This document shows, piece by piece, positions 1-64,000 of a stretch of DNA of 64,000 bases. This DNA is from an uncultured Prevotellaceae bacterium (GTDB taxonomy: Bacteria > Bacteroidota > Bacteroidia > Bacteroidales > Bacteroidaceae), in the NCBI GenBank assembly GCA_946406435.1, contig CAMJKP010000003.1:1-64000 (forward strand), given 5' to 3'. A program made the position numbers and the translations under genes. Within the stretch, counting starts at the first letter, position 1. Every line of letters begins with the position of its first letter. Below the pieces are notes generated by a model that saw only the letters and a program-made list of their open reading frames with translations, did no database searches and had not been told where the DNA came from.

Positions 1-819
1 ACCATTAGGATTGGAATAGCCATTAGACTTCTGACTGTAGTCTCCACTGCCATCAGACAAGGCGTTGTTTGATTGTGGTGACAGTCCTACTTGCTGTACT
101 GATGGCACATCATTTCTTTTCCCTTCATTCTGACTGCCATCGGCTTCTACATGCGAAGAAGGGATGTCAGCAGACTGATGGGAAATGTTGTTCTGAGAAG
201 AATCGGATGTTCTTTCATCCGTCACAGATTTACCCACATTGTCACTATCATTAGATTGTAGTGACGGATGGAACACATGACCATCGGCAGAAGGAACAAC
301 GCCCACGCTAGTTACTTGGGAATTGTAGAAACCTGAGTCAGAACCTTCCGCACCTTTGTTTCTGTCATCTGGCACCTCAATAGTGAATACCCTTGCAGGT
401 GGAACTTCCGCGGTGACGATTGCAGTGCCGTCGGCATTCCTTCTTGTTGCGAACGGATTCTTGACAAACCTGCCATCCACATACCAGCCCGAAAAAGCAT
501 GAAGCGTATGGATGCGGTTATCTCCTACCTTCTGTGAAGAGGAAATACCCAGAGCCTCCATCGCCTCTATAAGTTTGGGAACCGTCTTGCGGTCTTTATC
601 CCAGATCTTGGCAAGTTGGGTGTTGTCAACCATCACTTGGCCGGGCAAGATTTCAACCTGTTGAGTCTTGCTTATCTGTACCAGTTTCGTTTCGCGTTCA
701 GCGAGTTCTACAAGCGACATGAAGCATTCCATGCGGTCAATCTTGTACTTCTTGCTGCGGAGATACTTCATCTGTTCCTCGGACAGAATGAAGCAGTAAT
801 GAATTATATGCTCGTTCAT
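1..819 (-). CDS. Element-encoded protein with winged-helix-like N-terminal region (MNEHIIHYCFILSEEQMKYL...), C-terminus off the window edge
   Basis: Open reading frame from ATG at 817-819 (minus) with no stop down to position 1; absent from the ORF track because it is truncated. Segment 'LAKIWDKDRKTVPKLIEAMEALGI' resembles an HTH. Confidence 0.75.
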   Translation of the reverse strand, partial: MNEHIIHYCFILSEEQMKYLRSKKYKIDRMECFMSLVELAERETKLVQISKTQQVEILPGQVMVDNTQLAKIWDKDRKTVPKLIEAMEALGISSSQKVGDNRIHTLHAFSGWYVDGRFVKNPFATRRNADGTAIVTAEVPPARVFTIEVPDDRNKGAEGSDSGFYNSQVTSVGVVPSADGHVFHPSLQSNDSDNVGKSVTDERTSDSSQNNISHQSADIPSSHVEADGSQNEGKRNDVPSVQQVGLSPQSNNALSDGSGDYSQKSNGYSNPNG

Positions 820-831
820 AATTGCTTGATT

Positions 832-1269
832 TTAGATTTTATCCCCATCAAAAGGTTTTGCAATAGGTTGACTTCGTCGAGCTAAACCTTCATCGTTCCA
901 GCTGGACTTGTTCGGCTTGCGCTTGTGCGATGCAAGGATTGCAGCGTTCTGTTCCTCATCCGTCAGAGGGATGGGATTCTTGCGGTTCGCTTCCAGCCAC
1001 TTGTCTATCTCATCAAGGTAGATGACCCATCGCTTGCCTGGCTTGGAGCCGGGGATTTCCCTGTTCGCGAGTTTCTGATAGATGGTCGCAAGGGGAATGT
1101 TGGTGTACTCGGCAACCTGCTCTGGCGTGACAGGGCGGTGTCTGTTCTCTCTCTGCTGAGTTGGTCTGTTCTGAAGGTTCAGCAGTAACGCCTTCATGCC
1201 CGATACTTCATCCCGAAGTTCGGCGATGACCTGCGGAAGGTCATTGAACGTAATTTGATCTTTTATCAT
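832..1269 (-). CDS. Excisionase-type helix-turn-helix DNA-binding protein
   Basis: ORF 832-1338; likely start MIKDQITF at 1269. 'VTPEQVAEYTNIPLATIYQKLANREIPGSKPGKRWVIYLDEIDKWLE' is a typical HTH_17/excisionase pattern. Confidence 0.8.
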   Translation of the reverse strand: MIKDQITFNDLPQVIAELRDEVSGMKALLLNLQNRPTQQRENRHRPVTPEQVAEYTNIPLATIYQKLANREIPGSKPGKRWVIYLDEIDKWLEANRKNPIPLTDEEQNAAILASHKRKPNKSSWNDEGLARRSQPIAKPFDGDKI

Positions 1270-1609
1270 TTGACAACACGACCCTTTAGTGGAATCGTGC
1301 TGCAAAGGAACCCCGTTATGAATCGGAGGGCAAGCCACAGTTTTATAACTGGTGCGTCACGAAACAATCACGCAGTTGAGCCTTGTTTTTGGCTGTTATT
1401 CGTGGATAAAACAGGATTTTGAAGCGGATTTTGACAATATTGAACATATAAGTATAATGAATGACAATTGGGATTTCGGCTGTTTTTGGGGTAAGATTTC
1501 AGTGCAAAAGGGCATAGGAACATCAGGACCACACCAAAGTTTGGCTTCTAATGTGGCTCCAATATGTGATGTCTAAGTATAGATGCTGAATAGGTGAGAA
1601 AGATTGGTA

Positions 1610-2557
1610 TCAGCCTTTCTCTACGCCCAGTTGTGAAGGAATATGGAATAGCAGTCCGTCTGCTCCCTGGATGTCACAATGTATCTGGTCGCTGTTGGAT
1701 GTGACTGTCAAGTTCCTGAGTGTGCTATGTGACAATGGCTCCCCACTGGCTGTTACGCACAATGAAGCAAAACGACGCTCGATATAGCAGGCGCAATCAT
1801 CGTTGCTGTAAACCTTGCCTTTGCCAAGTCCCAACCTTATGGCAATGCTCCAGACCAGATGACGGACATCGAAGCTGCTCAGTTTAGTCTTGTATCTCTT
1901 CCACTCAACTTCAGGACGATAGTTGTGATCCATGGCAAATCTCAACAGGTCTGTACAGAACTCGTCCATGTCTTCCTCGTAAATAAAAGGTGACATGATG
2001 TATAGAAGGTATTCATGAATGGTGTCCAGTTTCTTCTTCTGGTTTTCTGCCTGACTTTGATAAAAGTCATCAATGCCTTGCTGGTAGGTTGCACTGGCAT
2101 GGTTTTCTTTCGGGAGTACTTCAGTATCTTCCGCACATACCTCTTCTACAACCTCTGTCTCATTTATCTCTTCAGTGGTTTCCACTTCGCAAATGGTATC
2201 AATGTTTTCAGACTCGTTGATAATAGGTATTGCCTCCAAAAGAAAAACAGGTTTCTGTGCTGTTGATTCATTTGTTGCAGTTTGATAATTGCAAGCATGA
2301 GTCTTGGTTTTCCTCGTCTGCGCTATTCCCACGAAAGCATACTGCACAGCCATATACATTGACCATAGGACAATTACTGACATCATGTAGATGATACCGA
2401 CAGGAACAATGTCATCGGGTAAGATTGAGTCAGCCCACTGACAAAGTGGAATTGAAAGAAGAAGTACTGCAACTCCCGGCAGTATTCTTGTGGAGATCCA
2501 TTCTAGTCGGATGGATGCCTCCCGTGAAGTGATTGAAGATGGTGAATCTATTTTCAT
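1610..2557 (-). CDS. Hypothetical membrane protein of the integrative element
   Basis: 315-aa ORF with two N-terminal hydrophobic segments, acidic middle and conserved-looking C-terminal domain. Confidence 0.6.
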   Translation of the reverse strand: MKIDSPSSITSREASIRLEWISTRILPGVAVLLLSIPLCQWADSILPDDIVPVGIIYMMSVIVLWSMYMAVQYAFVGIAQTRKTKTHACNYQTATNESTAQKPVFLLEAIPIINESENIDTICEVETTEEINETEVVEEVCAEDTEVLPKENHASATYQQGIDDFYQSQAENQKKKLDTIHEYLLYIMSPFIYEEDMDEFCTDLLRFAMDHNYRPEVEWKRYKTKLSSFDVRHLVWSIAIRLGLGKGKVYSNDDCACYIERRFASLCVTASGEPLSHSTLRNLTVTSNSDQIHCDIQGADGLLFHIPSQLGVEKG

Positions 2558-2861
2558 TGTCTTTATGTGTTATTGTTCGTTGTTTCAGAAAACGCGCTGC
2601 AAAGTTAAGAAGATTTTTGCTTATGACGTATAGTCTTTTCGTCTGTAGGCCAGAGATTTATGTTTATTTGTGAATCATACTTGAAGTGAGTATGATTTTC
2701 ACACTTGGCCTTTTCCTCCTTTTTCGCAGTTGTTTGATTGCTTGGCAAAGGTATAACGAAAAATGAGAGCCAATCCTGTTGGTTCTCATCTTTCCATGTT
2801 TGTGACCTGAAAATAGTATCTTTGGTTTCATTTCTCGAAGAAATAGAACCAACAAATAGGT

Positions 2862-4025
2862 TTATCCCTGCCCGACGACTTTCAGTTGCGGAGTTATCTT
2901 TGGCTTCAACGTGATGCGGTTGACCGACTCGCGCTTGCTCTCGTCAGCCATGTTCGCATAAATCTGAGTGGTTTCCACATTTTTGTGTCCGAGCATGTGC
3001 TGGACGGTGTAGATGCCTGTTCCTGCATCAACCTGCAAGGAGCCAAAGGTATGGCGGGCGCAGTGGAATGTGATGTGCTTGGTGATGCCTGCTGCCTTCA
3101 GCCAGTTCTTCAAGGTGGTGCCAGTCATTTTGTCCTTGAAGTCTGGGAAGACTTTTGCATCGGGTTCGTGTTCTCCGTCATCGAAGCCAATGAGTTCAAG
3201 TGCCTCTTCGCTGACTGGGTTGTTCACGAGCTGCTGAGTCTTCTGCATACGCACTGTGATATACATGCCTCCATCTCCGTATGGCTGAATCTTCTTCCAT
3301 GTCAGCGCCTTGACGTCGCTCTTTCTGAGTCCTGTGAGGCAGGAGAAGAGGAATGCTTTCTTCAATACAGGTTCTTTGCAGTCGGTGTTGGCAAGATTTA
3401 CGAGTTCCGGCTGTGAGAGGTGTTCCTTCTCCGTAGGAATGGTGTCTATCCTGTCAAGGAAGCCATTGGGATTCTCCTTGATCTTGTGGTCACGGTAGGC
3501 AGTGTGGAGAACGGCACGGAAGGTTGACCAGTAGCCTGCAATGGTGTTGGTGTGCAGTTTCTGCTTCTTGTGGATGGTCTGTGGAGCGGTATAAAGGTAC
3601 TCCTTGAACTTGTTGCACAGGTCAACGTCTATCTCCCCGAAGGTGCATTTCCCTTCGCAGAAGGTTTCGAAATGCTTATAGACGTTCTGCCACTTGGTGT
3701 TCCTGGCATCGGCCCTCTTCTTGAACCATGCGAGGAAGCTGCCTTTCTCCTTTTCTCTGTCGAAGAAGTCGTAGCGTTCATTCACGATGCTCTCATAGCG
3801 TCGGCAGCGCAGTGCCTCGGCTTTCTCCGTCATGCGCTCGTTGTAGTCACGCTCGCGCTGGTTCTTGGGCTTGGCAAAGATGTAGATGCCAAGTGACTCA
3901 TGTCGCTGTACCTTCATGGTTGACTCGTCCCTGTAGCCGGGATAGTAGTCAAGGTAGAAACTCAGTTGCGTACCTTTCTTTATCTTACGCGTACGCAAGG
4001 TTACTGTCTTGCAAATGTTACTCAT
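2862..4025 (-). CDS. Tyrosine-type site-specific recombinase/integrase
   Basis: 387 aa; catalytic pattern 'TGLRKSDVKAL ... HCARHTFGSLQVDAGTGIYTVQHMLGHKNVETTQIYA' (R, HxxR, H, Y). Confidence 0.95.
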   Translation of the reverse strand: MSNICKTVTLRTRKIKKGTQLSFYLDYYPGYRDESTMKVQRHESLGIYIFAKPKNQRERDYNERMTEKAEALRCRRYESIVNERYDFFDREKEKGSFLAWFKKRADARNTKWQNVYKHFETFCEGKCTFGEIDVDLCNKFKEYLYTAPQTIHKKQKLHTNTIAGYWSTFRAVLHTAYRDHKIKENPNGFLDRIDTIPTEKEHLSQPELVNLANTDCKEPVLKKAFLFSCLTGLRKSDVKALTWKKIQPYGDGGMYITVRMQKTQQLVNNPVSEEALELIGFDDGEHEPDAKVFPDFKDKMTGTTLKNWLKAAGITKHITFHCARHTFGSLQVDAGTGIYTVQHMLGHKNVETTQIYANMADESKRESVNRITLKPKITPQLKVVGQG

Positions 4026-4087
4026 ACTTGTATGAAATTTGTTTTGTTAATAATCGAAGGCTATGCGTCTCATAGCAGGTGCAAAGT

Positions 4088-4158
4088 AACTGCGTGATGG
4101 AAGAGTGACCAACTTACCCTTTCATAACTCATGGATAATTGTACTTTCACGCAGTTGA
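4088..4158. repeat. Inverted repeat aactgcgtga ... tcacgcagtt upstream of the integrase; the right half belongs to a composite motif also present at 1342-1379
   Basis: aactgcgtga at 4088-4097 and tcacgcagttga at 4147-4158; TTnATAACT-N17-TCACGCAGTTGA at 4121-4158 and 1342-1379. Confidence 0.7.
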
Positions 4159-4174
4159 TGCTTATTATTGGGCA

Positions 4175-5149
4175 TTATTGGAGCCTGTAAGCCCCGAATT
4201 GTGCAAGTCTGCTTGCCATTATTCGGTCTAATTCCTCCTTGACGATGAGGTTCTGCACTCCGACTTTCACCTTCGTGAGGTTGTTCGTCTTGACGATAAC
4301 GCAGATGTTGCTCTTGGTCATGCCGTACTTCTCGGCAGCTTCGGTGGTGGTGTAATAGGCATCACTCGCCTTCAGGTCGGGACGGAAGATGTCATCAAGA
4401 TGTTTCTTTGAGTAATAGGTCGTGCCATATTCTCGCTTGGTGGGAATATGGCGGCGGTAGGCTTGGGTGCGCAAGGATTCCTTGGTCGTGGAATAGAGTA
4501 CTACTGCCTCATCCGTAGTCAGCCATTCTGTTATGGCTTCTATCTCAGCAGGAACTCCGAAGAGCGCATCCATGTGCTTTCGGCTATAATAGTTCTTGCC
4601 TGCAATCTTGCACATAGGTATGTTGTTCCTCTTGGCAGATACATAGAGCCATGACTTCTTTACCTTGTAGATAGCCATAACGTCCTCGCCAGAGATGTAT
4701 TCAAGTGGCTCGATGTTCTGAACAGAATCCTCTTTTCTCGCTGGCTTACTTGAAGCACGTCCTTTCTTCAACGATAGGGAAGAAGGAGTCAAGGGCTTGT
4801 AGGTTGGCAATACTCTATGATAAGGATTGCCAGCAAGCATCTTCTCGATGTCAGCCTTGCGGATGAAAGCCATACGGCTGCTGATTCGTGATGCAGGAAG
4901 TTTACCCTCGTTTACCAACTTGTAAACGTACTGACGGGAGCATCCCATGAGGATGGCAGCCTTGGAGAATGTGAGATACTCCTGGCTGGCGATGTCTATA
5001 ACTGGCTGGACTGCCTTCAAAAAGTCCTGTTGTCTTTTCTTGCGCTGAGCCTTTGCTGCCTCAGCACATTGTTCTGAGCAATACCTCTGCGAGCCGCTGT
5101 TACAAGTGAACTCCTTGCCGCAGAAGGCGCATTTTCTTGTCTTTCTCAT
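4175..5149 (-). CDS. Zinc-finger protein with four tandem excisionase-like HTH segments
   Basis: N-terminal CAFCGKEF...CSEQC cysteine motif, then four repeats of the type 'yxtxxEAaxxyxxtkxxlyxxxkxxxixxxkxxxxxxyxxkxxlDxi'. Confidence 0.75.
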   Translation of the reverse strand: MRKTRKCAFCGKEFTCNSGSQRYCSEQCAEAAKAQRKKRQQDFLKAVQPVIDIASQEYLTFSKAAILMGCSRQYVYKLVNEGKLPASRISSRMAFIRKADIEKMLAGNPYHRVLPTYKPLTPSSLSLKKGRASSKPARKEDSVQNIEPLEYISGEDVMAIYKVKKSWLYVSAKRNNIPMCKIAGKNYYSRKHMDALFGVPAEIEAITEWLTTDEAVVLYSTTKESLRTQAYRRHIPTKREYGTTYYSKKHLDDIFRPDLKASDAYYTTTEAAEKYGMTKSNICVIVKTNNLTKVKVGVQNLIVKEELDRIMASRLAQFGAYRLQ

Positions 5150-5302
5150 TTGACTCCTTTTTATGTGGTTTTACAATCAATTTCATGCAAACCGCCACGG
5201 AGTGAACTTTCGTCAATCATTGACACCCATTGTCAACTCATTCCACGATGTCACGTTCTTCAAATGAGGTCACTTCCTTGCTCTTTTCCCTCTCGTTCAT
5301 CA

Positions 5303-5350
5303 GTCAACCGTTGTCCACTCTTGTCAACCTTTGTCAACCCTGTCCACGAG
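5303..5350. repeat. Tandem ~10-bp direct repeats GTCMACYNTT (about 5 units)
   Basis: GTCAACCGTT (5303), GTCCACTCTT (5313), GTCAACCTTT (5323), GTCAACCCT (5333), GTCCACGAG (5342); related GTCAA at 5212 and 5232. Confidence 0.8.
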
Positions 5351-5397
5351 ATGGCAAAATAAAAGCCCTCAAAATTCTCCGCGGTAGAAATGCGTTG

Positions 5398-5429
5398 CAA
5401 AGGTAAGCGGATTTTTGAGAACTACCAAA
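5398..5429 (-). promoter_or_regulatory. Bacteroidetes-type promoter for the four-HTH gene
   Basis: Minus strand TACCTTTG (5405-5398), with TTTG about 20 nt upstream (5429-5426). Confidence 0.55.
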
Positions 5430-5510
5430 AAACGAGTCTGAAGTGTTAAAATCTAAAAGTAGTTGATATACAAGGGTTTATCTCTATGTGTTTTTCGTTG
5501 TTTATTGTTG

Positions 5511-5545
5511 TTTAGAGGTCTCTAAATACAACAAGCTGAAAAAGC
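5511..5545. other. Putative element/chromosome junction (att site) in the BspA-like gene
   Basis: LRR coding similarity stops after GGAGCTTTTTCAGC; adjacent inverted repeat TTTAGAG-GT-CTCTAAA at 5511-5526 supplies the stop codon. Confidence 0.5.
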
Positions 5546-5878
5546 TCCATAACCTATGCTCGTTACGGAATTAGGAATTGTAACGGAATTTAGTTCTGGG
5601 CAACGAGAGAATGCATCCATAGAAATTCTCGCCACTTTATAATCTTTGCCATAAGTTACTGTTGCAGGAATAACAACATCGCCTGAATATTTTTTTTCAC
5701 CATCAGTAACTTCCGCTTCACCAAAAATACGACTATTTTTTTTGAAATCAAAATAATCAAGATTATAATACAAACCATTAATCTCTGTTTGCTCACCAAC
5801 AGCCTTTTGAGCATGTCCTGCCACTGACACTACCAGTGTCAGCATAAGCATTAAGAATTTCATTGATTTTGTCATCAT
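5522..5878 (-). pseudogene. Truncated BspA-like (LRR_5) secreted protein, N-terminal fragment
   Basis: Signal peptide plus 'AFSRCPELNSVTIPNSVTSIGYGAFSACCI*': ends within the second LRR. Confidence 0.7.
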
Positions 5879-5920
5879 CGATGCTTTTTAAGTTTCGTTA
5901 TTATACCGTTTTTATTTCTG

Positions 5921-6281
5921 GTGCAAAGTTACAAAATTTTTCTTGCGGTTCACGAATTTTTCCCGATTTTTTTTGTGTTTTGTGAGTATTTTTTTGAATT
6001 AGCACCTACAGCCTCTGTAACTTATGCGGTGTCATTAGTGTCAAGTGTCATTGGTGTCATTAAGAATTTTCTAATTGTAGGGAAAGTGTATTTCTGTTCA
6101 TAATAATATATAAAAATATTTTTATATATTATTATGGCCTCCCCCCGCACTTCAAAGTTGCTTAATGACACTCGTGACACCTGACACCAATGACACCACA
6201 GAAAAATTTTAAAAAAGTTGCCGAAAGATTCGTGAACCGCAATGAGAATGTTGTAACTTTGCACTCGTAAAAACAAGGACG
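5921..6281. repeat. Long imperfect inverted repeat with GTGTCA clusters and a central 38-bp palindrome
   Basis: Arms tgcggttcacgaat (5944-5957)/attcgtgaaccgca (6228-6241) and ggtgtcattagtgtcaagtgtcattggtgtcattaag (6029-6064)/reverse complement (6161-6197); perfect palindrome 6099-6136. Confidence 0.85.
6254..6261 (+). promoter_or_regulatory. -7 element TAACTTTG (rightward promoter); mirror copy TAACTTTG on the minus strand at about 5932-5925 drives the LRR fragment
   Basis: TTGTAACTTTGCAC present on both outer arms of the inverted repeat. Confidence 0.5.
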
Positions 6282-6340
6282 TGCGCCTACCGTTGGGCTA
6301 ACACGCACCTCAATCAAAGACAGCTAAAAGAGGCTCAAGT

Positions 6341-6384
6341 CCGTTATGATACCGTTATAAAGCCGTTGCAAGTCCGTTCCCCAC
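6341..6384. repeat. 11-bp-period array (4 units beginning CCGTT)
   Basis: CCGTT at 6341, 6352, 6363, 6374, exactly 11 bp apart. Confidence 0.85.
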
Positions 6385-6434
6385 AGCGGTGCTAAGCCCT
6401 ATCCGGAAGGGCGAATGAAGGGAAGGACAAAGGC

Positions 6435-9410
6435 TTACTCGCTGAGCAACACCACCCCTATCTGCTTCATGCCATCCATCATGATCTTGAGGGGCTTTGG
6501 GAAGCGGACATGGCGCACGTATTTTGTCTCTTCAACCGCAGGCATAGCATCGAGAATCTCCTTGCGGAAGATGCCCTCACCGCGATATTGATTGATGGTG
6601 AAATAACCTACACCGAGGGAGGTGAGGTTCTGGAAGAAGTGAGTGCCCTGACTCGGGTCTACACGGTAGTTGTCCAAGCCGACCTCTACTATCAGTTTTG
6701 AAGCAGAGATATGAGGCCACTTGACAGGTACGCCGAGCCAGAAATCACTTGAGCCCCAGCGACCTGGACCTGCAAGGATGTAGTTCTCGCCACGGGCAAG
6801 GAATCCTCGGTTGATACGCTCGATATCATCAGCCACATAGGGGTTGTTTGAGGCTGTGAAGTTCTCGTCGGTCTTTACATAGACCACATCCTGCACATCC
6901 TCTGATACACCATGACCGAGAGAGGAATTGGTGCGGATGAGACACTCATCGTCGGAATATCTGGTGAGGTCTTCGCTGAGTTCCTGTTTGCTATCAACAA
7001 TCGGACGAATCTGAAGGAGATAGAAATCCACGGTCTTGTCGCCTTTGATATTCGCGGCAAACTCAATCTCGACAGGACGACGCATAGCCTCAGAGCCGAA
7101 CTTCATAGCCATCTGCATTAGTTCAGGGATAGGTGCAGCACCATTCTGAAGCACTCCTGCGAAGGAAATGAGTTTTCGTCCCTCATCGTATTGACCGTCA
7201 CGGATGACGTTGTCGTAAGGGTCGAAGGTTGAGACGATATGACGCATAGAGCCGTCGTTATAATCCGCTTCCTTCACCCTCACACGCTTGATATTGAAGC
7301 CATCGTCAACCTTGAAATCCTCGTCGCCCTCGCTCATATCAAGCGCATAGAATATGGTCTGCGTCTCTTTCAACGCAATCTCCATCTCGCTCATCTGTAG
7401 AACCTGCTTAGGATGATAAGGGCACACGCGGAGGGTTCTGCCACCATCCACGATATACTTGCCCAAGCCCATAGCAAGGGATGCAATGCCCTCCTCGGAG
7501 GTCTCGTCGCCAATGGGATAGTAATTGAGCGAACGGAGCACACCCGACATGTTAGGGTAGTAAAGAGTCTCGCCATTGCAACTGTGAGGCATACCCACAA
7601 CCTCCTGAAGCACCACCGCCATTTTCTCCTGGTCGATGACGTTGGAGGTAGCGGTCATATAGGCCTTTGAATCCCTATAATAGACAGAGGCATACACGCT
7701 CTTGATAGCCTTTGCGAGCATTGAGAGCATCACTTCGTGGTCCTTTATGTAAGGAATCATATAGGTGCTATAGACGCCTGCGAAAGGCTGATAATGGCTA
7801 TCCTCAAGAAGTGAAGACGAACGGATGGCTAACGGACGCTTGGTGGCACGTATGAACGTCTCACAGTCGCGACGCATATCCTCAGGGAACTGAGCCTTCA
7901 GGAATGCCTCAAGAATCTCCTCGTCAGAGGCATCGCTAAGCGCAATAGGATAAAGGTCGTTCTCTTCCATGAACCTGTCGAAGATGTCGGTACAAAGCAC
8001 CACGGTCATCGGAATTGACACCTTAACACCTTCAAACTGGTCGAACTCCACTTTGCTCTTTATAACATTATCGAGGAAAGCCAAACCACGTCCCTTACCT
8101 CCGAGAGAGCCTTCGCCGATACGCGCAAAGTGACTATAGGAGTCGAACTTCAGTCTATCGAAAACAGCCACCGTACCGATATTCTTCATGTGACGATACT
8201 GTACGATAGCATCGAAAATAATCTGACGATGAGCATCCACATCCTGCAACTTATGCCACGTGATATGCTTTAGGAAAGCAGAAACTGGGAATATGGCGCG
8301 GGCAGAGAGCCAGCGAGATACATGATTTCGCGAAACGTGATAGAGCATAGATTCACGAGGGATGCTGAACACATGATCCTGCAATTCCTTCAACGAGCGC
8401 ACACGCTGGACAACCTCATGCGTCTTCGGGTCACGGAAAAGGAAATCACCGAATCCCATGTGCTCCTCCATTGCCTTACGCAAATCCACGCTTATCTTCT
8501 TCGAGTTCTTGTCGATGAACATATAGCCTTTCTCCCTTGAAATAGCCTCATTCTCAGGCTCTGCACTCTCCATAATAAGAGGTACATATTCGTCCTGACT
8601 GCGGATGTAATCGAGCAGTTTGAAGCCTGCATCAGCCACTTTCTCGCTCTCACCGTTGAGTTGAGTGTAGCCCGTGATAGGGAAACGGCAGTCGGAAATC
8701 ACGCCAAGCATGTTCTCCTTGTACTTGTCGTAAATCCTCACCGCCTCGGTATAGTTACGGGCAAGAACCACCTTCGGTCTGCCTCGCATACGAAGGGCAG
8801 CGGCATGAGGGTTGAGAGCCTCGGTTGCAAAACGCTGGCTCTGCATGAGGATGAAGTTGTAGAGATGCGGGAGGAGCGATGAATAGAAACGAATACTATC
8901 CTCAACGAAGAGGATGACCTGAACGCCCTCGTTTACATCGTGCTCAAGGTTCATACTGTCCTCGATAATCTTGATGATAGAGAGGATGAGGTTGGTGTTT
9001 CCTAACCAACAGAACACGAAATCGAACATTGAAAGGTCCTCGTTCTGCATTCGTCGGGTGATACCGTGACTGAACGGTGTGAGCACCACGCAAGGCATAT
9101 GAGGGAAGTCGGCCTTCACCGCGCGAGCCACGTCAAAAGCACCATTGTCCAAGTTACCAGGCATACAGATGACGAGGTTCACGTCAACAGACGTGAGCAC
9201 GGCACGAGCCTCCTCCGTTGTACTCACCTGAGTAAACGTAGGTGGGTAGCGAAGACCTAGTTCGGTGTATTCGTTGAAGAGTTTCTCATCTATACGACCG
9301 TCGTCTTCGAGCATGAAGGCGTCGTAAGGATTAGCAATGATAAGCACACGGTAGATGCGTTTGTTCATCAGATTGAGAAACGTGACGTCGCGTAGTGGAG
9401 TAGAATTCAT
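6435..9410 (-). CDS. PEP/pyruvate-binding (PPDK_N ATP-grasp) protein with N-terminal receiver-like domains
   Basis: 'GSLGGKGRGLAFLDNVI' and 'RSSSLLEDSHYQPFAGVYSTYM'; N-terminal 'YRVLIIANPYDAFMLEDD' and 'VQVILFVEDSIRFYSSLLP'. Track start at 9503 is in a repeat; likely start MNSTPLRD at 9410. Confidence 0.85.
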   Translation of the reverse strand: MNSTPLRDVTFLNLMNKRIYRVLIIANPYDAFMLEDDGRIDEKLFNEYTELGLRYPPTFTQVSTTEEARAVLTSVDVNLVICMPGNLDNGAFDVARAVKADFPHMPCVVLTPFSHGITRRMQNEDLSMFDFVFCWLGNTNLILSIIKIIEDSMNLEHDVNEGVQVILFVEDSIRFYSSLLPHLYNFILMQSQRFATEALNPHAAALRMRGRPKVVLARNYTEAVRIYDKYKENMLGVISDCRFPITGYTQLNGESEKVADAGFKLLDYIRSQDEYVPLIMESAEPENEAISREKGYMFIDKNSKKISVDLRKAMEEHMGFGDFLFRDPKTHEVVQRVRSLKELQDHVFSIPRESMLYHVSRNHVSRWLSARAIFPVSAFLKHITWHKLQDVDAHRQIIFDAIVQYRHMKNIGTVAVFDRLKFDSYSHFARIGEGSLGGKGRGLAFLDNVIKSKVEFDQFEGVKVSIPMTVVLCTDIFDRFMEENDLYPIALSDASDEEILEAFLKAQFPEDMRRDCETFIRATKRPLAIRSSSLLEDSHYQPFAGVYSTYMIPYIKDHEVMLSMLAKAIKSVYASVYYRDSKAYMTATSNVIDQEKMAVVLQEVVGMPHSCNGETLYYPNMSGVLRSLNYYPIGDETSEEGIASLAMGLGKYIVDGGRTLRVCPYHPKQVLQMSEMEIALKETQTIFYALDMSEGDEDFKVDDGFNIKRVRVKEADYNDGSMRHIVSTFDPYDNVIRDGQYDEGRKLISFAGVLQNGAAPIPELMQMAMKFGSEAMRRPVEIEFAANIKGDKTVDFYLLQIRPIVDSKQELSEDLTRYSDDECLIRTNSSLGHGVSEDVQDVVYVKTDENFTASNNPYVADDIERINRGFLARGENYILAGPGRWGSSDFWLGVPVKWPHISASKLIVEVGLDNYRVDPSQGTHFFQNLTSLGVGYFTINQYRGEGIFRKEILDAMPAVEETKYVRHVRFPKPLKIMMDGMKQIGVVLLSE

Positions 9411-9418
9411 ATTTAAAG

Positions 9419-9605
9419 AGACCCCCCTCCTTCTCCCCCGAGGGGGAGGGGCTTTTAGATAGTATAATTGTATCAAAGAGTTCCCCTTGGGGGGTAGGGG
9501 CATCTTTTAATCTTTTGGTTATTTAGTCCTTTAACTTCTCAGTCCCCCATTAAGGGGATTTAGAGGGTCTAAAAAAAGACTCCCCCTTGCTTCAAGGAGG
9601 AATCT
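9419..9605. repeat. Intergenic G/C-run hairpin-rich repeat region
   Basis: ctcccccgagggggag, ttccccttggggggtagggg, agtcccccattaaggggatttagaggg, actcccccttgcttcaaggagg. Confidence 0.6.
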
Positions 9606-9790
9606 TCTTCGTTGCATTTCCCTTGAGATTATTGGTTGTTTACGTTTGCTTTCTGTCCATTGTGCATAGCATAATCATAGTTAATCAACGTGCAACCGAT
9701 GACTATGCACTATGAATTATGAACTATGAACTGAATCAAGTGCAAAGATAACAAAAAATAATCAGAATGCAATATTATTTTACAGTTTTT

Positions 9791-10570
9791 TTAATTCTCA
9801 ACCTTCGTCTTGCTCGTTGCGACCTGAATAGACAAGGGTTCGCCTTGCGTTCTGCCGTCAAGAGACACGGAAACCTCGAAACTCACGTTGCCGTCCTTCA
9901 GACTTCCGTCAGCCACCACCATAGCCGTGTAGCGGAGGGTCTGACCAGGGAGGATGTTCTCGATATGAGCGGAAGGAGAAATGAGAATATGGCTGTTGCC
10001 TGTGCACTCCACAACCGCAGGAATCACGTCGTACTGCATCTGAGAGGTTATGTTCTTTATCTCGAAAGAGACCTTTCCCACCTCTGAGCGCTGTAGGATT
10101 CCATCGCCATTGGCATCAGTGAAACGCACGTTCTTCAGTTCAAATACTGCGGAACTTGACTCTGCCACGCTTGATTCGAACTCTATGCGGTCATCACCCG
10201 AATTTGTTGAGTCGAAACCGCTGTCATAGTCCTCTTCTGTTTCGCTCTTGGCATGACCACGATGCTTCTGACCACGATGGCGCGCTATTCGCTCATGACG
10301 GCGTTCTGCACGCTCACGACGAGCCTCCTCGTATGCCTCAATGCGTCGTTCCTCCTCTTCTGCACCATTCTGAGCACCGATGACAGCACCTGTAGCCATA
10401 CCAACCACCGTACCGACATCGTGACCGTAATGACCACCGATGATACCGCCAATGGCAGAACCAAACCATCCGCCAAGCATAGCACCGTTGAAAGCACCTT
10501 CTCCTGCAGTTGAACCACAAGAGCTCAGCAACAATACGCTACAAGCACCTATAATGATTGACTTTCTCAT
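9791..10570 (-). CDS. Glycine-zipper-containing lipoprotein
   Basis: MRKSIIIGACSVLLLSSCGS lipobox; GAMLGGWFGSAIGGIIGGHYGHDVGTVVGMATGAVIG glycine zipper. Confidence 0.75.
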   Translation of the reverse strand: MRKSIIIGACSVLLLSSCGSTAGEGAFNGAMLGGWFGSAIGGIIGGHYGHDVGTVVGMATGAVIGAQNGAEEEERRIEAYEEARRERAERRHERIARHRGQKHRGHAKSETEEDYDSGFDSTNSGDDRIEFESSVAESSSAVFELKNVRFTDANGDGILQRSEVGKVSFEIKNITSQMQYDVIPAVVECTGNSHILISPSAHIENILPGQTLRYTAMVVADGSLKDGNVSFEVSVSLDGRTQGEPLSIQVATSKTKVEN

Positions 10571-10909
10571 ATACTTGAAAATTACATACCTTTTACGTTC
10601 TGCGTACAAAATTACACATTATTTCAAAGATACACAAATATATAATCCCGAAAGCCGAATAGGGAAATCCCTATAATTATCCTTTTCTGTTTTTGAAAAA
10701 AATATTTATTGAAATTTTCAGTCCTCTTAATGAGGCCTATGGTTATATTGCAAACACATATCTCGCAAGCCTCGTACCTCGACTTTCGGATAATGTCTTT
10801 ACAATAAACCCATCCCCTATCGGGGATTTTGACAATTCCAATAAATGGAAAATGTTCTCCAATGGAACTAAAATTGCCAATGCGGCATAAAATAAATATC
10901 GTACAAATA

Positions 10910-11359
10910 TCAAAATGCGTGAATACTCATATTCTTTCTGTCAAAATAATATCGCTCAACCTGAGCCTTCGGCCATGTACCAAAGTTCACGAGTAAAGCA
11001 ATAGGGAATTGTGTAGCCCTAAGATAGCCGAATGTCTGATATTGCTCTTTTTCCGTAATCTTGGGAATAGATTTGCACTCAATAATGACATTTCCCTTCT
11101 CCAAAGGTATCATCAAGTCCATTTTGACAAAAGACTGCAACATCTCGCCTTCAAATTCAATGTGGTGCTGATACTCTTTAACCGTACTTTCAAATCCCGA
11201 GTTATTCAATTTCTTGTACAAAGCCTCCTGATAAACATACTCAGGAAGTCCAGGACCAAGAGCATCATGAACCTTGTGCATACACCCGATTATGGGATAG
11301 CAATAATCAACAAGTCGCTTGCGAAGCGCATCTTCAATTGTTTTTCTTGATATTTCCAT
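10910..11359 (-). CDS. GxxExxY family protein
   Basis: 149 aa with 'GPGLPEYVYQEAL' and downstream 'IIECKSI'. Confidence 0.9.
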   Translation of the reverse strand: MEISRKTIEDALRKRLVDYCYPIIGCMHKVHDALGPGLPEYVYQEALYKKLNNSGFESTVKEYQHHIEFEGEMLQSFVKMDLMIPLEKGNVIIECKSIPKITEKEQYQTFGYLRATQFPIALLVNFGTWPKAQVERYYFDRKNMSIHAF

Positions 11360-11633
11360 GAAATATTAAATTATAGTTTCACTTTATGACTCTTATAGAG
11401 TTAACGGCTATTCACCACATTTATTTTATGTCATATTGGCAATTTTAGACCTATTGAAGGTCATTTTCCTTTTGAATATGATTAAGCCACGCAGTGGTTG
11501 GTGAAGGAAAAAGGTATTTATCAGAAAGCCGAAGAATGAGGCTTGCAAGGAAATGCCTTTGCATCTGCACCAAAGGATTCTGCAAGAAGACTCATCATTT
11601 TCAAATATTTTCTTCTTAAGTATAGAGGGAAAA

Positions 11634-12755
11634 CTATTTAACTCTCTTCACACTTCCGTTCTTCTTGAACTGCAAGATACAGTTATGCAGGCAATGGTTA
11701 ACGTGGTCAAAAATGAATGCTGGATCAAAGGCACGTCCTGCAATACGGGTTTCGAAATGCAGATGCTCAGTAGTGGCACGACCAGTACGGCCTGTAGTGG
11801 CAATCACATCACCCGCCTTCACCTTGTCACCAACGTTCACAAAGTTCTTGCTGTTGTGAGAATAACGAGTCTCAAGTCCGTTAGCATGACGCACGGTAAT
11901 ACATTTTCCGTAGCCAGAGAACACACCCGACTGCACTACAAGGCCGTCAAACGCGGCATAGACATCCTTATTCGGAGCATTCTTTATATCCACACCCGAA
12001 TGACGACGACGACCTCCAAAGTTGCTTATCACATGAGAGTCCTTCAGAGGATAATGCCATGAAGTTATGGCAGAAAGGTCAAGACGATACACAGAGTTGC
12101 CTCCGAAAGGGTCATTAGTATCCAGACTCATTCCCTCGGGCTCCTTTTTCTTGCGCTCCTTACGGGTAGTAGAAACATCGATGCCCTTATCCACCTTCTT
12201 GAACGTTACCAACTGACGATGAAGAGCATGTGCATCCACATCGAGTATAGTTTCGGGATTAATCCTACAGCCGTTCACCATTATGCCAAACTGAAGGCTT
12301 CCGCGACCGTTCTCATTACCAACAATGGCGATGGTCTCACCAGCCTTGACACGTTGCCCGACATTTACAAGGTTCTGTGCATTACGTCCATAGACAGTTT
12401 CCAAGCCATTGTCATGACGCAACACGACGACATTGCCCATGTTCGGTGTATGACGTGATAATCTAACCACTCCACCAAACATAGCCTTTACTGCATCCCC
12501 CTTGCTTGTCTCTATGATTATGTCAGAATGAGTTTTTTCAGCAATCTTTCCCACAGGAAGAGGGAAAGAATATTCATCCTTTGCCACTTGGGTGAAATCC
12601 ACCTGAAAGGCATTGGAATGAGAAAAAAGTCCAGGAGTCTCAACGTTTATCTGCTGTTGCTCCACATGCGTGAACTCATCCTTCGCAGAGATAGTCAGAC
12701 AGAGCAAAAAGATACTTGCTATTACTGTAATCTTAAATGTACGATCTAGGCTCAT
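11634..12755 (-). CDS. Secreted protein with two M23/LytM-like domains
   Basis: C-terminal 'RRRHSGVDIKN...HLHFE' intact; N-terminal copy degenerate. Track ORF extends to 13109 antisense to kdsD; likely start MSLDRTFK at 12755. Confidence 0.85.
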   Translation of the reverse strand: MSLDRTFKITVIASIFLLCLTISAKDEFTHVEQQQINVETPGLFSHSNAFQVDFTQVAKDEYSFPLPVGKIAEKTHSDIIIETSKGDAVKAMFGGVVRLSRHTPNMGNVVVLRHDNGLETVYGRNAQNLVNVGQRVKAGETIAIVGNENGRGSLQFGIMVNGCRINPETILDVDAHALHRQLVTFKKVDKGIDVSTTRKERKKKEPEGMSLDTNDPFGGNSVYRLDLSAITSWHYPLKDSHVISNFGGRRRHSGVDIKNAPNKDVYAAFDGLVVQSGVFSGYGKCITVRHANGLETRYSHNSKNFVNVGDKVKAGDVIATTGRTGRATTEHLHFETRIAGRAFDPAFIFDHVNHCLHNCILQFKKNGSVKRVK

Positions 12756-12776
12756 GTTTGCAAAATTATAAAAAAA

Positions 12777-12808
12777 TTTGGAGATAACAAAAAAACTTGC
12801 TACCTTTG
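12777..12808 (+). promoter_or_regulatory. Bacteroidetes promoter TTTG-N20-TACCTTTG for kdsD
   Basis: TTTG 12777-12780, TACCTTTG 12801-12808. Confidence 0.8.
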
Positions 12809-12872
12809 CACATGATTTAAAATGATTTAAATTAATATAACAATAAGTTTTGCAAACCCTACTTAACCTATA

Positions 12873-13823
12873 ATGGATATTAAGGAATTTGCCATAAAAT
12901 GCTTCAAAGACGAGGCTCAAGCCATATTGAACCTCATTCCATTGCTTGACGACGGCTTTCATAAAGCGGTGGAAATGATATACAACTGTAAAGGAAAACT
13001 CATCGTCACAGGCGTTGGCAAGAGCGGTCACGTGGGAGAGAAAATCGCCTCCACACTCGCCTCTCTTGGCACTCCTTCTTTCTTCCTGAATCCGCTCGAT
13101 GCCTATCATGGAGACCTCGGAATGATAGACGAAAACGATGTGGTGATGGCAATATCATATTCAGGATTCACCGACGAACTCCTCCGCTTCATACCGCTTC
13201 TTATTGAGCGTAAGGTGCCAATCATCGGCATTACGGGAAATCCCGACTCACTCCTTGCACAATACTCTATCTGCCACCTCAACATTGCCGTTGACCACGA
13301 GGCAGACCCTCTGAACCTTGCACCTACCTCTTCAACCACCACGACAATGGTTATGGGTGATGCACTTGCCTGTGCTCTAGTTCACATGCGAAACTTCAAG
13401 CCTAACGATTTTGCACTCTTCCACCCAGGCGGTTCACTTGGCAAGCGACTGCTCACAACAGCCGAGGATGTGATGTTCAAGGACAATCTGCCTATAGTTC
13501 CTGCTGATATGCGACTTGGCGAGGCTATCATTGAGGTGAGCCGAGGAAAACTCGGAATGGGCGTATCACTTGACGAGGAAGGACGTATCATCGGACTCAT
13601 TACCGACGGTGACCTCCGACGCGCCACAGAGCGTTGGCAGGAACAGTTCTTCAATCATAAGGTCAGCGACATTATGACCACCTCACCGAAGATCGTGCTA
13701 CCAACGACAAAGATTACCGCAGTTCAGGCAGTAATGCAGAAATACAAGGTTCACAGCGTGCTCGTAGCCGACAAGCAGAAGCATCTGCTCGGCATCGTTG
13801 ACCACTATGGATGTATGCTATAA
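12873..13823 (+). CDS. kdsD: Arabinose-5-phosphate isomerase (SIS + CBS domains)
   Basis: 'IVTGVGKSGHVGEKIASTLASLGTPSFFLNPLDAYHGDLGMI', 'HPGGSLGKRL', CBS pair. Confidence 0.93.
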   Translation: MDIKEFAIKCFKDEAQAILNLIPLLDDGFHKAVEMIYNCKGKLIVTGVGKSGHVGEKIASTLASLGTPSFFLNPLDAYHGDLGMIDENDVVMAISYSGFTDELLRFIPLLIERKVPIIGITGNPDSLLAQYSICHLNIAVDHEADPLNLAPTSSTTTTMVMGDALACALVHMRNFKPNDFALFHPGGSLGKRLLTTAEDVMFKDNLPIVPADMRLGEAIIEVSRGKLGMGVSLDEEGRIIGLITDGDLRRATERWQEQFFNHKVSDIMTTSPKIVLPTTKITAVQAVMQKYKVHSVLVADKQKHLLGIVDHYGCML

Positions 13824-14681
13824 ATGGAATATCAATTTTCAGAAGAAGACAAGAAACGTTGGAATGACATCCTTATGGGATGCCTTCATAAGTTCGAAGA
13901 AATATGCGAGGCACATCAACTCACATACTTCTGCGTAGGAGGTACTGTTATTGGTGCCGTGCGTCATGGTGGTATGATTCCGTGGGATGATGACATAGAC
14001 GTCGCTATGCCACGCCCCGACTACGACCGTTTCCTCAATCTCTGCAAGACAATAGACCTCGGTCACTACGAACTTGCCACGCCTGAAATGAAAGGCTATC
14101 CGTTCTTCTTCTCAAAGTTCTGCGACAAGGACACCTCACTCATCGAGATTGAAAACGTGCCTTGTCTCTACGGCATCTTTATCGACATCTTCCCAATAGA
14201 CGGCACATCATCCGACAAGGCAGAGGCAACTCAGATGATGAAGAACTTCAAGCGTATATCAAACAAAATTGATGCGACAATAGCGCATCTCACATTTGGG
14301 GAATATCTCAGCCTATTGTTCCAACCAAAGCAATGGGGACGCATGGCATTCCAGACAGCCGCCTTCCTCTTCGGAAGAGAGACTATCCGCAAGCGACTTA
14401 TAAACAAACTCAACGCTATTGCGACCTCACACGATTTCAACTCTTCACAATACATTGCCAACTACGGAGGCGCATGGGCAGAAAAGGAGATTCATCCAAA
14501 GGAATGGATTCTTCCCCTAACAAAGAAACATTTTGAAGATACCGAGGTCTATATTCCAGGAAACTATCACGAATATCTCACACAGATGTACGGTGACTAT
14601 ATGCAACTGCCTCCCGAAGAAAAGCGCATAAGCCACCATAACCACGCTTTCGTGGATTTATATAAGAGAGTTGAAAAGTAA
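13824..14681 (+). CDS. LicD family phosphotransferase
   Basis: 'GTVIGAVRHGGMIPWDDDIDVAMPRPDYDRF'; starts directly after the kdsD stop. Confidence 0.92.
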   Translation: MEYQFSEEDKKRWNDILMGCLHKFEEICEAHQLTYFCVGGTVIGAVRHGGMIPWDDDIDVAMPRPDYDRFLNLCKTIDLGHYELATPEMKGYPFFFSKFCDKDTSLIEIENVPCLYGIFIDIFPIDGTSSDKAEATQMMKNFKRISNKIDATIAHLTFGEYLSLLFQPKQWGRMAFQTAAFLFGRETIRKRLINKLNAIATSHDFNSSQYIANYGGAWAEKEIHPKEWILPLTKKHFEDTEVYIPGNYHEYLTQMYGDYMQLPPEEKRISHHNHAFVDLYKRVEK

Positions 14682-14689
14682 AAGGCTTG

Positions 14690-16126
14690 TTACTGTTTGT
14701 GCTTTATTTTCTTCAACACAAACTCCTCGCACTCAGCAAGTATCTGTACCTTACAGAGTTTCATCACCGCATAGTAGATGGCTGCGGCAATAATGCACCT
14801 GACGAGAAGAAGAAGATAGATATTGGTTATCGTTATGGTGGCGTAATAGGTGATTGCCATCGTAACAGCAGCAACAAGCGTGAATGGCGCAATATCCTTA
14901 AATACATTCCACCAACTATAGCCTATGAGTCTTCCTGTAAAGAGATGCCAAGGCAATAGCCATAGTATCATCATGGCAGAATAGGCTGATACCATCACAA
15001 ACATTCCATAGTCCGAGAACGCATATACAACTGCTATTTGGAGTAATATCTGACCGATATTGAGCCACATATAGATATCACTACGTCCATGACTTATTGC
15101 AAGATTCTGGTACATGGTATGAATCGGCATGAATGCACCTGAGATACAGAGCACCTGCAATAGCGGAACACATTCAAGCCACTCTTCCTTGATTGTAATC
15201 AGAATAAACTCCCTACCTACAAGAGCGAATCCGAACATCAACGGCATGGAAAGGAAACAGGTGAAGCGGAGCATCTTACGAAAGGCATCACGTCTCTCAT
15301 CTTCTACCAAGACAGGCTGTGCTATCTGTCCAATGGTATTGGACACAAGCGAATATGCCATAGTGTTCCACTTGAATGCCTGAGTATAACTTCCTACCTG
15401 ATGAAGGGGGAACCAACGTGCGAATATAGGCGTAAGGATATTGGCAGAAAGTGTATTGAGTATCTTGGTGACAAGAATCTTGACAGCGAATGGTGCCATA
15501 AGGCGTACAGGTCCGAAATCGAGTGAAAGACGTGGGCGCCAGTCACGCACATAGTAGTAACGTCCGAGGTTCACGACTATCATATATGTCACCTGTTGCC
15601 AAGCGAGCGACCAATATGCAAAGCCTAGAAGGGCAAGCGTGATACCCACCGCGCCCGAGATAATGAGTGCAAGCGCACCTATGACGGCAATCTCACGATT
15701 CATCATGTTCTTTGCCATATAACCACCATGGGCTATTCCGAGCGATGAGATGAAGAAGGTGAGGAACACCACGCGCGACACAGAAACAAGGCATGGCTGA
15801 TGGAAGTATTCGGCTATGAATGGTGCACAGAAAAAGAGTACGGCATACATCAGTACCGACATACAGACATTGAACGAGAACACCGAGTTATAGTCGCGTG
15901 CCGTAGGTCGTTTTATATTGATAAGTCCCTGAGTAAAGCCCGCACTCTGAAGGTCGGCAGCAATGGCGGTAAAGATGGTAAGAATACCAATGATGCCGTA
16001 GTCATCCTTGGTCAGATGACGAGCAAGGATGATACCTATTATGAGATTCAGTATCTGGGTAGTTCCGCTGTTGAGCGCTCCCCAGAACAGGCCTTTCGCC
16101 GTTTTTTGTTTTAGAGATTCAGGCAC
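14690..16126 (-). CDS. Polysaccharide flippase (Wzx-like)
   Basis: 478-aa polytopic protein, 'KQKTAKGLFWGALNSGTTQILNLIIGIILARHLTKDDYGIIGI'. Confidence 0.9.
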   Translation of the reverse strand: MPESLKQKTAKGLFWGALNSGTTQILNLIIGIILARHLTKDDYGIIGILTIFTAIAADLQSAGFTQGLINIKRPTARDYNSVFSFNVCMSVLMYAVLFFCAPFIAEYFHQPCLVSVSRVVFLTFFISSLGIAHGGYMAKNMMNREIAVIGALALIISGAVGITLALLGFAYWSLAWQQVTYMIVVNLGRYYYVRDWRPRLSLDFGPVRLMAPFAVKILVTKILNTLSANILTPIFARWFPLHQVGSYTQAFKWNTMAYSLVSNTIGQIAQPVLVEDERRDAFRKMLRFTCFLSMPLMFGFALVGREFILITIKEEWLECVPLLQVLCISGAFMPIHTMYQNLAISHGRSDIYMWLNIGQILLQIAVVYAFSDYGMFVMVSAYSAMMILWLLPWHLFTGRLIGYSWWNVFKDIAPFTLVAAVTMAITYYATITITNIYLLLLVRCIIAAAIYYAVMKLCKVQILAECEEFVLKKIKHKQ

Positions 16127-16132
16127 TTATTC

Positions 16133-17071
16133 TTAATTACAAATTCTTATTAGTCTATAAAGATAATCCGTTAGTTTCAGAACAAACTTTGATTTGCGAT
16201 GAAATAGCCAATAGAGTAACTGAGCGCTGAAATGCTCAGGCACATAGCCTATGGTTTCATCTGCCATACTGACAGGTATTTGCGACCTTCCACATTGACG
16301 GTAGGCATTGAGCACACCTATCTCCAACGACATAGGGAGATGTCCCTTGCGCTGATGATAGAAAGACAGCACCACCGACATAGCACGGAAATACGAAAGA
16401 ATATTTCTTTTGGTTATGTTGCGCGTATAGGAATTGATATTGTCCGTGCGATAGAAATAAACCACCTCATCGGTCCACGAACGCGATGTGACGCAAGCAA
16501 GTCGGCTTGTAGCACAGATATCCTCAGCAAAGTCGATACCCTCGATAAAGAGATCCTTGACTTTATCCAGGACTGAGGTCTTGTATAGTCTTCCCCATAC
16601 ACGAGGCAGTATTATGTTCTGACAGAGTATCTTTTCGAGATACTTTGACGGTTCATCATGTGGAGGAGTAACAATCTTGCCTGCCTTCTCATCGACATAG
16701 ATAGCGTAGGCTCCATCAACTATCTCTGTATCTGTTTCCTTCATCCGATTGACAAGAATCTTTACAGCATCAGGAGGAAGAATATCATCACTATCAACAA
16801 TAAGGAAAACCTCGGAATTGATATGCGATATGAGATGTCGGCGAGTACCGCCCAGTCCCTTGTTCTGTTCATTGCGTATGATGCGAACATGCTCCTTGCG
16901 TTCAGGGTATCGCTCCATGACCTCACGTAGCAGTTCCATACTCCTATCGGGAGTACAGTCGTCGCAGAACACATACTCCATATCAGAATATGTCTGTGCA
17001 AAGAGTGATTCCGCACACTCGACTATGTATTTCTCCACGCCAAAGACGGGAACGATTACTGTTACGGTCAT
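16133..17071 (-). CDS. Family 2 glycosyltransferase
   Basis: 'VTVIVPVFGVEKYIVECAESLFAQTYSDMEYVFCDDCTPD'. Confidence 0.92.
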   Translation of the reverse strand: MTVTVIVPVFGVEKYIVECAESLFAQTYSDMEYVFCDDCTPDRSMELLREVMERYPERKEHVRIIRNEQNKGLGGTRRHLISHINSEVFLIVDSDDILPPDAVKILVNRMKETDTEIVDGAYAIYVDEKAGKIVTPPHDEPSKYLEKILCQNIILPRVWGRLYKTSVLDKVKDLFIEGIDFAEDICATSRLACVTSRSWTDEVVYFYRTDNINSYTRNITKRNILSYFRAMSVVLSFYHQRKGHLPMSLEIGVLNAYRQCGRSQIPVSMADETIGYVPEHFSAQLLYWLFHRKSKFVLKLTDYLYRLIRICN

Positions 17072-17072
17072 A

Positions 17073-17909
17073 TTAGAGAGGAATATGCTTAAACTTAGAG
17101 TTGAGGAAACGCATCACCTTCGCCATAAGACGGAGCAGAGGGAAGATGCTTTGGAAGTGTGAGAGTACGATGAAGTCATCGAGCATACTGTTATTGACAC
17201 GCGAGAATCGGAGGTAGTCTTCACGATAGTATGGCTCTATCACTTCTGACACGATACGACGGTTTTCTACGAGCGTATCTCTCCAGTTCTGCTTGCTCAC
17301 TCCCCCACCCTCGCAGATAGAGAGCGTTGCCTGAACGGTGGCAATAGTAGCGTGGTCGCGTGCCATAAGTTCGACAACTGACTTCAGGTCGGCTATGAGT
17401 CGGTAGGTTTCATCAAAGCCATACTTACGAAGCAAGTCTGTACGATAGTAGGTGGATTGATGATTGATGCCAAGCGACAGGACATCATAGAGCGTCATCT
17501 TCTCAGGAACAGGGCGTTCAGAATCTCCATATTTTGCTCCGCCAAGGATTATATCTGCATCACATCGGCTAACAAGGGTGAGCACGTCGGGAGTTGCAAA
17601 GCAGTCACCTGCATTCATGAAAACGGAATAGTCTCCCGTGGCATGAGTAATGCCCTTGTTCATCGCATTGTAGATGCCATTGTCTTTCTCTGAGACAAAG
17701 ACGGTAACGAGTTCATCAAAGCCATCCACAACGGTCTTTGTTGTGTCGGTACTTGCACCGTCGATAACTACGACCTCAAAGCACGGATAACGGAGGGCAC
17801 TCACACTCTGGAGGGTCCTTTTGAGTCCGTCAGCATTATTCAGCGTGACAACGATGATAGAGTATTTCCTATTGCTCATTTCCGTAGATTTCGATATAGC
17901 GTTTGGCAA
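17073..17909 (-). CDS. Family 2 glycosyltransferase
   Basis: 'YSIIVVTLNNADGLKRTLQSVSALRYPCFEVVVIDGASTDTT'. Confidence 0.92.
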   Translation of the reverse strand: MPNAISKSTEMSNRKYSIIVVTLNNADGLKRTLQSVSALRYPCFEVVVIDGASTDTTKTVVDGFDELVTVFVSEKDNGIYNAMNKGITHATGDYSVFMNAGDCFATPDVLTLVSRCDADIILGGAKYGDSERPVPEKMTLYDVLSLGINHQSTYYRTDLLRKYGFDETYRLIADLKSVVELMARDHATIATVQATLSICEGGGVSKQNWRDTLVENRRIVSEVIEPYYREDYLRFSRVNNSMLDDFIVLSHFQSIFPLLRLMAKVMRFLNSKFKHIPL

Positions 17910-18996
17910 CGGCTTCCTCTCCGTAGCAGTTTATAATCTTCTGTCGGGCATTATCGGCAAGTCGCTGATGATTTGCCTCATCAAGCACATAGAGTATTCC
18001 TTTTGCCAAATCCTCTGAGTCCTTGTAGTTGGCGAGATATCCATTCTCAAGATGGTCTATCATCTCAGGAATACCTCCTACACGGAAGCCCACGCACGGC
18101 GTGCCACAAGCCATTGCCTCCATAATGGTGTTTGGCAGATTCTCAGAAAGAGAAGGAAGTACAAAGGCATCAACGGAGGCATAGAGCCGAGCCATCTCAC
18201 GGGTGTCGGAGATATACGGAATGTCCCTGCCAAGGGCGATAATCTCCACGCGACTTGAGTCTGCGTAGCCAAACTCGGTCACTTTTTCATTGATGATTTT
18301 GGCAGCCTCATCAAGGTATTGCATTCCCTTCATCGGATTGTTGACAAACTGCGCCACGAAGAGCACACGACGATGGTTAGGATGCGGTTCAGACTTGAAT
18401 ATGCTTGTGTCAAGCGGATTAGGTATTGCTACTACCTTCTGTCCTGCCATCAGCGGACTTATCAAAGCCTCGTTCCTGAGCCATTGACTGCAAGTAACGA
18501 ACTGTATTCTGCTACCTGCATAGAGCCTCTGCTTGCGCTTGCGAGTAGAGCGTTCAAGATAGTCCTCCTTCTGCTGTATCTTCAGATGATACGCTCCCAT
18601 AGAGTTCCACGCATCGTGCATAGTCCACACCACTTTCTTACCGTCATCAAGCATCTTCTGAATAGAGGCAAGAGAGATAAATCCCTGATTAACCCAATGA
18701 AGGTGTATCACGTCAGCCTCCCTATACTCACAGGTATGGGTGATGTCCTGCCCAAGAAGTGCAATATCTGTTGCCCATAGGTTACGAGTTGAGAAACCGT
18801 TACACATCCAGATAAAGGCACGCTCGAAAATACTTGTCCACGACTGTTTCCTAAGTCCCGCAGGACCGAATGAAATGTTCTTCCTACAAAGCATAGAAAC
18901 CTCCACGCCATTCTGCTGAAGGGCGTGCATCAGTCGGGTGGCGGCTATGGCGGCTCCGCCCGAGGATTGGAATGTGCTTAATATCAGTACCTTCAT
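17869..18996 (-). CDS. Family 4 glycosyltransferase
   Basis: 'SSGGAAIAATRLMHALQQNGVEVSMLCRK', 'PSLSENLPNTIMEAMACGTPCVGFRVGGIPEMI'. Confidence 0.93.
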   Translation of the reverse strand: MKVLILSTFQSSGGAAIAATRLMHALQQNGVEVSMLCRKNISFGPAGLRKQSWTSIFERAFIWMCNGFSTRNLWATDIALLGQDITHTCEYREADVIHLHWVNQGFISLASIQKMLDDGKKVVWTMHDAWNSMGAYHLKIQQKEDYLERSTRKRKQRLYAGSRIQFVTCSQWLRNEALISPLMAGQKVVAIPNPLDTSIFKSEPHPNHRRVLFVAQFVNNPMKGMQYLDEAAKIINEKVTEFGYADSSRVEIIALGRDIPYISDTREMARLYASVDAFVLPSLSENLPNTIMEAMACGTPCVGFRVGGIPEMIDHLENGYLANYKDSEDLAKGILYVLDEANHQRLADNARQKIINCYGEEAVAKRYIEIYGNEQ

Positions 18997-20354
18997 CTGA
19001 GGATATGCGGAACAATTATTTGAAGATTATGTCCCCACATATAGAACGTGAGGAAGAGTATGGTGCATATAACCGCCATATTGAGTTTTGGCACGGTGGC
19101 AGTACGCTTTATGAGATATGCTACGGCTATCGGAATGACAAATGCCCAGTGGGCTGTCATGATATATACATCGGCTGAGGCAAAGTTGAATCCAACGTGT
19201 AAAAGCATATCAAAAAGGAACATTGACATCACCATCCACATGAGGCGTTCTTTCCTTCCGCACCACACTCCTGCAGCAAAGAGCATGACTATCAATGCCT
19301 CGAAAACATAGTTCCACCAATACTTGTATCTCACAAGAACTGGACGATGGTTTTCCTTGTTCGCATCACGCAGAGGATAGCGATAATGAAGGATGAAGCC
19401 CTCACCAAAGACATTCTCCACGAGCGATGGCAGACGATCTATCTTATAGTCAGTGTTAGTGACGAAGTCAAGGTGAATAAGTTGCTTCTCCTTGCGTATC
19501 TTATTCTCTGTCTGTTCTTTCTTCCATTGGACGGCAAAGACGGAATCGCGTTGTATACGCCTGTTCACAGTCCGCTCTATATTGCGTTTTTCCTCCTTCT
19601 GTGTATTCTCCTGCTGATAGAAATACAAGTATCCAATTACTCCGAGAGGAATCAGATATATGAGGAAATGAAGCACTATCCTTGCGAAAGGCTTCTTACC
19701 CCATTGTGTGAAAAGGTCAGCCAATCCTATCTTTACACAGTTTGTCGTGGTTATGCCTGTTGAGACGAAGAGCAACGGCAACGACTGCCACAGAGGCATC
19801 GTTCTGCCTTTCTTGATGGCTTTTCCTGCAAGGTATATGGAGAAAAGGAGAAGCGGAAGAGTGAATGCCATGTGGTCTTCCACGAAGATGGTGAGCATCA
19901 CATGGGAGAAGGAATAAAAGTAGAAGGTGAGTAGGAGGCTAATCTTTGCCGACATATTCAGCAACCGACGCATTATCCTATACATCAGCAACCATGCCGA
20001 CAGACTGCACACCACGAGCAATCCTCCCACTATGAAAATGGCACAGTTCATGCCAGTCTCTTCTATCAGCCATGCGTTGAGTTGCGACAACGGCCACATC
20101 ATGCCAGCAAGTAGAGGATGACGTGAGAGCACATATAGCGTACGCCATTTGGATACCACGATGTATGTGTATGGGTCGAAGCCTGAAATCTCAAATCTGT
20201 TCCAAAATGCAGACCAGAAGCCTACCTTCGGATTCGTCCACGGTGCATAGTGATACTGAAGCATCATTATGTTGAGTGCTACGATGATGACAAATCCTAT
20301 CAGCGCAACGAACAAGGTCTCCTTATGTCTGGTCAGAAACTTCTTCATAGACAA
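18993..20354 (-). CDS. Polytopic membrane protein (GT-C-like candidate), paralog of the next gene
   Basis: 453 aa, many TM segments; 'ISGFDPYTYIVVSKW...RHPLLAGMMWPLSQLN'. Confidence 0.75.
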   Translation of the reverse strand: MSMKKFLTRHKETLFVALIGFVIIVALNIMMLQYHYAPWTNPKVGFWSAFWNRFEISGFDPYTYIVVSKWRTLYVLSRHPLLAGMMWPLSQLNAWLIEETGMNCAIFIVGGLLVVCSLSAWLLMYRIMRRLLNMSAKISLLLTFYFYSFSHVMLTIFVEDHMAFTLPLLLFSIYLAGKAIKKGRTMPLWQSLPLLFVSTGITTTNCVKIGLADLFTQWGKKPFARIVLHFLIYLIPLGVIGYLYFYQQENTQKEEKRNIERTVNRRIQRDSVFAVQWKKEQTENKIRKEKQLIHLDFVTNTDYKIDRLPSLVENVFGEGFILHYRYPLRDANKENHRPVLVRYKYWWNYVFEALIVMLFAAGVWCGRKERLMWMVMSMFLFDMLLHVGFNFASADVYIMTAHWAFVIPIAVAYLIKRTATVPKLNMAVICTILFLTFYMWGHNLQIIVPHILR

Positions 20355-21799
20355 TATCCAATGATGTTAGTTATATTCCACACAAAGCACCACACGGCGG
20401 TCAGCGCACAAGCGGCAGTGACAGCCATGTATGACCGTTTCCTCGCCTCTAGCGCCTTGAACAGATATGCTATAGCAATAGGGAGCACAAAGAGATAGTG
20501 AGCCGACATGATGTATATCTCATTGATGCCGAAACCAAGCCCCATGTGGAGAGCCATATCAAGGATAAGGAATGACATAGCCGTCCATAGGAATATCTTC
20601 TTTCTGCCCATCCATACTCCAATCAGGAACAACAGGACAATAACAGCCTCTGCGAAATAGTTGATATATCCAAGGATATTACTGGTATCGTATCGTACAA
20701 TCAACGGACGGTTACGCAGGACATCACCGAGCAAGTAGTCCTTGTGCAACTGTATGCCCTCACCCAATAGGCATTCCAACGCCACGTCCCAACGCGAGGT
20801 GGTCTTGTCTGTCCAGCGCATGAACTCTCCCTTGGCTATCGGCTTACCAGTGTTCTTGTTCCATATCTTCTGATGGTCACGACGGTATTTCTCTTTCGCC
20901 TTTTGGTTCTTTATCTTCTTTGTCAATGCCTCAACGGCAAGAGAGTCCTGTGAACCAATTGAGTCACGTGCCTGCTGACGTATCTTCTCCGTATATTCAC
21001 GGTTCTTCTTCGCCTTTACCTCGTTGCGTGCCATTTCCTTTGGCCATACGTATGTGCGGTATTCCCAACGGGCAAATCCCCATATCATAGCGCAAGGCAG
21101 TATGACGGCAAGAAGCAGAAAACGCCACTCGAAGAAACGCTTCCGACGAGTGACAAGAGCAGCAAGGAACACCTTTAGTCCATTGTTGAGCGAGATGCCT
21201 GCCGTGAGGATGAACAATGCTATCGTCTGCCACATATTGAGAGCAGAACCGTTCCTCAGTTTCTTGCCTGAGAGATACAGCGTCAAGGTGAGGGCGAACA
21301 TCGACATGATGAAGTGGTCGGGCACCATTGCTGAGAGCATGATGAATGCCATGCTGAATGAGAGTATCGTGAGCAAATAGGCTTCACGCACCTTCACCAT
21401 TATTATATCCTTAAATATCCTGAACAGGAAGATTGCAGAATACAGGGCACAGAAGATTACAATGAGCGCTGTAATGACCGTGGCGAAGTTCTTGCCCGTA
21501 AGCGTCATCAGCAACTGATTCAACTGAGCAAACGGCCACATGAAAAATGCCAAGAGCGGATGACGATATACGTTATATGCCGTATCCCAATAGGATATCA
21601 CCTCGTATGTCAATGGGTCGAAGCCAGAAATCTTGAACCAGCGCACGAACAGACGATGATAATTAGATGACAGAACACAGAATCGTCCCCAGTACATATA
21701 TACCGTCATGAAGTTAAGGAACGAGAATATCAAAGCCGACACAATTGCCAGCCATCGCTCGTCCTTACGTATTCTGAATATGTCAAATATACTCTTCAT
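20345..21799 (-). CDS. Polytopic membrane protein (GT-C-like candidate), paralog of the previous gene
   Basis: 484 aa; 'ISGFDPLTYEVISYW...RHPLLAFFMWPFAQLN'. Confidence 0.75.
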   Translation of the reverse strand: MKSIFDIFRIRKDERWLAIVSALIFSFLNFMTVYMYWGRFCVLSSNYHRLFVRWFKISGFDPLTYEVISYWDTAYNVYRHPLLAFFMWPFAQLNQLLMTLTGKNFATVITALIVIFCALYSAIFLFRIFKDIIMVKVREAYLLTILSFSMAFIMLSAMVPDHFIMSMFALTLTLYLSGKKLRNGSALNMWQTIALFILTAGISLNNGLKVFLAALVTRRKRFFEWRFLLLAVILPCAMIWGFARWEYRTYVWPKEMARNEVKAKKNREYTEKIRQQARDSIGSQDSLAVEALTKKIKNQKAKEKYRRDHQKIWNKNTGKPIAKGEFMRWTDKTTSRWDVALECLLGEGIQLHKDYLLGDVLRNRPLIVRYDTSNILGYINYFAEAVIVLLFLIGVWMGRKKIFLWTAMSFLILDMALHMGLGFGINEIYIMSAHYLFVLPIAIAYLFKALEARKRSYMAVTAACALTAVWCFVWNITNIIGYCL

Positions 21800-21808
21800 C
21801 TATCTTAT

Positions 21809-22393
21809 TTACGAAATCGTAATTCTCTCATCCGCAAACTCAAGCATCTCCTTATCACCTCGTGAGTCACCAAATGCGGTGACGCGGTATCTGTTCCTAT
21901 CCGTTTTCAACTCAGGGTATGCTTCAAGTATTCTGTTCACTTTCTCCTGTGCATAGCAGTTGGGAGTGAGGAATCTTCCTGTGAAACAAGGGCTAAACTC
22001 CATCTTTGTCCCTAATACTTTAAACTCTGGCACGAGACGACTCACCCAATTCTCAGGACTTGCCGTCACCACCACCACCTCGTTACCATTCTTCTTTGCC
22101 TCCATGAGCCTGTCGTAGAGGTCCTTTCGCAGTATATGCCTATGACTGTCTGCAAATCTCTGGCAGAAAGTATTGAACTCCTCCTCCGTCATTCGTCCGA
22201 AGCAATGGTGCAGAAGTCGCTCCTTCGTTCGCTGATTGGAATATCTGCCCATGAACATTAATATAAGCAAAGGGAATATACGGAGCAGAGCAAAAACAAG
22301 TCCAAACCTGCCACGTTGATATATTATTATCGACATCATCGAGTCTTTGGTGGTCAATGTGCCGTCGAAATCGGAGAAGAATAAATTGTACAT
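21809..22393 (-). CDS. HAD-IB family phosphatase
   Basis: 'LFFSDFDGTLTTKDSM', 'VVVTASPENWV', 'AFGDSRGDKEML'. Confidence 0.9.
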   Translation of the reverse strand: MYNLFFSDFDGTLTTKDSMMSIIIYQRGRFGLVFALLRIFPLLILMFMGRYSNQRTKERLLHHCFGRMTEEEFNTFCQRFADSHRHILRKDLYDRLMEAKKNGNEVVVVTASPENWVSRLVPEFKVLGTKMEFSPCFTGRFLTPNCYAQEKVNRILEAYPELKTDRNRYRVTAFGDSRGDKEMLEFADERITIS

Positions 22394-22396
22394 TAT

Positions 22397-23275
22397 CTAC
22401 ACATATATTATGACAAGGTACGACGCAAACCACATTGCGATAACCAACTGGAGGAAGTGGTCAGAGTACAGCATCTTGGTTGGGTCGCCACTCTTCTCAT
22501 CAACAAGGGTGAGTTGCATATATCTCAGCAGGCCAAGTATCACGAAGACAGAAGTTAAATACACATATTCTGAACCTATGCGCTGTGTAACGGACGGCGA
22601 TACAGTGTACATGATATAACTCACCACCGTAACCGCAGCCGTAATGGTGACAGCCTGATTTATGAACGTAAGGTTATAACGCTCTGTATTATGTCGTGGA
22701 GCCTCACCCGTCTTCAGCATCCTCACCACGTCATCTCTACGCTTGGCGAAGGCAAGGAAGAGAGTGAGTAGGAAGGTCATCATCACGAGCCAATTTGAAG
22801 GTGTTATATTAGTAGCAAAGCCTCCAGCAAGGATTCTCAGCACGAAGCCGAACGACAGGACGCACACATCCACTATAGCATGACGTTTCAGCCATCTGCA
22901 ATAGAGAATGTCGAGGATGAAATATGTCACTACTACCCCACCGACAAGCAACGCTCTCTCGCCCATCCACGCAATGACTGCGGTAGAGAGAATCATCATC
23001 AATGCCATAATCACATAGCCCTGCTTAATGCTAATCGCTCCCGATGCAATCGGACGCTTGCATTTCTCCGAATGCTTGCGGTCGTCCTCCACATCAATGA
23101 TGTCGTTATAGCAGTATATAGCAGAAGCGGCAAAACTATATGCAAAGAATGCTTTCAACGCAAGTATGGCAGACGGGAAATTAGTAAGAGCGCCACCGAA
23201 GAACAGTGGCAGGAGGATGAAGATATTCTTCACCCACTGATATGGCCGTGTTAGTCGGATGAGATTTTTCATCAT
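22397..23275 (-). CDS. UbiA-family prenyltransferase, decaprenyl-phosphate phosphoribosyltransferase type
   Basis: 'RPYQWVKNIFILLPLFF...NDIIDVEDDRKHSEKCKRPIASGAIS'. Confidence 0.9.
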   Translation of the reverse strand: MMKNLIRLTRPYQWVKNIFILLPLFFGGALTNFPSAILALKAFFAYSFAASAIYCYNDIIDVEDDRKHSEKCKRPIASGAISIKQGYVIMALMMILSTAVIAWMGERALLVGGVVVTYFILDILYCRWLKRHAIVDVCVLSFGFVLRILAGGFATNITPSNWLVMMTFLLTLFLAFAKRRDDVVRMLKTGEAPRHNTERYNLTFINQAVTITAAVTVVSYIMYTVSPSVTQRIGSEYVYLTSVFVILGLLRYMQLTLVDEKSGDPTKMLYSDHFLQLVIAMWFASYLVIIYV

Positions 23276-23276
23276 G

Positions 23277-24299
23277 CTATCTTTGTTTACTGAATAAGTA
23301 TTTCAGAATGACATTGTTTACTAAGTAATGCAGCAACCACGCCAATGGCATTGTAACGACTACAGTTATTAGGAATGTCATCCAATATCCGAAGTCTGTA
23401 TTCTTCTCAAGCGGTTTGAGCACAAACTCAATATGAATGAGATATGCTTCAAGACTAAGGGCTCCGAACCACGCCACACTCTTATTAAACCATTGTGGAG
23501 TGCGACGAAACACACGGTTAAGAAGGATGATCGTTGTGACGGTGAGAGGAATGTAGAGCATCCTCTCTATAAAGAGAGGGAACTTTCCGTGAATCTCCTG
23601 TTCAAGCCAGATACTTGTGCAGAGTGACATAAGGAACATTATCCACACCATCCATATACACTGTCCGTCAAGGCTCTTCTTCTGTCGAACCATCTCACCC
23701 ATGTTGATGCCGAGGAAGAATATCGGTACTCGGCTCCAGAATATCTCAATATGCCCCACAGCCTGATGGATTGGCGTTACCCACTGAACGAGGATGCACC
23801 ACATCACCATTACAAGCACAAGCCAATTATAAATCGGATGCCGACGTATAAGTTCCATATATGGCGGAGCAAAGATATAAAGCATCATCGTGGCAGGGAT
23901 ATACCAAAACGTAAGTTCGTCGTGCAGCCAGAAATCCCAGTTTATGAGAATATCACCGAATAGATCCACCCAATGTACCCCATCAAATCGCGGTATATAG
24001 TACAGACAGGCAATTATGAGCCATACAGGATAGATACGTTTCAAACGCCTCATATAGAAGGCTACCCAATCCTTGAAGAAAGAGCCTTCAATATTCCGTT
24101 TTGCCCATGAGAACCACAAACCTACGCCACTTAGGAACAGGAACATATCCACACCAAGGTTACCCATTCGGCGGAGACCATAGAAATCACTCCACCTTGG
24201 CAATCCCACGTGGAAGAGGATGACGAAAAGCATCGCCATTCCCATGTGCTCCGCCCTGAATCGGGAGACGTTTACGAGGTCTATGTCCTTTATCTTCAC
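23277..24299 (-). CDS. Acyltransferase family 3 membrane protein
   Basis: 'FRAEHMGMAMLFVILFHVGLP...NLGVDMFLFLSGVGLWFSW'. Confidence 0.88.
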   Translation of the reverse strand: MKIKDIDLVNVSRFRAEHMGMAMLFVILFHVGLPRWSDFYGLRRMGNLGVDMFLFLSGVGLWFSWAKRNIEGSFFKDWVAFYMRRLKRIYPVWLIIACLYYIPRFDGVHWVDLFGDILINWDFWLHDELTFWYIPATMMLYIFAPPYMELIRRHPIYNWLVLVMVMWCILVQWVTPIHQAVGHIEIFWSRVPIFFLGINMGEMVRQKKSLDGQCIWMVWIMFLMSLCTSIWLEQEIHGKFPLFIERMLYIPLTVTTIILLNRVFRRTPQWFNKSVAWFGALSLEAYLIHIEFVLKPLEKNTDFGYWMTFLITVVVTMPLAWLLHYLVNNVILKYLFSKQR

Positions 24300-24311
24300 G
24301 AGAAATACAGA

Positions 24312-25364
24312 TTACTTGATTAGAGCCATTACCTTCTTGAAAATAATTGCCAACACAATAGTGGCAACAATATATAGCAGCAATCCTGCAAAGAGGTCGC
24401 CGTGGCGTGATATCGGGATAATCACCTTTCGTGTGATTGGATGGCACACAAACATTGCAGCAGAGATACCTCCCACCCATGAAAGGATATTCATCAAGGA
24501 TTGCGGAAGCAGTTTTACGATTGCCACCGTGCCTATGCAGATTAGGAAAGGTACGATAATCCACGTGGTGAACCACATGCTAAACAGAAATATCAATGCC
24601 GTACTTGCAATGGCAAGGAATGCGTAGGTGGTGCGTGTAGGTTCGTTAAATCGGTTATATCGGGCAAACAACACTCCTGCAATAAATACAGGCAGAGAAC
24701 CCATCACATTATAACGATACCATTGAAGCGCCAATCCTTCAGGCAGGAAGAACAACTGAGCAAAAAGGGTAACTATGAACAATCCACCGATAAGCCATTT
24801 ATTCGACTGCAGTTTTTGAGGATAGAATATCAAGCGATATACGAAATATATCTGCACCATCAATCCAAAGTACCAATATGGACCAGGCCATATATCGTGA
24901 TCAGGATCTTTGTACAGATTACTGAACATACCCAACTGCCCTACTACATTCCAAAACTCATATCGACGTGGACCAGGTGTCATATAGTCAACCATGACGT
25001 ATGCGGAATATCCGACTATCATCATCAAGAAGAGTTTCTTGTAATGCTTCCAGATAAAAGAGAGCGCACTTTCCTGATTGTCTTCTGCTAAAGGCAATCT
25101 CTCGTATTTCATTACCAGTCCATAGGCACTAAGGAATACAAATACTGGCACACCATAGTGTCCAAAGAATGAAAGAAGATGGGCAATGAGTTCCCAAGAG
25201 GGATGAGCAAGTTCAACCATCAGCCGTCTGACATTACGCTCAGAAAACTGATATTCATTCTCCTGCACCATCTTTCCAAGCCAGTGGCAGTAGTTATGTA
25301 GCACGATAGCGAGGATGGCAATTCCACGCATCGCCTGAGATTCGGACTTGCTTAATTTTATCAT
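24312..25364 (-). CDS. Acyltransferase family 3 membrane protein
   Basis: 'MRGIAILAIVLHNYCHWL...GVPVFVFLSAYGLVMKYE'. Confidence 0.88.
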   Translation of the reverse strand: MIKLSKSESQAMRGIAILAIVLHNYCHWLGKMVQENEYQFSERNVRRLMVELAHPSWELIAHLLSFFGHYGVPVFVFLSAYGLVMKYERLPLAEDNQESALSFIWKHYKKLFLMMIVGYSAYVMVDYMTPGPRRYEFWNVVGQLGMFSNLYKDPDHDIWPGPYWYFGLMVQIYFVYRLIFYPQKLQSNKWLIGGLFIVTLFAQLFFLPEGLALQWYRYNVMGSLPVFIAGVLFARYNRFNEPTRTTYAFLAIASTALIFLFSMWFTTWIIVPFLICIGTVAIVKLLPQSLMNILSWVGGISAAMFVCHPITRKVIIPISRHGDLFAGLLLYIVATIVLAIIFKKVMALIK

Positions 25365-27238
25365 TTGCTCTTTACAACTTCATCATAATCCACCAGATGC
25401 TGCATCAGTCTTTGCCTTTTTTCATTATACTGAGGACTGAGCAAATCAAATTCCGGACGATATGCCTTGCATTTTATCCCGGCTAGACCAAGAAGCAGAT
25501 GCGACATAGCATCGGTCATGAAAGGCTTATTCTTTGCTTTCCTTATTGCAGTCACCACATCAGGATGCCTATTGGCATATTTCTTCGTACAATAGAACCA
25601 CATCGGAATCTCATATTCCTGCTGGGCGATGTTCTTGGTGATATTTGTGGTGTGGTTTCTTCCGCAATGATGCAAAGAACCTGGTCCATAAACTTCATCA
25701 CCATGATCTGGAAAATATATGATTATAGCATCATCGTTCTTGAAACGGTCAACAATAGCACCTACTACAGAGTCATTATACCACACAGCACAGTCGTAAT
25801 AGGCTATGTTTCGTTTCTCCTTCTGAGTGTTCTGCGGACAATCATAATCACTCGCGAAGAACTTCATTTTCTGCTTCGGACATCTGATGCGATAGTTCAC
25901 ATGCTGTCCCATAAGATGAAATATGGTGAGCGACGGAACAGAAGCTGTATCTACAACACCTTCCGGTGGTGCTACAAGTCGAGCATAGTCCTTCAGCAAA
26001 TCCTCATCCCAGAGGTGTGTCTGTTCATTCCTGATATCAAACTGCACTTTGCTAAGCATCTCGTCGTTGATGAAGAAGCCACCGCTGAAATCATAGATGG
26101 CATCCTTAGCATGAGGCAAGAACTGATTTGTAAGGAAGTTGACCTGAAAACCTGCCTTACGGAATAGTTGGCAGAATAGCGGATAGTCACACCAGTCACC
26201 TTCATCGCCTACGCAATAGGTCGTCATAAGATGCTTAAAGACAAAGCTCGTAAGGTTCCATGGTGCCATGACATCTGAATACTTCACCAATCGCCCACTC
26301 TTCTCCATCTTCACCTGCCGTGGGGTATTCTTCTTTTCATACCCATAGAGCTGAGAGTGGTACTTATTGAAACTCTCGCCAATAATCAGGACGATATTCG
26401 AAGGCTTAGATTCCTTCAAGTCGGAAGGTATTCCGAGTTGCTCAGGAGTCATATTTTCCACCTTCTCAGCCTCTTCTTTCAATCGGTCGAGTTGCAGAGA
26501 GACAAGGTGATTGGTAAAGAATGCATCAGCAAGACGATACACAGGCAGATACATCTCCACCCTAGGATGAAGGTTCATGTCTTTTTCTACATCTCCTACC
26601 GTCTTGCAGTTGAAGTGGCGAATCATGCATTTCTTGTTGGTGATAGTATCACTCCATCCAAGAATGACGAGGAGTAAAGACAAGAGGCAAAAGGCAAAAG
26701 GAACTATCCTATTTACCGATTCAACCTTCCACTTTGTCCTTTTCACTTTCCACTTTACAGCTTCGTATATGATATGCACAAGCAATACGAGCAACACCCA
26801 ACCGAGTTCGGTAGTAAAAATCACCTCAAGATTGACGTAGGTGCTCAGGAACTCTGCCGTCTCGTTTCCTGTTGTTTCTCCGACGAGCAACAACATTGAC
26901 GGACTTATGGTATTGCCGAACTGCACCATACAGAACGTATCTATGATGGCAAGCGAATAGGCAATTACGTAGATGATACCCCTTACAGCCTTGCGCAGAG
27001 GAAATTTCCTTATCTTCTGCGGAACAAGCGTAACAAGGAATGTAAGTATCAGCAGGTCAAAGAAAAGCTCATAGTAGAGATTGTCATATACCTTTGCCCC
27101 TTTCCAATGTGGAAGAACGGCATAGCTCTCAACTACACCAAGAGCATACATGAACACAAGAAAGCCGAGACTATCCTTTGAGAATAGCGACTTTCCCATG
27201 TTCTTGATATATTCTATGATTCTTTTCCCAAAGACCAT
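25361..27238 (-). CDS. Membrane-anchored sulfatase-fold phosphoethanolamine transferase (EptA-like)
   Basis: 'NIVLIIGESFNKYHSQLYGYEKKNTPR', 'IIIYFPDHGDEVYGPGSLHHCGRNH'. Confidence 0.9.
   Translation of the reverse strand: MVFGKRIIEYIKNMGKSLFSKDSLGFLVFMYALGVVESYAVLPHWKGAKVYDNLYYELFFDLLILTFLVTLVPQKIRKFPLRKAVRGIIYVIAYSLAIIDTFCMVQFGNTISPSMLLLVGETTGNETAEFLSTYVNLEVIFTTELGWVLLVLLVHIIYEAVKWKVKRTKWKVESVNRIVPFAFCLLSLLLVILGWSDTITNKKCMIRHFNCKTVGDVEKDMNLHPRVEMYLPVYRLADAFFTNHLVSLQLDRLKEEAEKVENMTPEQLGIPSDLKESKPSNIVLIIGESFNKYHSQLYGYEKKNTPRQVKMEKSGRLVKYSDVMAPWNLTSFVFKHLMTTYCVGDEGDWCDYPLFCQLFRKAGFQVNFLTNQFLPHAKDAIYDFSGGFFINDEMLSKVQFDIRNEQTHLWDEDLLKDYARLVAPPEGVVDTASVPSLTIFHLMGQHVNYRIRCPKQKMKFFASDYDCPQNTQKEKRNIAYYDCAVWYNDSVVGAIVDRFKNDDAIIIYFPDHGDEVYGPGSLHHCGRNHTTNITKNIAQQEYEIPMWFYCTKKYANRHPDVVTAIRKAKNKPFMTDAMSHLLLGLAGIKCKAYRPEFDLLSPQYNEKRQRLMQHLVDYDEVVKSK
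26672..26761. repeat. 7-bp-period repeats inside the sulfatase CDS
   Basis: gagtaaa/gacaaga/ggcaaaa/ggcaaaa/ggaacta (26672-26706) and ttccact/ttgtcct/tttcact/ttccact/ttacagc (26727-26761). Confidence 0.75.
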
Positions 27239-27248
27239 TTATACATTC

Positions 27249-28427
27249 TTACTTCTCCATATATGGGTCAGTTCCCAGAACTGTCTTCGCAAGACGCTTT
27301 GCCTTATCACGAAGTGCATTTACATCTGCATCCAAATCTCCATAACAGAGAGTCACACCCATACGACGACCGAAATGCCCACCCGGCTTACCGAATATAC
27401 GAACGCGGGTACACTCTTCCTTCAATGCGTCAACGAGATTATATTCAGGAGCCTCGGTATAGTCCTTGTCAGCAAGAACAACAGCAGAGGCACCAGCATG
27501 TTCAAGTCGGATATCGTGGATAGGAAGACCGAGAACAGCACGCAGATGGAGCTCGAACTCAGAGAGGTTTGTTGTGTGACCGAGTGTCACCATACCTGTA
27601 TCGTGTGGACGTGGAGAAAGCTCAGAGAACACAACGCCTGTATCTGTGAGGAAGAACTCAACACCCCAGATACCATAGCCAGTCAAAGCCTTTGTCACCT
27701 TGTCTGCCATTTGCTGGGCATCCTTCAAGTCCTTCTCAGGAATCTGATATGGCTGCCAAGACTCACGATAGTCACCACCTTTCTGAACATGTCCGATAGG
27801 AGGACAGAAAATCGTTGGAGCATTCTTCTGGGTAACTGTGAGAAGGGTAAACTCTGAAGTGAAGTGGATGAACTCCTCAATGATAACTTCCTTCACATCA
27901 CCACGAGCACCTGCCATAGCAGCATCGAACGCAGTCTTCAAATCCTCAAACTTCTCAACTGTGCTCTGACCATGACCAGAAGAAGACATGAGAGGCTTGA
28001 TTACACATGGGAAACCAATCTCCTTACTTGCCTCTACAAGCTGTTCATATGTCTTGGCATAGTAATATTTTGCTGTTCTAAGTCCAAGTTCCTTGGCAGC
28101 AAGGTCACGTATTGCCTGACGATTCATAGTATAGTTCACCGCACGTGCAGAAGGTACTACCTGAATGCCCTGCTTCTCAAACTCGAAGAGACGCTCTGTA
28201 CGGATAGCCTCAATCTCTGGCACGATGATATCAGGCTTATGCTTGTTCACTACAGCAGCAAGGGCATCGCCATCGAGCATGGAGAACACCTCACGCTCGT
28301 CTGCCACCTGCATCGCTGGAGCATTATCATATTTGTCACATGCCACAACATAAACGCCCTTACGTTTTGCAGCAATAACGAACTCCTTACCCAGTTCACC
28401 AGAACCTAACAGTAAAATCTTTTTCAT
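27249..28427 (-). CDS. purT: Formate-dependent phosphoribosylglycinamide formyltransferase
   Basis: '[42 protein letters not shown]', ATP-grasp core. Confidence 0.95.
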
Positions 28428-28439
28428 TTGTTCAAAGTA

Positions 28440-29084
28440 TTAATTGTTGTTATTAGCCATTTGTTCTTTTCTTAAAGAGATAACCTCACGCACGAAGCCC
28501 GAGATCAGCCTTGCCGTCCCTTCTATTCCCAACAGAGAGGAATTGACACAGAGATCGTAACTCCTTGAGTCGCCCCACTTCTTTCCTGTGAAGTAGTTGT
28601 AGTAGGCCGACCTTTCCTCTTCCTTCCTCTCTATCAGTTTCCTGGCCGTTTCCGCATCACACATCTTTACCCTCGAAACACACGCTATGCGGTCTTCCAA
28701 GTCAGCATGGACAAAGACATTGACAACATTCTTCATATCTCGGAGCACATAGTCAGCCGATCTGCCCAAGATAACGCACGAACCTTCACTAGCAGCCTTT
28801 CTAATGGCATCGCTCTGGAACTTGAACAATGCCTCTGGCGAAAGCCTGTCCTCATAGAAGTCTCCGGAAGTTGCAGTTCCGCTGAGATGGAACAGATGAT
28901 TGAAGAACCCTCTGTGCTCATCGTTCTGTTTGAACAACTTTGCGGAAAAACCGCTCTCCTGGGCAGCCAGGTCAAGAAGCTCCTTATCGAGCAAACGAGC
29001 ATTAAACTCCCTTGCAAGCAACTTGGCAACTTCACTACCGCTACTGCCAACCTCACGACCTACATTGATAATTATCTTTTCCAT
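28440..29084 (-). CDS. Cytidylate kinase-like family protein
   Basis: 'IIINVGREVGSSGSEVAKLLAREFNARLLDKELL'. Confidence 0.9.
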   Translation of the reverse strand: MEKIIINVGREVGSSGSEVAKLLAREFNARLLDKELLDLAAQESGFSAKLFKQNDEHRGFFNHLFHLSGTATSGDFYEDRLSPEALFKFQSDAIRKAASEGSCVILGRSADYVLRDMKNVVNVFVHADLEDRIACVSRVKMCDAETARKLIERKEEERSAYYNYFTGKKWGDSRSYDLCVNSSLLGIEGTARLISGFVREVISLRKEQMANNNN

Positions 29085-30436
29085 ACGCTCGATTTTTTCA
29101 TCATTACCGCTGCCACTATTGAAGCAAGGGCATCAGAAAACGGCATTGCGCTCCATATACCCCAAAGCCCCCATATCTCCGAGAAGATAGCGAGAGCTGG
29201 AACGAGGAACAGCAACTGACGAGAAAGGGAGAGGAACATACTCACCTTTGCCTTGCCGATACTCTGGAAGAAACTGGTTACAACTATCTGGAATCCCACA
29301 ATAGGGAACATCATCATCATCATCCTAATGGCTGTACTTGCAAGATTCATCAACGATTCATCCTTGGTAAACAGCCTTGCACATGGATGGGCTGCGAACA
29401 TGGCTACAAGGAATCCGAGCGTACAAACCACAGTAGCACAAGATATTGCGAGCTTCACGACCTTGCGAAGACGATCATAGTTCTGCGCTCCATAATTGTA
29501 GCCGGCTATAGGCTGCATTCCCTGATTCACGCCCATTGCCACAATAACAAACACGAAACCTATTCTGTTTGCTATGCCATACGCACCAACAGCAAGGTCA
29601 CCTCCATGCTTCATCAGACAGGTGTTGACAAAAATCACCACGAGACAACTACAAGCATTCATCGCAAATGGCGAAATACCGATACCTATGATATTCTTCA
29701 CAATCGGCTTGTCAAGTCTGAAAAGACTATAGTCGAAATGCAGAAGCTCCTCCTTGTTGGAGAACAGCTTCCATTGCCATGAAAGCGCAAGGAACTGCGA
29801 GAGTACCGTAGCAAAAGCTGCACCTCTGATTCCCAAATCAAGCCCATAGATGAAGATCGGGTCGAGAATTGTATTGACCACAACCGTGAAAATCGTGGCA
29901 TACATAGCGTGGCGAGGTTTACTGGCAGAGCGAAGCACGGCATTCAAACCGAAGTACAGATGCGTGAAGACATTACCCAAAAGAATTATCTGCATATAAT
30001 CCTTGGCGTATGGGAGTGTATTGTCTGAAGCTCCGAAGAATCTAAGTATTGGGTCAAGGAACAGTAGACATATTCCGCCAAAGCAGACTCCCACAACGAT
30101 ATTCAGCATCATGCAATTACCCAATATCTTGTTAGCTATGGCATAGTCACGCTGTCCAAGTTTCATGCTAATGAATGTGCAGGAGCCCACACCTACCGCA
30201 GCACCGAAGGCAGCAGAGAGATTCATGAACGGGAAGGTGATTGCCAATCCTGCAATTGCTAAAGCGCCAACGCCTTGACCGATAAAGATGCTATCCACCA
30301 TATTGTAGAGCGAGGCAGCAACCATAGCGACGATTGCCGGTAGCGCATACTGCATCAGCAACATTCCAACAGGCTTTGTACCCAGCTCCAAAGTGGCTTG
30401 CTTATTATCTTCCAAAGCGGTTTGTTTATTATCCAT
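29072..30436 (-). CDS. MATE family efflux transporter
   Basis: 454 aa polytopic; 'MVDSIFIGQGVGALAIAGLAITFPF'. Confidence 0.93.
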   Translation of the reverse strand: MDNKQTALEDNKQATLELGTKPVGMLLMQYALPAIVAMVAASLYNMVDSIFIGQGVGALAIAGLAITFPFMNLSAAFGAAVGVGSCTFISMKLGQRDYAIANKILGNCMMLNIVVGVCFGGICLLFLDPILRFFGASDNTLPYAKDYMQIILLGNVFTHLYFGLNAVLRSASKPRHAMYATIFTVVVNTILDPIFIYGLDLGIRGAAFATVLSQFLALSWQWKLFSNKEELLHFDYSLFRLDKPIVKNIIGIGISPFAMNACSCLVVIFVNTCLMKHGGDLAVGAYGIANRIGFVFVIVAMGVNQGMQPIAGYNYGAQNYDRLRKVVKLAISCATVVCTLGFLVAMFAAHPCARLFTKDESLMNLASTAIRMMMMMFPIVGFQIVVTSFFQSIGKAKVSMFLSLSRQLLFLVPALAIFSEIWGLWGIWSAMPFSDALASIVAAVMMKKSSVWKR

Positions 30437-30510
30437 TTACGAACATTATTTATTTAGGGCACAAAGTTAGTATATTTTTATATCATTTCAAAATAAATTC
30501 GCCAATTTGT

Positions 30511-30541
30511 TTTGCCAAATCAGTTTTTTCTCATATCTTTG
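30511..30541 (+). promoter_or_regulatory. Promoter TTTG-N19-TATCTTTG for xseA
   Basis: TTTG 30511-30514, TATCTTTG 30534-30541. Confidence 0.7.
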
Positions 30542-30584
30542 CGGAAAATTCAGGTGGGAATTAACAGAACCTGCCTTCTATGTT

Positions 30585-31868
30585 ATGAACCTCACACTCT
30601 ACCAACTCAACAATCTCGTCAGACAGGTTATCGACTATTCGCTAAGCGAAACCTACTGGGTTGAAGCCGAACTTGCGGAATGCCGCGAGTCGGGCGGACA
30701 TTGCTATATGGATTTGGTACAAAAAGATGAGGACACGCTGGTTGCTCGTGCTCAGGCAAGATGCTGGAGAAGTACTTGGAGCTATGTCCTGCCAAAGTTC
30801 ATGAAGGTAACAGGCGAGCGTCCACGTCCGGGAATGAAGGTTCTGCTAATGGTCAAGCCCCAGTTCCATGAGGCATACGGCTTTTCATGGATTGTTCAGG
30901 ATATTGACCCGAACTATACCCTTGGCGATATGGCTCGCCAACGGCAGGAAATCATAAACACCTTGAAGCGCGAGGGAATCTTCGACCTCAACAAATCCCT
31001 ATCCATCCCGATATTCGCCCAGAGAATTGCCGTTATCTCTTCTCAAACAGCCGCTGGATATGGGGATTTCTGCGACCAACTGCAAAATAACGAGTACGGA
31101 TTTAAGTTCTATACCCGACTCTTCCCTGCCATTATGCAAGGCGAGCAAGTAGAGCAGACAATCATAGAGGCACTTAACAAAATCAACGATTCCATCGAGG
31201 ATTTCGACGTGGTTGTAATAATCAGAGGAGGTGGTGCGACGAGCGATTTCTCAGGTTTCGACACTCTCGAGCTTGCAGAGAACGTGGCGAACTTCCCTTT
31301 ACCAATAATAACCGGTATCGGACATGATCGTGACGAATGTATTCTCGACATGATTTCATGCGTAAGAGTGAAAACCCCAACGGCTGCCGCCACATGGCTC
31401 ATAGACAATCTCTTAGAGACTCTCGACAGAATCGAGGATGCTTCACGAAGTATAACAGATTACGTCCGTTCAAGAATGGAGCGTGAACGTCTTCGTCTTG
31501 GCAGGATACAGAGTTTCCTACCCGTTGCTTTCTCCTTGAAGAAGACAAAAGAGGACTCAAGGCTTGCTAATCTTGCCACAAGACTACAGACTTCCGTTAT
31601 CCAGTCCTTAAATATAGAGCAGAACCGAATAGCGACTATCGAGCAGAGGCTTCCACTCATAGCAAAGAGCCGCGTTGAGCGAGCCGGCTATCAGCTCGAA
31701 ATGCTGACACAACGCACTAATGCCGTTGATCCAATCCACGTTCTGAGAAGAGGATACAGCATCGCCCTTCACGACGGAATGGCGATAAAAGACCCTAAAT
31801 CGCTCAAGAAAGGCGACGAAGTAACGGTCGTAATGGCTTCTGGCGCTATTGATACTATCGTAAAATAA
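30585..31868 (+). CDS. xseA: Exodeoxyribonuclease VII large subunit
   Basis: 'YWVEAELAECRESGGHCYMDLVQKDE', 'VVVIIRGGGATSDFSGFDTLELAENVANFPLPIITGIGHDRDECILD'; start moved to ATG 30585. Confidence 0.95.
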   Translation: MNLTLYQLNNLVRQVIDYSLSETYWVEAELAECRESGGHCYMDLVQKDEDTLVARAQARCWRSTWSYVLPKFMKVTGERPRPGMKVLLMVKPQFHEAYGFSWIVQDIDPNYTLGDMARQRQEIINTLKREGIFDLNKSLSIPIFAQRIAVISSQTAAGYGDFCDQLQNNEYGFKFYTRLFPAIMQGEQVEQTIIEALNKINDSIEDFDVVVIIRGGGATSDFSGFDTLELAENVANFPLPIITGIGHDRDECILDMISCVRVKTPTAAATWLIDNLLETLDRIEDASRSITDYVRSRMERERLRLGRIQSFLPVAFSLKKTKEDSRLANLATRLQTSVIQSLNIEQNRIATIEQRLPLIAKSRVERAGYQLEMLTQRTNAVDPIHVLRRGYSIALHDGMAIKDPKSLKKGDEVTVVMASGAIDTIVK

Positions 31869-31880
31869 AAGAGACAAGAT

Positions 31881-32075
31881 ATGAAAAAGGCACCTAACTA
31901 TGAAGAGGCAGTCTCTCAACTCGAGGAGATTGTACAGAAAATGGAGAGCGGAGAACTCGACATTGACATTATGAGCACCGAACTGAAGAAAGCGCAGCAG
32001 CTCATCAAGCTTTGCAAAGACAAACTCACGAAAACCGACGAGGAAATAAAGAAAATTCTCGAAAGCGGAAAGTAA
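31881..32075 (+). CDS. xseB: Exodeoxyribonuclease VII small subunit
   Basis: 'NYEEAVSQLEEIVQKMESGELDIDIMSTELKKAQQLIKLCKDKLTKTDEEI'; follows xseA. Confidence 0.93.
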   Translation: MKKAPNYEEAVSQLEEIVQKMESGELDIDIMSTELKKAQQLIKLCKDKLTKTDEEIKKILESGK

Positions 32076-32081
32076 CAATCA

Positions 32082-32113
32082 ATAAGGAAGGTTTTGCCTT
32101 CCTTATTTTTTTG
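32082..32113 (+). terminator. Hairpin terminator after xseB
   Basis: ataaggaaggttttgccttccttattttttt. Confidence 0.75.
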
Positions 32114-32174
32114 CCCGTCCTCCTCTCTTCCTCTTTTCTTACTCTTCTTTTCCTCCGCTCTAATTCTGCTCTTC

Positions 32175-32273
32175 CTCCATAGATACTCCATCGCATCTCC
32201 ATCGATAGTCCATCGATACTCCATCGAAACGATGGACAAGCGATGGAGATGCGATGGAGTAGCGATGGAGATG
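32175..32273. repeat. 11-bp-period palindromic array, 9 units
   Basis: ctccatagata|ctccatcgcat|ctccatcgata|gtccatcgata|ctccatcgaaa|cgatggacaag|cgatggagatg|cgatggagtag|cgatggagatg. Confidence 0.95.
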
Positions 32274-32406
32274 CTTCGGACTCAAAGCCCAGTTTCTGTT
32301 ACCTACGAGAAAAGCCCGAAAGGTATCATTTTCAATTCTAAAGCAAGATTTTTCAGCTTAAAATGAAAAAAAAGCCTACTTTCTTGCAAAATTAAAAGAA
32401 AATTTA

Positions 32407-32414
32407 TACTTTTG
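32407..32414 (+). promoter_or_regulatory. -7 element TACTTTTG for ilvE
   Basis: TACTTTTGC placed so that the predicted TSS lies near or after the ATG at 32419, favouring the start at 32455. Confidence 0.6.
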
Positions 32415-32454
32415 CATTTTGAAATTTGATTTTTCCGAACTAAAAAGTATCAAT

Positions 32455-33471
32455 ATGAAAGATTTAGATTGGTCTAATCTGGGGTTTGGCTACAGACCTA
32501 CAGACTACAACGTTCGCTGTTACTATCGTGACGGCAAGTGGGGCGAAATCGAGGTTTGCTCCAGTGAATACATCAACATGCACATGGCTGCTACGTGTCT
32601 GCACTACGGTCAGGAGGCTTTCGAGGGTCTCAAGGCTTATCGTTGTCCAGACGGCAAGGTGCGTGTGTTCCGTACCGACGAGAATGCTGCTCGTATGCAG
32701 TCAACAAGTCGCGGAATTCTCATGCCAGAGGTTCCTACAGAGCTTTTCAATGAGATGGTGGACAAGGTGGTCCGTCTGAATCAGGATTATATCCCACCAT
32801 ACGAGTCTGGTGCAACTCTCTATGTTCGTCCTCTGCTCGTTGGTACTGGTGCTCAGGTTGGTGTTCACCCAGCCAAGGAGTATCTCTTCATGATTTTCGT
32901 TACTCCGGTAGGTCCTTACTTCAAGGGCGGTTTCTTCGCAAACCCATACGTTATCGTTCGTGAGTTCGACCGTAGCGCTCCTCTCGGAACTGGTATATAT
33001 AAGGTAGGTGGCAACTATGCAGCTTCCCTTCAGGCAAACGACAAGGCCCACAAGCTCGGCTATGCTTGCGAGTTCTATCTCGATGCAAAGGAGAAGAAGT
33101 ATATCGACGAGGCAGGTGCTGCTAACTTCTTCGGTATCAAGAACAACACCTACATCACCCCAAAGTCAACCTCTATCCTCCCTTCTATCACCAACAAGTC
33201 TCTCATGCAGTTGGCTGAGGATCTCGGAATGAAGGTTGAGCGTCGTCAGATTCCAGAGGAGGAGCTTGAGACATTCGAGGAGGCAGGTGCTTGTGGTACA
33301 GCAGCCGTTATCTCTCCAATCTCACGTATCGACGACATCGAGACAGGCAAGAGCTATGTCTTTGGCGAGAAGCCTGGACCTGTTTCTGAGAAGCTCTTCA
33401 CCAAGCTCCGCAACATTCAGTACGGTATCGAGCCAGACGTTCACAACTGGACTCGCGTCGTTATAGAATAA
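32455..33471 (+). CDS. ilvE: Branched-chain amino acid aminotransferase
   Basis: 'DLDWSNLGFGYRPTDYNVRCYYRDGKWGE...QEAFEGLKAYRCPDGKVRVFR'; track start 32419 probably too early. Confidence 0.93.
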   Translation: MKDLDWSNLGFGYRPTDYNVRCYYRDGKWGEIEVCSSEYINMHMAATCLHYGQEAFEGLKAYRCPDGKVRVFRTDENAARMQSTSRGILMPEVPTELFNEMVDKVVRLNQDYIPPYESGATLYVRPLLVGTGAQVGVHPAKEYLFMIFVTPVGPYFKGGFFANPYVIVREFDRSAPLGTGIYKVGGNYAASLQANDKAHKLGYACEFYLDAKEKKYIDEAGAANFFGIKNNTYITPKSTSILPSITNKSLMQLAEDLGMKVERRQIPEEELETFEEAGACGTAAVISPISRIDDIETGKSYVFGEKPGPVSEKLFTKLRNIQYGIEPDVHNWTRVVIE

Positions 33472-33492
33472 AAACACTCATAAATTTTAATA

Positions 33493-33557
33493 GAACGCTA
33501 AGACGCAAAGACGCAGAGGGGACTAAAACCTTGCGACTTTGCGTCTTTACGTTTTTA
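33493..33557. repeat. Dispersed palindromic repeat (copy 1 of 2)
   Basis: aacgctaagacgcaaagacgcagaggggactaaaaccttgcgactttgcgtctttacgttttta; inverted partner at 63494-63556. Confidence 0.85.
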
Positions 33558-33958
33558 CCCCAAAACACCCAGAATTAAACGCTCTGACAAAATTGAGATT
33601 TTTCCGTTCAAAAGCCCAGCATCGGAAGGTCTGTTTTCTTTGACATTTCCCCGCACATAATCACCGAAAAATTCATAAATTTTCACGTTAAAATACAAAA
33701 AAATGTTACTTTTTAGCAAAAAACACACATATTATTTCTCTTTTTAGAAAAAAATTTTTAACTTTGTCCCCAAATTCGTGTTTGCGATAACATAAATAAG
33801 AAAAAATAGCGTTTACACCTTGTGAATTGCGGGAGACAGAAGACGAGTCAACTAAAAAAGACGGCTTGCAACGAAAAAGTGTGTAGAGTACCCAACGACT
33901 ATAACTATAACTTTTAAACATTGTGCTGATTATTCAGGGATAGCTAAATCAGTAAAAA

Positions 33959-36505
33959 GTGAAGATTATGAACAAATCTACAAGCAAAATTTTGAGCATT
34001 CTTCTGCTCTTAATCGCAAGTGCCTCATGGACAGGCGCAAGAGCCGACGGTGGCTTTTGGGAAACAAAGGACGGTTGGTCATTTGACAACGGAAACGGTC
34101 TGTACTTTTTCATTGACTCGGAAGCAGGAACCGCCGTTTTGACAAACAGCGAAATGAAATCAGAGGGAAGTACCAAAGGTGCCAACTCATACAGTGGAAA
34201 CATTGACATTCCTGAAACTGTAACATTCAACGGCAATATATATCCTGTAGTAGGCATACAAGAATATGCTTTCTATAATTCTACAGGTTTGAGAACCGTG
34301 GCTATCCCTGCATCCATCACATCAATCGGAAGCCAGGCTTTCAGCGGATGTACAGGTCTTGAAGCTATCACTGTTGATAATCTGAACCCACAATATGCTT
34401 CTATCGGTGGCCTCCTTCTTAGCAAGAATCAGAAAACGCTCCTCTACTGTCCAGGTGGAAAGAGTGGCGAATGTGTAGTTCCAACAAAAGTAACAACCAT
34501 TGCAAACAATGCTTTTCTGAATTGTTCTAATTTGACAAGTGTCGTTCTGCCAGATGGAGTTACTTCTATTGGCGAAAGTGCTTTTCAGGGCTGCTCATCA
34601 CTTGCTTCTATCAACATGCCAGCATCTCTCACCACAATTGGCGATAATGCATTTTACGAAGCCCGTGCTCTCAGTTCAAAAATTGTAATTCCTTCAGGAG
34701 TTTTGACAATAGGTGCGTCTGCATTCCAGTATTGTACAAGTCTTAACAATGTTGTATTGTCAGAAGGTATTAATGAAATAAAGAACAACGCATTTAGAGA
34801 TTGTACTTCGCTTCAAAGCATACAGTTGCCTAGCACTGTAACTAGCATTGGAACCTATGCATTTGCGTACACTGGACTCACTTCTATCACAATCCCAGAA
34901 AAAATTACAGAAATCAAGTCTGGAACATTCGAGGGTGCAAAGCTTACCTATGTTTCACTTCCAGAAAATCTGACCGCAATCAAGAATAAAGCATTCTACA
35001 ATAACGGAACAACAATAGGCACACTGAACATCCCTGCAAGTGTTACTTCTATTGGCGATCTTGCATTTGACAAGACAACCATCAACGACATTTACGTAAA
35101 CAACACACCAAGGCATCTGCAGATAAGTATCTCTGACCCTTTCAATAAGGTATCTGGCATGCATATTCATGTTTTTACACAGATGGCAGGCATTTTCAGC
35201 AACAGCACACATTGGGATTCATACAGCGCATATTTTGTTGGAGATATTGCAATCAAGCATATCTCTACCGTCACATTGGATCAGGCAACACTTACATTGC
35301 CTACAAATACCATTTTCCAATTAAATGCATCCATCGCTCCTGAAGACGCAGATGTTAAGGATGTTGTATTCACAACTAGCAACCCAAATATCGTTGCAAT
35401 CGTCAACGGGGAGACAGGACAGATCAAGTCTGGTACTCAAAACGGATCTGCAACAATTACTTGTACAGCAGCTGACGGAACAGGATACTATGCAGAATGT
35501 GTCGTTACTGTCAACAACCAGTTCGTGCCAGCAAACAACATCACACTCAACAAGCAAAATTTGAAAATGAACGCTGGAACATCATTCCAGTTGAAGGCTA
35601 CTATATCCCCTGCAAGTGCAACATACAAGTCAGCAACATGGGAGTCTTCTGATGAAACTGTCGCAACAGTTGACGCAGACGGATGGGTACACGCTATCAA
35701 AGCAGGTAACGTAACCATCACCGCTATGTCTAAAGACGGATATGTAGAGACAACTTGCGAGATTACAGTCTCACACAGCACATACACCATCACAGATGGT
35801 GCGGCATACACAAATACCAAGACTGAAACTGCAACAACACTCAGCTACACACGTACCTTCAACAATACTGCATGGCAGGCTCTTTACATTCCATTCAGGA
35901 TGTCATACGACGACTGGAAAGACAAGTTCTACGTTGCAAAACTGCTCAACGTACATTCACACGACAATGATGGTGATGGCAAGGTAGAAGATATGGATGT
36001 CGAGATCGTCCGCATTACCGAAGGCACTCTTAAAGAGAATCACCCATATCTCATTAAGGCAATGAATACAGGCACGCAGACAATCACAATCAACGATGCC
36101 ACAATCTACCCTGCAGAGAGCAACTCTATCCAGTGTGCTTCCACAGAGCACATATGTGACTTCATAGGTGCATACGAAGTAACAAACGTTCCTTACGAAG
36201 GAGGTTACGTATTGAGTGGTGGCGAGTTCAAGAAGACAAACGAAAGCGCAACTATAAATCCTTGCCGTTTCTATCTGCAGATTACTGCAAAAGACGGTCA
36301 GCTTGTTAAGATCAACAATGCAAAGATTATCGAGTTTGACGAATTTGGAAACGAGGAGACAACTGCTATCAACTCTGTTGAGTCCGACCAGAACAACGTT
36401 ACAGAGATTTACAACGTTAATGGTATCAAGCAGGTATCAACAAAGCAGGGCTTGAATATCGTAAAGATGGCTGATGGTTCTGCAAAGAAGCTCTTCGTTA
36501 AATAA
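33959..36505 (+). CDS. BspA-like LRR_5 protein with Big_2-type Ig domains and a C-terminal T9SS-type tail
   Basis: Repeated 'xxIxIPxxVTSIGxxAFxxCxxL'; 'TFQLNASIAPEDADVKDVVFTTSNPNIVAI'; tail 'EIYNVNGIKQVSTKQGLNIVKMADGSAKKLFVK'. Confidence 0.9.
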   Translation: MKIMNKSTSKILSILLLLIASASWTGARADGGFWETKDGWSFDNGNGLYFFIDSEAGTAVLTNSEMKSEGSTKGANSYSGNIDIPETVTFNGNIYPVVGIQEYAFYNSTGLRTVAIPASITSIGSQAFSGCTGLEAITVDNLNPQYASIGGLLLSKNQKTLLYCPGGKSGECVVPTKVTTIANNAFLNCSNLTSVVLPDGVTSIGESAFQGCSSLASINMPASLTTIGDNAFYEARALSSKIVIPSGVLTIGASAFQYCTSLNNVVLSEGINEIKNNAFRDCTSLQSIQLPSTVTSIGTYAFAYTGLTSITIPEKITEIKSGTFEGAKLTYVSLPENLTAIKNKAFYNNGTTIGTLNIPASVTSIGDLAFDKTTINDIYVNNTPRHLQISISDPFNKVSGMHIHVFTQMAGIFSNSTHWDSYSAYFVGDIAIKHISTVTLDQATLTLPTNTIFQLNASIAPEDADVKDVVFTTSNPNIVAIVNGETGQIKSGTQNGSATITCTAADGTGYYAECVVTVNNQFVPANNITLNKQNLKMNAGTSFQLKATISPASATYKSATWESSDETVATVDADGWVHAIKAGNVTITAMSKDGYVETTCEITVSHSTYTITDGAAYTNTKTETATTLSYTRTFNNTAWQALYIPFRMSYDDWKDKFYVAKLLNVHSHDNDGDGKVEDMDVEIVRITEGTLKENHPYLIKAMNTGTQTITINDATIYPAESNSIQCASTEHICDFIGAYEVTNVPYEGGYVLSGGEFKKTNESATINPCRFYLQITAKDGQLVKINNAKIIEFDEFGNEETTAINSVESDQNNVTEIYNVNGIKQVSTKQGLNIVKMADGSAKKLFVK

Positions 36506-36513
36506 CAGATATT

Positions 36514-36717
36514 ATGAAGAAAAAAATATATATTCAACCAAAAGTCTACACGGAGCGTATGCAAATCTGTAACATTCTTGCAGGAACCTACGAGAACATT
36601 CACATCGATAATGGTGACAATGGCGGTAGCGGTCCTGGCGAAGAAGTAGGAGGAGGCGATGCTAAAATGTTTGGCAGCTTCGGCTACTTTGGCGACTGCG
36701 AGGATGAAGAATATTAA
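36514..36717 (+). CDS. Short 67-aa peptide, 'MKKKIYIQP...ILAG' N-terminal type
   Basis: ORF 8 bp downstream of the LRR protein; N-terminus aligns with the peptide at 38704. Confidence 0.7.
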   Translation: MKKKIYIQPKVYTERMQICNILAGTYENIHIDNGDNGGSGPGEEVGGGDAKMFGSFGYFGDCEDEEY

Positions 36718-36740
36718 CATCGTAATTAACAATTAAATAA

Positions 36741-36780
36741 ATAAGACTACGCGTGGCGCGTAGTCTTATTTTCTTTTATA
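36741..36780 (+). terminator. Rho-independent terminator
   Basis: ataagactacgcg-tgg-cgcgtagtcttat followed by a T-rich tract. Confidence 0.9.
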
Positions 36781-36957
36781 TAGATAGTAAAATCTACACT
36801 TATTCTACTTTTTTTGTTAATTTCTTCTTTTTTTCGACAAAAAATTTGGTCATTTCATAGGAAATTGCTAATTTTGTACCGATTTATATAGTATACCCAA
36901 CTCAAAAGAGGGAAGGAAACACTAATTCTAATGATATAAACAAAAAAACATACAGAT

Positions 36958-38682
36958 ATGAAAAAAAGACTATTACTTTTAGCTGCAGTTCTTTCTGCAA
37001 GTGCAAGTATTACATTTGCACAAGAAAAAACCGTGTATAGTGACGACAACAACATCACTTACACCTACTCCGCAAACTCTGATGTTACAATTACAGCGCA
37101 AGGTCAAAGTAGTTTAGACAGCGAGAACAACAGGGAGAATATAATATTGGGGTCAACATTATCAATCGACTATGTAGCCTTCACAAGGGTTGCAAACCGC
37201 ACCAGAGACATTAAGTTGACTGTATCAGACATCAACGACTATTCTATTCTCCCATCACAATTGCAAAGTTTTTCACGCGCGGTGGTTTCTGGTGAAGATC
37301 TAACAAATGACGATCTGAACACAACTCTTTCTTCTTTTGCAACCGACAACAGACTGAATTTCCCACGAACTCAACGAAATAATCTGCCTCCATCAGAGAT
37401 GTACTACAAAATAAGGCAGAACACAAATGCAGAAAAGGCCGCATACGCAACATATCAGAATGCATGCGAGAAAGCCAGAACAAGAGGTCTATACGTCTAC
37501 ACTGGAGCAGAGCTGCTTGAAGAAGGCGTAGATTTTGACCTTTATCATATGCAAATAAACGAAGGCTTGTATTATATTGATGCTCCTGATGCGGTTAATG
37601 TTATATTAATAAATGCAACAACAGGCAACTGGAAAGAGGGTACAACATACCTGAATTGTACCGACAATTTCATTCCTACCTATATTGGTTCTAACATCCC
37701 ATTGCCAACAACAACCGCATCAGATGAGGACTCAAAAGTTGGTATCGTATCAGGATTGGTAGATTTGGCAAGATTCAACAATATCGTTGCAGGTAAGGCA
37801 TTTTTAAACTATGACTTTACTGGTACAACAATTGTTGGTTCTATCAACAGCTCAACTGTAGGTGCAAACCGTCTTGCTTATTTTGCCGACGGAATTTCTG
37901 CAGAAGGTGTAAACATTATCAATGGAACAAGTTGTGAGAACTATGAACTTGCAGATGATGGTACAGAAATCAAAGTTTCAAAGGCCTTCAATGCAAAGAA
38001 CATTGACTACACACGTAACATCACAGCTGGTAACTACTACACAATTACCGTACCATTCAACTTCCAGAACAAGTCAGACTATTTCAACCGCACATCAACC
38101 TTCACTTCTTGTAATAAAGTAGGAGATAAGACACAGGTAAAGTTCACACTTGGTGAATGGGAGGCTAATATGCCAATGCTTTGTAAGGCAAACACAAGTA
38201 CCTCTGTAATGAGCCTTTCAAGCACACAGGGCATTGAGGTTAAGAAGTCTGTTGCAAAGTCATGGAGTGGTGATGAACAGTCAAGCGAGCCTGCTAAGTT
38301 CAATGGCAACTACGAAGCAAAGACCAAGGAAGAACTTGCAGATGCATACATCGTTGGTTTGAGCGGTACATTTGGTAAGATGCCAGTAAACAGCACAAGA
38401 CTCAAGCCAGGTCGCGCTTACATTACTCTTGATAAGAATTCTGCTGCAAAGCTTGAAAATGCTATTGTTGAGTTCGTTGACGAGGAAGGAACTGTAGAGG
38501 TTCTTGAGTTTAACGGAGAGACAACAGGTATCGACGGTGTTACAGATTCTGCTGATGAGGTTATGGATTCTCAGTTCGTTTCTATTGATGGTAAGGTTGC
38601 AACAACACCAGTAAAGGGTATTAACATCGTTAAGAGTACTCTTAAGAACGGACAGACAACCACAAAGAAAGTCGTATATTAA
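36958..38682 (+). CDS. Secreted hypothetical protein with C-terminal T9SS-type tail
   Basis: Signal peptide 'MKKRLLLLAAVLSASASITFAQ'; tail 'FVSIDGKVATTPVKGINIVKSTLKNGQTTTKKVVY'. Confidence 0.75.
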   Translation: MKKRLLLLAAVLSASASITFAQEKTVYSDDNNITYTYSANSDVTITAQGQSSLDSENNRENIILGSTLSIDYVAFTRVANRTRDIKLTVSDINDYSILPSQLQSFSRAVVSGEDLTNDDLNTTLSSFATDNRLNFPRTQRNNLPPSEMYYKIRQNTNAEKAAYATYQNACEKARTRGLYVYTGAELLEEGVDFDLYHMQINEGLYYIDAPDAVNVILINATTGNWKEGTTYLNCTDNFIPTYIGSNIPLPTTTASDEDSKVGIVSGLVDLARFNNIVAGKAFLNYDFTGTTIVGSINSSTVGANRLAYFADGISAEGVNIINGTSCENYELADDGTEIKVSKAFNAKNIDYTRNITAGNYYTITVPFNFQNKSDYFNRTSTFTSCNKVGDKTQVKFTLGEWEANMPMLCKANTSTSVMSLSSTQGIEVKKSVAKSWSGDEQSSEPAKFNGNYEAKTKEELADAYIVGLSGTFGKMPVNSTRLKPGRAYITLDKNSAAKLENAIVEFVDEEGTVEVLEFNGETTGIDGVTDSADEVMDSQFVSIDGKVATTPVKGINIVKSTLKNGQTTTKKVVY

Positions 38683-38703
38683 TTTAATAAGACAGATACA
38701 GTT

Positions 38704-38850
38704 ATGAAAAAAGAATATATCACACCAGAATTCAGACCAAGGAAAATGGCTGTAGAGGAGAGTCTTCTTGCAGCCATCTCGGAGAACGGAAACACCACAA
38801 CAGGTTATCTTACAGATGAACCTATTGACGATGATGATTTCGATGATTAA
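38704..38850 (+). CDS. Short 48-aa peptide, 'MKKEYITP...LLAA' N-terminal type (not in ORF track)
   Basis: Translation MKKEYITPEFRPRKMAVEESLLAAISENGNTTTGYLTDEPIDDDDFDD*; 21 bp after the preceding CDS. Confidence 0.7.
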   Translation: MKKEYITPEFRPRKMAVEESLLAAISENGNTTTGYLTDEPIDDDDFDD

Positions 38851-38900
38851 GTAAAAGATCTACGCATACATAATTTTATGTATGAACATCACAATAAAGA

Positions 38901-38940
38901 TAAAGAGCAGCAACCATTAAGTTGTTGCTCTTTATTATTG
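38901..38940 (+). terminator. Hairpin terminator
   Basis: aaagagcagcaac-cattaa-gttgttgctcttt. Confidence 0.85.
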
Positions 38941-38982
38941 CATCCAAAATAGAAGTACAACCAGAGATTTTCCATATAAGAT

Positions 38983-39013
38983 TTTGAATTCTGAAAATTA
39001 TTGATTAACTTTG
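38983..39013 (+). promoter_or_regulatory. Promoter TTTG-N19-TAACTTTG for trmB-topB
   Basis: TTTG 38983-38986, TAACTTTG 39006-39013. Confidence 0.75.
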
Positions 39014-39099
39014 CATTCATAAACCAGAGACAGGCATCGCTCCATGAGCGACACGCCTTATTTCTTGAGTACAAGAAAACACTCACAAATCACTAATCA

Positions 39100-39870
39100 A
39101 TGGGAAAAGGTAAACTCGCGAAGTTCGCAGACATGGAACGCTATGAGAACGTGTTCCAATATCCATTCTCTGTAGTGGATAATGTTCCTTTCGAAATGAA
39201 AGGTCACTGGAGAGAACAGTACTTCCACAACGACAATCCTATCGTACTCGAATTGGGGTGCGGTAAAGGAGAATATACGGTGGAACTGGCCCAACTATAT
39301 CCTAATGTGAACTTTATTGGTGTTGACATAAAGGGAGCGCGTATGTGGACAGGTGCCACCAAGGCTTTGGAAGCAGGACTGAAGAACGTTGCATTCCTTC
39401 GCACTAACATCGAGATAATAGACCGTTTCTTCTCTGAAGATGAGGTACAGGAGATTTGGCTTACCTTCTCTGACCCTCAGATGAAGAACGTGCACAAGCG
39501 TCTTACCTCTACTTTCTTCCTTGAGCGTTACCGTCATTTCCTTGTAGATAACGGAATCATACATCTAAAGACGGACTCTAACTTCCTGTTCACTTACACC
39601 ACCTATATGGTGGAGCATAATGAACTGCCAGTTCTTTTCCGCACAACAGATCTCTATCATACCGAAGGTATTGACGAAGAGACAAAGAAGATTCTGTCTA
39701 TCCAGACCTATTACGAGTCTATGTGGATTGAGCGTGGACTTAACATCAAATACATGAAGTTCCTTCTTCCACAAGAAAAACAACTCTCCGAGTCAGAAAA
39801 AGAGATTGAATTGGATGATTATCGTTCGTATCACAGAGATAAACGTAGCAGTTTAGATACAGCCAAATAA
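39100..39870 (+). CDS. trmB: tRNA (guanosine(46)-N7)-methyltransferase
   Basis: '[36 protein letters not shown]', '[17 protein letters not shown]'. Confidence 0.93.
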
Positions 39871-42080
39871 TGATTGTTTGCATAGCCGAGAAACCGAGCG
39901 TAGCTCGTGATATTGCCAATGTACTTGGAGCCACGAATTCTAAGCAAGGGTACATTGAAGGCAATGGATATCAGGTAACGTGGACATTCGGTCACTTGTG
40001 CGAGCTGAAGGACCCTGGTGAATATACCCCGATGTGGAAGGTATGGTCATTGGGGGCATTACCTATGATACCACAGCGTTTCGGAATAAAACTGAAAGAC
40101 GACCAAGGTATCAAGGCTCAGTTTGCTACAATCGAGAAACTGATGCAAGAGGCAGACTCCATTATCAACTGTGGTGATGCCGGCCAAGAGGGAGAGCTTA
40201 TCCAACGATGGGTAATGCAAAAGGCCGGAGCTAAATGTCCTGTGAAAAGACTCTGGATCTCATCACTTACAGAAGAGGCCATACGTGAAGGATTTCAGAC
40301 ACTAAAGGATCAGCAAGAATACGAGCCTTTGTATCTTGCCGGACTTTCACGTGCCATAGGCGACTGGCTCCTTGGCATGAATGCCACCCGTCTCTACACG
40401 TTGAAATACCGTCCACAAGGCCGTACAAATCAAGTACTTTCCATTGGAAGGGTACAAACCCCTACCCTTGCAATGATTGTAAATCGCCAGAAGGAAATCG
40501 AAAACTTTGAGCCTCGTCAGTCATGGGTTCTTACAACCATATACAAGGATTCAAAGTTTACCGCCATCGCGCACGACGAAGAGGCAGAAGCAGAAGATGC
40601 TGCTGAAGTTGCCGAGGCAGCTAAGAATGGCAAGACACAGAAGTCGAAAGGTCCTATTTTCCGTCAGATAGAATATACCACCGAGGAAGAAGGAAAGAAG
40701 ATTCTTGAAGCCATCAAGGATAATGATTTCCACATCGTAGATATAACAAAGAAAAAAGGAACAGAAGCACCTCCACGTCTTTACGACCTTACCTCGCTCC
40801 AGGTAGATTGCAATAAAAAGTTCGGATATTCAGCTGATCAGACACTTCAGCTAATTCAATCACTATACGAGAAGAAGTTCACTACCTACCCACGTGTAGA
40901 TACCACATTCCTTTCTGATGACATCTATCCAAAATGTCCTCAGACAATGAATGGTCTGTTCAAGACGCAATTCTCAGGCGTGGCTCCTTATGCAGAACTT
41001 GTGAAAGCCATTGGTGGCAAACCTCTGAAGAAGAGCAAGAAGGTGTTCGACTCTTCAAAGGTAACAGATCACCATGCTATAATCCCTACAGGCGTACCTC
41101 CACAGGGATTGTCAGACATGGAGCGTAATGTTTTCGACCTTGTAGCAAGAGCTTTCATTGCTGCTTTCTATCCTGATTTGAAGTTTGAAACGACCACTAT
41201 TCTCGGAAGAGTCGCACTTACACAAGAGGCAGAAGTCCTCGAAACAGGAAAAGAGGCACTTAATGATGAGAACAGCGTGCTCTTCAGAACCTCTGTACGT
41301 ATTGTCACGGATGAAGGTTGGAAGGTCGTTTTCAAGAAGGATAATGCGATTGTAGATTCTGACAATGAGAATGAGGAAGAGGACAACGCATCTTCAAACG
41401 TGACATTCTCAAAGGGCGAGAAAGGTCCTCACATCCCTTCTCTTTCAGAGAAATGGACACAGCCTCCAAAGCCTTACACAGAGGCCACATTGCTTCGTGC
41501 TATGGAAACGGCAGGTAAGTTCGTGGATAATGATGAACTGCGAGACGCTATGAAGGAGAACGGCATAGGTCGCCCTTCTACCCGTGCAGCTATCATAGAA
41601 ACGCTCTTCAAGCGCCATTACATAAGGAAGGAGCGCAAAACCCTCGTAGCGACTCCTACAGGTATAGAATTGATAGACCTTATACACGAAGACGTGTTGA
41701 AGAGTCCAGAGCTTACTGGTATTTGGGAAAAGAAACTCCGCGACATTGAGCACAGAAAATATGATGCAGGAATGTTCATTTCCGAACTCAAGGAGCAGAT
41801 TACAAGCATTGTGAATCAGGTCCTTGCAGACAATACCAACAGAAGAGTCACAGTCGTTGATCCAGAAGAAGAGCAAAAGAAGAAGGCAACTAAGAAGACT
41901 TCAACAAAGAAAAAGACTGTAGATGCCTCTAACACACCTGTATCTTCTCAACGCTCCAATGCCAACGAAGTTCCTACTATATGCCCTTTATGCGGAAAAG
42001 GAACTATCATAAAAGGCAAGACAGCATACGGATGTTCAGAATGGAAAAACGGCTGCACATACAGAAAACCATTCGCTTAA
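39870..42080 (+). CDS. topB: DNA topoisomerase III
   Basis: 'CIAEKPSVARDIANVLGA', 'YKVxT/TTYPRVDT' region, C-terminal zinc motif 'CPLCGKGTIIKGKTAYGCSEWKNGC'. Confidence 0.94.
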   Translation: MIVCIAEKPSVARDIANVLGATNSKQGYIEGNGYQVTWTFGHLCELKDPGEYTPMWKVWSLGALPMIPQRFGIKLKDDQGIKAQFATIEKLMQEADSIINCGDAGQEGELIQRWVMQKAGAKCPVKRLWISSLTEEAIREGFQTLKDQQEYEPLYLAGLSRAIGDWLLGMNATRLYTLKYRPQGRTNQVLSIGRVQTPTLAMIVNRQKEIENFEPRQSWVLTTIYKDSKFTAIAHDEEAEAEDAAEVAEAAKNGKTQKSKGPIFRQIEYTTEEEGKKILEAIKDNDFHIVDITKKKGTEAPPRLYDLTSLQVDCNKKFGYSADQTLQLIQSLYEKKFTTYPRVDTTFLSDDIYPKCPQTMNGLFKTQFSGVAPYAELVKAIGGKPLKKSKKVFDSSKVTDHHAIIPTGVPPQGLSDMERNVFDLVARAFIAAFYPDLKFETTTILGRVALTQEAEVLETGKEALNDENSVLFRTSVRIVTDEGWKVVFKKDNAIVDSDNENEEEDNASSNVTFSKGEKGPHIPSLSEKWTQPPKPYTEATLLRAMETAGKFVDNDELRDAMKENGIGRPSTRAAIIETLFKRHYIRKERKTLVATPTGIELIDLIHEDVLKSPELTGIWEKKLRDIEHRKYDAGMFISELKEQITSIVNQVLADNTNRRVTVVDPEEEQKKKATKKTSTKKKTVDASNTPVSSQRSNANEVPTICPLCGKGTIIKGKTAYGCSEWKNGCTYRKPFA

Positions 42081-42118
42081 AACAACACATACTACTCCAA
42101 AATAAGGAGGCTATTCTT

Positions 42119-42206
42119 TCGCTTATCCAAGGAACCAAACTCGATGAACCTCCGCTCTATGTTCGCTCTTAGAACGGACCTTCATCGAGTTTGGTTCCTT
42201 GTCATA
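42119..42206. repeat. Palindromic element with 11-bp NCG phasing (copy A)
   Basis: Perfect 21-bp stem caaggaaccaaactcgatgaa (42128-42148)/ttcatcgagtttggttccttg (42181-42201); NCG at 42119, 42141, 42152, 42163, 42174, 42185. Confidence 0.92.
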
Positions 42207-42628
42207 TAGAAAGATCTTATAACCATGAAGGGAAGTGAAAGGGTAACTGAAATTGTAAGATACGCCTGAAAATTGTGGTTTTTCTTCATTTTTTTGCAGA
42301 AAAGTATCACAAAATAAGACAAATTCTGAATTTTCATAGGCTTTTCTGAAAACTTATGATTATACGTCGGTTTTCTTGACACTTGTCAAAGAAATATTAT
42401 ATACATACATAAATTAACTATAATTATTTGCCTATTATGGATTCTCGGCATAATTTTGCACCCACAAATCAGAAACGCCCACCAGTCTCTATGGGCTGAC
42501 GAAGGCAATTTATTTCGCAAAAAAGCACTTACATTCAAAAATAACATAAAACAAAAATGAGGGTAATCCGAAAACCTCAGTATTCAGGAACAGAGTAGGA
42601 ATAAAACAAAATTAAGCAACTAAAAATT

Positions 42629-43177
42629 ATGAAGAAATTTTTTGCAATCGCTGCTCTCGCAGTAGCATCTCTTACAGCAAACGCACAGGCTTGGCTTGGT
42701 GGTTCTTTCAATTTCAACTGGGAAAAAGGCAAGTGGGATGGTGCCAAGGCAACAACTTCATGGAAAATTGCTCCAGAGATTGGCTACAACATCAACGAGA
42801 ACTGGGCAATAGCAGGTAAAATTGCTGTAGGTGGCGAATCACGCTACAAAGAAGAACATGGAGCTCTAGTAGAAAAATCAGTAACAACATTTACTGTTAG
42901 CCCATATGCTCGCTACACATTCGCTCAGATAGACGACCTCTCATTCTTCGTTGATGGTGGTATTCACTTCACATCTTACGGCAAGGACAATGGTAGCTCA
43001 TTCGGTATTGGCATTCAGCCTGGTCTTGCATACAAGGTTGCAGATGGTGTAACCCTCGCTGCTAAATTCGGTTACTTCGGTTGGAAAACATACGACAAGG
43101 AAGCTGGTAACAAAGATCAGTTTGGTCTTGGTGTAGATGGCAACAATCTTGAGTTCGGTATTTATTTCGACCTCTAA
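42629..43177 (+). CDS. Outer membrane beta-barrel protein
   Basis: Signal peptide, aromatic/alternating beta pattern, C-terminal F/L ending 'LEFGIYFDL'. Confidence 0.8.
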   Translation: MKKFFAIAALAVASLTANAQAWLGGSFNFNWEKGKWDGAKATTSWKIAPEIGYNINENWAIAGKIAVGGESRYKEEHGALVEKSVTTFTVSPYARYTFAQIDDLSFFVDGGIHFTSYGKDNGSSFGIGIQPGLAYKVADGVTLAAKFGYFGWKTYDKEAGNKDQFGLGVDGNNLEFGIYFDL

Positions 43178-43204
43178 GAATCAGAACATAATAAAAAAAC
43201 TATA

Positions 43205-43236
43205 CAAGGCTTGCAACTTCTGTTGCAGGCCTTTTT
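43205..43236 (+). terminator. Hairpin terminator
   Basis: aaggcttgcaac-ttct-gttgcaggccttttttcg. Confidence 0.85.
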
Positions 43237-43266
43237 TCGTGCTTTAATCTCTTTTCACTAATAAGA

Positions 43267-43298
43267 TTTGGAAATCTCCATTTTTATCACTATCTTTG
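43267..43298 (+). promoter_or_regulatory. Promoter TTTG-N20-TATCTTTG for mrp/A2M
   Basis: TTTG 43267-43270, TATCTTTG 43291-43298. Confidence 0.8.
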
Positions 43299-43337
43299 CA
43301 TTCTAAAAGAAAATCATTTTTGAATAAAAAAACAGCA

Positions 43338-44435
43338 ATGAACTTATATCCGAAACTCATAACAGACGCACTTGCAACCGTCATCTATGCCGGTACGAAA
43401 AAGAACATTATCGAGTCAGAAATGCTTGCTGACACTCCAAGCATAAATGGCAATAGTGTGACGATTGTCCTGATATTCCCACGCGAGACTGACCCATTCC
43501 TGAAATCAACGGTAAAGGCAGCAGAAGCAGCCATACACTATCACGTAGGTAAGGATGTAGAAGTAAATATCAAATTAGAGTATAAGTCAGCCCCACGTCC
43601 AGAGGTTGAGGATTTACTTCCCGGAGTTAAGAATATCATTGCAGTAAGCTCTGGTAAGGGTGGCGTTGGTAAGAGCACAGTATCTGCCAATCTCGCCATA
43701 GCACTTGCACGTCTCGGTTATAAGGTCGGACTTCTTGATACAGATATCTTTGGACCAAGTATGCCAAAGATGTTCGATGTAGAGAACGAGCGTCCGTATG
43801 CCATAGAGAAAGACGGTCGTCAACTTATTGTTCCTGTTGAGAAATACGGAGTTAAGCTTCTCTCTATCGGTTTCTTCGTAGGAAAAGACACAGCCACTCT
43901 CTGGAGAGGTGGTATGGCTTGCTCAGCCTTGAAGCAGTTGATTGCAGATGCTGACTGGGGCGAACTCGACTATTTCATTCTCGACACGCCTCCTGGCACA
44001 AGTGACATTCACCTCACCCTACTCCAGACACTCGCTATCACAGGTGCTATTATTGTAAGTACCCCACAGCAAGTGGCTCTTGCTGATGCGCGTAAGGGAA
44101 TTGACATGTACACCAACGACAAGGTTAATGTTCCTATCCTTGGCCTCATCGAGAATATGGCATGGTTTACTCCAGCAGAACTTCCAGAGAACAAGTACTA
44201 TATCTTTGGCAAGGAAGGTTGCAAGAATCTTGCTCAGGAGATGAACGTTCCATTGCTTGCCCAGATTCCACTTGTTCAGGGGATCTGCGAAAAGGGCGAT
44301 GCAGGGACTCCAGCAGCTCTCGACGAGAACACCATAACAGGTCAGGCATTCCTTGCACTCGCTCAGAGCGTTGTAACTGTTGTGAACAGGCGAAACAAGG
44401 AACAGGAGAAGACCAAGATTGTGAAGACAAAATAA
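43338..44435 (+). CDS. Mrp/NBP35-type Fe-S cluster carrier ATPase
   Basis: 'IIAVSSGKGGVGKSTVSANLAIALARLGYKVGLLDTDIFGPSMP'; track start 43296 lies at the -7 element, so ATG 43338 preferred. Confidence 0.94.
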   Translation: MNLYPKLITDALATVIYAGTKKNIIESEMLADTPSINGNSVTIVLIFPRETDPFLKSTVKAAEAAIHYHVGKDVEVNIKLEYKSAPRPEVEDLLPGVKNIIAVSSGKGGVGKSTVSANLAIALARLGYKVGLLDTDIFGPSMPKMFDVENERPYAIEKDGRQLIVPVEKYGVKLLSIGFFVGKDTATLWRGGMACSALKQLIADADWGELDYFILDTPPGTSDIHLTLLQTLAITGAIIVSTPQQVALADARKGIDMYTNDKVNVPILGLIENMAWFTPAELPENKYYIFGKEGCKNLAQEMNVPLLAQIPLVQGICEKGDAGTPAALDENTITGQAFLALAQSVVTVVNRRNKEQEKTKIVKTK

Positions 44436-47400
44436 ATGAAAAAAATATTGACCATATTGCTATTCTCTATGCTGACATTAGGATTGTCAGCACAAGGAGA
44501 CTATGCCTCTCTCTGGAAGATTGTAGAGAAAGCACAAGAGAAAGATCAGCCCAAGACAGCTCTATCTGCAGCAAAGAAGATAGAAGCAAAGGCAGAAAAA
44601 GAAAAGCATTATGGTCATCTGTTCGCTGCACTCTTTACAGAAAAAAATCTCCTTCAAGAGATTTCCCGAGATTCCATTGCCCCTATGGAAAAACGCATGG
44701 AGGCAAAATATCAGGAGCTTACGAAGAAAGATCCGTTGGCAGCATGTCTTTATCAAGTTGCAGTCAACAAAGCCAAGAAAGGACTTGTTGATAGCCTTCT
44801 CTATCATACAAATCCAGAGACAGTCAAGGAACTCACGAAAGAGAACGGCTCACTGAAGTACATACCTTTTATTACAAAAGGCATTGATAGCAAGTATTTT
44901 AATCACAGTTTAATAGGTCTCATAGCCTACTCACTTGGAGATTATGCTTCATTAGCACGATACTATTCAGACAAGGGGAACAGAAAAGCCGCCTGCATTG
45001 CCTATGCACTTCAACTTAGAAGTCATTTTTCATACAACGAAAAGAAAACATATCTTAATAAAGCAGACTCTCTGATAAACATCTATAAGGACTTACCAGA
45101 ATGTGGTGCTTTGGCAGTTGCTAAGGCAGACTTACTTCCATGCACATATCCTAAAGAAAAGGAGAAAGTCTTAGAATGGATTGATGAATCTCTTACACGC
45201 TGGTCTAAATGGCAAGAGATGAATGAGCTAAGAAACAAGAAAAATGACCTTACGCAACCATCCATTAGCTTAGAATGCAACAACGATATCATCAGCAGTA
45301 AGGCAGAAGCAAGATTTTATCTAAATAAAATCAGGAACGTATCAAGTGTTACCATAACGGCAACACCAATCATCGGTTTATCATCAAAGGAAATCAGCGA
45401 AATAGACCTTTATTCCCCTAATACGCTCAAGGCATTAAAGCCTCATCTTCAAACTGGTAAAAAAATATCTATATCAAAGCGTCTCAAAGAGCACAAGCAC
45501 TACGAAATCTTCAAAGACACACTTTCTATCGGAAAACTTCCACTTGGAGCATACCTCATACAATTAATTACAGATGAAGAAGAGTGGGGGTACAACAAAG
45601 CAATATTAATTGTTAGCGACTTGGAGATAATATCATTACGTCAAGGAGAAAAGCAAACAAGATATGTTGTAGTTGACAAAACAAGCGGTCAACCGGTTAC
45701 TGATGCGAAATTACATTTCCTTGACTCAAAAGCCAAGGAAATCGCCGTCATGCCAGTAAATGAACAAGGAGAATACATTTATAATTTCGATGAAGACAAG
45801 AAGTATCTTGTTTATGCTACCACAGACGAAGACAAAGCACAATATGCAAGAGAGGTGTCCACATATTACAATAAGGACACAAGAGACTCTATTGAAAATA
45901 GAATAGAAATATGTACTGATCGCACTATTTATCGTCCAGGTCAGACAGTTCATGTATCCGTACTCGCACACGATATCATAAATGGAACTGTCAGAAAAGT
46001 GGCTACAGACAAAAAAATATCCATAATTCTAAACAATGCGGATGGCGATGAAATTGATACGACAGAAGTCACAACAGACGAGTTTGGCACTGCAACAACA
46101 GACTTCATCTTGCCTGCAATAACTAAAAATGGAGAATTCAGTATTGAAGCAGAAGAAAAAGATGGAGACAGAGAAAATTATCGAGAATTTATAGTAGAAG
46201 AATACAAGCGTCCAACATTCGACATAACAATAAACAAACCAGAGATAGAATACAAGGACGGTGATACCATAACCGTTACTGGAATAGCTCGCACATATAG
46301 TGGGGTTGGAGTAAGTAATGCTAATGTTGCATATTCAGTTTACAGACGTCAAGCATGGTGGTGGAGCGATTCATCATATGACAGTTCCCACTTCGATTTC
46401 AAAGATACCGTGCAGACAGATTTTTCCGGAAACTTCAAGATGAGAGTACCAATGATTCTGCCAGAAAGAAACAGAGTCAAAAAGGATTCTCCATACAGAT
46501 GGTGTCCTTCTGCCTTCTACGACATCAACATTGAAGTGGAAATCACAGACAATGCAGGTGAGACACACAATGCGCAATTATCCTTGCCTTTGAGCAATCG
46601 TTCCTCAATGCTTTCAAGCAACATCAAAGACAAATATCTCAATGGCGAAAAGCCCATTGAGGTTATCTTTACACGTAGGAATAACGCAGGTACAGAGATT
46701 GCAGGAGAGGCAACTATCGAAATTGATGGTAAGGTACAAGAAAAGGCAATCTGTGGAAAGCCTTATATAATCCCCAAGTCACTCCCTTCTGGTCCCCATT
46801 CTATAAGGGCTATATGTGATAATGACACCGTAGAAGGAAAATTTGTTTTGTTTAGCCTTGAAGATAAAGCTCCTATTGCTGGAACTCACGACTGGTGGTA
46901 TCAAACCTCAAATAAATTCCCAGTCACCATACAATATGGAACCGTGGATAGAAATGTTCATGTTGTCTATGCTATTTTCAGTGGTGACAAACTCATAGAA
47001 TCTGGCACAGAAAAGTTGGATTCATCACTTATCACCAAGAAATTTGAATATAAGGAAGAGTATGGCAATTCTATTTGCTATACTATTGCATGGGTAAAGA
47101 ATGGGAAGACAAATAAGAGAGAAACAATCATTGAGCGTCCACTTCCTAACGGTAACCTGAAGACAAGTTGGAAATCATTCCGTAACAAACTTGAGCCAGG
47201 GCAAAAAGAAGAATGGCAACTTTGCATTACAGACACAAACAATAAGCCTGTAAAAGCAAATGTCATGGCTGTACTTTATGATATGTCGCTTGATGCTCTC
47301 TCTCATGATATTGGCACTCCAAATATGTTTTTATATGATCCAAGACATATCTATCAACGTTTTTTCCGCTGGACATCTTCTTATACAAGACGTATCAACA

Positions 47401-49889
47401 GATATCTTGCAAAGCCACAGGAATACCTCAATCAGCAGGAGTTTGACTTTTCGCATTTTACATACGGATTAATTCCTTCTGGACGAGCATATCTTACTCG
47501 AAGCAACTTTGTATCAAAGGCATTAAATAGTAAAGCTGCCGGTATCACAGCAAAACAAATGCAAGCAAAAGGCAATACACTAGAAGAAGTAAACGTTCTT
47601 GGGTATGCAACACACAAAAAAGCAAATTTAACAGGTTCTGTCTCTGTCAGAAACATAGAATCCGATTATGCAAAAGACTCAGAAGACGATGTATTACACG
47701 AGGTGGTTTTTATCAAGAGAGATTACGATCACAATGAAGATCCTGAAGCTATCAATATTAGAACAAACCTCAACGAACTGGCTTTCTTCATGCCGCAGTT
47801 GAGAACTGACGACAAGGGTATTGCAACATTAGCGTTCACTCTTCCAGAGAGCGTAACTACCTGGAAGTTCATGGCTCTTGCACATGACAAGGAACTCAGG
47901 TCTGTAACAAGAATCGACAAAGTAATTGCTCAGAAGAAACTTATGATTCAGCCTCGTCTACCACGCTTCTTGCGTGAGGGTGACGTTACTGATATTCCAG
48001 CATCAGTATCTAATCTGACAGAAAAGGATATTACAGCAACTGTTAAGTTCACAATTCTGGATGCAAAGACAGAAAAAGTACTTTCTACCCAAAGCAAGAA
48101 GATAACCGTAAAGGGTGGCGAAACAGAGGCCGTGTCTTTTGCTTACGACACAAAGAATCAGGAGGACAAGAGCATAATTGTGCGCTACACCGTTTCTGGC
48201 AAGAGCGAGGAAGGTTCTTTCTCTGACGGCGAGCAGAAGGATCTGCCTATTCTCTCACAGAAAGAACTGATGGTGAATACCCAGACATTCATTCTGACAG
48301 AGGCTGGTGAAAAGCAATTTGACCTGAATAAGATCATGCCATCTGTCAACGAGAAGAAACTCACAGTTGAATACACTGACTCTCCAGAGTGGCTGATGAT
48401 TAAGGCTTTGCCTTATATCTCAAAGGCGAATGACGAGAACGCTATTTGTCTTTCTTCAGCATACTATGCAAACTCTATAGCGTCAGGCATTACACGCACA
48501 AATCCAGAGATAAGGAAAGCCGTAAGTGAATGGAAATCTGAGGAGCTGAACCAACTTTTTGATTCAATATCCTTGAACTACCACAATACGGATGCACTTG
48601 ATCGACTTTCAAAACTCCAGAACAGTAACGGCTCTTGGAGTTGGTGGAAGGGTATGGAAGGAAGTACATATATGACCGTCAGCGTTCTAAAAACTCTTCT
48701 CCGCCTTAATCTCATGCTGAATGCCGAGAAGGTAAGAAAAGAGAACGAGCAGATGGTTAAGCGTGCTTTCAACTACCTTGACAAAGAGACAGACAAGCGA
48801 GTGGCAGAGATGAAGAAGGAAAAATACAAGTACCTTCCTTCATACGCCCTTGACTATCTTTATTGTCGTGCTATCGCCAAGGCTTCAGGAACCAAGATAA
48901 ACAGCAACAGTAGTGCAGATTATCTGCTAAAGCTCGTTCCAGAAGAGACACGCTATGACGATATGCAGACGAAGGCACAGGCTGCTATCATCCTCGCATT
49001 TGCTGGGAACAAGAGCAAGGCTTCTGAGTTCATAAAGAGTATCGCAGAGCATACCGTATATCGCGAGGATCTTGGCAGATACTTTGATTCTGAACGTGCA
49101 CGCTATTCTTGGTGCGACTATAAGATTCCGACACAGGTTTCTGTGATTGAGGCTCTGAAACTTATTGACGGCAAGAACTCTGCAAAGGAGATTGCAGACA
49201 TGAAGCGCTGGCTATTGCAGAGTAAGAGGACACAGTCTTGGGACACTCCTATCAACGCGATAAATGCTATCTATGCCTTCCTCTGCCCATCACAAGGCAC
49301 AACATCTTCACTTAGGAAAGGCGTTCCTGCCGATATAGTATTGGGCAAGACAAGAATGCCGGCTCAGGAATACACCTCTGCACTTGGCCATGTTAAGACT
49401 TCAAAGGATATTACATCTAAGGACAATACCCTTACTGTCAAGAAACATACAGATGGCGAGTCATGGACAAATGTATTTATTGAATACAAACAGGCTGCAA
49501 CAGAAAGCGAAGCCTCTTCAACAGGACTTTCGATAACAAGAAAGGTTGAGACAAATGGCAAGAACTTGAAGGTTGGTGACAAGGTTGAAATTACAATTAC
49601 AATTACAGCAGATCGTGACTACGACTTTGTTACAGTAACAGATAACCGACCTGCTTGCCTAGAGCCTGTTGAACAGCTATCTGGCTACAGAAATGGCAGC
49701 TATAGGATTGTTCGTGACACAAAAACAGAATACTGCTATAATATGATGAGCAAAGGCACACATGTGATCAAGACATCATACTATGTAGCAAGAAGCGGTA
49801 ACTACACTTCAGGCACGGCAACTGCAACCTGTACATATTCTCCTGTATTCACAGGAAGAACCCCAGGCTCTAACTATGTGGTAAAATAA
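44436..49889 (+). CDS. Bacterial alpha-2-macroglobulin family protein
   Basis: 1817 aa; MG-like repeats, 'DRTIYRPGQTVHVSV', 'FFMPQLRTDDKGIATLAFTLPESVTTWKFMALAHDKEL'; no obvious CxEQ thioester. Confidence 0.9.
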   Translation: MKKILTILLFSMLTLGLSAQGDYASLWKIVEKAQEKDQPKTALSAAKKIEAKAEKEKHYGHLFAALFTEKNLLQEISRDSIAPMEKRMEAKYQELTKKDPLAACLYQVAVNKAKKGLVDSLLYHTNPETVKELTKENGSLKYIPFITKGIDSKYFNHSLIGLIAYSLGDYASLARYYSDKGNRKAACIAYALQLRSHFSYNEKKTYLNKADSLINIYKDLPECGALAVAKADLLPCTYPKEKEKVLEWIDESLTRWSKWQEMNELRNKKNDLTQPSISLECNNDIISSKAEARFYLNKIRNVSSVTITATPIIGLSSKEISEIDLYSPNTLKALKPHLQTGKKISISKRLKEHKHYEIFKDTLSIGKLPLGAYLIQLITDEEEWGYNKAILIVSDLEIISLRQGEKQTRYVVVDKTSGQPVTDAKLHFLDSKAKEIAVMPVNEQGEYIYNFDEDKKYLVYATTDEDKAQYAREVSTYYNKDTRDSIENRIEICTDRTIYRPGQTVHVSVLAHDIINGTVRKVATDKKISIILNNADGDEIDTTEVTTDEFGTATTDFILPAITKNGEFSIEAEEKDGDRENYREFIVEEYKRPTFDITINKPEIEYKDGDTITVTGIARTYSGVGVSNANVAYSVYRRQAWWWSDSSYDSSHFDFKDTVQTDFSGNFKMRVPMILPERNRVKKDSPYRWCPSAFYDINIEVEITDNAGETHNAQLSLPLSNRSSMLSSNIKDKYLNGEKPIEVIFTRRNNAGTEIAGEATIEIDGKVQEKAICGKPYIIPKSLPSGPHSIRAICDNDTVEGKFVLFSLEDKAPIAGTHDWWYQTSNKFPVTIQYGTVDRNVHVVYAIFSGDKLIESGTEKLDSSLITKKFEYKEEYGNSICYTIAWVKNGKTNKRETIIERPLPNGNLKTSWKSFRNKLEPGQKEEWQLCITDTNNKPVKANVMAVLYDMSLDALSHDIGTPNMFLYDPRHIYQRFFRWTSSYTRRINRYLAKPQEYLNQQEFDFSHFTYGLIPSGRAYLTRSNFVSKALNSKAAGITAKQMQAKGNTLEEVNVLGYATHKKANLTGSVSVRNIESDYAKDSEDDVLHEVVFIKRDYDHNEDPEAINIRTNLNELAFFMPQLRTDDKGIATLAFTLPESVTTWKFMALAHDKELRSVTRIDKVIAQKKLMIQPRLPRFLREGDVTDIPASVSNLTEKDITATVKFTILDAKTEKVLSTQSKKITVKGGETEAVSFAYDTKNQEDKSIIVRYTVSGKSEEGSFSDGEQKDLPILSQKELMVNTQTFILTEAGEKQFDLNKIMPSVNEKKLTVEYTDSPEWLMIKALPYISKANDENAICLSSAYYANSIASGITRTNPEIRKAVSEWKSEELNQLFDSISLNYHNTDALDRLSKLQNSNGSWSWWKGMEGSTYMTVSVLKTLLRLNLMLNAEKVRKENEQMVKRAFNYLDKETDKRVAEMKKEKYKYLPSYALDYLYCRAIAKASGTKINSNSSADYLLKLVPEETRYDDMQTKAQAAIILAFAGNKSKASEFIKSIAEHTVYREDLGRYFDSERARYSWCDYKIPTQVSVIEALKLIDGKNSAKEIADMKRWLLQSKRTQSWDTPINAINAIYAFLCPSQGTTSSLRKGVPADIVLGKTRMPAQEYTSALGHVKTSKDITSKDNTLTVKKHTDGESWTNVFIEYKQAATESEASSTGLSITRKVETNGKNLKVGDKVEITITITADRDYDFVTVTDNRPACLEPVEQLSGYRNGSYRIVRDTKTEYCYNMMSKGTHVIKTSYYVARSGNYTSGTATATCTYSPVFTGRTPGSNYVVK

Positions 49890-49909
49890 AATTGAAATTA
49901 TTGAAATAA

Positions 49910-50962
49910 ATGAAGAAACTATCTCTATCACTTCTACTCGCATTCCCGCTCTTTGCCTCGGCACAGACATTGCAAGTAAGAAATAACATCATCGACTTAG
50001 GACAGGTTCAGTTCATGCAACCTGTCACGGCAACATTTGACGTAAAGAACATATCAAATGCACCTATCGAGATATCAAGCTTGTATTCTGGCTGCAACTG
50101 CACTCAGGTCGGCTTTCCTGTTGGTATCATACCAGCAGGTACAGATTTCAAGGTTAGTGCAACGTATGACTCCAAGCAACTTGGACACTTCCAACGTGAT
50201 GTTGCCATATATGTCAAGAACCAGAAAGAACCAACATACGTCACAGTCAAGGGTATTGTTGTACCAAAGGTTGAAAACTTTGTAGGCAACTACCCCTACT
50301 CTATCGGAGGTCTGTTGACAGACGTAAACATCATTGAGTTTGACGACGTAAACCGTGGAGAGCGCCCTGTTCAGGACATCCACATCTTTAATCCCAACAA
50401 CCAGTTTGTTGAGCCTGTGCTAATGCACCTTCCGAACTATCTCCGTGCTGAGATTTCACCAAAGCGGCTTGGTCCTAAGCAAGAAGGCGTTATTCATATC
50501 ATGCTCAACTCAAGCAAGATGAAATCGCTCGGCCTTTCTCAGGCAAGCATCTACCTGTCAAAGGGTATGGGCGACAAGGTATCTGAGGATAAGGAAATCA
50601 TGGTATCTTCAGTCCTTCTTCCTCCAGAGCCAAGACTTGATGAAGCAAGTCTGTATCGCAGTCCCCGCATTCAACTGTCTTCTACAACCGTTGATCTCTC
50701 AAACATAAAGGGGACAAAAAAGAAAGCCGAAATCATAATAACAAACAAGGGAAAGTCTCCACTTGAGATTCGCTCTATGCAGTTATTCACGCCAGGCATA
50801 GAAATCACTCTCGCAAAGCAGAAACTTAATGCAGGCGAGAGCACAAAGATGAAGATTACCGGTTATACACAAGACCTGTCAAGGGTAAAGACACGTCCTC
50901 GTATCCTCATGATTACGAACGACCCAAGGCAGCAGAAGGTGATAATTGAGATTAAGAAATAA
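49910..50962 (+). CDS. DUF1573 domain-containing protein
   Basis: 'IDLGQVQFMQPVTATFDVKNISNAPIEISSLYSGCNCTQVGFP'. Confidence 0.88.
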   Translation: MKKLSLSLLLAFPLFASAQTLQVRNNIIDLGQVQFMQPVTATFDVKNISNAPIEISSLYSGCNCTQVGFPVGIIPAGTDFKVSATYDSKQLGHFQRDVAIYVKNQKEPTYVTVKGIVVPKVENFVGNYPYSIGGLLTDVNIIEFDDVNRGERPVQDIHIFNPNNQFVEPVLMHLPNYLRAEISPKRLGPKQEGVIHIMLNSSKMKSLGLSQASIYLSKGMGDKVSEDKEIMVSSVLLPPEPRLDEASLYRSPRIQLSSTTVDLSNIKGTKKKAEIIITNKGKSPLEIRSMQLFTPGIEITLAKQKLNAGESTKMKITGYTQDLSRVKTRPRILMITNDPRQQKVIIEIKK

Positions 50963-50966
50963 CATC

Positions 50967-51050
50967 ATGTACAATTTACCATTTACAATGTACAATTATG
51001 TTAATCACGGTAAATGGTAAATGGTAAATGGTACATGGTAAATGGTACAT
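50967..51050. repeat. 7-bp-period repeat array, inverted arms
   Basis: acaattt/accattt/acaatgt/acaatta then ggtaaat x3/ggtacat/ggtaaat/ggtacat. Confidence 0.85.
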
Positions 51051-51056
51051 GACATT

Positions 51057-52154
51057 ATGGAACATCCAGAAAACAGTAGCGAATATAAAGGCTTGACCGT
51101 AAATAGCGGTGTGGCACAGCCTTCTATCGTCAACCCTTACCTGAAACGCGGACGCTTTCGTCATAGGGAGTATAGCGTTGACGAAATGGTTGAGGGACTA
51201 TTGCGTGGTGATGTGACGATACTCTCACAGGCTGTCACACTTGTGGAGTCTGTCAATCCCGAGCATCAGGCAAAAGCGCAGGAGGTGATAGAAAAGTGTC
51301 TTCCATATAGCGGAAAGTCTGTAAGGATTGGCATAAGTGGTGTTCCAGGTGCAGGAAAGAGTACCTCTATTGATGTCTTTGGCACACACGTGCTTGATAC
51401 CTACGGAGGAAAACTTGCTGTTCTTGCCATTGACCCTTCTTCAGAAAGGAGCAAAGGCAGTATTCTTGGCGATAAGACAAGAATGGAGAAGCTATCTACC
51501 AGAAAAGAAACATTCATACGCCCTTCGCCATCAGCAGGTTCTCTTGGAGGAGTTGCGAGAAAGACACGCGAGACAATAATCCTTTGCGAGGCTGCAGGCT
51601 ATGACAAGATTTTCATAGAAACCGTAGGTGTAGGACAAAGCGAGACAGCATGTCACTCTATGGTGGATTTCTTCCTGCTTATTCAAGTTGCAGGCACAGG
51701 TGACGAACTTCAGGGCATCAAACGAGGCATTATGGAGATTGCAGATGGTATTGTCGTAAACAAATGTGATGGCGACAACGTGGACAAATGCCAGATGGCA
51801 GCAACTCATTTCCGCAACGCACTTCACTTCTTCCCAATGTCTGAAAGCGGTTGGTTGCCCAAGGTTCTTTGTTATTCTGGTTTCTACGGATATGGAGTAA
51901 AGGAAGTATGGGACATGATTTTCGAATATGTGGACTTCGTAAAGAAGAACGGCTATTTCGAGACACGTCGCCACAGGCAGAACAAATACTGGATGTATGA
52001 AACCATAGACGCAAGTCTGAGAAATAGATTCTACAACGATCCTGTCATAGCCCAGAAACTTGCAGAAGCAGAAAAGAGCGTTCAGAATGGAGAAAAGACA
52101 AGCTTTACTGCAGCTTACGGTCTTCTGGATGAATTTTATAGACAATTGAAATAA
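51057..52154 (+). CDS. meaB: Methylmalonyl-CoA mutase-associated GTPase MeaB
   Basis: 'RIGISGVPGAGKSTSIDVFGTHVLDTYGGKLAVLAIDPSSERSKGSILGDKTRME'; track start 51042 lies in the heptamer repeat. Confidence 0.93.
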   Translation: MEHPENSSEYKGLTVNSGVAQPSIVNPYLKRGRFRHREYSVDEMVEGLLRGDVTILSQAVTLVESVNPEHQAKAQEVIEKCLPYSGKSVRIGISGVPGAGKSTSIDVFGTHVLDTYGGKLAVLAIDPSSERSKGSILGDKTRMEKLSTRKETFIRPSPSAGSLGGVARKTRETIILCEAAGYDKIFIETVGVGQSETACHSMVDFFLLIQVAGTGDELQGIKRGIMEIADGIVVNKCDGDNVDKCQMAATHFRNALHFFPMSESGWLPKVLCYSGFYGYGVKEVWDMIFEYVDFVKKNGYFETRRHRQNKYWMYETIDASLRNRFYNDPVIAQKLAEAEKSVQNGEKTSFTAAYGLLDEFYRQLK

Positions 52155-52169
52155 ATTGTACATGATATT

Positions 52170-53039
52170 ATGTTAATAGAAATAGACTCATCATCAGGAT
52201 TCTGTTTTGGTGTGACAACAGCAATCAACAAGGCAGAAGAAGAATTGGCAAAAGGCTCTACACTCTATTGCCTTGGAGATATTGTACACAACGGTATGGA
52301 GTGTGAAAGACTTCGCGAGATGGGACTTATCACCATAGATCATGCGCAGTTTGCAGAGCTTCACAATGCCAAGGTTCTGCTAAGAGCACATGGCGAACCA
52401 CCTGAGACCTACAAGATTGCAGAGCAGAATAATATTGAGATTATTGATGCAACCTGTCCTGTAGTACTTCAGTTGCAGAAGCGTATCAAGAAACAATTCA
52501 CGGCAAATCCTGATGCGCAAATTGTCATTTTCGGCAAGAATGGTCATGCGGAGGTATTAGGTCTCGTTGGTCAGACAAGACAACGTGCTATCGTAATTGA
52601 GCATGCAGATGAGGTCACAAGACTTGATTTCACCCATGACATCTATCTCTATTCCCAGACGACAAAGTCGCTTGATGAATTTCACGCCATCATAGATTAT
52701 ATTCAGGCCCACATGGCAGAAGGTGCTAACTTCCAATGGTTTGATACTATTTGCAGACAGGTAGCCAACAGAATGCCTAACATCTGTTCATTTGCCACAA
52801 AGCATGATTTGATACTTTTTGTTTCAGGCAGAAAGAGCAGTAACGGTAAGGTGCTCTACAACGCCTGTAAAGAACAGAACCCACATACATATCTTGTAGA
52901 AGGTCCTGATGAGATAGACCCAAAGTGGATATCTAACGTGAATAGTATTGGCATCTGTGGAGCTACATCCACCCCTAAGTGGCTTATGGAACAAGTTGCA
53001 GACAGAATCAAGAATAATTACAATATAGAAAAGAAATGA
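52170..53039 (+). CDS. ispH: 4-hydroxy-3-methylbut-2-enyl diphosphate reductase
   Basis: '[19 protein letters not shown]...[14 protein letters not shown]', 'RAHGEPP', 'DATCPVV'. Confidence 0.95.
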
Positions 53040-53725
53040 AAAAGATAACAATAGCAATAGACGGACACTCTTCTTGTGGAAAGAGCACAATGGCTAAGGA
53101 ACTTGCCCGCAAGTTAGGGTATATATATGTCGATACAGGTGCTATGTATCGTACCGTTACACTTTATGCCATGCGCAACAACCTGTTCGATTCAGAGGGA
53201 GAAGTCCTGGCAGATGAACTTCAAAAACAGATGAACAATATTAAGGTCTCTTTCTGTATCAATAAAGAAACGGGAAGACCAGATGCCTGTCTTAACGACG
53301 AATGTGTAGAGAACATCATCCGCTCTATTGAAGTCAGCAATCACGTTTCTAAGATTGCAGCTATCCCATTTGTACGCGAGGCTATGGTTGACCAACAGAG
53401 AAGGATGGGAGCAGAGAAAGGTATTGTCATGGACGGAAGAGACATCGGCACAACGGTCTTCCCAGATGCCGAACTCAAGATTTTTGTAACAGCAAGTGCC
53501 AAGGTACGTGCTCAGAGACGTTATGACGAACTTCAGCAAAAAGGTATGCCGGCCGACTTTGACGAGATTCTGAAGAACGTAGAGGAACGTGACTATATCG
53601 ACTCTCATAGAGAAGTTTCACCTTTACGTCAGGCAGAAGACGCAATTCTACTCGACAATAGCGATATGACCATTCCACAACAGAACGAATGGCTGATGCA
53701 GCAAGTAGAGAAGGCTTTACAATAA
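53036..53725 (+). CDS. cmk: (d)CMP kinase
   Basis: '[42 protein letters not shown]', '[23 protein letters not shown]'; ATGA overlap with ispH. Confidence 0.95.
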
Positions 53726-53759
53726 CGTTAAGCCTTCCTACCTCAACCCAAGTACAAGT

Positions 53760-53891
53760 CCGCTATAGGTCCGTTGTAAGTCCGTACCAAAGTCGGTGCA
53801 AGTCCCATTTTCGGAGGAACCAAACTCGATGAAAGTCCGTTCTAAGAGCGAACAAAGAGCGGAGGTTCATCGAGTTTGGTTCGGAAGGAGA
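53760..53891. repeat. 11-bp-period array (12 units) containing palindromic element copy B
   Basis: NCG-headed 11-mers from 53760; stem gaaccaaactcgatgaa (53817-53833)/ttcatcgagtttggttc (53866-53882). Confidence 0.92.
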
Positions 53892-53965
53892 ACGAATACA
53901 AGGCGATTCATTAAGAATCCTTGTTCCTATTCAAGGCCATCGAATTCACATTATATCTAATACAC

Positions 53966-55987
53966 GTGCGCGCATACATTATTATATTAATATCACTATT
54001 TCCAGTTCTTTCCATGGCACAAGAAAAAGTATGGGAAGATTATTTCCATGAGATATATGCCATGGAAGAGATTGACGAGACTTCAATTGAAAATGATTAC
54101 GAGCACCTATGCGAACTGGAATCCTCCCCTCTGAACATTAATACGTTGAATCCTGAAGACCTGTATCTAATCCCTGGAATAAACAGAGACCAGATTGATG
54201 ATATAATAAAATACCGTGACCGATATGGGGAAATCAGAACTATTGAAGAACTTGCACTTATTGAATCAATAGACAGACCTCTCCGACTTTTCCTCAGCAA
54301 CTTTATTGTTGCAGAACCAAGAGTAAAGGATAAATGGTACACAAGACCAACACTTGATTCTATAATGAGAAAGGGACACGGAGAAATCCTTTCATATATC
54401 AACATACCATTATATGACAGAGCGGGCGACAAAAATGGCTATCTTGGATATAAATACAAATATAATATAAAGTTAACTGGAAAATTCTCTGACAACATCA
54501 GATATGGATTTTGCGGAGCACAAGATGCTGGAGAGCCTCTGTTTGCCAACAAAAACAAATGGGGAACGGATTATTATTCCTTCTATGTAAAAGTAAACAA
54601 TATCGGAAGGCTTAAAACTATTGTGCTTGGACAATATAAGATAAAATTCGGAATGGGATTAATTCAAAATAACTGTTTCGGATATGGAAAACAGATAATG
54701 CTATCTTCCATGAACAACTACGATGCAACAATAACAGGTCATTCGTCAAGATCAGACGGAGAGCATTTCTGCGGACTTGCAAACACATTCGATATAGGCA
54801 AGAAAGGCTCCATCAACAAATGTACCTTAACCTCATTCTGGTCTTATAGGAAAATAGATGCCACATTAAACAAAGACGGAAGCATTTCCACGATCTCAAC
54901 AACAGGTTATCATAGAACACCAACCGAGATGGAGAAAAAGAATAATTCCTCATCACTAGCCACAGGTGCCCATATCAACTATAAAAGAAATGGACTTTAC
55001 CTAGGAGCATCAATGGTATATAATTGGTTTGACAGACCTTTGAACCCAAATCCAAGTAACAATCCAAATTCATACAGAACTTACTATGCAAAGGGCTATG
55101 ACTTCTGGAATGCAAGTATAAACTACGGATATATTTCCGGGAAATTCACTTTTTCCGGAGAGACAGCAACTGGTTCATGCAATTCTATTGCAACAATAAA
55201 TAGCCTTGAAGCAAAAGTACACAAGGACATAACGGTTAATGCCGTTCAGCGTTTTTACTCATACAAATATAATGCAATAAATGCAAAAGCATTCAACGAT
55301 GGAGGATATACACAAAATGAAAGCGGAATATATGCAGGAATGATATGGAATGCGACTAAAAATATAACAGTAAATGCCTATTCCGACCTTTCTTATTTTC
55401 CATGGATTAAATATTACACAAATGCTTCTTCATATTCATTCGACAACAATATATCATTAAAATATAGCAAGAACAAATGGAATGTTCAAGCTAAATACAA
55501 ATTCAAAATCAGACAAAGAAACAACGATGAAAAAACTAAAATCATTAACAGATATAGCAACAAACTCAGATTTACAATTCAAAGGACATCTGACAATATA
55601 TCAACATCTACAATTATTGACCTATCAAAACTCACTTACACAGGATATAAATCGCAGGGTTATTCCATAACACAAAACTTAAGCATTCAATCAAACAAAA
55701 AAAACATTATTTATGCATTTATCTCATATTTTAATACGGACGATACGAACTCAAGTGTATATCTTTCCGAAAGGACAATTCCCGGATCATATTCCCCTTC
55801 GAATTTTTACGGAGAGGGCTTAAGATTTTCTGCAATTATCAAACAGCAGCTAACTTCCATTGTTATAGCCAATTTCAAAGTTGGTTTCACGAAATACTTT
55901 AACAAAAACTCCATTTCGTCAGGATTAAGAATGATTGAACATTCGTATCAAACAGACATAGATTTGAGCATAAAATGCAAATTTTAA
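53966..55987 (+). CDS. Secreted/outer-membrane protein with N-terminal helix-hairpin-helix region
   Basis: 'LNINTLNPEDLYLIPGINRDQIDDIIKYRDRYGEIRTIEELALI' HHH-like, followed by a beta-barrel-like region; GTG 53966 gives a plausible signal peptide (track start 53921). Confidence 0.8.
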   Translation: MRAYIIILISLFPVLSMAQEKVWEDYFHEIYAMEEIDETSIENDYEHLCELESSPLNINTLNPEDLYLIPGINRDQIDDIIKYRDRYGEIRTIEELALIESIDRPLRLFLSNFIVAEPRVKDKWYTRPTLDSIMRKGHGEILSYINIPLYDRAGDKNGYLGYKYKYNIKLTGKFSDNIRYGFCGAQDAGEPLFANKNKWGTDYYSFYVKVNNIGRLKTIVLGQYKIKFGMGLIQNNCFGYGKQIMLSSMNNYDATITGHSSRSDGEHFCGLANTFDIGKKGSINKCTLTSFWSYRKIDATLNKDGSISTISTTGYHRTPTEMEKKNNSSSLATGAHINYKRNGLYLGASMVYNWFDRPLNPNPSNNPNSYRTYYAKGYDFWNASINYGYISGKFTFSGETATGSCNSIATINSLEAKVHKDITVNAVQRFYSYKYNAINAKAFNDGGYTQNESGIYAGMIWNATKNITVNAYSDLSYFPWIKYYTNASSYSFDNNISLKYSKNKWNVQAKYKFKIRQRNNDEKTKIINRYSNKLRFTIQRTSDNISTSTIIDLSKLTYTGYKSQGYSITQNLSIQSNKKNIIYAFISYFNTDDTNSSVYLSERTIPGSYSPSNFYGEGLRFSAIIKQQLTSIVIANFKVGFTKYFNKNSISSGLRMIEHSYQTDIDLSIKCKF

Positions 55988-56174
55988 CATAAAAAAAGGG
56001 CATTTTTGAGGAAAAATATGATAAAAGTCACTTTTTTTGCGCTTTTTTGACGAAAAAATGCAAGAATATTTTGTTGTTTAGCAAAAATATATTACTTTTG
56101 CAACAAATATCTAGATGATGGAAACAGCACTCTAGAGCTAATTGCATGATATAAACATTAAAATCATAAACGAA

Positions 56175-57338
56175 ATGAAAAAGTTTTTCTTAATGCTTGC
56201 TGTTGCAGCATCAGCTATGTCTGCATCAGCGCAGGAACCAAAGAGCGGCTTTGCTGACGCTAAGTTCTGGGACAACTGGTACCTTGGTGCTAACCTCGGT
56301 GTTATGTCCAAGGCTACAGATCAGGCTGTTTTGAAGAATCTGAACCCTGAGTTCGGTATCCGCTTCGGTAAATGGTTCACTCCAAGTGTAGGTCTCTCTG
56401 CAGAGGGTAATTTCCTTTTCGGAAACAAAACACGTGGTCAACAGTTTACCGATCCATCACTCTTCCATGCAGCTAAGGTTCATCTGCTCGGTACTATCAA
56501 CTTCTCAAATGCATTTGGCGGCTACACAGGTTCACCTCGTCCATTTGAAGTTATCGGTCTTGCAGGTATCGGTTTCATCCACAATTTCGGAACAAAGACA
56601 GAAAATTGGACATCTATTGACCTTAACATGCTGAGTTCAAAGTTCGGTCTTGACTTCGCTTGGAATTTCGGTAGTGAAAAGGAATGGCAGTTCTATGTTG
56701 AGCCTGCTCTTACATACGCACTTGGTGGCGCAGCCCCAAAGCAGAAGATTCAGTACAATTCCAACTTTGCAAATCTTGAGTTGAATGTTGGTATCAACTA
56801 CTACTTCAAGACAAGCAATGGAACTCACCACTTCCTCAACATCACAGAGTGTGACCAGCGTGAGATTGATGCTCTGAACAACACAATCAACGACCTCCGC
56901 AATAAGAATGCTGCAGATCAGGCTAAGATTGCTCAGCTTCAGGCAGAGATTGCACGTCTCACAAAGGCTCTCAGAGACTGCGAGAACAAGCCAGTTCCAG
57001 AACCACCATTCGAGGCTCCTACAATCCCATCTGTATTCTACAATGTTAACAAGTCTCTCATCACAAAGCAGCAGGCTGAGAACGTTGCAGTTGCAGCACA
57101 GATTCTTAAGAACCACCCAGAGCTCAAGCTCAACATCAAGGGTTATGCTTCACCAGAGGGTAATGCTAAGAAGAATCAGGCACTCTCTGTTCGCCGTGCT
57201 AACGCAGTTAAGGATCTCCTCGTTAAGAAGTATGGTATTGACGAGAGCCGTATCACAGCTGAGGGTTGCGGTACTACAAAGGACAAGTATGAGACTTACG
57301 AGAACAACCGCGTAGCTATGCTGTTCTTCGAGAAGTAA
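56175..57338 (+). CDS. OmpA family outer membrane protein
   Basis: Signal peptide, beta-barrel, then 'LKLNIKGYASPEGNAKKNQALSVRRANAVKDLLVKKYGIDESRI'. Confidence 0.92.
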   Translation: MKKFFLMLAVAASAMSASAQEPKSGFADAKFWDNWYLGANLGVMSKATDQAVLKNLNPEFGIRFGKWFTPSVGLSAEGNFLFGNKTRGQQFTDPSLFHAAKVHLLGTINFSNAFGGYTGSPRPFEVIGLAGIGFIHNFGTKTENWTSIDLNMLSSKFGLDFAWNFGSEKEWQFYVEPALTYALGGAAPKQKIQYNSNFANLELNVGINYYFKTSNGTHHFLNITECDQREIDALNNTINDLRNKNAADQAKIAQLQAEIARLTKALRDCENKPVPEPPFEAPTIPSVFYNVNKSLITKQQAENVAVAAQILKNHPELKLNIKGYASPEGNAKKNQALSVRRANAVKDLLVKKYGIDESRITAEGCGTTKDKYETYENNRVAMLFFEK

Positions 57339-57357
57339 TTAAAACTCAACTAAATAG

Positions 57358-57393
57358 AAAAAGCTCCATCCTTATATAGGGTGGAGCTTTTTT
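57358..57393 (+). terminator. Hairpin terminator
   Basis: aaagctccatccttatatagggtggagctttttttt. Confidence 0.85.
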
Positions 57394-57459
57394 TTCGTGC
57401 TCTTCTGTAATAAAACATACACATTTGTAATAAAAAAAGATATTTATCGTTATATTAAA

Positions 57460-58404
57460 GTGAAAACAAAAAGAATAGTGATAATTATCCTCATAGCCTT
57501 GGCGCTGGTCCCAACAAAAGTCAGAGCCCAATATGACGTATATTTTTCTCACTATTTCGACATGCAGACATCTTTCAATCCTGCTGCATCAGGATTGTTT
57601 GACAAGCTGAACATCAACGCATCATATGCGATGAGTATGGTAGGTTTTGAAAACAGCCCGAAAACAGCATACGTGTCAGCAGATATGCCGTTCAACGCTT
57701 TTAACACGAGGAATGGCGTAGGTGTCAGTTTCATGAACGACAAGAAAGGTCTGTTTTCAAGACAGCAGATAAACGCTCAATACAGCTACCAGAGGAAGTT
57801 CTGGGACGGACGTCTGGCAATAGGAGTTCAGGCAGGACTATTAAGCGAATCTTTTGACGGGTCAAAGGTTGACATAGAGGACACCACAGACCCAGCATTC
57901 AGTAAGAGCGACGTAAAAGGCAACTCCATAGATTTTGGTTTCGGGCTTCATTACAGCAACGACCAATGGTATGTGGGAGTATCTGCACAACACCTGACAT
58001 CCCCCACGGTGGAACTTGGCGAGACGAATGAAATAAACATAGATCCAACGCTATATGCTACTGGCGGATATACCTTCAAAATGAACAATCCGCTTTTCTC
58101 TGTAGCAACTTCAGCATTTGTCGCAACAGACCTTGTTGGATACAAAGGAGAACTTTCTGCACGTCTGATTTACATATACGAAGGCAGAACTATGAGTGCA
58201 GGATTAGGATATAGTCCCAAGAACTCCACCACAATATATCTTGCAGGAAGTTTCCACGGTATAATGTTAGGCTATAGTTACGACATCTACACAAGCGGTA
58301 TCAATTTCGAGAACGGTTCCCACGAACTTTTCATCGGATACCAGACTGATATAAACTTCATGCCAAAAGGAAAGAACAGGCATCAAAGTGTAAGACATCT
58401 CTAA
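57460..58404 (+). CDS. porP: PorP/SprF family type IX secretion membrane protein
   Basis: 'QYDVYFSHYFDMQTSFNPAASGLFDKLNINASYAMSMVGFENSPKTAYVSADMPF'; GTG 57460 gives a signal peptide. Confidence 0.9.
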   Translation: MKTKRIVIIILIALALVPTKVRAQYDVYFSHYFDMQTSFNPAASGLFDKLNINASYAMSMVGFENSPKTAYVSADMPFNAFNTRNGVGVSFMNDKKGLFSRQQINAQYSYQRKFWDGRLAIGVQAGLLSESFDGSKVDIEDTTDPAFSKSDVKGNSIDFGFGLHYSNDQWYVGVSAQHLTSPTVELGETNEINIDPTLYATGGYTFKMNNPLFSVATSAFVATDLVGYKGELSARLIYIYEGRTMSAGLGYSPKNSTTIYLAGSFHGIMLGYSYDIYTSGINFENGSHELFIGYQTDINFMPKGKNRHQSVRHL

Positions 58405-58407
58405 TAA

Positions 58408-59871
58408 ATGAATATGAAGATAAAAAACATTATATTCACTCTTGCGATAACCAATGCGGTTTTCCTTCTTTCATCTTGCTTCGGAGGTAAGATGACATCC
58501 TCTATGTCTGGAGGAGAGGTGACAGGTGTTGGCAACGGACGAGGATTTACCGAGCCTACTCCTTACGGAATGACCATGGTAAATCGCGGTTCCTTGAGGA
58601 TGGGTATCGACAGCAACGATTCTCTATGGGGTAATGTTGCTCCGGTAAAAGATATAAGTGTTGACGGATTCTGGATGGACGAGACTGAGGTCACCAATTC
58701 AAAATACCGTCAGTTTGTGATGTGGGTACGCGACAGTATTCTCCGTACTCGTCTTGCAGATCCTGCATATGGTGGTGATGAAACCTACCTTATTACAGAA
58801 GACCAGAACCACGACCCTATTCCTCCAAGAATCAATTGGAAGAAGCCGTTGCCTCGCAAGCCAAATGAGGATCAGCAACGCGCATACGAGAGCCTCTACA
58901 TCACAAATCCTGTAACAGGAGAAAAACTCATAGATGCCTCACAGCTCATATATCGTTATGAGATCTACGACTATACGACAGCTGCCCTTCGTCGCAATCG
59001 TATTAAGCCAGAAGAAAGAAACCTCAATACTGATATAACCGTAAATCCTGACGAAATCGTAATGATCACAAAGGATACAGCATATATCAACGATGAAGGA
59101 AAGATAATTAGAGAATCCATCAATCGTCCTCTATCCGGACCTTGGGACTTCCTTAACACGTACATCGTCAACATCTATCCTGATACGACATGCTGGGTGA
59201 ACGATTTTCCGAACTCAGACAACGAGATGTATCTTCGCAATTACTTCAGTAACCCAACATACAACGACTATCCTGTTGTCGGCGTAACATGGGAACAAGC
59301 AAATGCTTTCTGCGCTTGGCGTACAGACTTCCTCCTCAAAGGACTTTCCGGACAGGCAAAATACATCCAGCGCTATCGTCTTCCTTCTGAAGCCGAATGG
59401 GAATATGCAGCACGTGGAAAGGATGGAACGGAGTTCCCTTGGGAAAATCCTGACGTAAAGAACGGAGATGGCTGTTTCTACGCGAATTTCAAGCCTGACA
59501 GAGGAAACTACACCAAGGATGGTAATCTGATCACATCCAAGACTGGTATATACTCTCCTAACAGCCACGGCCTTTATGATATGGCTGGAAATGTTGCAGA
59601 ATGGACTTCTACCATATATACAGAAGCAGGTGTAGAGGCGATGAACGACCTCAACCCTAAGTTGGAATATAATGCTGCAACCGAAGACCCATACAGGCTA
59701 AAGAAAAAAAGTGTCAGAGGCGGCTCATGGAAAGACCCTGAGAGTTTCATCCGCTCAGCATGGCGTTCTTGGGAATATCAGAATCAGCCAAGGGCATATA
59801 TCGGATTCCGTTGTGTTCGCTCATTAGCAAGTCCTGCAAGTCAGAATGGCAAAGGCAAAAAGAAAAGATAA
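58408..59871 (+). CDS. gldK: T9SS lipoprotein GldK/PorK (FGE-sulfatase fold)
   Basis: Lipobox 'LLSSC'; 'DISVDGFWMDETEVTNSKYRQF', 'VRGGSWKDPESFIRSAWR'; gene order. Confidence 0.92.
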   Translation: MNMKIKNIIFTLAITNAVFLLSSCFGGKMTSSMSGGEVTGVGNGRGFTEPTPYGMTMVNRGSLRMGIDSNDSLWGNVAPVKDISVDGFWMDETEVTNSKYRQFVMWVRDSILRTRLADPAYGGDETYLITEDQNHDPIPPRINWKKPLPRKPNEDQQRAYESLYITNPVTGEKLIDASQLIYRYEIYDYTTAALRRNRIKPEERNLNTDITVNPDEIVMITKDTAYINDEGKIIRESINRPLSGPWDFLNTYIVNIYPDTTCWVNDFPNSDNEMYLRNYFSNPTYNDYPVVGVTWEQANAFCAWRTDFLLKGLSGQAKYIQRYRLPSEAEWEYAARGKDGTEFPWENPDVKNGDGCFYANFKPDRGNYTKDGNLITSKTGIYSPNSHGLYDMAGNVAEWTSTIYTEAGVEAMNDLNPKLEYNAATEDPYRLKKKSVRGGSWKDPESFIRSAWRSWEYQNQPRAYIGFRCVRSLASPASQNGKGKKKR

Positions 59872-59882
59872 ACAAACTCATT

Positions 59883-60812
59883 ATGACAAAATATAGCAAA
59901 TATAACATAGTATATAGGCTTCAGAAATGGATGGATAGCGTTTCTGGTCAAACCTTTATGAACTACGCATATTCATGGGGTGCAGCCATCGTTATCCTCG
60001 GAACCCTATTCAAGCTCACACACCTTCCAGGCGCAAACGCCATGCTTTTCATAGGTATGGGAACTGAGGTGTTCGTATTCTTCATTTCTGCCTTTGACCG
60101 TCCATTTGACAAGACTCAAGAAGGCCGCAACCTTGCAACAGATACAGAACTTGCTGCTGCACTTGCAGCTCAAGAGGCATTAGAAAACGGTATTGAGCCA
60201 ACCTCTGGAAATGCTGTCCCCGAGAATATTGCGGCTATTGCAGCCACATCAGGTAATACAGGCACATCTCCTGCTTCACAAATATCTGGTGGAACTATCA
60301 TTATCGGAGGTGGTACAATCGGAGGAGGTACAGTTTCACCATACGCACCTAAGCAAACCTCTGTCGCTCAACAAACATCTGACTCTCAGCCATCTTCTGA
60401 GGCAATATCATTTGCTCCAAGCGGTTCAGAAAAACAGCCAGAAACAGAAGCTTCTGCTCCTCAGATTGGAACACCTGCACCTGCTGTTACTCCTGAGACA
60501 GCTCAGGCTATGGAACAGGCTACCTCAACATACGTTGACCGCCTCAACGAGCTTAACGAACTCCTTCTCAAGATTGGAGCTGTTAGCGAGCGCCTCTCTA
60601 TCGACTCTCAGGAAATGGAAAACCTCAACCGTACCCTTACAGGTATTGCACGTGTCTATGAGATGCAGCTCAAGGCTGCTTCTCAGCAGATTACAACCCA
60701 AGACGAGATTAATGCGGAGACACGCAAGATGGCAGATGAGATCAAGGAGCTTAATGCTGTATATGCTCGCATGATCGACGCTATGACTGTAAATATCCCA
60801 AAGCAGCAATAA
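59883..60812 (+). CDS. gldL: T9SS inner membrane protein GldL/PorL
   Basis: 'MNYAYSWGAAIVILGTLFKLTHLPGANAMLFIGMGTEVFVFFISAFDRP'; track start 59760 overlaps gldK, ATG 59883 preferred. Confidence 0.93.
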   Translation: MTKYSKYNIVYRLQKWMDSVSGQTFMNYAYSWGAAIVILGTLFKLTHLPGANAMLFIGMGTEVFVFFISAFDRPFDKTQEGRNLATDTELAAALAAQEALENGIEPTSGNAVPENIAAIAATSGNTGTSPASQISGGTIIIGGGTIGGGTVSPYAPKQTSVAQQTSDSQPSSEAISFAPSGSEKQPETEASAPQIGTPAPAVTPETAQAMEQATSTYVDRLNELNELLLKIGAVSERLSIDSQEMENLNRTLTGIARVYEMQLKAASQQITTQDEINAETRKMADEIKELNAVYARMIDAMTVNIPKQQ

Positions 60813-60844
60813 AAGAACAAAAATAGTCAAATACAAATTAGACT

Positions 60845-62395
60845 GTGGCAATAAAGAAGAAACCGGTTTCTCCACGCCAGAAGATGATCAACCTGATGTA
60901 TGTGGTCCTTATGGCTATGCTGGCGATGAATATCTCCAGCGAGGTGCTTGATGGCTTCAGCATCGTAGATGCAAGTCTGATGCAATCAACGGCAAATACG
61001 GAGAAACAGAACACCACAATATACGACGACTTTGAGACACAACTCAAGGCTAACCCTCAGAAAGTACGTGAATGGTTTGATAAGGCAACCCTCGTCAAGC
61101 GAATGAGTGATTCCCTATATAACTACGCACAACAGCTGAAGGTTGCAATCGTCAAGGATGCTGACGGCTCAGATGGTGATGTCAACAATATCGAAAGAGT
61201 TGACGACCTCGAAGCTGCAAACCACGTAATGCTTGCCCCAGGTACAGGACAGGGTGCAAAGCTTCGCAAGGCAATAGACAACTATCGTGAGCAGATGCTA
61301 ACTATGATAACCGACGAAGATAAGCGTAAAGTCATAGCAAGCAATCTCACGACAAAGATAACAGGACGCAGAAACCCTCTCTACAAGAACTGGGAGGAGT
61401 ATATGTTTGAAGGTATGCCTGTTGCAGCAGCCATCACTATGCTATCTAAGCTCCAGAGTGATATCCGATATGCCGAGGGTGAGGTACTTCACAATCTCGT
61501 AAGCAATATCGACGTTAAGGATATCCGCGTAAACAAGCTCTCTGCTTTCGTCATCCCTAATGCACAGACAGTCGTAAGAGGCGATAAGTTCTCCGCAAAG
61601 ATTGTAATGGCGGCTGTAGATACGACCCAGCAGCCTCAGATATTCATAGGCGGTAAAGAGGTAAACCTTACCAATAGCACATACGAGTTTGTTGCAGGCA
61701 AGACAGGTGATTTCACCCTTTCCGGTTATATGACCGTACAGAATGGCGGAGGCGAGATTATCCGTCGCGACTTTGAGCAGAAATATACAGTCGTAGATCC
61801 ATCTGCAACCGTATCTGCCACTATGATGAACGTACTCTATGCAGGTTACTCAAACCCTGTAAGTGTCTCAATACCAGGAGTACCACTTAACAAGGTGAGC
61901 GCAACCATGACAGGTGGTTCATTCACTCCAGTAGGTCCGGGTAAGTATATCGCCCGTCCTTCTGCTGTAGGAAAGGACGTAACAATCTCAGTTTCAAGCT
62001 TGCAGACAGGGAAGCCAGTTCACATGGGTAACTTCACTTTCCGCGTCCGTAAGCTTCCTGACCCAACGCCATATATCCTCGTAGGCGACAACCGCTTCAA
62101 AGGTGGTGGTCTTGCAAAGGCTTCACTCCTTGGCGCAACAGGCATCAAGGCTGCTATTGACGACGGACTTCTCGACATAGAATTCAAGGTGTCAGGTTTT
62201 GAGGCTGTCTTCTTCGATAATATGGGTAATGCTGTTCCTATCGTGAGCGAGGGAGCTTCATTCTCAGGCCGACAGATGGACACATTCCGCAAGCTGTCAC
62301 GCTCAAAGCGCTTCTACATCTCAAAGGTAAAAGCGACAGGTCCTGACGGAATTTTACGCACACTACCAACCTCTATGGAGGTAATAATCAAATAA
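60845..62395 (+). CDS. gldM: T9SS protein GldM/PorM
   Basis: 'PRQKMINLMYVVLMAMLAMNISSEVLDGFSIVDASL'. Confidence 0.94.
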   Translation: MAIKKKPVSPRQKMINLMYVVLMAMLAMNISSEVLDGFSIVDASLMQSTANTEKQNTTIYDDFETQLKANPQKVREWFDKATLVKRMSDSLYNYAQQLKVAIVKDADGSDGDVNNIERVDDLEAANHVMLAPGTGQGAKLRKAIDNYREQMLTMITDEDKRKVIASNLTTKITGRRNPLYKNWEEYMFEGMPVAAAITMLSKLQSDIRYAEGEVLHNLVSNIDVKDIRVNKLSAFVIPNAQTVVRGDKFSAKIVMAAVDTTQQPQIFIGGKEVNLTNSTYEFVAGKTGDFTLSGYMTVQNGGGEIIRRDFEQKYTVVDPSATVSATMMNVLYAGYSNPVSVSIPGVPLNKVSATMTGGSFTPVGPGKYIARPSAVGKDVTISVSSLQTGKPVHMGNFTFRVRKLPDPTPYILVGDNRFKGGGLAKASLLGATGIKAAIDDGLLDIEFKVSGFEAVFFDNMGNAVPIVSEGASFSGRQMDTFRKLSRSKRFYISKVKATGPDGILRTLPTSMEVIIK

Positions 62396-63486
62396 TGTGT
62401 ATGAAAAAGAATATGACATATAGGAGATTATGGGCAGCAACACTTCTTGTTGTCCTCTCTCTCATTACTTCTACCACCTTTGCCCAACCAGCAGCACGAC
62501 GCGCTCAGCAGGCTCAGAAAGCACAGGCGAAGAGTAATGCCAACAATATGACAGAACGCGCGAAAATCGCATTTCCTACCCAGCAGAAGATGCCAGAGGA
62601 TGTGGTTTGGCGTCGCGACCTATATCGTCTGCTCGACCTTACAAAAGACGAGAATGGAGGACTGTACTATCCTGTTGAGCCTGTAGGTTCGCAGATGAAT
62701 CTCTTCACATACCTCTTCAAGCTCATGCTTTCCGGCCAGATAACTGCATATAAGTATAACCTGAACGGAAATGAGTCTTTCACTCCTGATGCAAAAATTA
62801 AGCCTTTGGAGTTCCTCGACAACTACAGCATCTATTACGAGAAGAAAGACGGCAGACTCAAAATCGACAATTCCGACATCCCAAGTGCTGAGGTGAAGTC
62901 TTACTACATCAAGGAGTCATCCTACTACGACCAATATACGGCGACCTACCATACAAAGGTAGTAGCCCTCTGCCCAATCATGACTCGCGAGGATGATTTC
63001 GGAGGTCAGGCAAACACCTACCCTCTCTTCTGGGTAAAGTATGATGACATCGCCCCATTCCTCTCAAAGCAGATGATTATGACGAGCAATATCAATAATG
63101 CTGCTATGATGAGTATTGACGACTTCTTTGTAAAGACCAAATACAAGGGAGAAATCTACAAGACAAACAACATGCTGGGCCAGACTCTCGATCAAATCGT
63201 TGCTTCTGCAGACTCCACAAATCAGGAAGCAGCAAAAAAGAAAGAGCAGCAAAAAATAGAATCCCAGATGAAGACATTTGAGAAGAGCATCTGGGGTAAT
63301 CAGGCTCGAAAGGACTCACTCGACAGCATAGCAAAAGTCGATAAAAACGGAAAGAAGAAGGCTAAAAAGACAACTCGCCGCTCATCTACCTCATCTTCAG
63401 AGGTTAAGAGTACAAAGACGAAATCAAAGTCTTCTGCCGTTTCTGCAGGTTCTGCACGAGTAAGCGTTCGTCGTCAACGTCACTAA
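62395..63486 (+). CDS. gldN: T9SS protein GldN/PorN
   Basis: 'DVVWRRDLYRLLDLTKDENGGLYYPVEPVGSQMNLFTYLFKLML'; position after gldM. Confidence 0.93.
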   Translation: MCMKKNMTYRRLWAATLLVVLSLITSTTFAQPAARRAQQAQKAQAKSNANNMTERAKIAFPTQQKMPEDVVWRRDLYRLLDLTKDENGGLYYPVEPVGSQMNLFTYLFKLMLSGQITAYKYNLNGNESFTPDAKIKPLEFLDNYSIYYEKKDGRLKIDNSDIPSAEVKSYYIKESSYYDQYTATYHTKVVALCPIMTREDDFGGQANTYPLFWVKYDDIAPFLSKQMIMTSNINNAAMMSIDDFFVKTKYKGEIYKTNNMLGQTLDQIVASADSTNQEAAKKKEQQKIESQMKTFEKSIWGNQARKDSLDSIAKVDKNGKKKAKKTTRRSSTSSSEVKSTKTKSKSSAVSAGSARVSVRRQRH

Positions 63487-63493
63487 ATATCCT

Positions 63494-63556
63494 TAACGCA
63501 AAGTCGCAGAGTCGCAAGGTTTTATCCTCTCTGCGTCTTTGCGACTTTGCGTTTTT
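63494..63556. repeat. Dispersed palindromic repeat (copy 2 of 2, inverted relative to 33493-33557)
   Basis: aacgcaaagtcgcagagtcgcaaggttttatcctctctgcgtctttgcgactttgcgttttt. Confidence 0.85.
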
Positions 63557-63584
63557 ATTAATAAGATTACCAACAATTACAATT

Positions 63585-64000
63585 ATGAAAAGAACATTAC
63601 TTGCAATATTAGCCACGATTCTGCTCGCGCTTCCTTCAAGTGCGCAGATAAAATTCGGTATTCAGGGTGGCTTGAACATTAACAAATTCAGCATGGATAC
63701 CAAGGTCATAGAGTCTGGAAATCAGGCTGGTTTCTATATCGGGCCAACATTCCTTATAGGCTTACCAATCTTCGATGCTGAGGTAGCCGGCATCTACGAT
63801 GTACGTAGGGGTGAGGTTGATGGTGAGAGCATAACCGAACAGAACGCCAACGTTCAAATAAATATCCGCAAGGGATTTGACATCAACGACAACAGTCAGA
63901 TTTTCGTATTTGCCGGTCCACAATACTCTTTCAATATTGATGCTGATGGTATCGACGAGGTATCTGATTGCGTAAAAGACTGGCGTTGGAAGAATAGCGA
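63585..64000 (+). CDS. Outer membrane beta-barrel protein (PorT-like), C-terminus off the window edge
   Basis: MKRTLLAILATILLALPSSAQIKFGIQGGLNINKFSMD...; open to window end, absent from the ORF track. Confidence 0.8.
   Translation, partial: MKRTLLAILATILLALPSSAQIKFGIQGGLNINKFSMDTKVIESGNQAGFYIGPTFLIGLPIFDAEVAGIYDVRRGEVDGESITEQNANVQINIRKGFDINDNSQIFVFAGPQYSFNIDADGIDEVSDCVKDWRWKNS

Follow-up and report, generated by a model that had tools for sequence, protein, structure and literature searches.

The short open reading frames that follow two secreted-protein genes in the window (the whole stretch of 64,000 nucleotides analysed here) belong to a peptide family that is under coding selection and present in many copies per genome; in most cases a member is the second gene of a pair whose first gene encodes T9SS cargo with a short CTD. 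What is new is this undescribed pairing of a T9SS cargo gene with a peptide gene, which suggests that the T9SS export route has a partner not yet described. We know of no cargo-specific T9SS companion, and the searches brought none to light. The peptide family was found described nowhere in the open-access literature; an earlier mention is possible, subscription papers and preprints having been largely outside the scope of the search. The window contains two such units:

33959..36505, + strand: cargo gene 1 (848 aa), with a signal peptide, BspA-type LRR_5, two Big_2 domains and a C-terminal short T9SS CTD
36359..36502, + strand: short CTD of cargo 1, with a cleavage-site-like TTAI, motif B YNVNG, a motif D of the GxN kind (GLNIV) and a basic motif E
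36514..36717, + strand: companion peptide 1 (67 aa), MKKKIYIQP...ILAGT with a Gly/Asp-rich linker and an acidic tail, AKMFGSFGYFGDCEDEEY
36739..36771, + strand: terminator-like hairpin after pair 1, with a 15-bp stem and a T-rich tail
36958..38682, + strand: cargo gene 2 (574 aa), with a signal peptide and a divergent CTD (GINIV...KK)
38704..38850, + strand: companion peptide 2 (48 aa), MKKEYITP...SLLAAIS with the tail DDDDFDD
38899..38936, + strand: terminator-like hairpin after pair 2 (16 bp), with a T-poor tail

Cargo 1 matches the Pfam domains LRR_5 (6.5e-72) and Big_2 (6.1e-24), and its C-terminus is matched by a CTD profile at 36350-36502 (E 4.7e-13); a Pfam search of cargo 2 found no domain, and its C-terminus is matched by the CTD profile at 38506-38652 (E 3e-5). 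An earlier note on this DNA had read peptide ORFs of 67 and 48 aa behind the two cargo genes, with gaps of 8 and 21 nt respectively; both are present at these positions, sizes and distances, and they score E 2.6e-16 and 1.6e-13 in a profile search of the genome. The terminators that the note placed behind each pair are likewise visible as hairpins, the second of which (-22 kcal/mol, z = -8.7) is absent from the output of a consensus terminator scan.

A single-sequence search of the window's genome returned the query alone, and a DNA pattern and then profiles were therefore adopted. The pattern ATGAAR-AAR-N(0-9)-TAY-NNNNNN-CCN, which encodes MKK-x(0-3)-Y-x-x-P, gave 31 matches in this genome, about half of them short ORFs of the same build, against 3 for the reversed pattern that served as control, and the profile search gave 21 peptide copies; the common N-terminus of the two peptides in the window is thus above chance. 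The layout of the family is MKKxYIxP...LLAxS, a variable Gly/Asp linker and a conserved acidic tail that usually contains Trp, with a median length of 58 aa and a net charge of about -5. Residues 1-26 (N-terminal consensus MKKxYIxPxxxVVxLxxxxLLAxS) comprise MKKxYIxP, hydrophobic residues at alternating and fixed positions and then LLAxS, with G and D rare. The linker contains 19% Gly and 12% Asp, and Trp accounts for 5.7% of the acidic last 18 residues versus 0.8% of the linker. Tail-Trp statistics were taken from a set of 208 peptides, not from the hand-picked alignment A5: 74% of these peptides have Trp within the last 20 residues, 215 of 238 tail Trp residues lie within the last 18 (129 +/- 7 in shuffles), and [LIV]W occurs in the tail 118 times, four times above the 27 in shuffles. 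The window's two peptides have no tail Trp, yet their tails are equally acidic. The leader-plus-variable-core layout proposed earlier therefore fits the N-terminus but not fully the tail, which has a conserved motif of its own (Trp, [LIV]W).

An AlphaFold model of peptide 1 has an extended N-terminus (pLDDT 82-85 for residues 1-20, about 57-63 for the remainder), and no fold is predicted beyond it (pTM 0.21). The peptides have no Sec-type hydrophobic core, their median peak hydropathy being 1.16 versus 2.5-3.0 in the two cargo signal peptides. Because this hydrophobic signal is missing, a plain secreted peptide, one of the roles suggested in the earlier note, is unlikely and was set aside as a candidate. 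Pfam and NCBIfam searches of 78 members gave no family, just single unrelated weak matches, and the window's two peptides matched neither database. At one locus (L279, G183:C14:329978) the peptide frame continues without a stop into a secreted-nuclease-like sequence, possibly a fusion or a lost stop. At two others (L089 and L090, G000 contig C7) a repeated short ORF that begins with MKKARFNPEQG lies behind near-identical CTD genes and is perhaps a degenerate peptide.

Nearly every peptide copy is preceded by a gene whose product ends in YxLxGxxV...KGIYIVNGKKVxxK. The peptide profile is blind to context, and in the window's genome 18 of its 21 matches (including one tandem pair behind a single cargo gene) lie directly behind one of 62 CTD genes, as counted with a profile of that C-terminal end built from genes upstream of peptides. 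The three exceptions are found before a fimbrillin-like lipoprotein gene, beside unrelated genes and at a contig edge. An independent genome-scale check on 1.96 contiguous Mb of a related genome (76% of G211) placed all 10 peptides directly behind a CTD gene, with a binomial probability of about 3e-20 that assumes roughly 1,600 genes, an estimate. In the genus, 29 of the best-scoring 30 profile matches are behind a CTD gene; among 28 matches analysed in the family's genera, 24 are so placed by profile and 2 more by eye; and of the context-independent peptides, 76 of 88 follow a CTD gene. The gap between cargo and peptide has a median of 29.5 nt and is within 100 nt in 69 of the 76, some genes overlapping as ATGA, which is typical of coupled genes. 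A scan of named organisms found a CTD end, a stop and a peptide start in succession in at least 118 places; among the matches listed, nearly all carry the titles Prevotella, Prevotellaceae, Bacteroidaceae or Bacteroidales, and a single record that of Clostridium. As the earlier note had proposed, other genomes were examined for homologous short ORFs downstream of similar genes and for enrichment behind CTD genes, and both were found.

A survey of the neighbourhoods revealed no recurrent neighbour apart from further cargo genes. CTD genes that lack a peptide are common (18 peptides for 62 genes in the window's genome; 10 of 18 genes with a peptide in G211), and in one place (G000 contig C28:3806-4131, L083) two different peptides stand in tandem behind one cargo gene. 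Nine exceptional loci, where the peptide is not behind a CTD gene, show mostly fimbrillin-like lipoproteins and no enzymes, on which ground a RiPP cluster at the non-CTD copies was rejected. Non-CTD peptides (L315:8142-8309, L317:5975-6127, L318:6807-7025, L319:7105-7227, L320:7706-7834 and L322:2010-2150) mostly adjoin FimA/Mfa-like lipoprotein genes, five of six directly before one, and the family may therefore serve surface proteins beyond the T9SS.

The genes upstream of the peptides were examined for the features of short CTDs. Those described in Prevotella intermedia have a PT/GI-like cleavage motif, a motif B with Tyr and Gly, a motif D of the form GxY or GxN, a basic motif E and three strands (PMC11969387). 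The predicted products have ends of this form, of about 40-55 residues, with a TG/AI-type cleavage site, YxxxG, Gx[YN]I and a basic motif E, and the C-terminus lies a median of 42 residues beyond the cleavage motif. An AlphaFold model of the last 95 aa of cargo 1 has three strands (61-65, 78-84 and 89-94, pLDDT about 90), a three-stranded sheet and not a seven-stranded sandwich. In a Foldseek search this model had no significant PDB match. CTD structures of RgpB appeared only as weak matches (E 0.16-4.8). Among 18 CTDs tested, one weakly matches NF033708 and none matches Pfam. Since public CTD models miss these ends and RgpB is a weak match, the short-CTD assignment rests on motifs, length and model; on these it agrees with predicted T9SS cargo bearing short CTDs, as in P. 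intermedia. The translocon SprA/Sov is encoded in the window's genome and in 119 of 120 genus genomes. As the Pfam and NCBIfam models of T9SS sorting signals recognise hardly any short CTDs of the window's genome, automatic annotation must undercount its T9SS cargo.

Selection was assessed in pairs picked by similarity of the cargo, not of the peptide. Peptide identity is 0.845 where cargo identity is at least 70%, 0.72 where it is 55-70% and 0.35 for unrelated cargo, and pN/pS is 0.43 for the most similar cargo and 0.35 at 55-70%; the reading frame is therefore kept and travels with the cargo. In 26 similar pairs picked by peptide identity, which biases the values low, pN/pS is below 1 in all 26. 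The evolutionary rate of the N-terminus is about half that of the remainder (pN 0.10 versus 0.18-0.19). Co-divergence with the cargo and purifying selection make translation of the peptides very likely, to judge from their sequences. Gene order, gaps, genome-wide association, co-divergence and purifying selection strongly support the earlier suggestion of a presumably co-expressed peptide family tied to T9SS-type cargo, and the genetic coupling of peptide and cargo is nearly certain.

The profile search across relatives that the earlier note called for found peptides in 109 of 120 genus genomes (91%), with 1-24 copies each. These counts are low estimates, the profile being one that undercounts: a 26-row version listed 7 peptides in G211, where a 208-row version found 10 in 76% of the genome. 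In the wider family, peptides are present in 86 of 121 genomes; 81 genomes have both peptide and SprA, 5 the peptide only, 10 SprA only and 25 neither (Fisher 3e-13, a test that ignores phylogeny). A Bacteroidales sample has SprA in 139 of 148 genomes and the peptide in 4, so that the presence of SprA alone was rejected as the cause of peptide presence across the order. Just three other sampled genomes of the order have matches, one of which (G121) has 12 copies, most of them behind CTD genes. Thus, the T9SS works without peptides in most Bacteroidales, and the peptide is an accessory found in some lineages and does not belong to the system's core. Two near-complete genomes, G010 and G276, have 4 and 14 peptides and no SprA match, which may reflect T9SS loss or an assembly gap. 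In genus g10, three genomes (G356, G365 and G381) have SprA without peptides and several others have no SprA, suggesting separate gain or retention of the T9SS.

Each peptide is probably made together with its cargo, and it would stay in the cytoplasm, at least initially. Because cargo types and linkers vary but both ends are kept, docking to one shared factor is the most likely function: the conserved N-terminus would serve as leader or docking site for a single factor common to all copies, and the acidic, usually Trp-bearing tail would be the effector part. The docking step is a commitment from the anatomy of the peptides. In Prevotella-type bacteria, the peptide may in this manner tie the production of cargo to a stage in T9SS export, in anchoring or in its regulation. 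As a whole, an explanation by cargo-coupled leader-type peptides that dock to one shared cytoplasmic factor seems to us evenly balanced between right and wrong. That the peptides constitute a leader-peptide class, in which many unlinked cargo genes each have a peptide and a single recognition factor, acting in trans, serves the processing of all, is put forward tentatively.

A rather doubtful alternative sees RiPP-like precursors in the peptides: a PqqD-like RRE would bind the YxxP leader in trans, a leader peptidase would cut near LLAxS, and the acidic core would be modified and exported to give a product at the surface or outside the cell, co-ordinated with the cargo. The N-terminus resembles the LPP leader YxxPxVLxHQxIxFETxxS (PMC13381572), and [YW]xxPx[LVIAFYM] fits 69% of the peptides with M allowed and 48% strictly; YxxP is invariant in the collected set, but partly through selection, as it was required for entry. 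The sharp break in composition near residue 26, the slower evolution of the N-terminus and an A at -3 with S at -1 (A-x-S), which would suit a signal-peptidase-type cut, also favour a leader, but conservation of the tail is not what a free core would show. No modification gene (RRE, leader peptidase or modifying enzyme) adjoins the peptides in the neighbourhoods examined, and NCBIfam lasso/RiPP models gave no match beyond one at E 0.18. Scanning 76% of G211 with regular expressions turned up neither an SpI-like peptidase nor an RRE, but the housekeeping signal peptidase escaped as well, which makes the test weak. Since no enzyme adjoins the peptides and the RRE and peptidase scan of G211 covered 76%, they are assigned to no RiPP family.

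The earlier note also mentioned a chaperone-like partner, and the peptide might be a cargo-specific cytoplasmic chaperone that keeps its own cargo export-competent before Sec. The peptide is small, acidic, adjacent to its cargo gene and co-diverging with it, but linkage alone also yields co-divergence; the cargo proteins are of many kinds whereas all peptides share their ends, no folded domain appears in the model and many CTD genes have no peptide, all of which make this role improbable. It is also unlikely that the peptide is a reporter of cargo load, a trans-acting signal of cargo output to a T9SS regulator such as a PorX/SigP-type pathway: the shared ends, the co-transcription-like spacing and the many cargo genes per genome would suit this function, but no regulator was identified. 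That short ORFs stand behind surface-protein genes by chance or have no function is extremely improbable: the peptides are short and their tails of low complexity, but purifying selection, conservation across many genera and the genome-wide association, with a binomial probability of about 1e-20 or lower, all speak against it. An RNA-level or chance-ORF reading was rejected on the basis of pN/pS.

In major bacteria of the mouth, gut and rumen the T9SS constructs the cell surface, and a family present in 91% of the sampled genus genomes, sometimes in 20 or more copies, and missed by Pfam and NCBIfam would add a layer to it. If such a leader-peptide class exists, T9SS cargo would come with a peptide product or export signal made alongside it and different from every known secretion partner, and if the leader feeds an RRE-dependent pathway, the peptides would join the YxxP-leader RiPPs as a new variety. 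The peptides may offer an experimental handle on the reason for the short CTDs of Prevotella cargo and on the matching of cargo supply to export, and may serve as a marker for T9SS cargo overlooked by current CTD models.

Type III secretion chaperones, small acidic proteins encoded beside exported cargo, resemble the peptides in size, charge and gene position; Sec carries T9SS cargo across the inner membrane, however, and the peptides are not predicted to fold. The bacteroidetocins, GG-leader peptides exported by C39 transporters (PMC10352776), are likewise short leader peptides of Bacteroidales, whereas the present peptides have another leader sequence, no GG motif and no neighbouring transporter gene. 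LPP/lasso precursors, whose YxxP leaders are bound by PqqD-like RRE proteins, share the N-terminal YxxP leader, the variable remainder, a length of 35-200 aa and the occurrence of several precursors per leader type (PMC13381572). They are found in Bacillota clusters with an RRE, a peptidase, a kinase and a transporter (PMC13381572), whereas the genes of this family stand one by one after T9SS cargo genes, without any of those neighbours. The report on short-CTD cargo of P. intermedia (PMC11969387) treats the cargo and its glycan anchor, its main text including no operon or small protein, and the likeness lies in the same C-terminal signal, which is here carried by the genes that precede the peptides.
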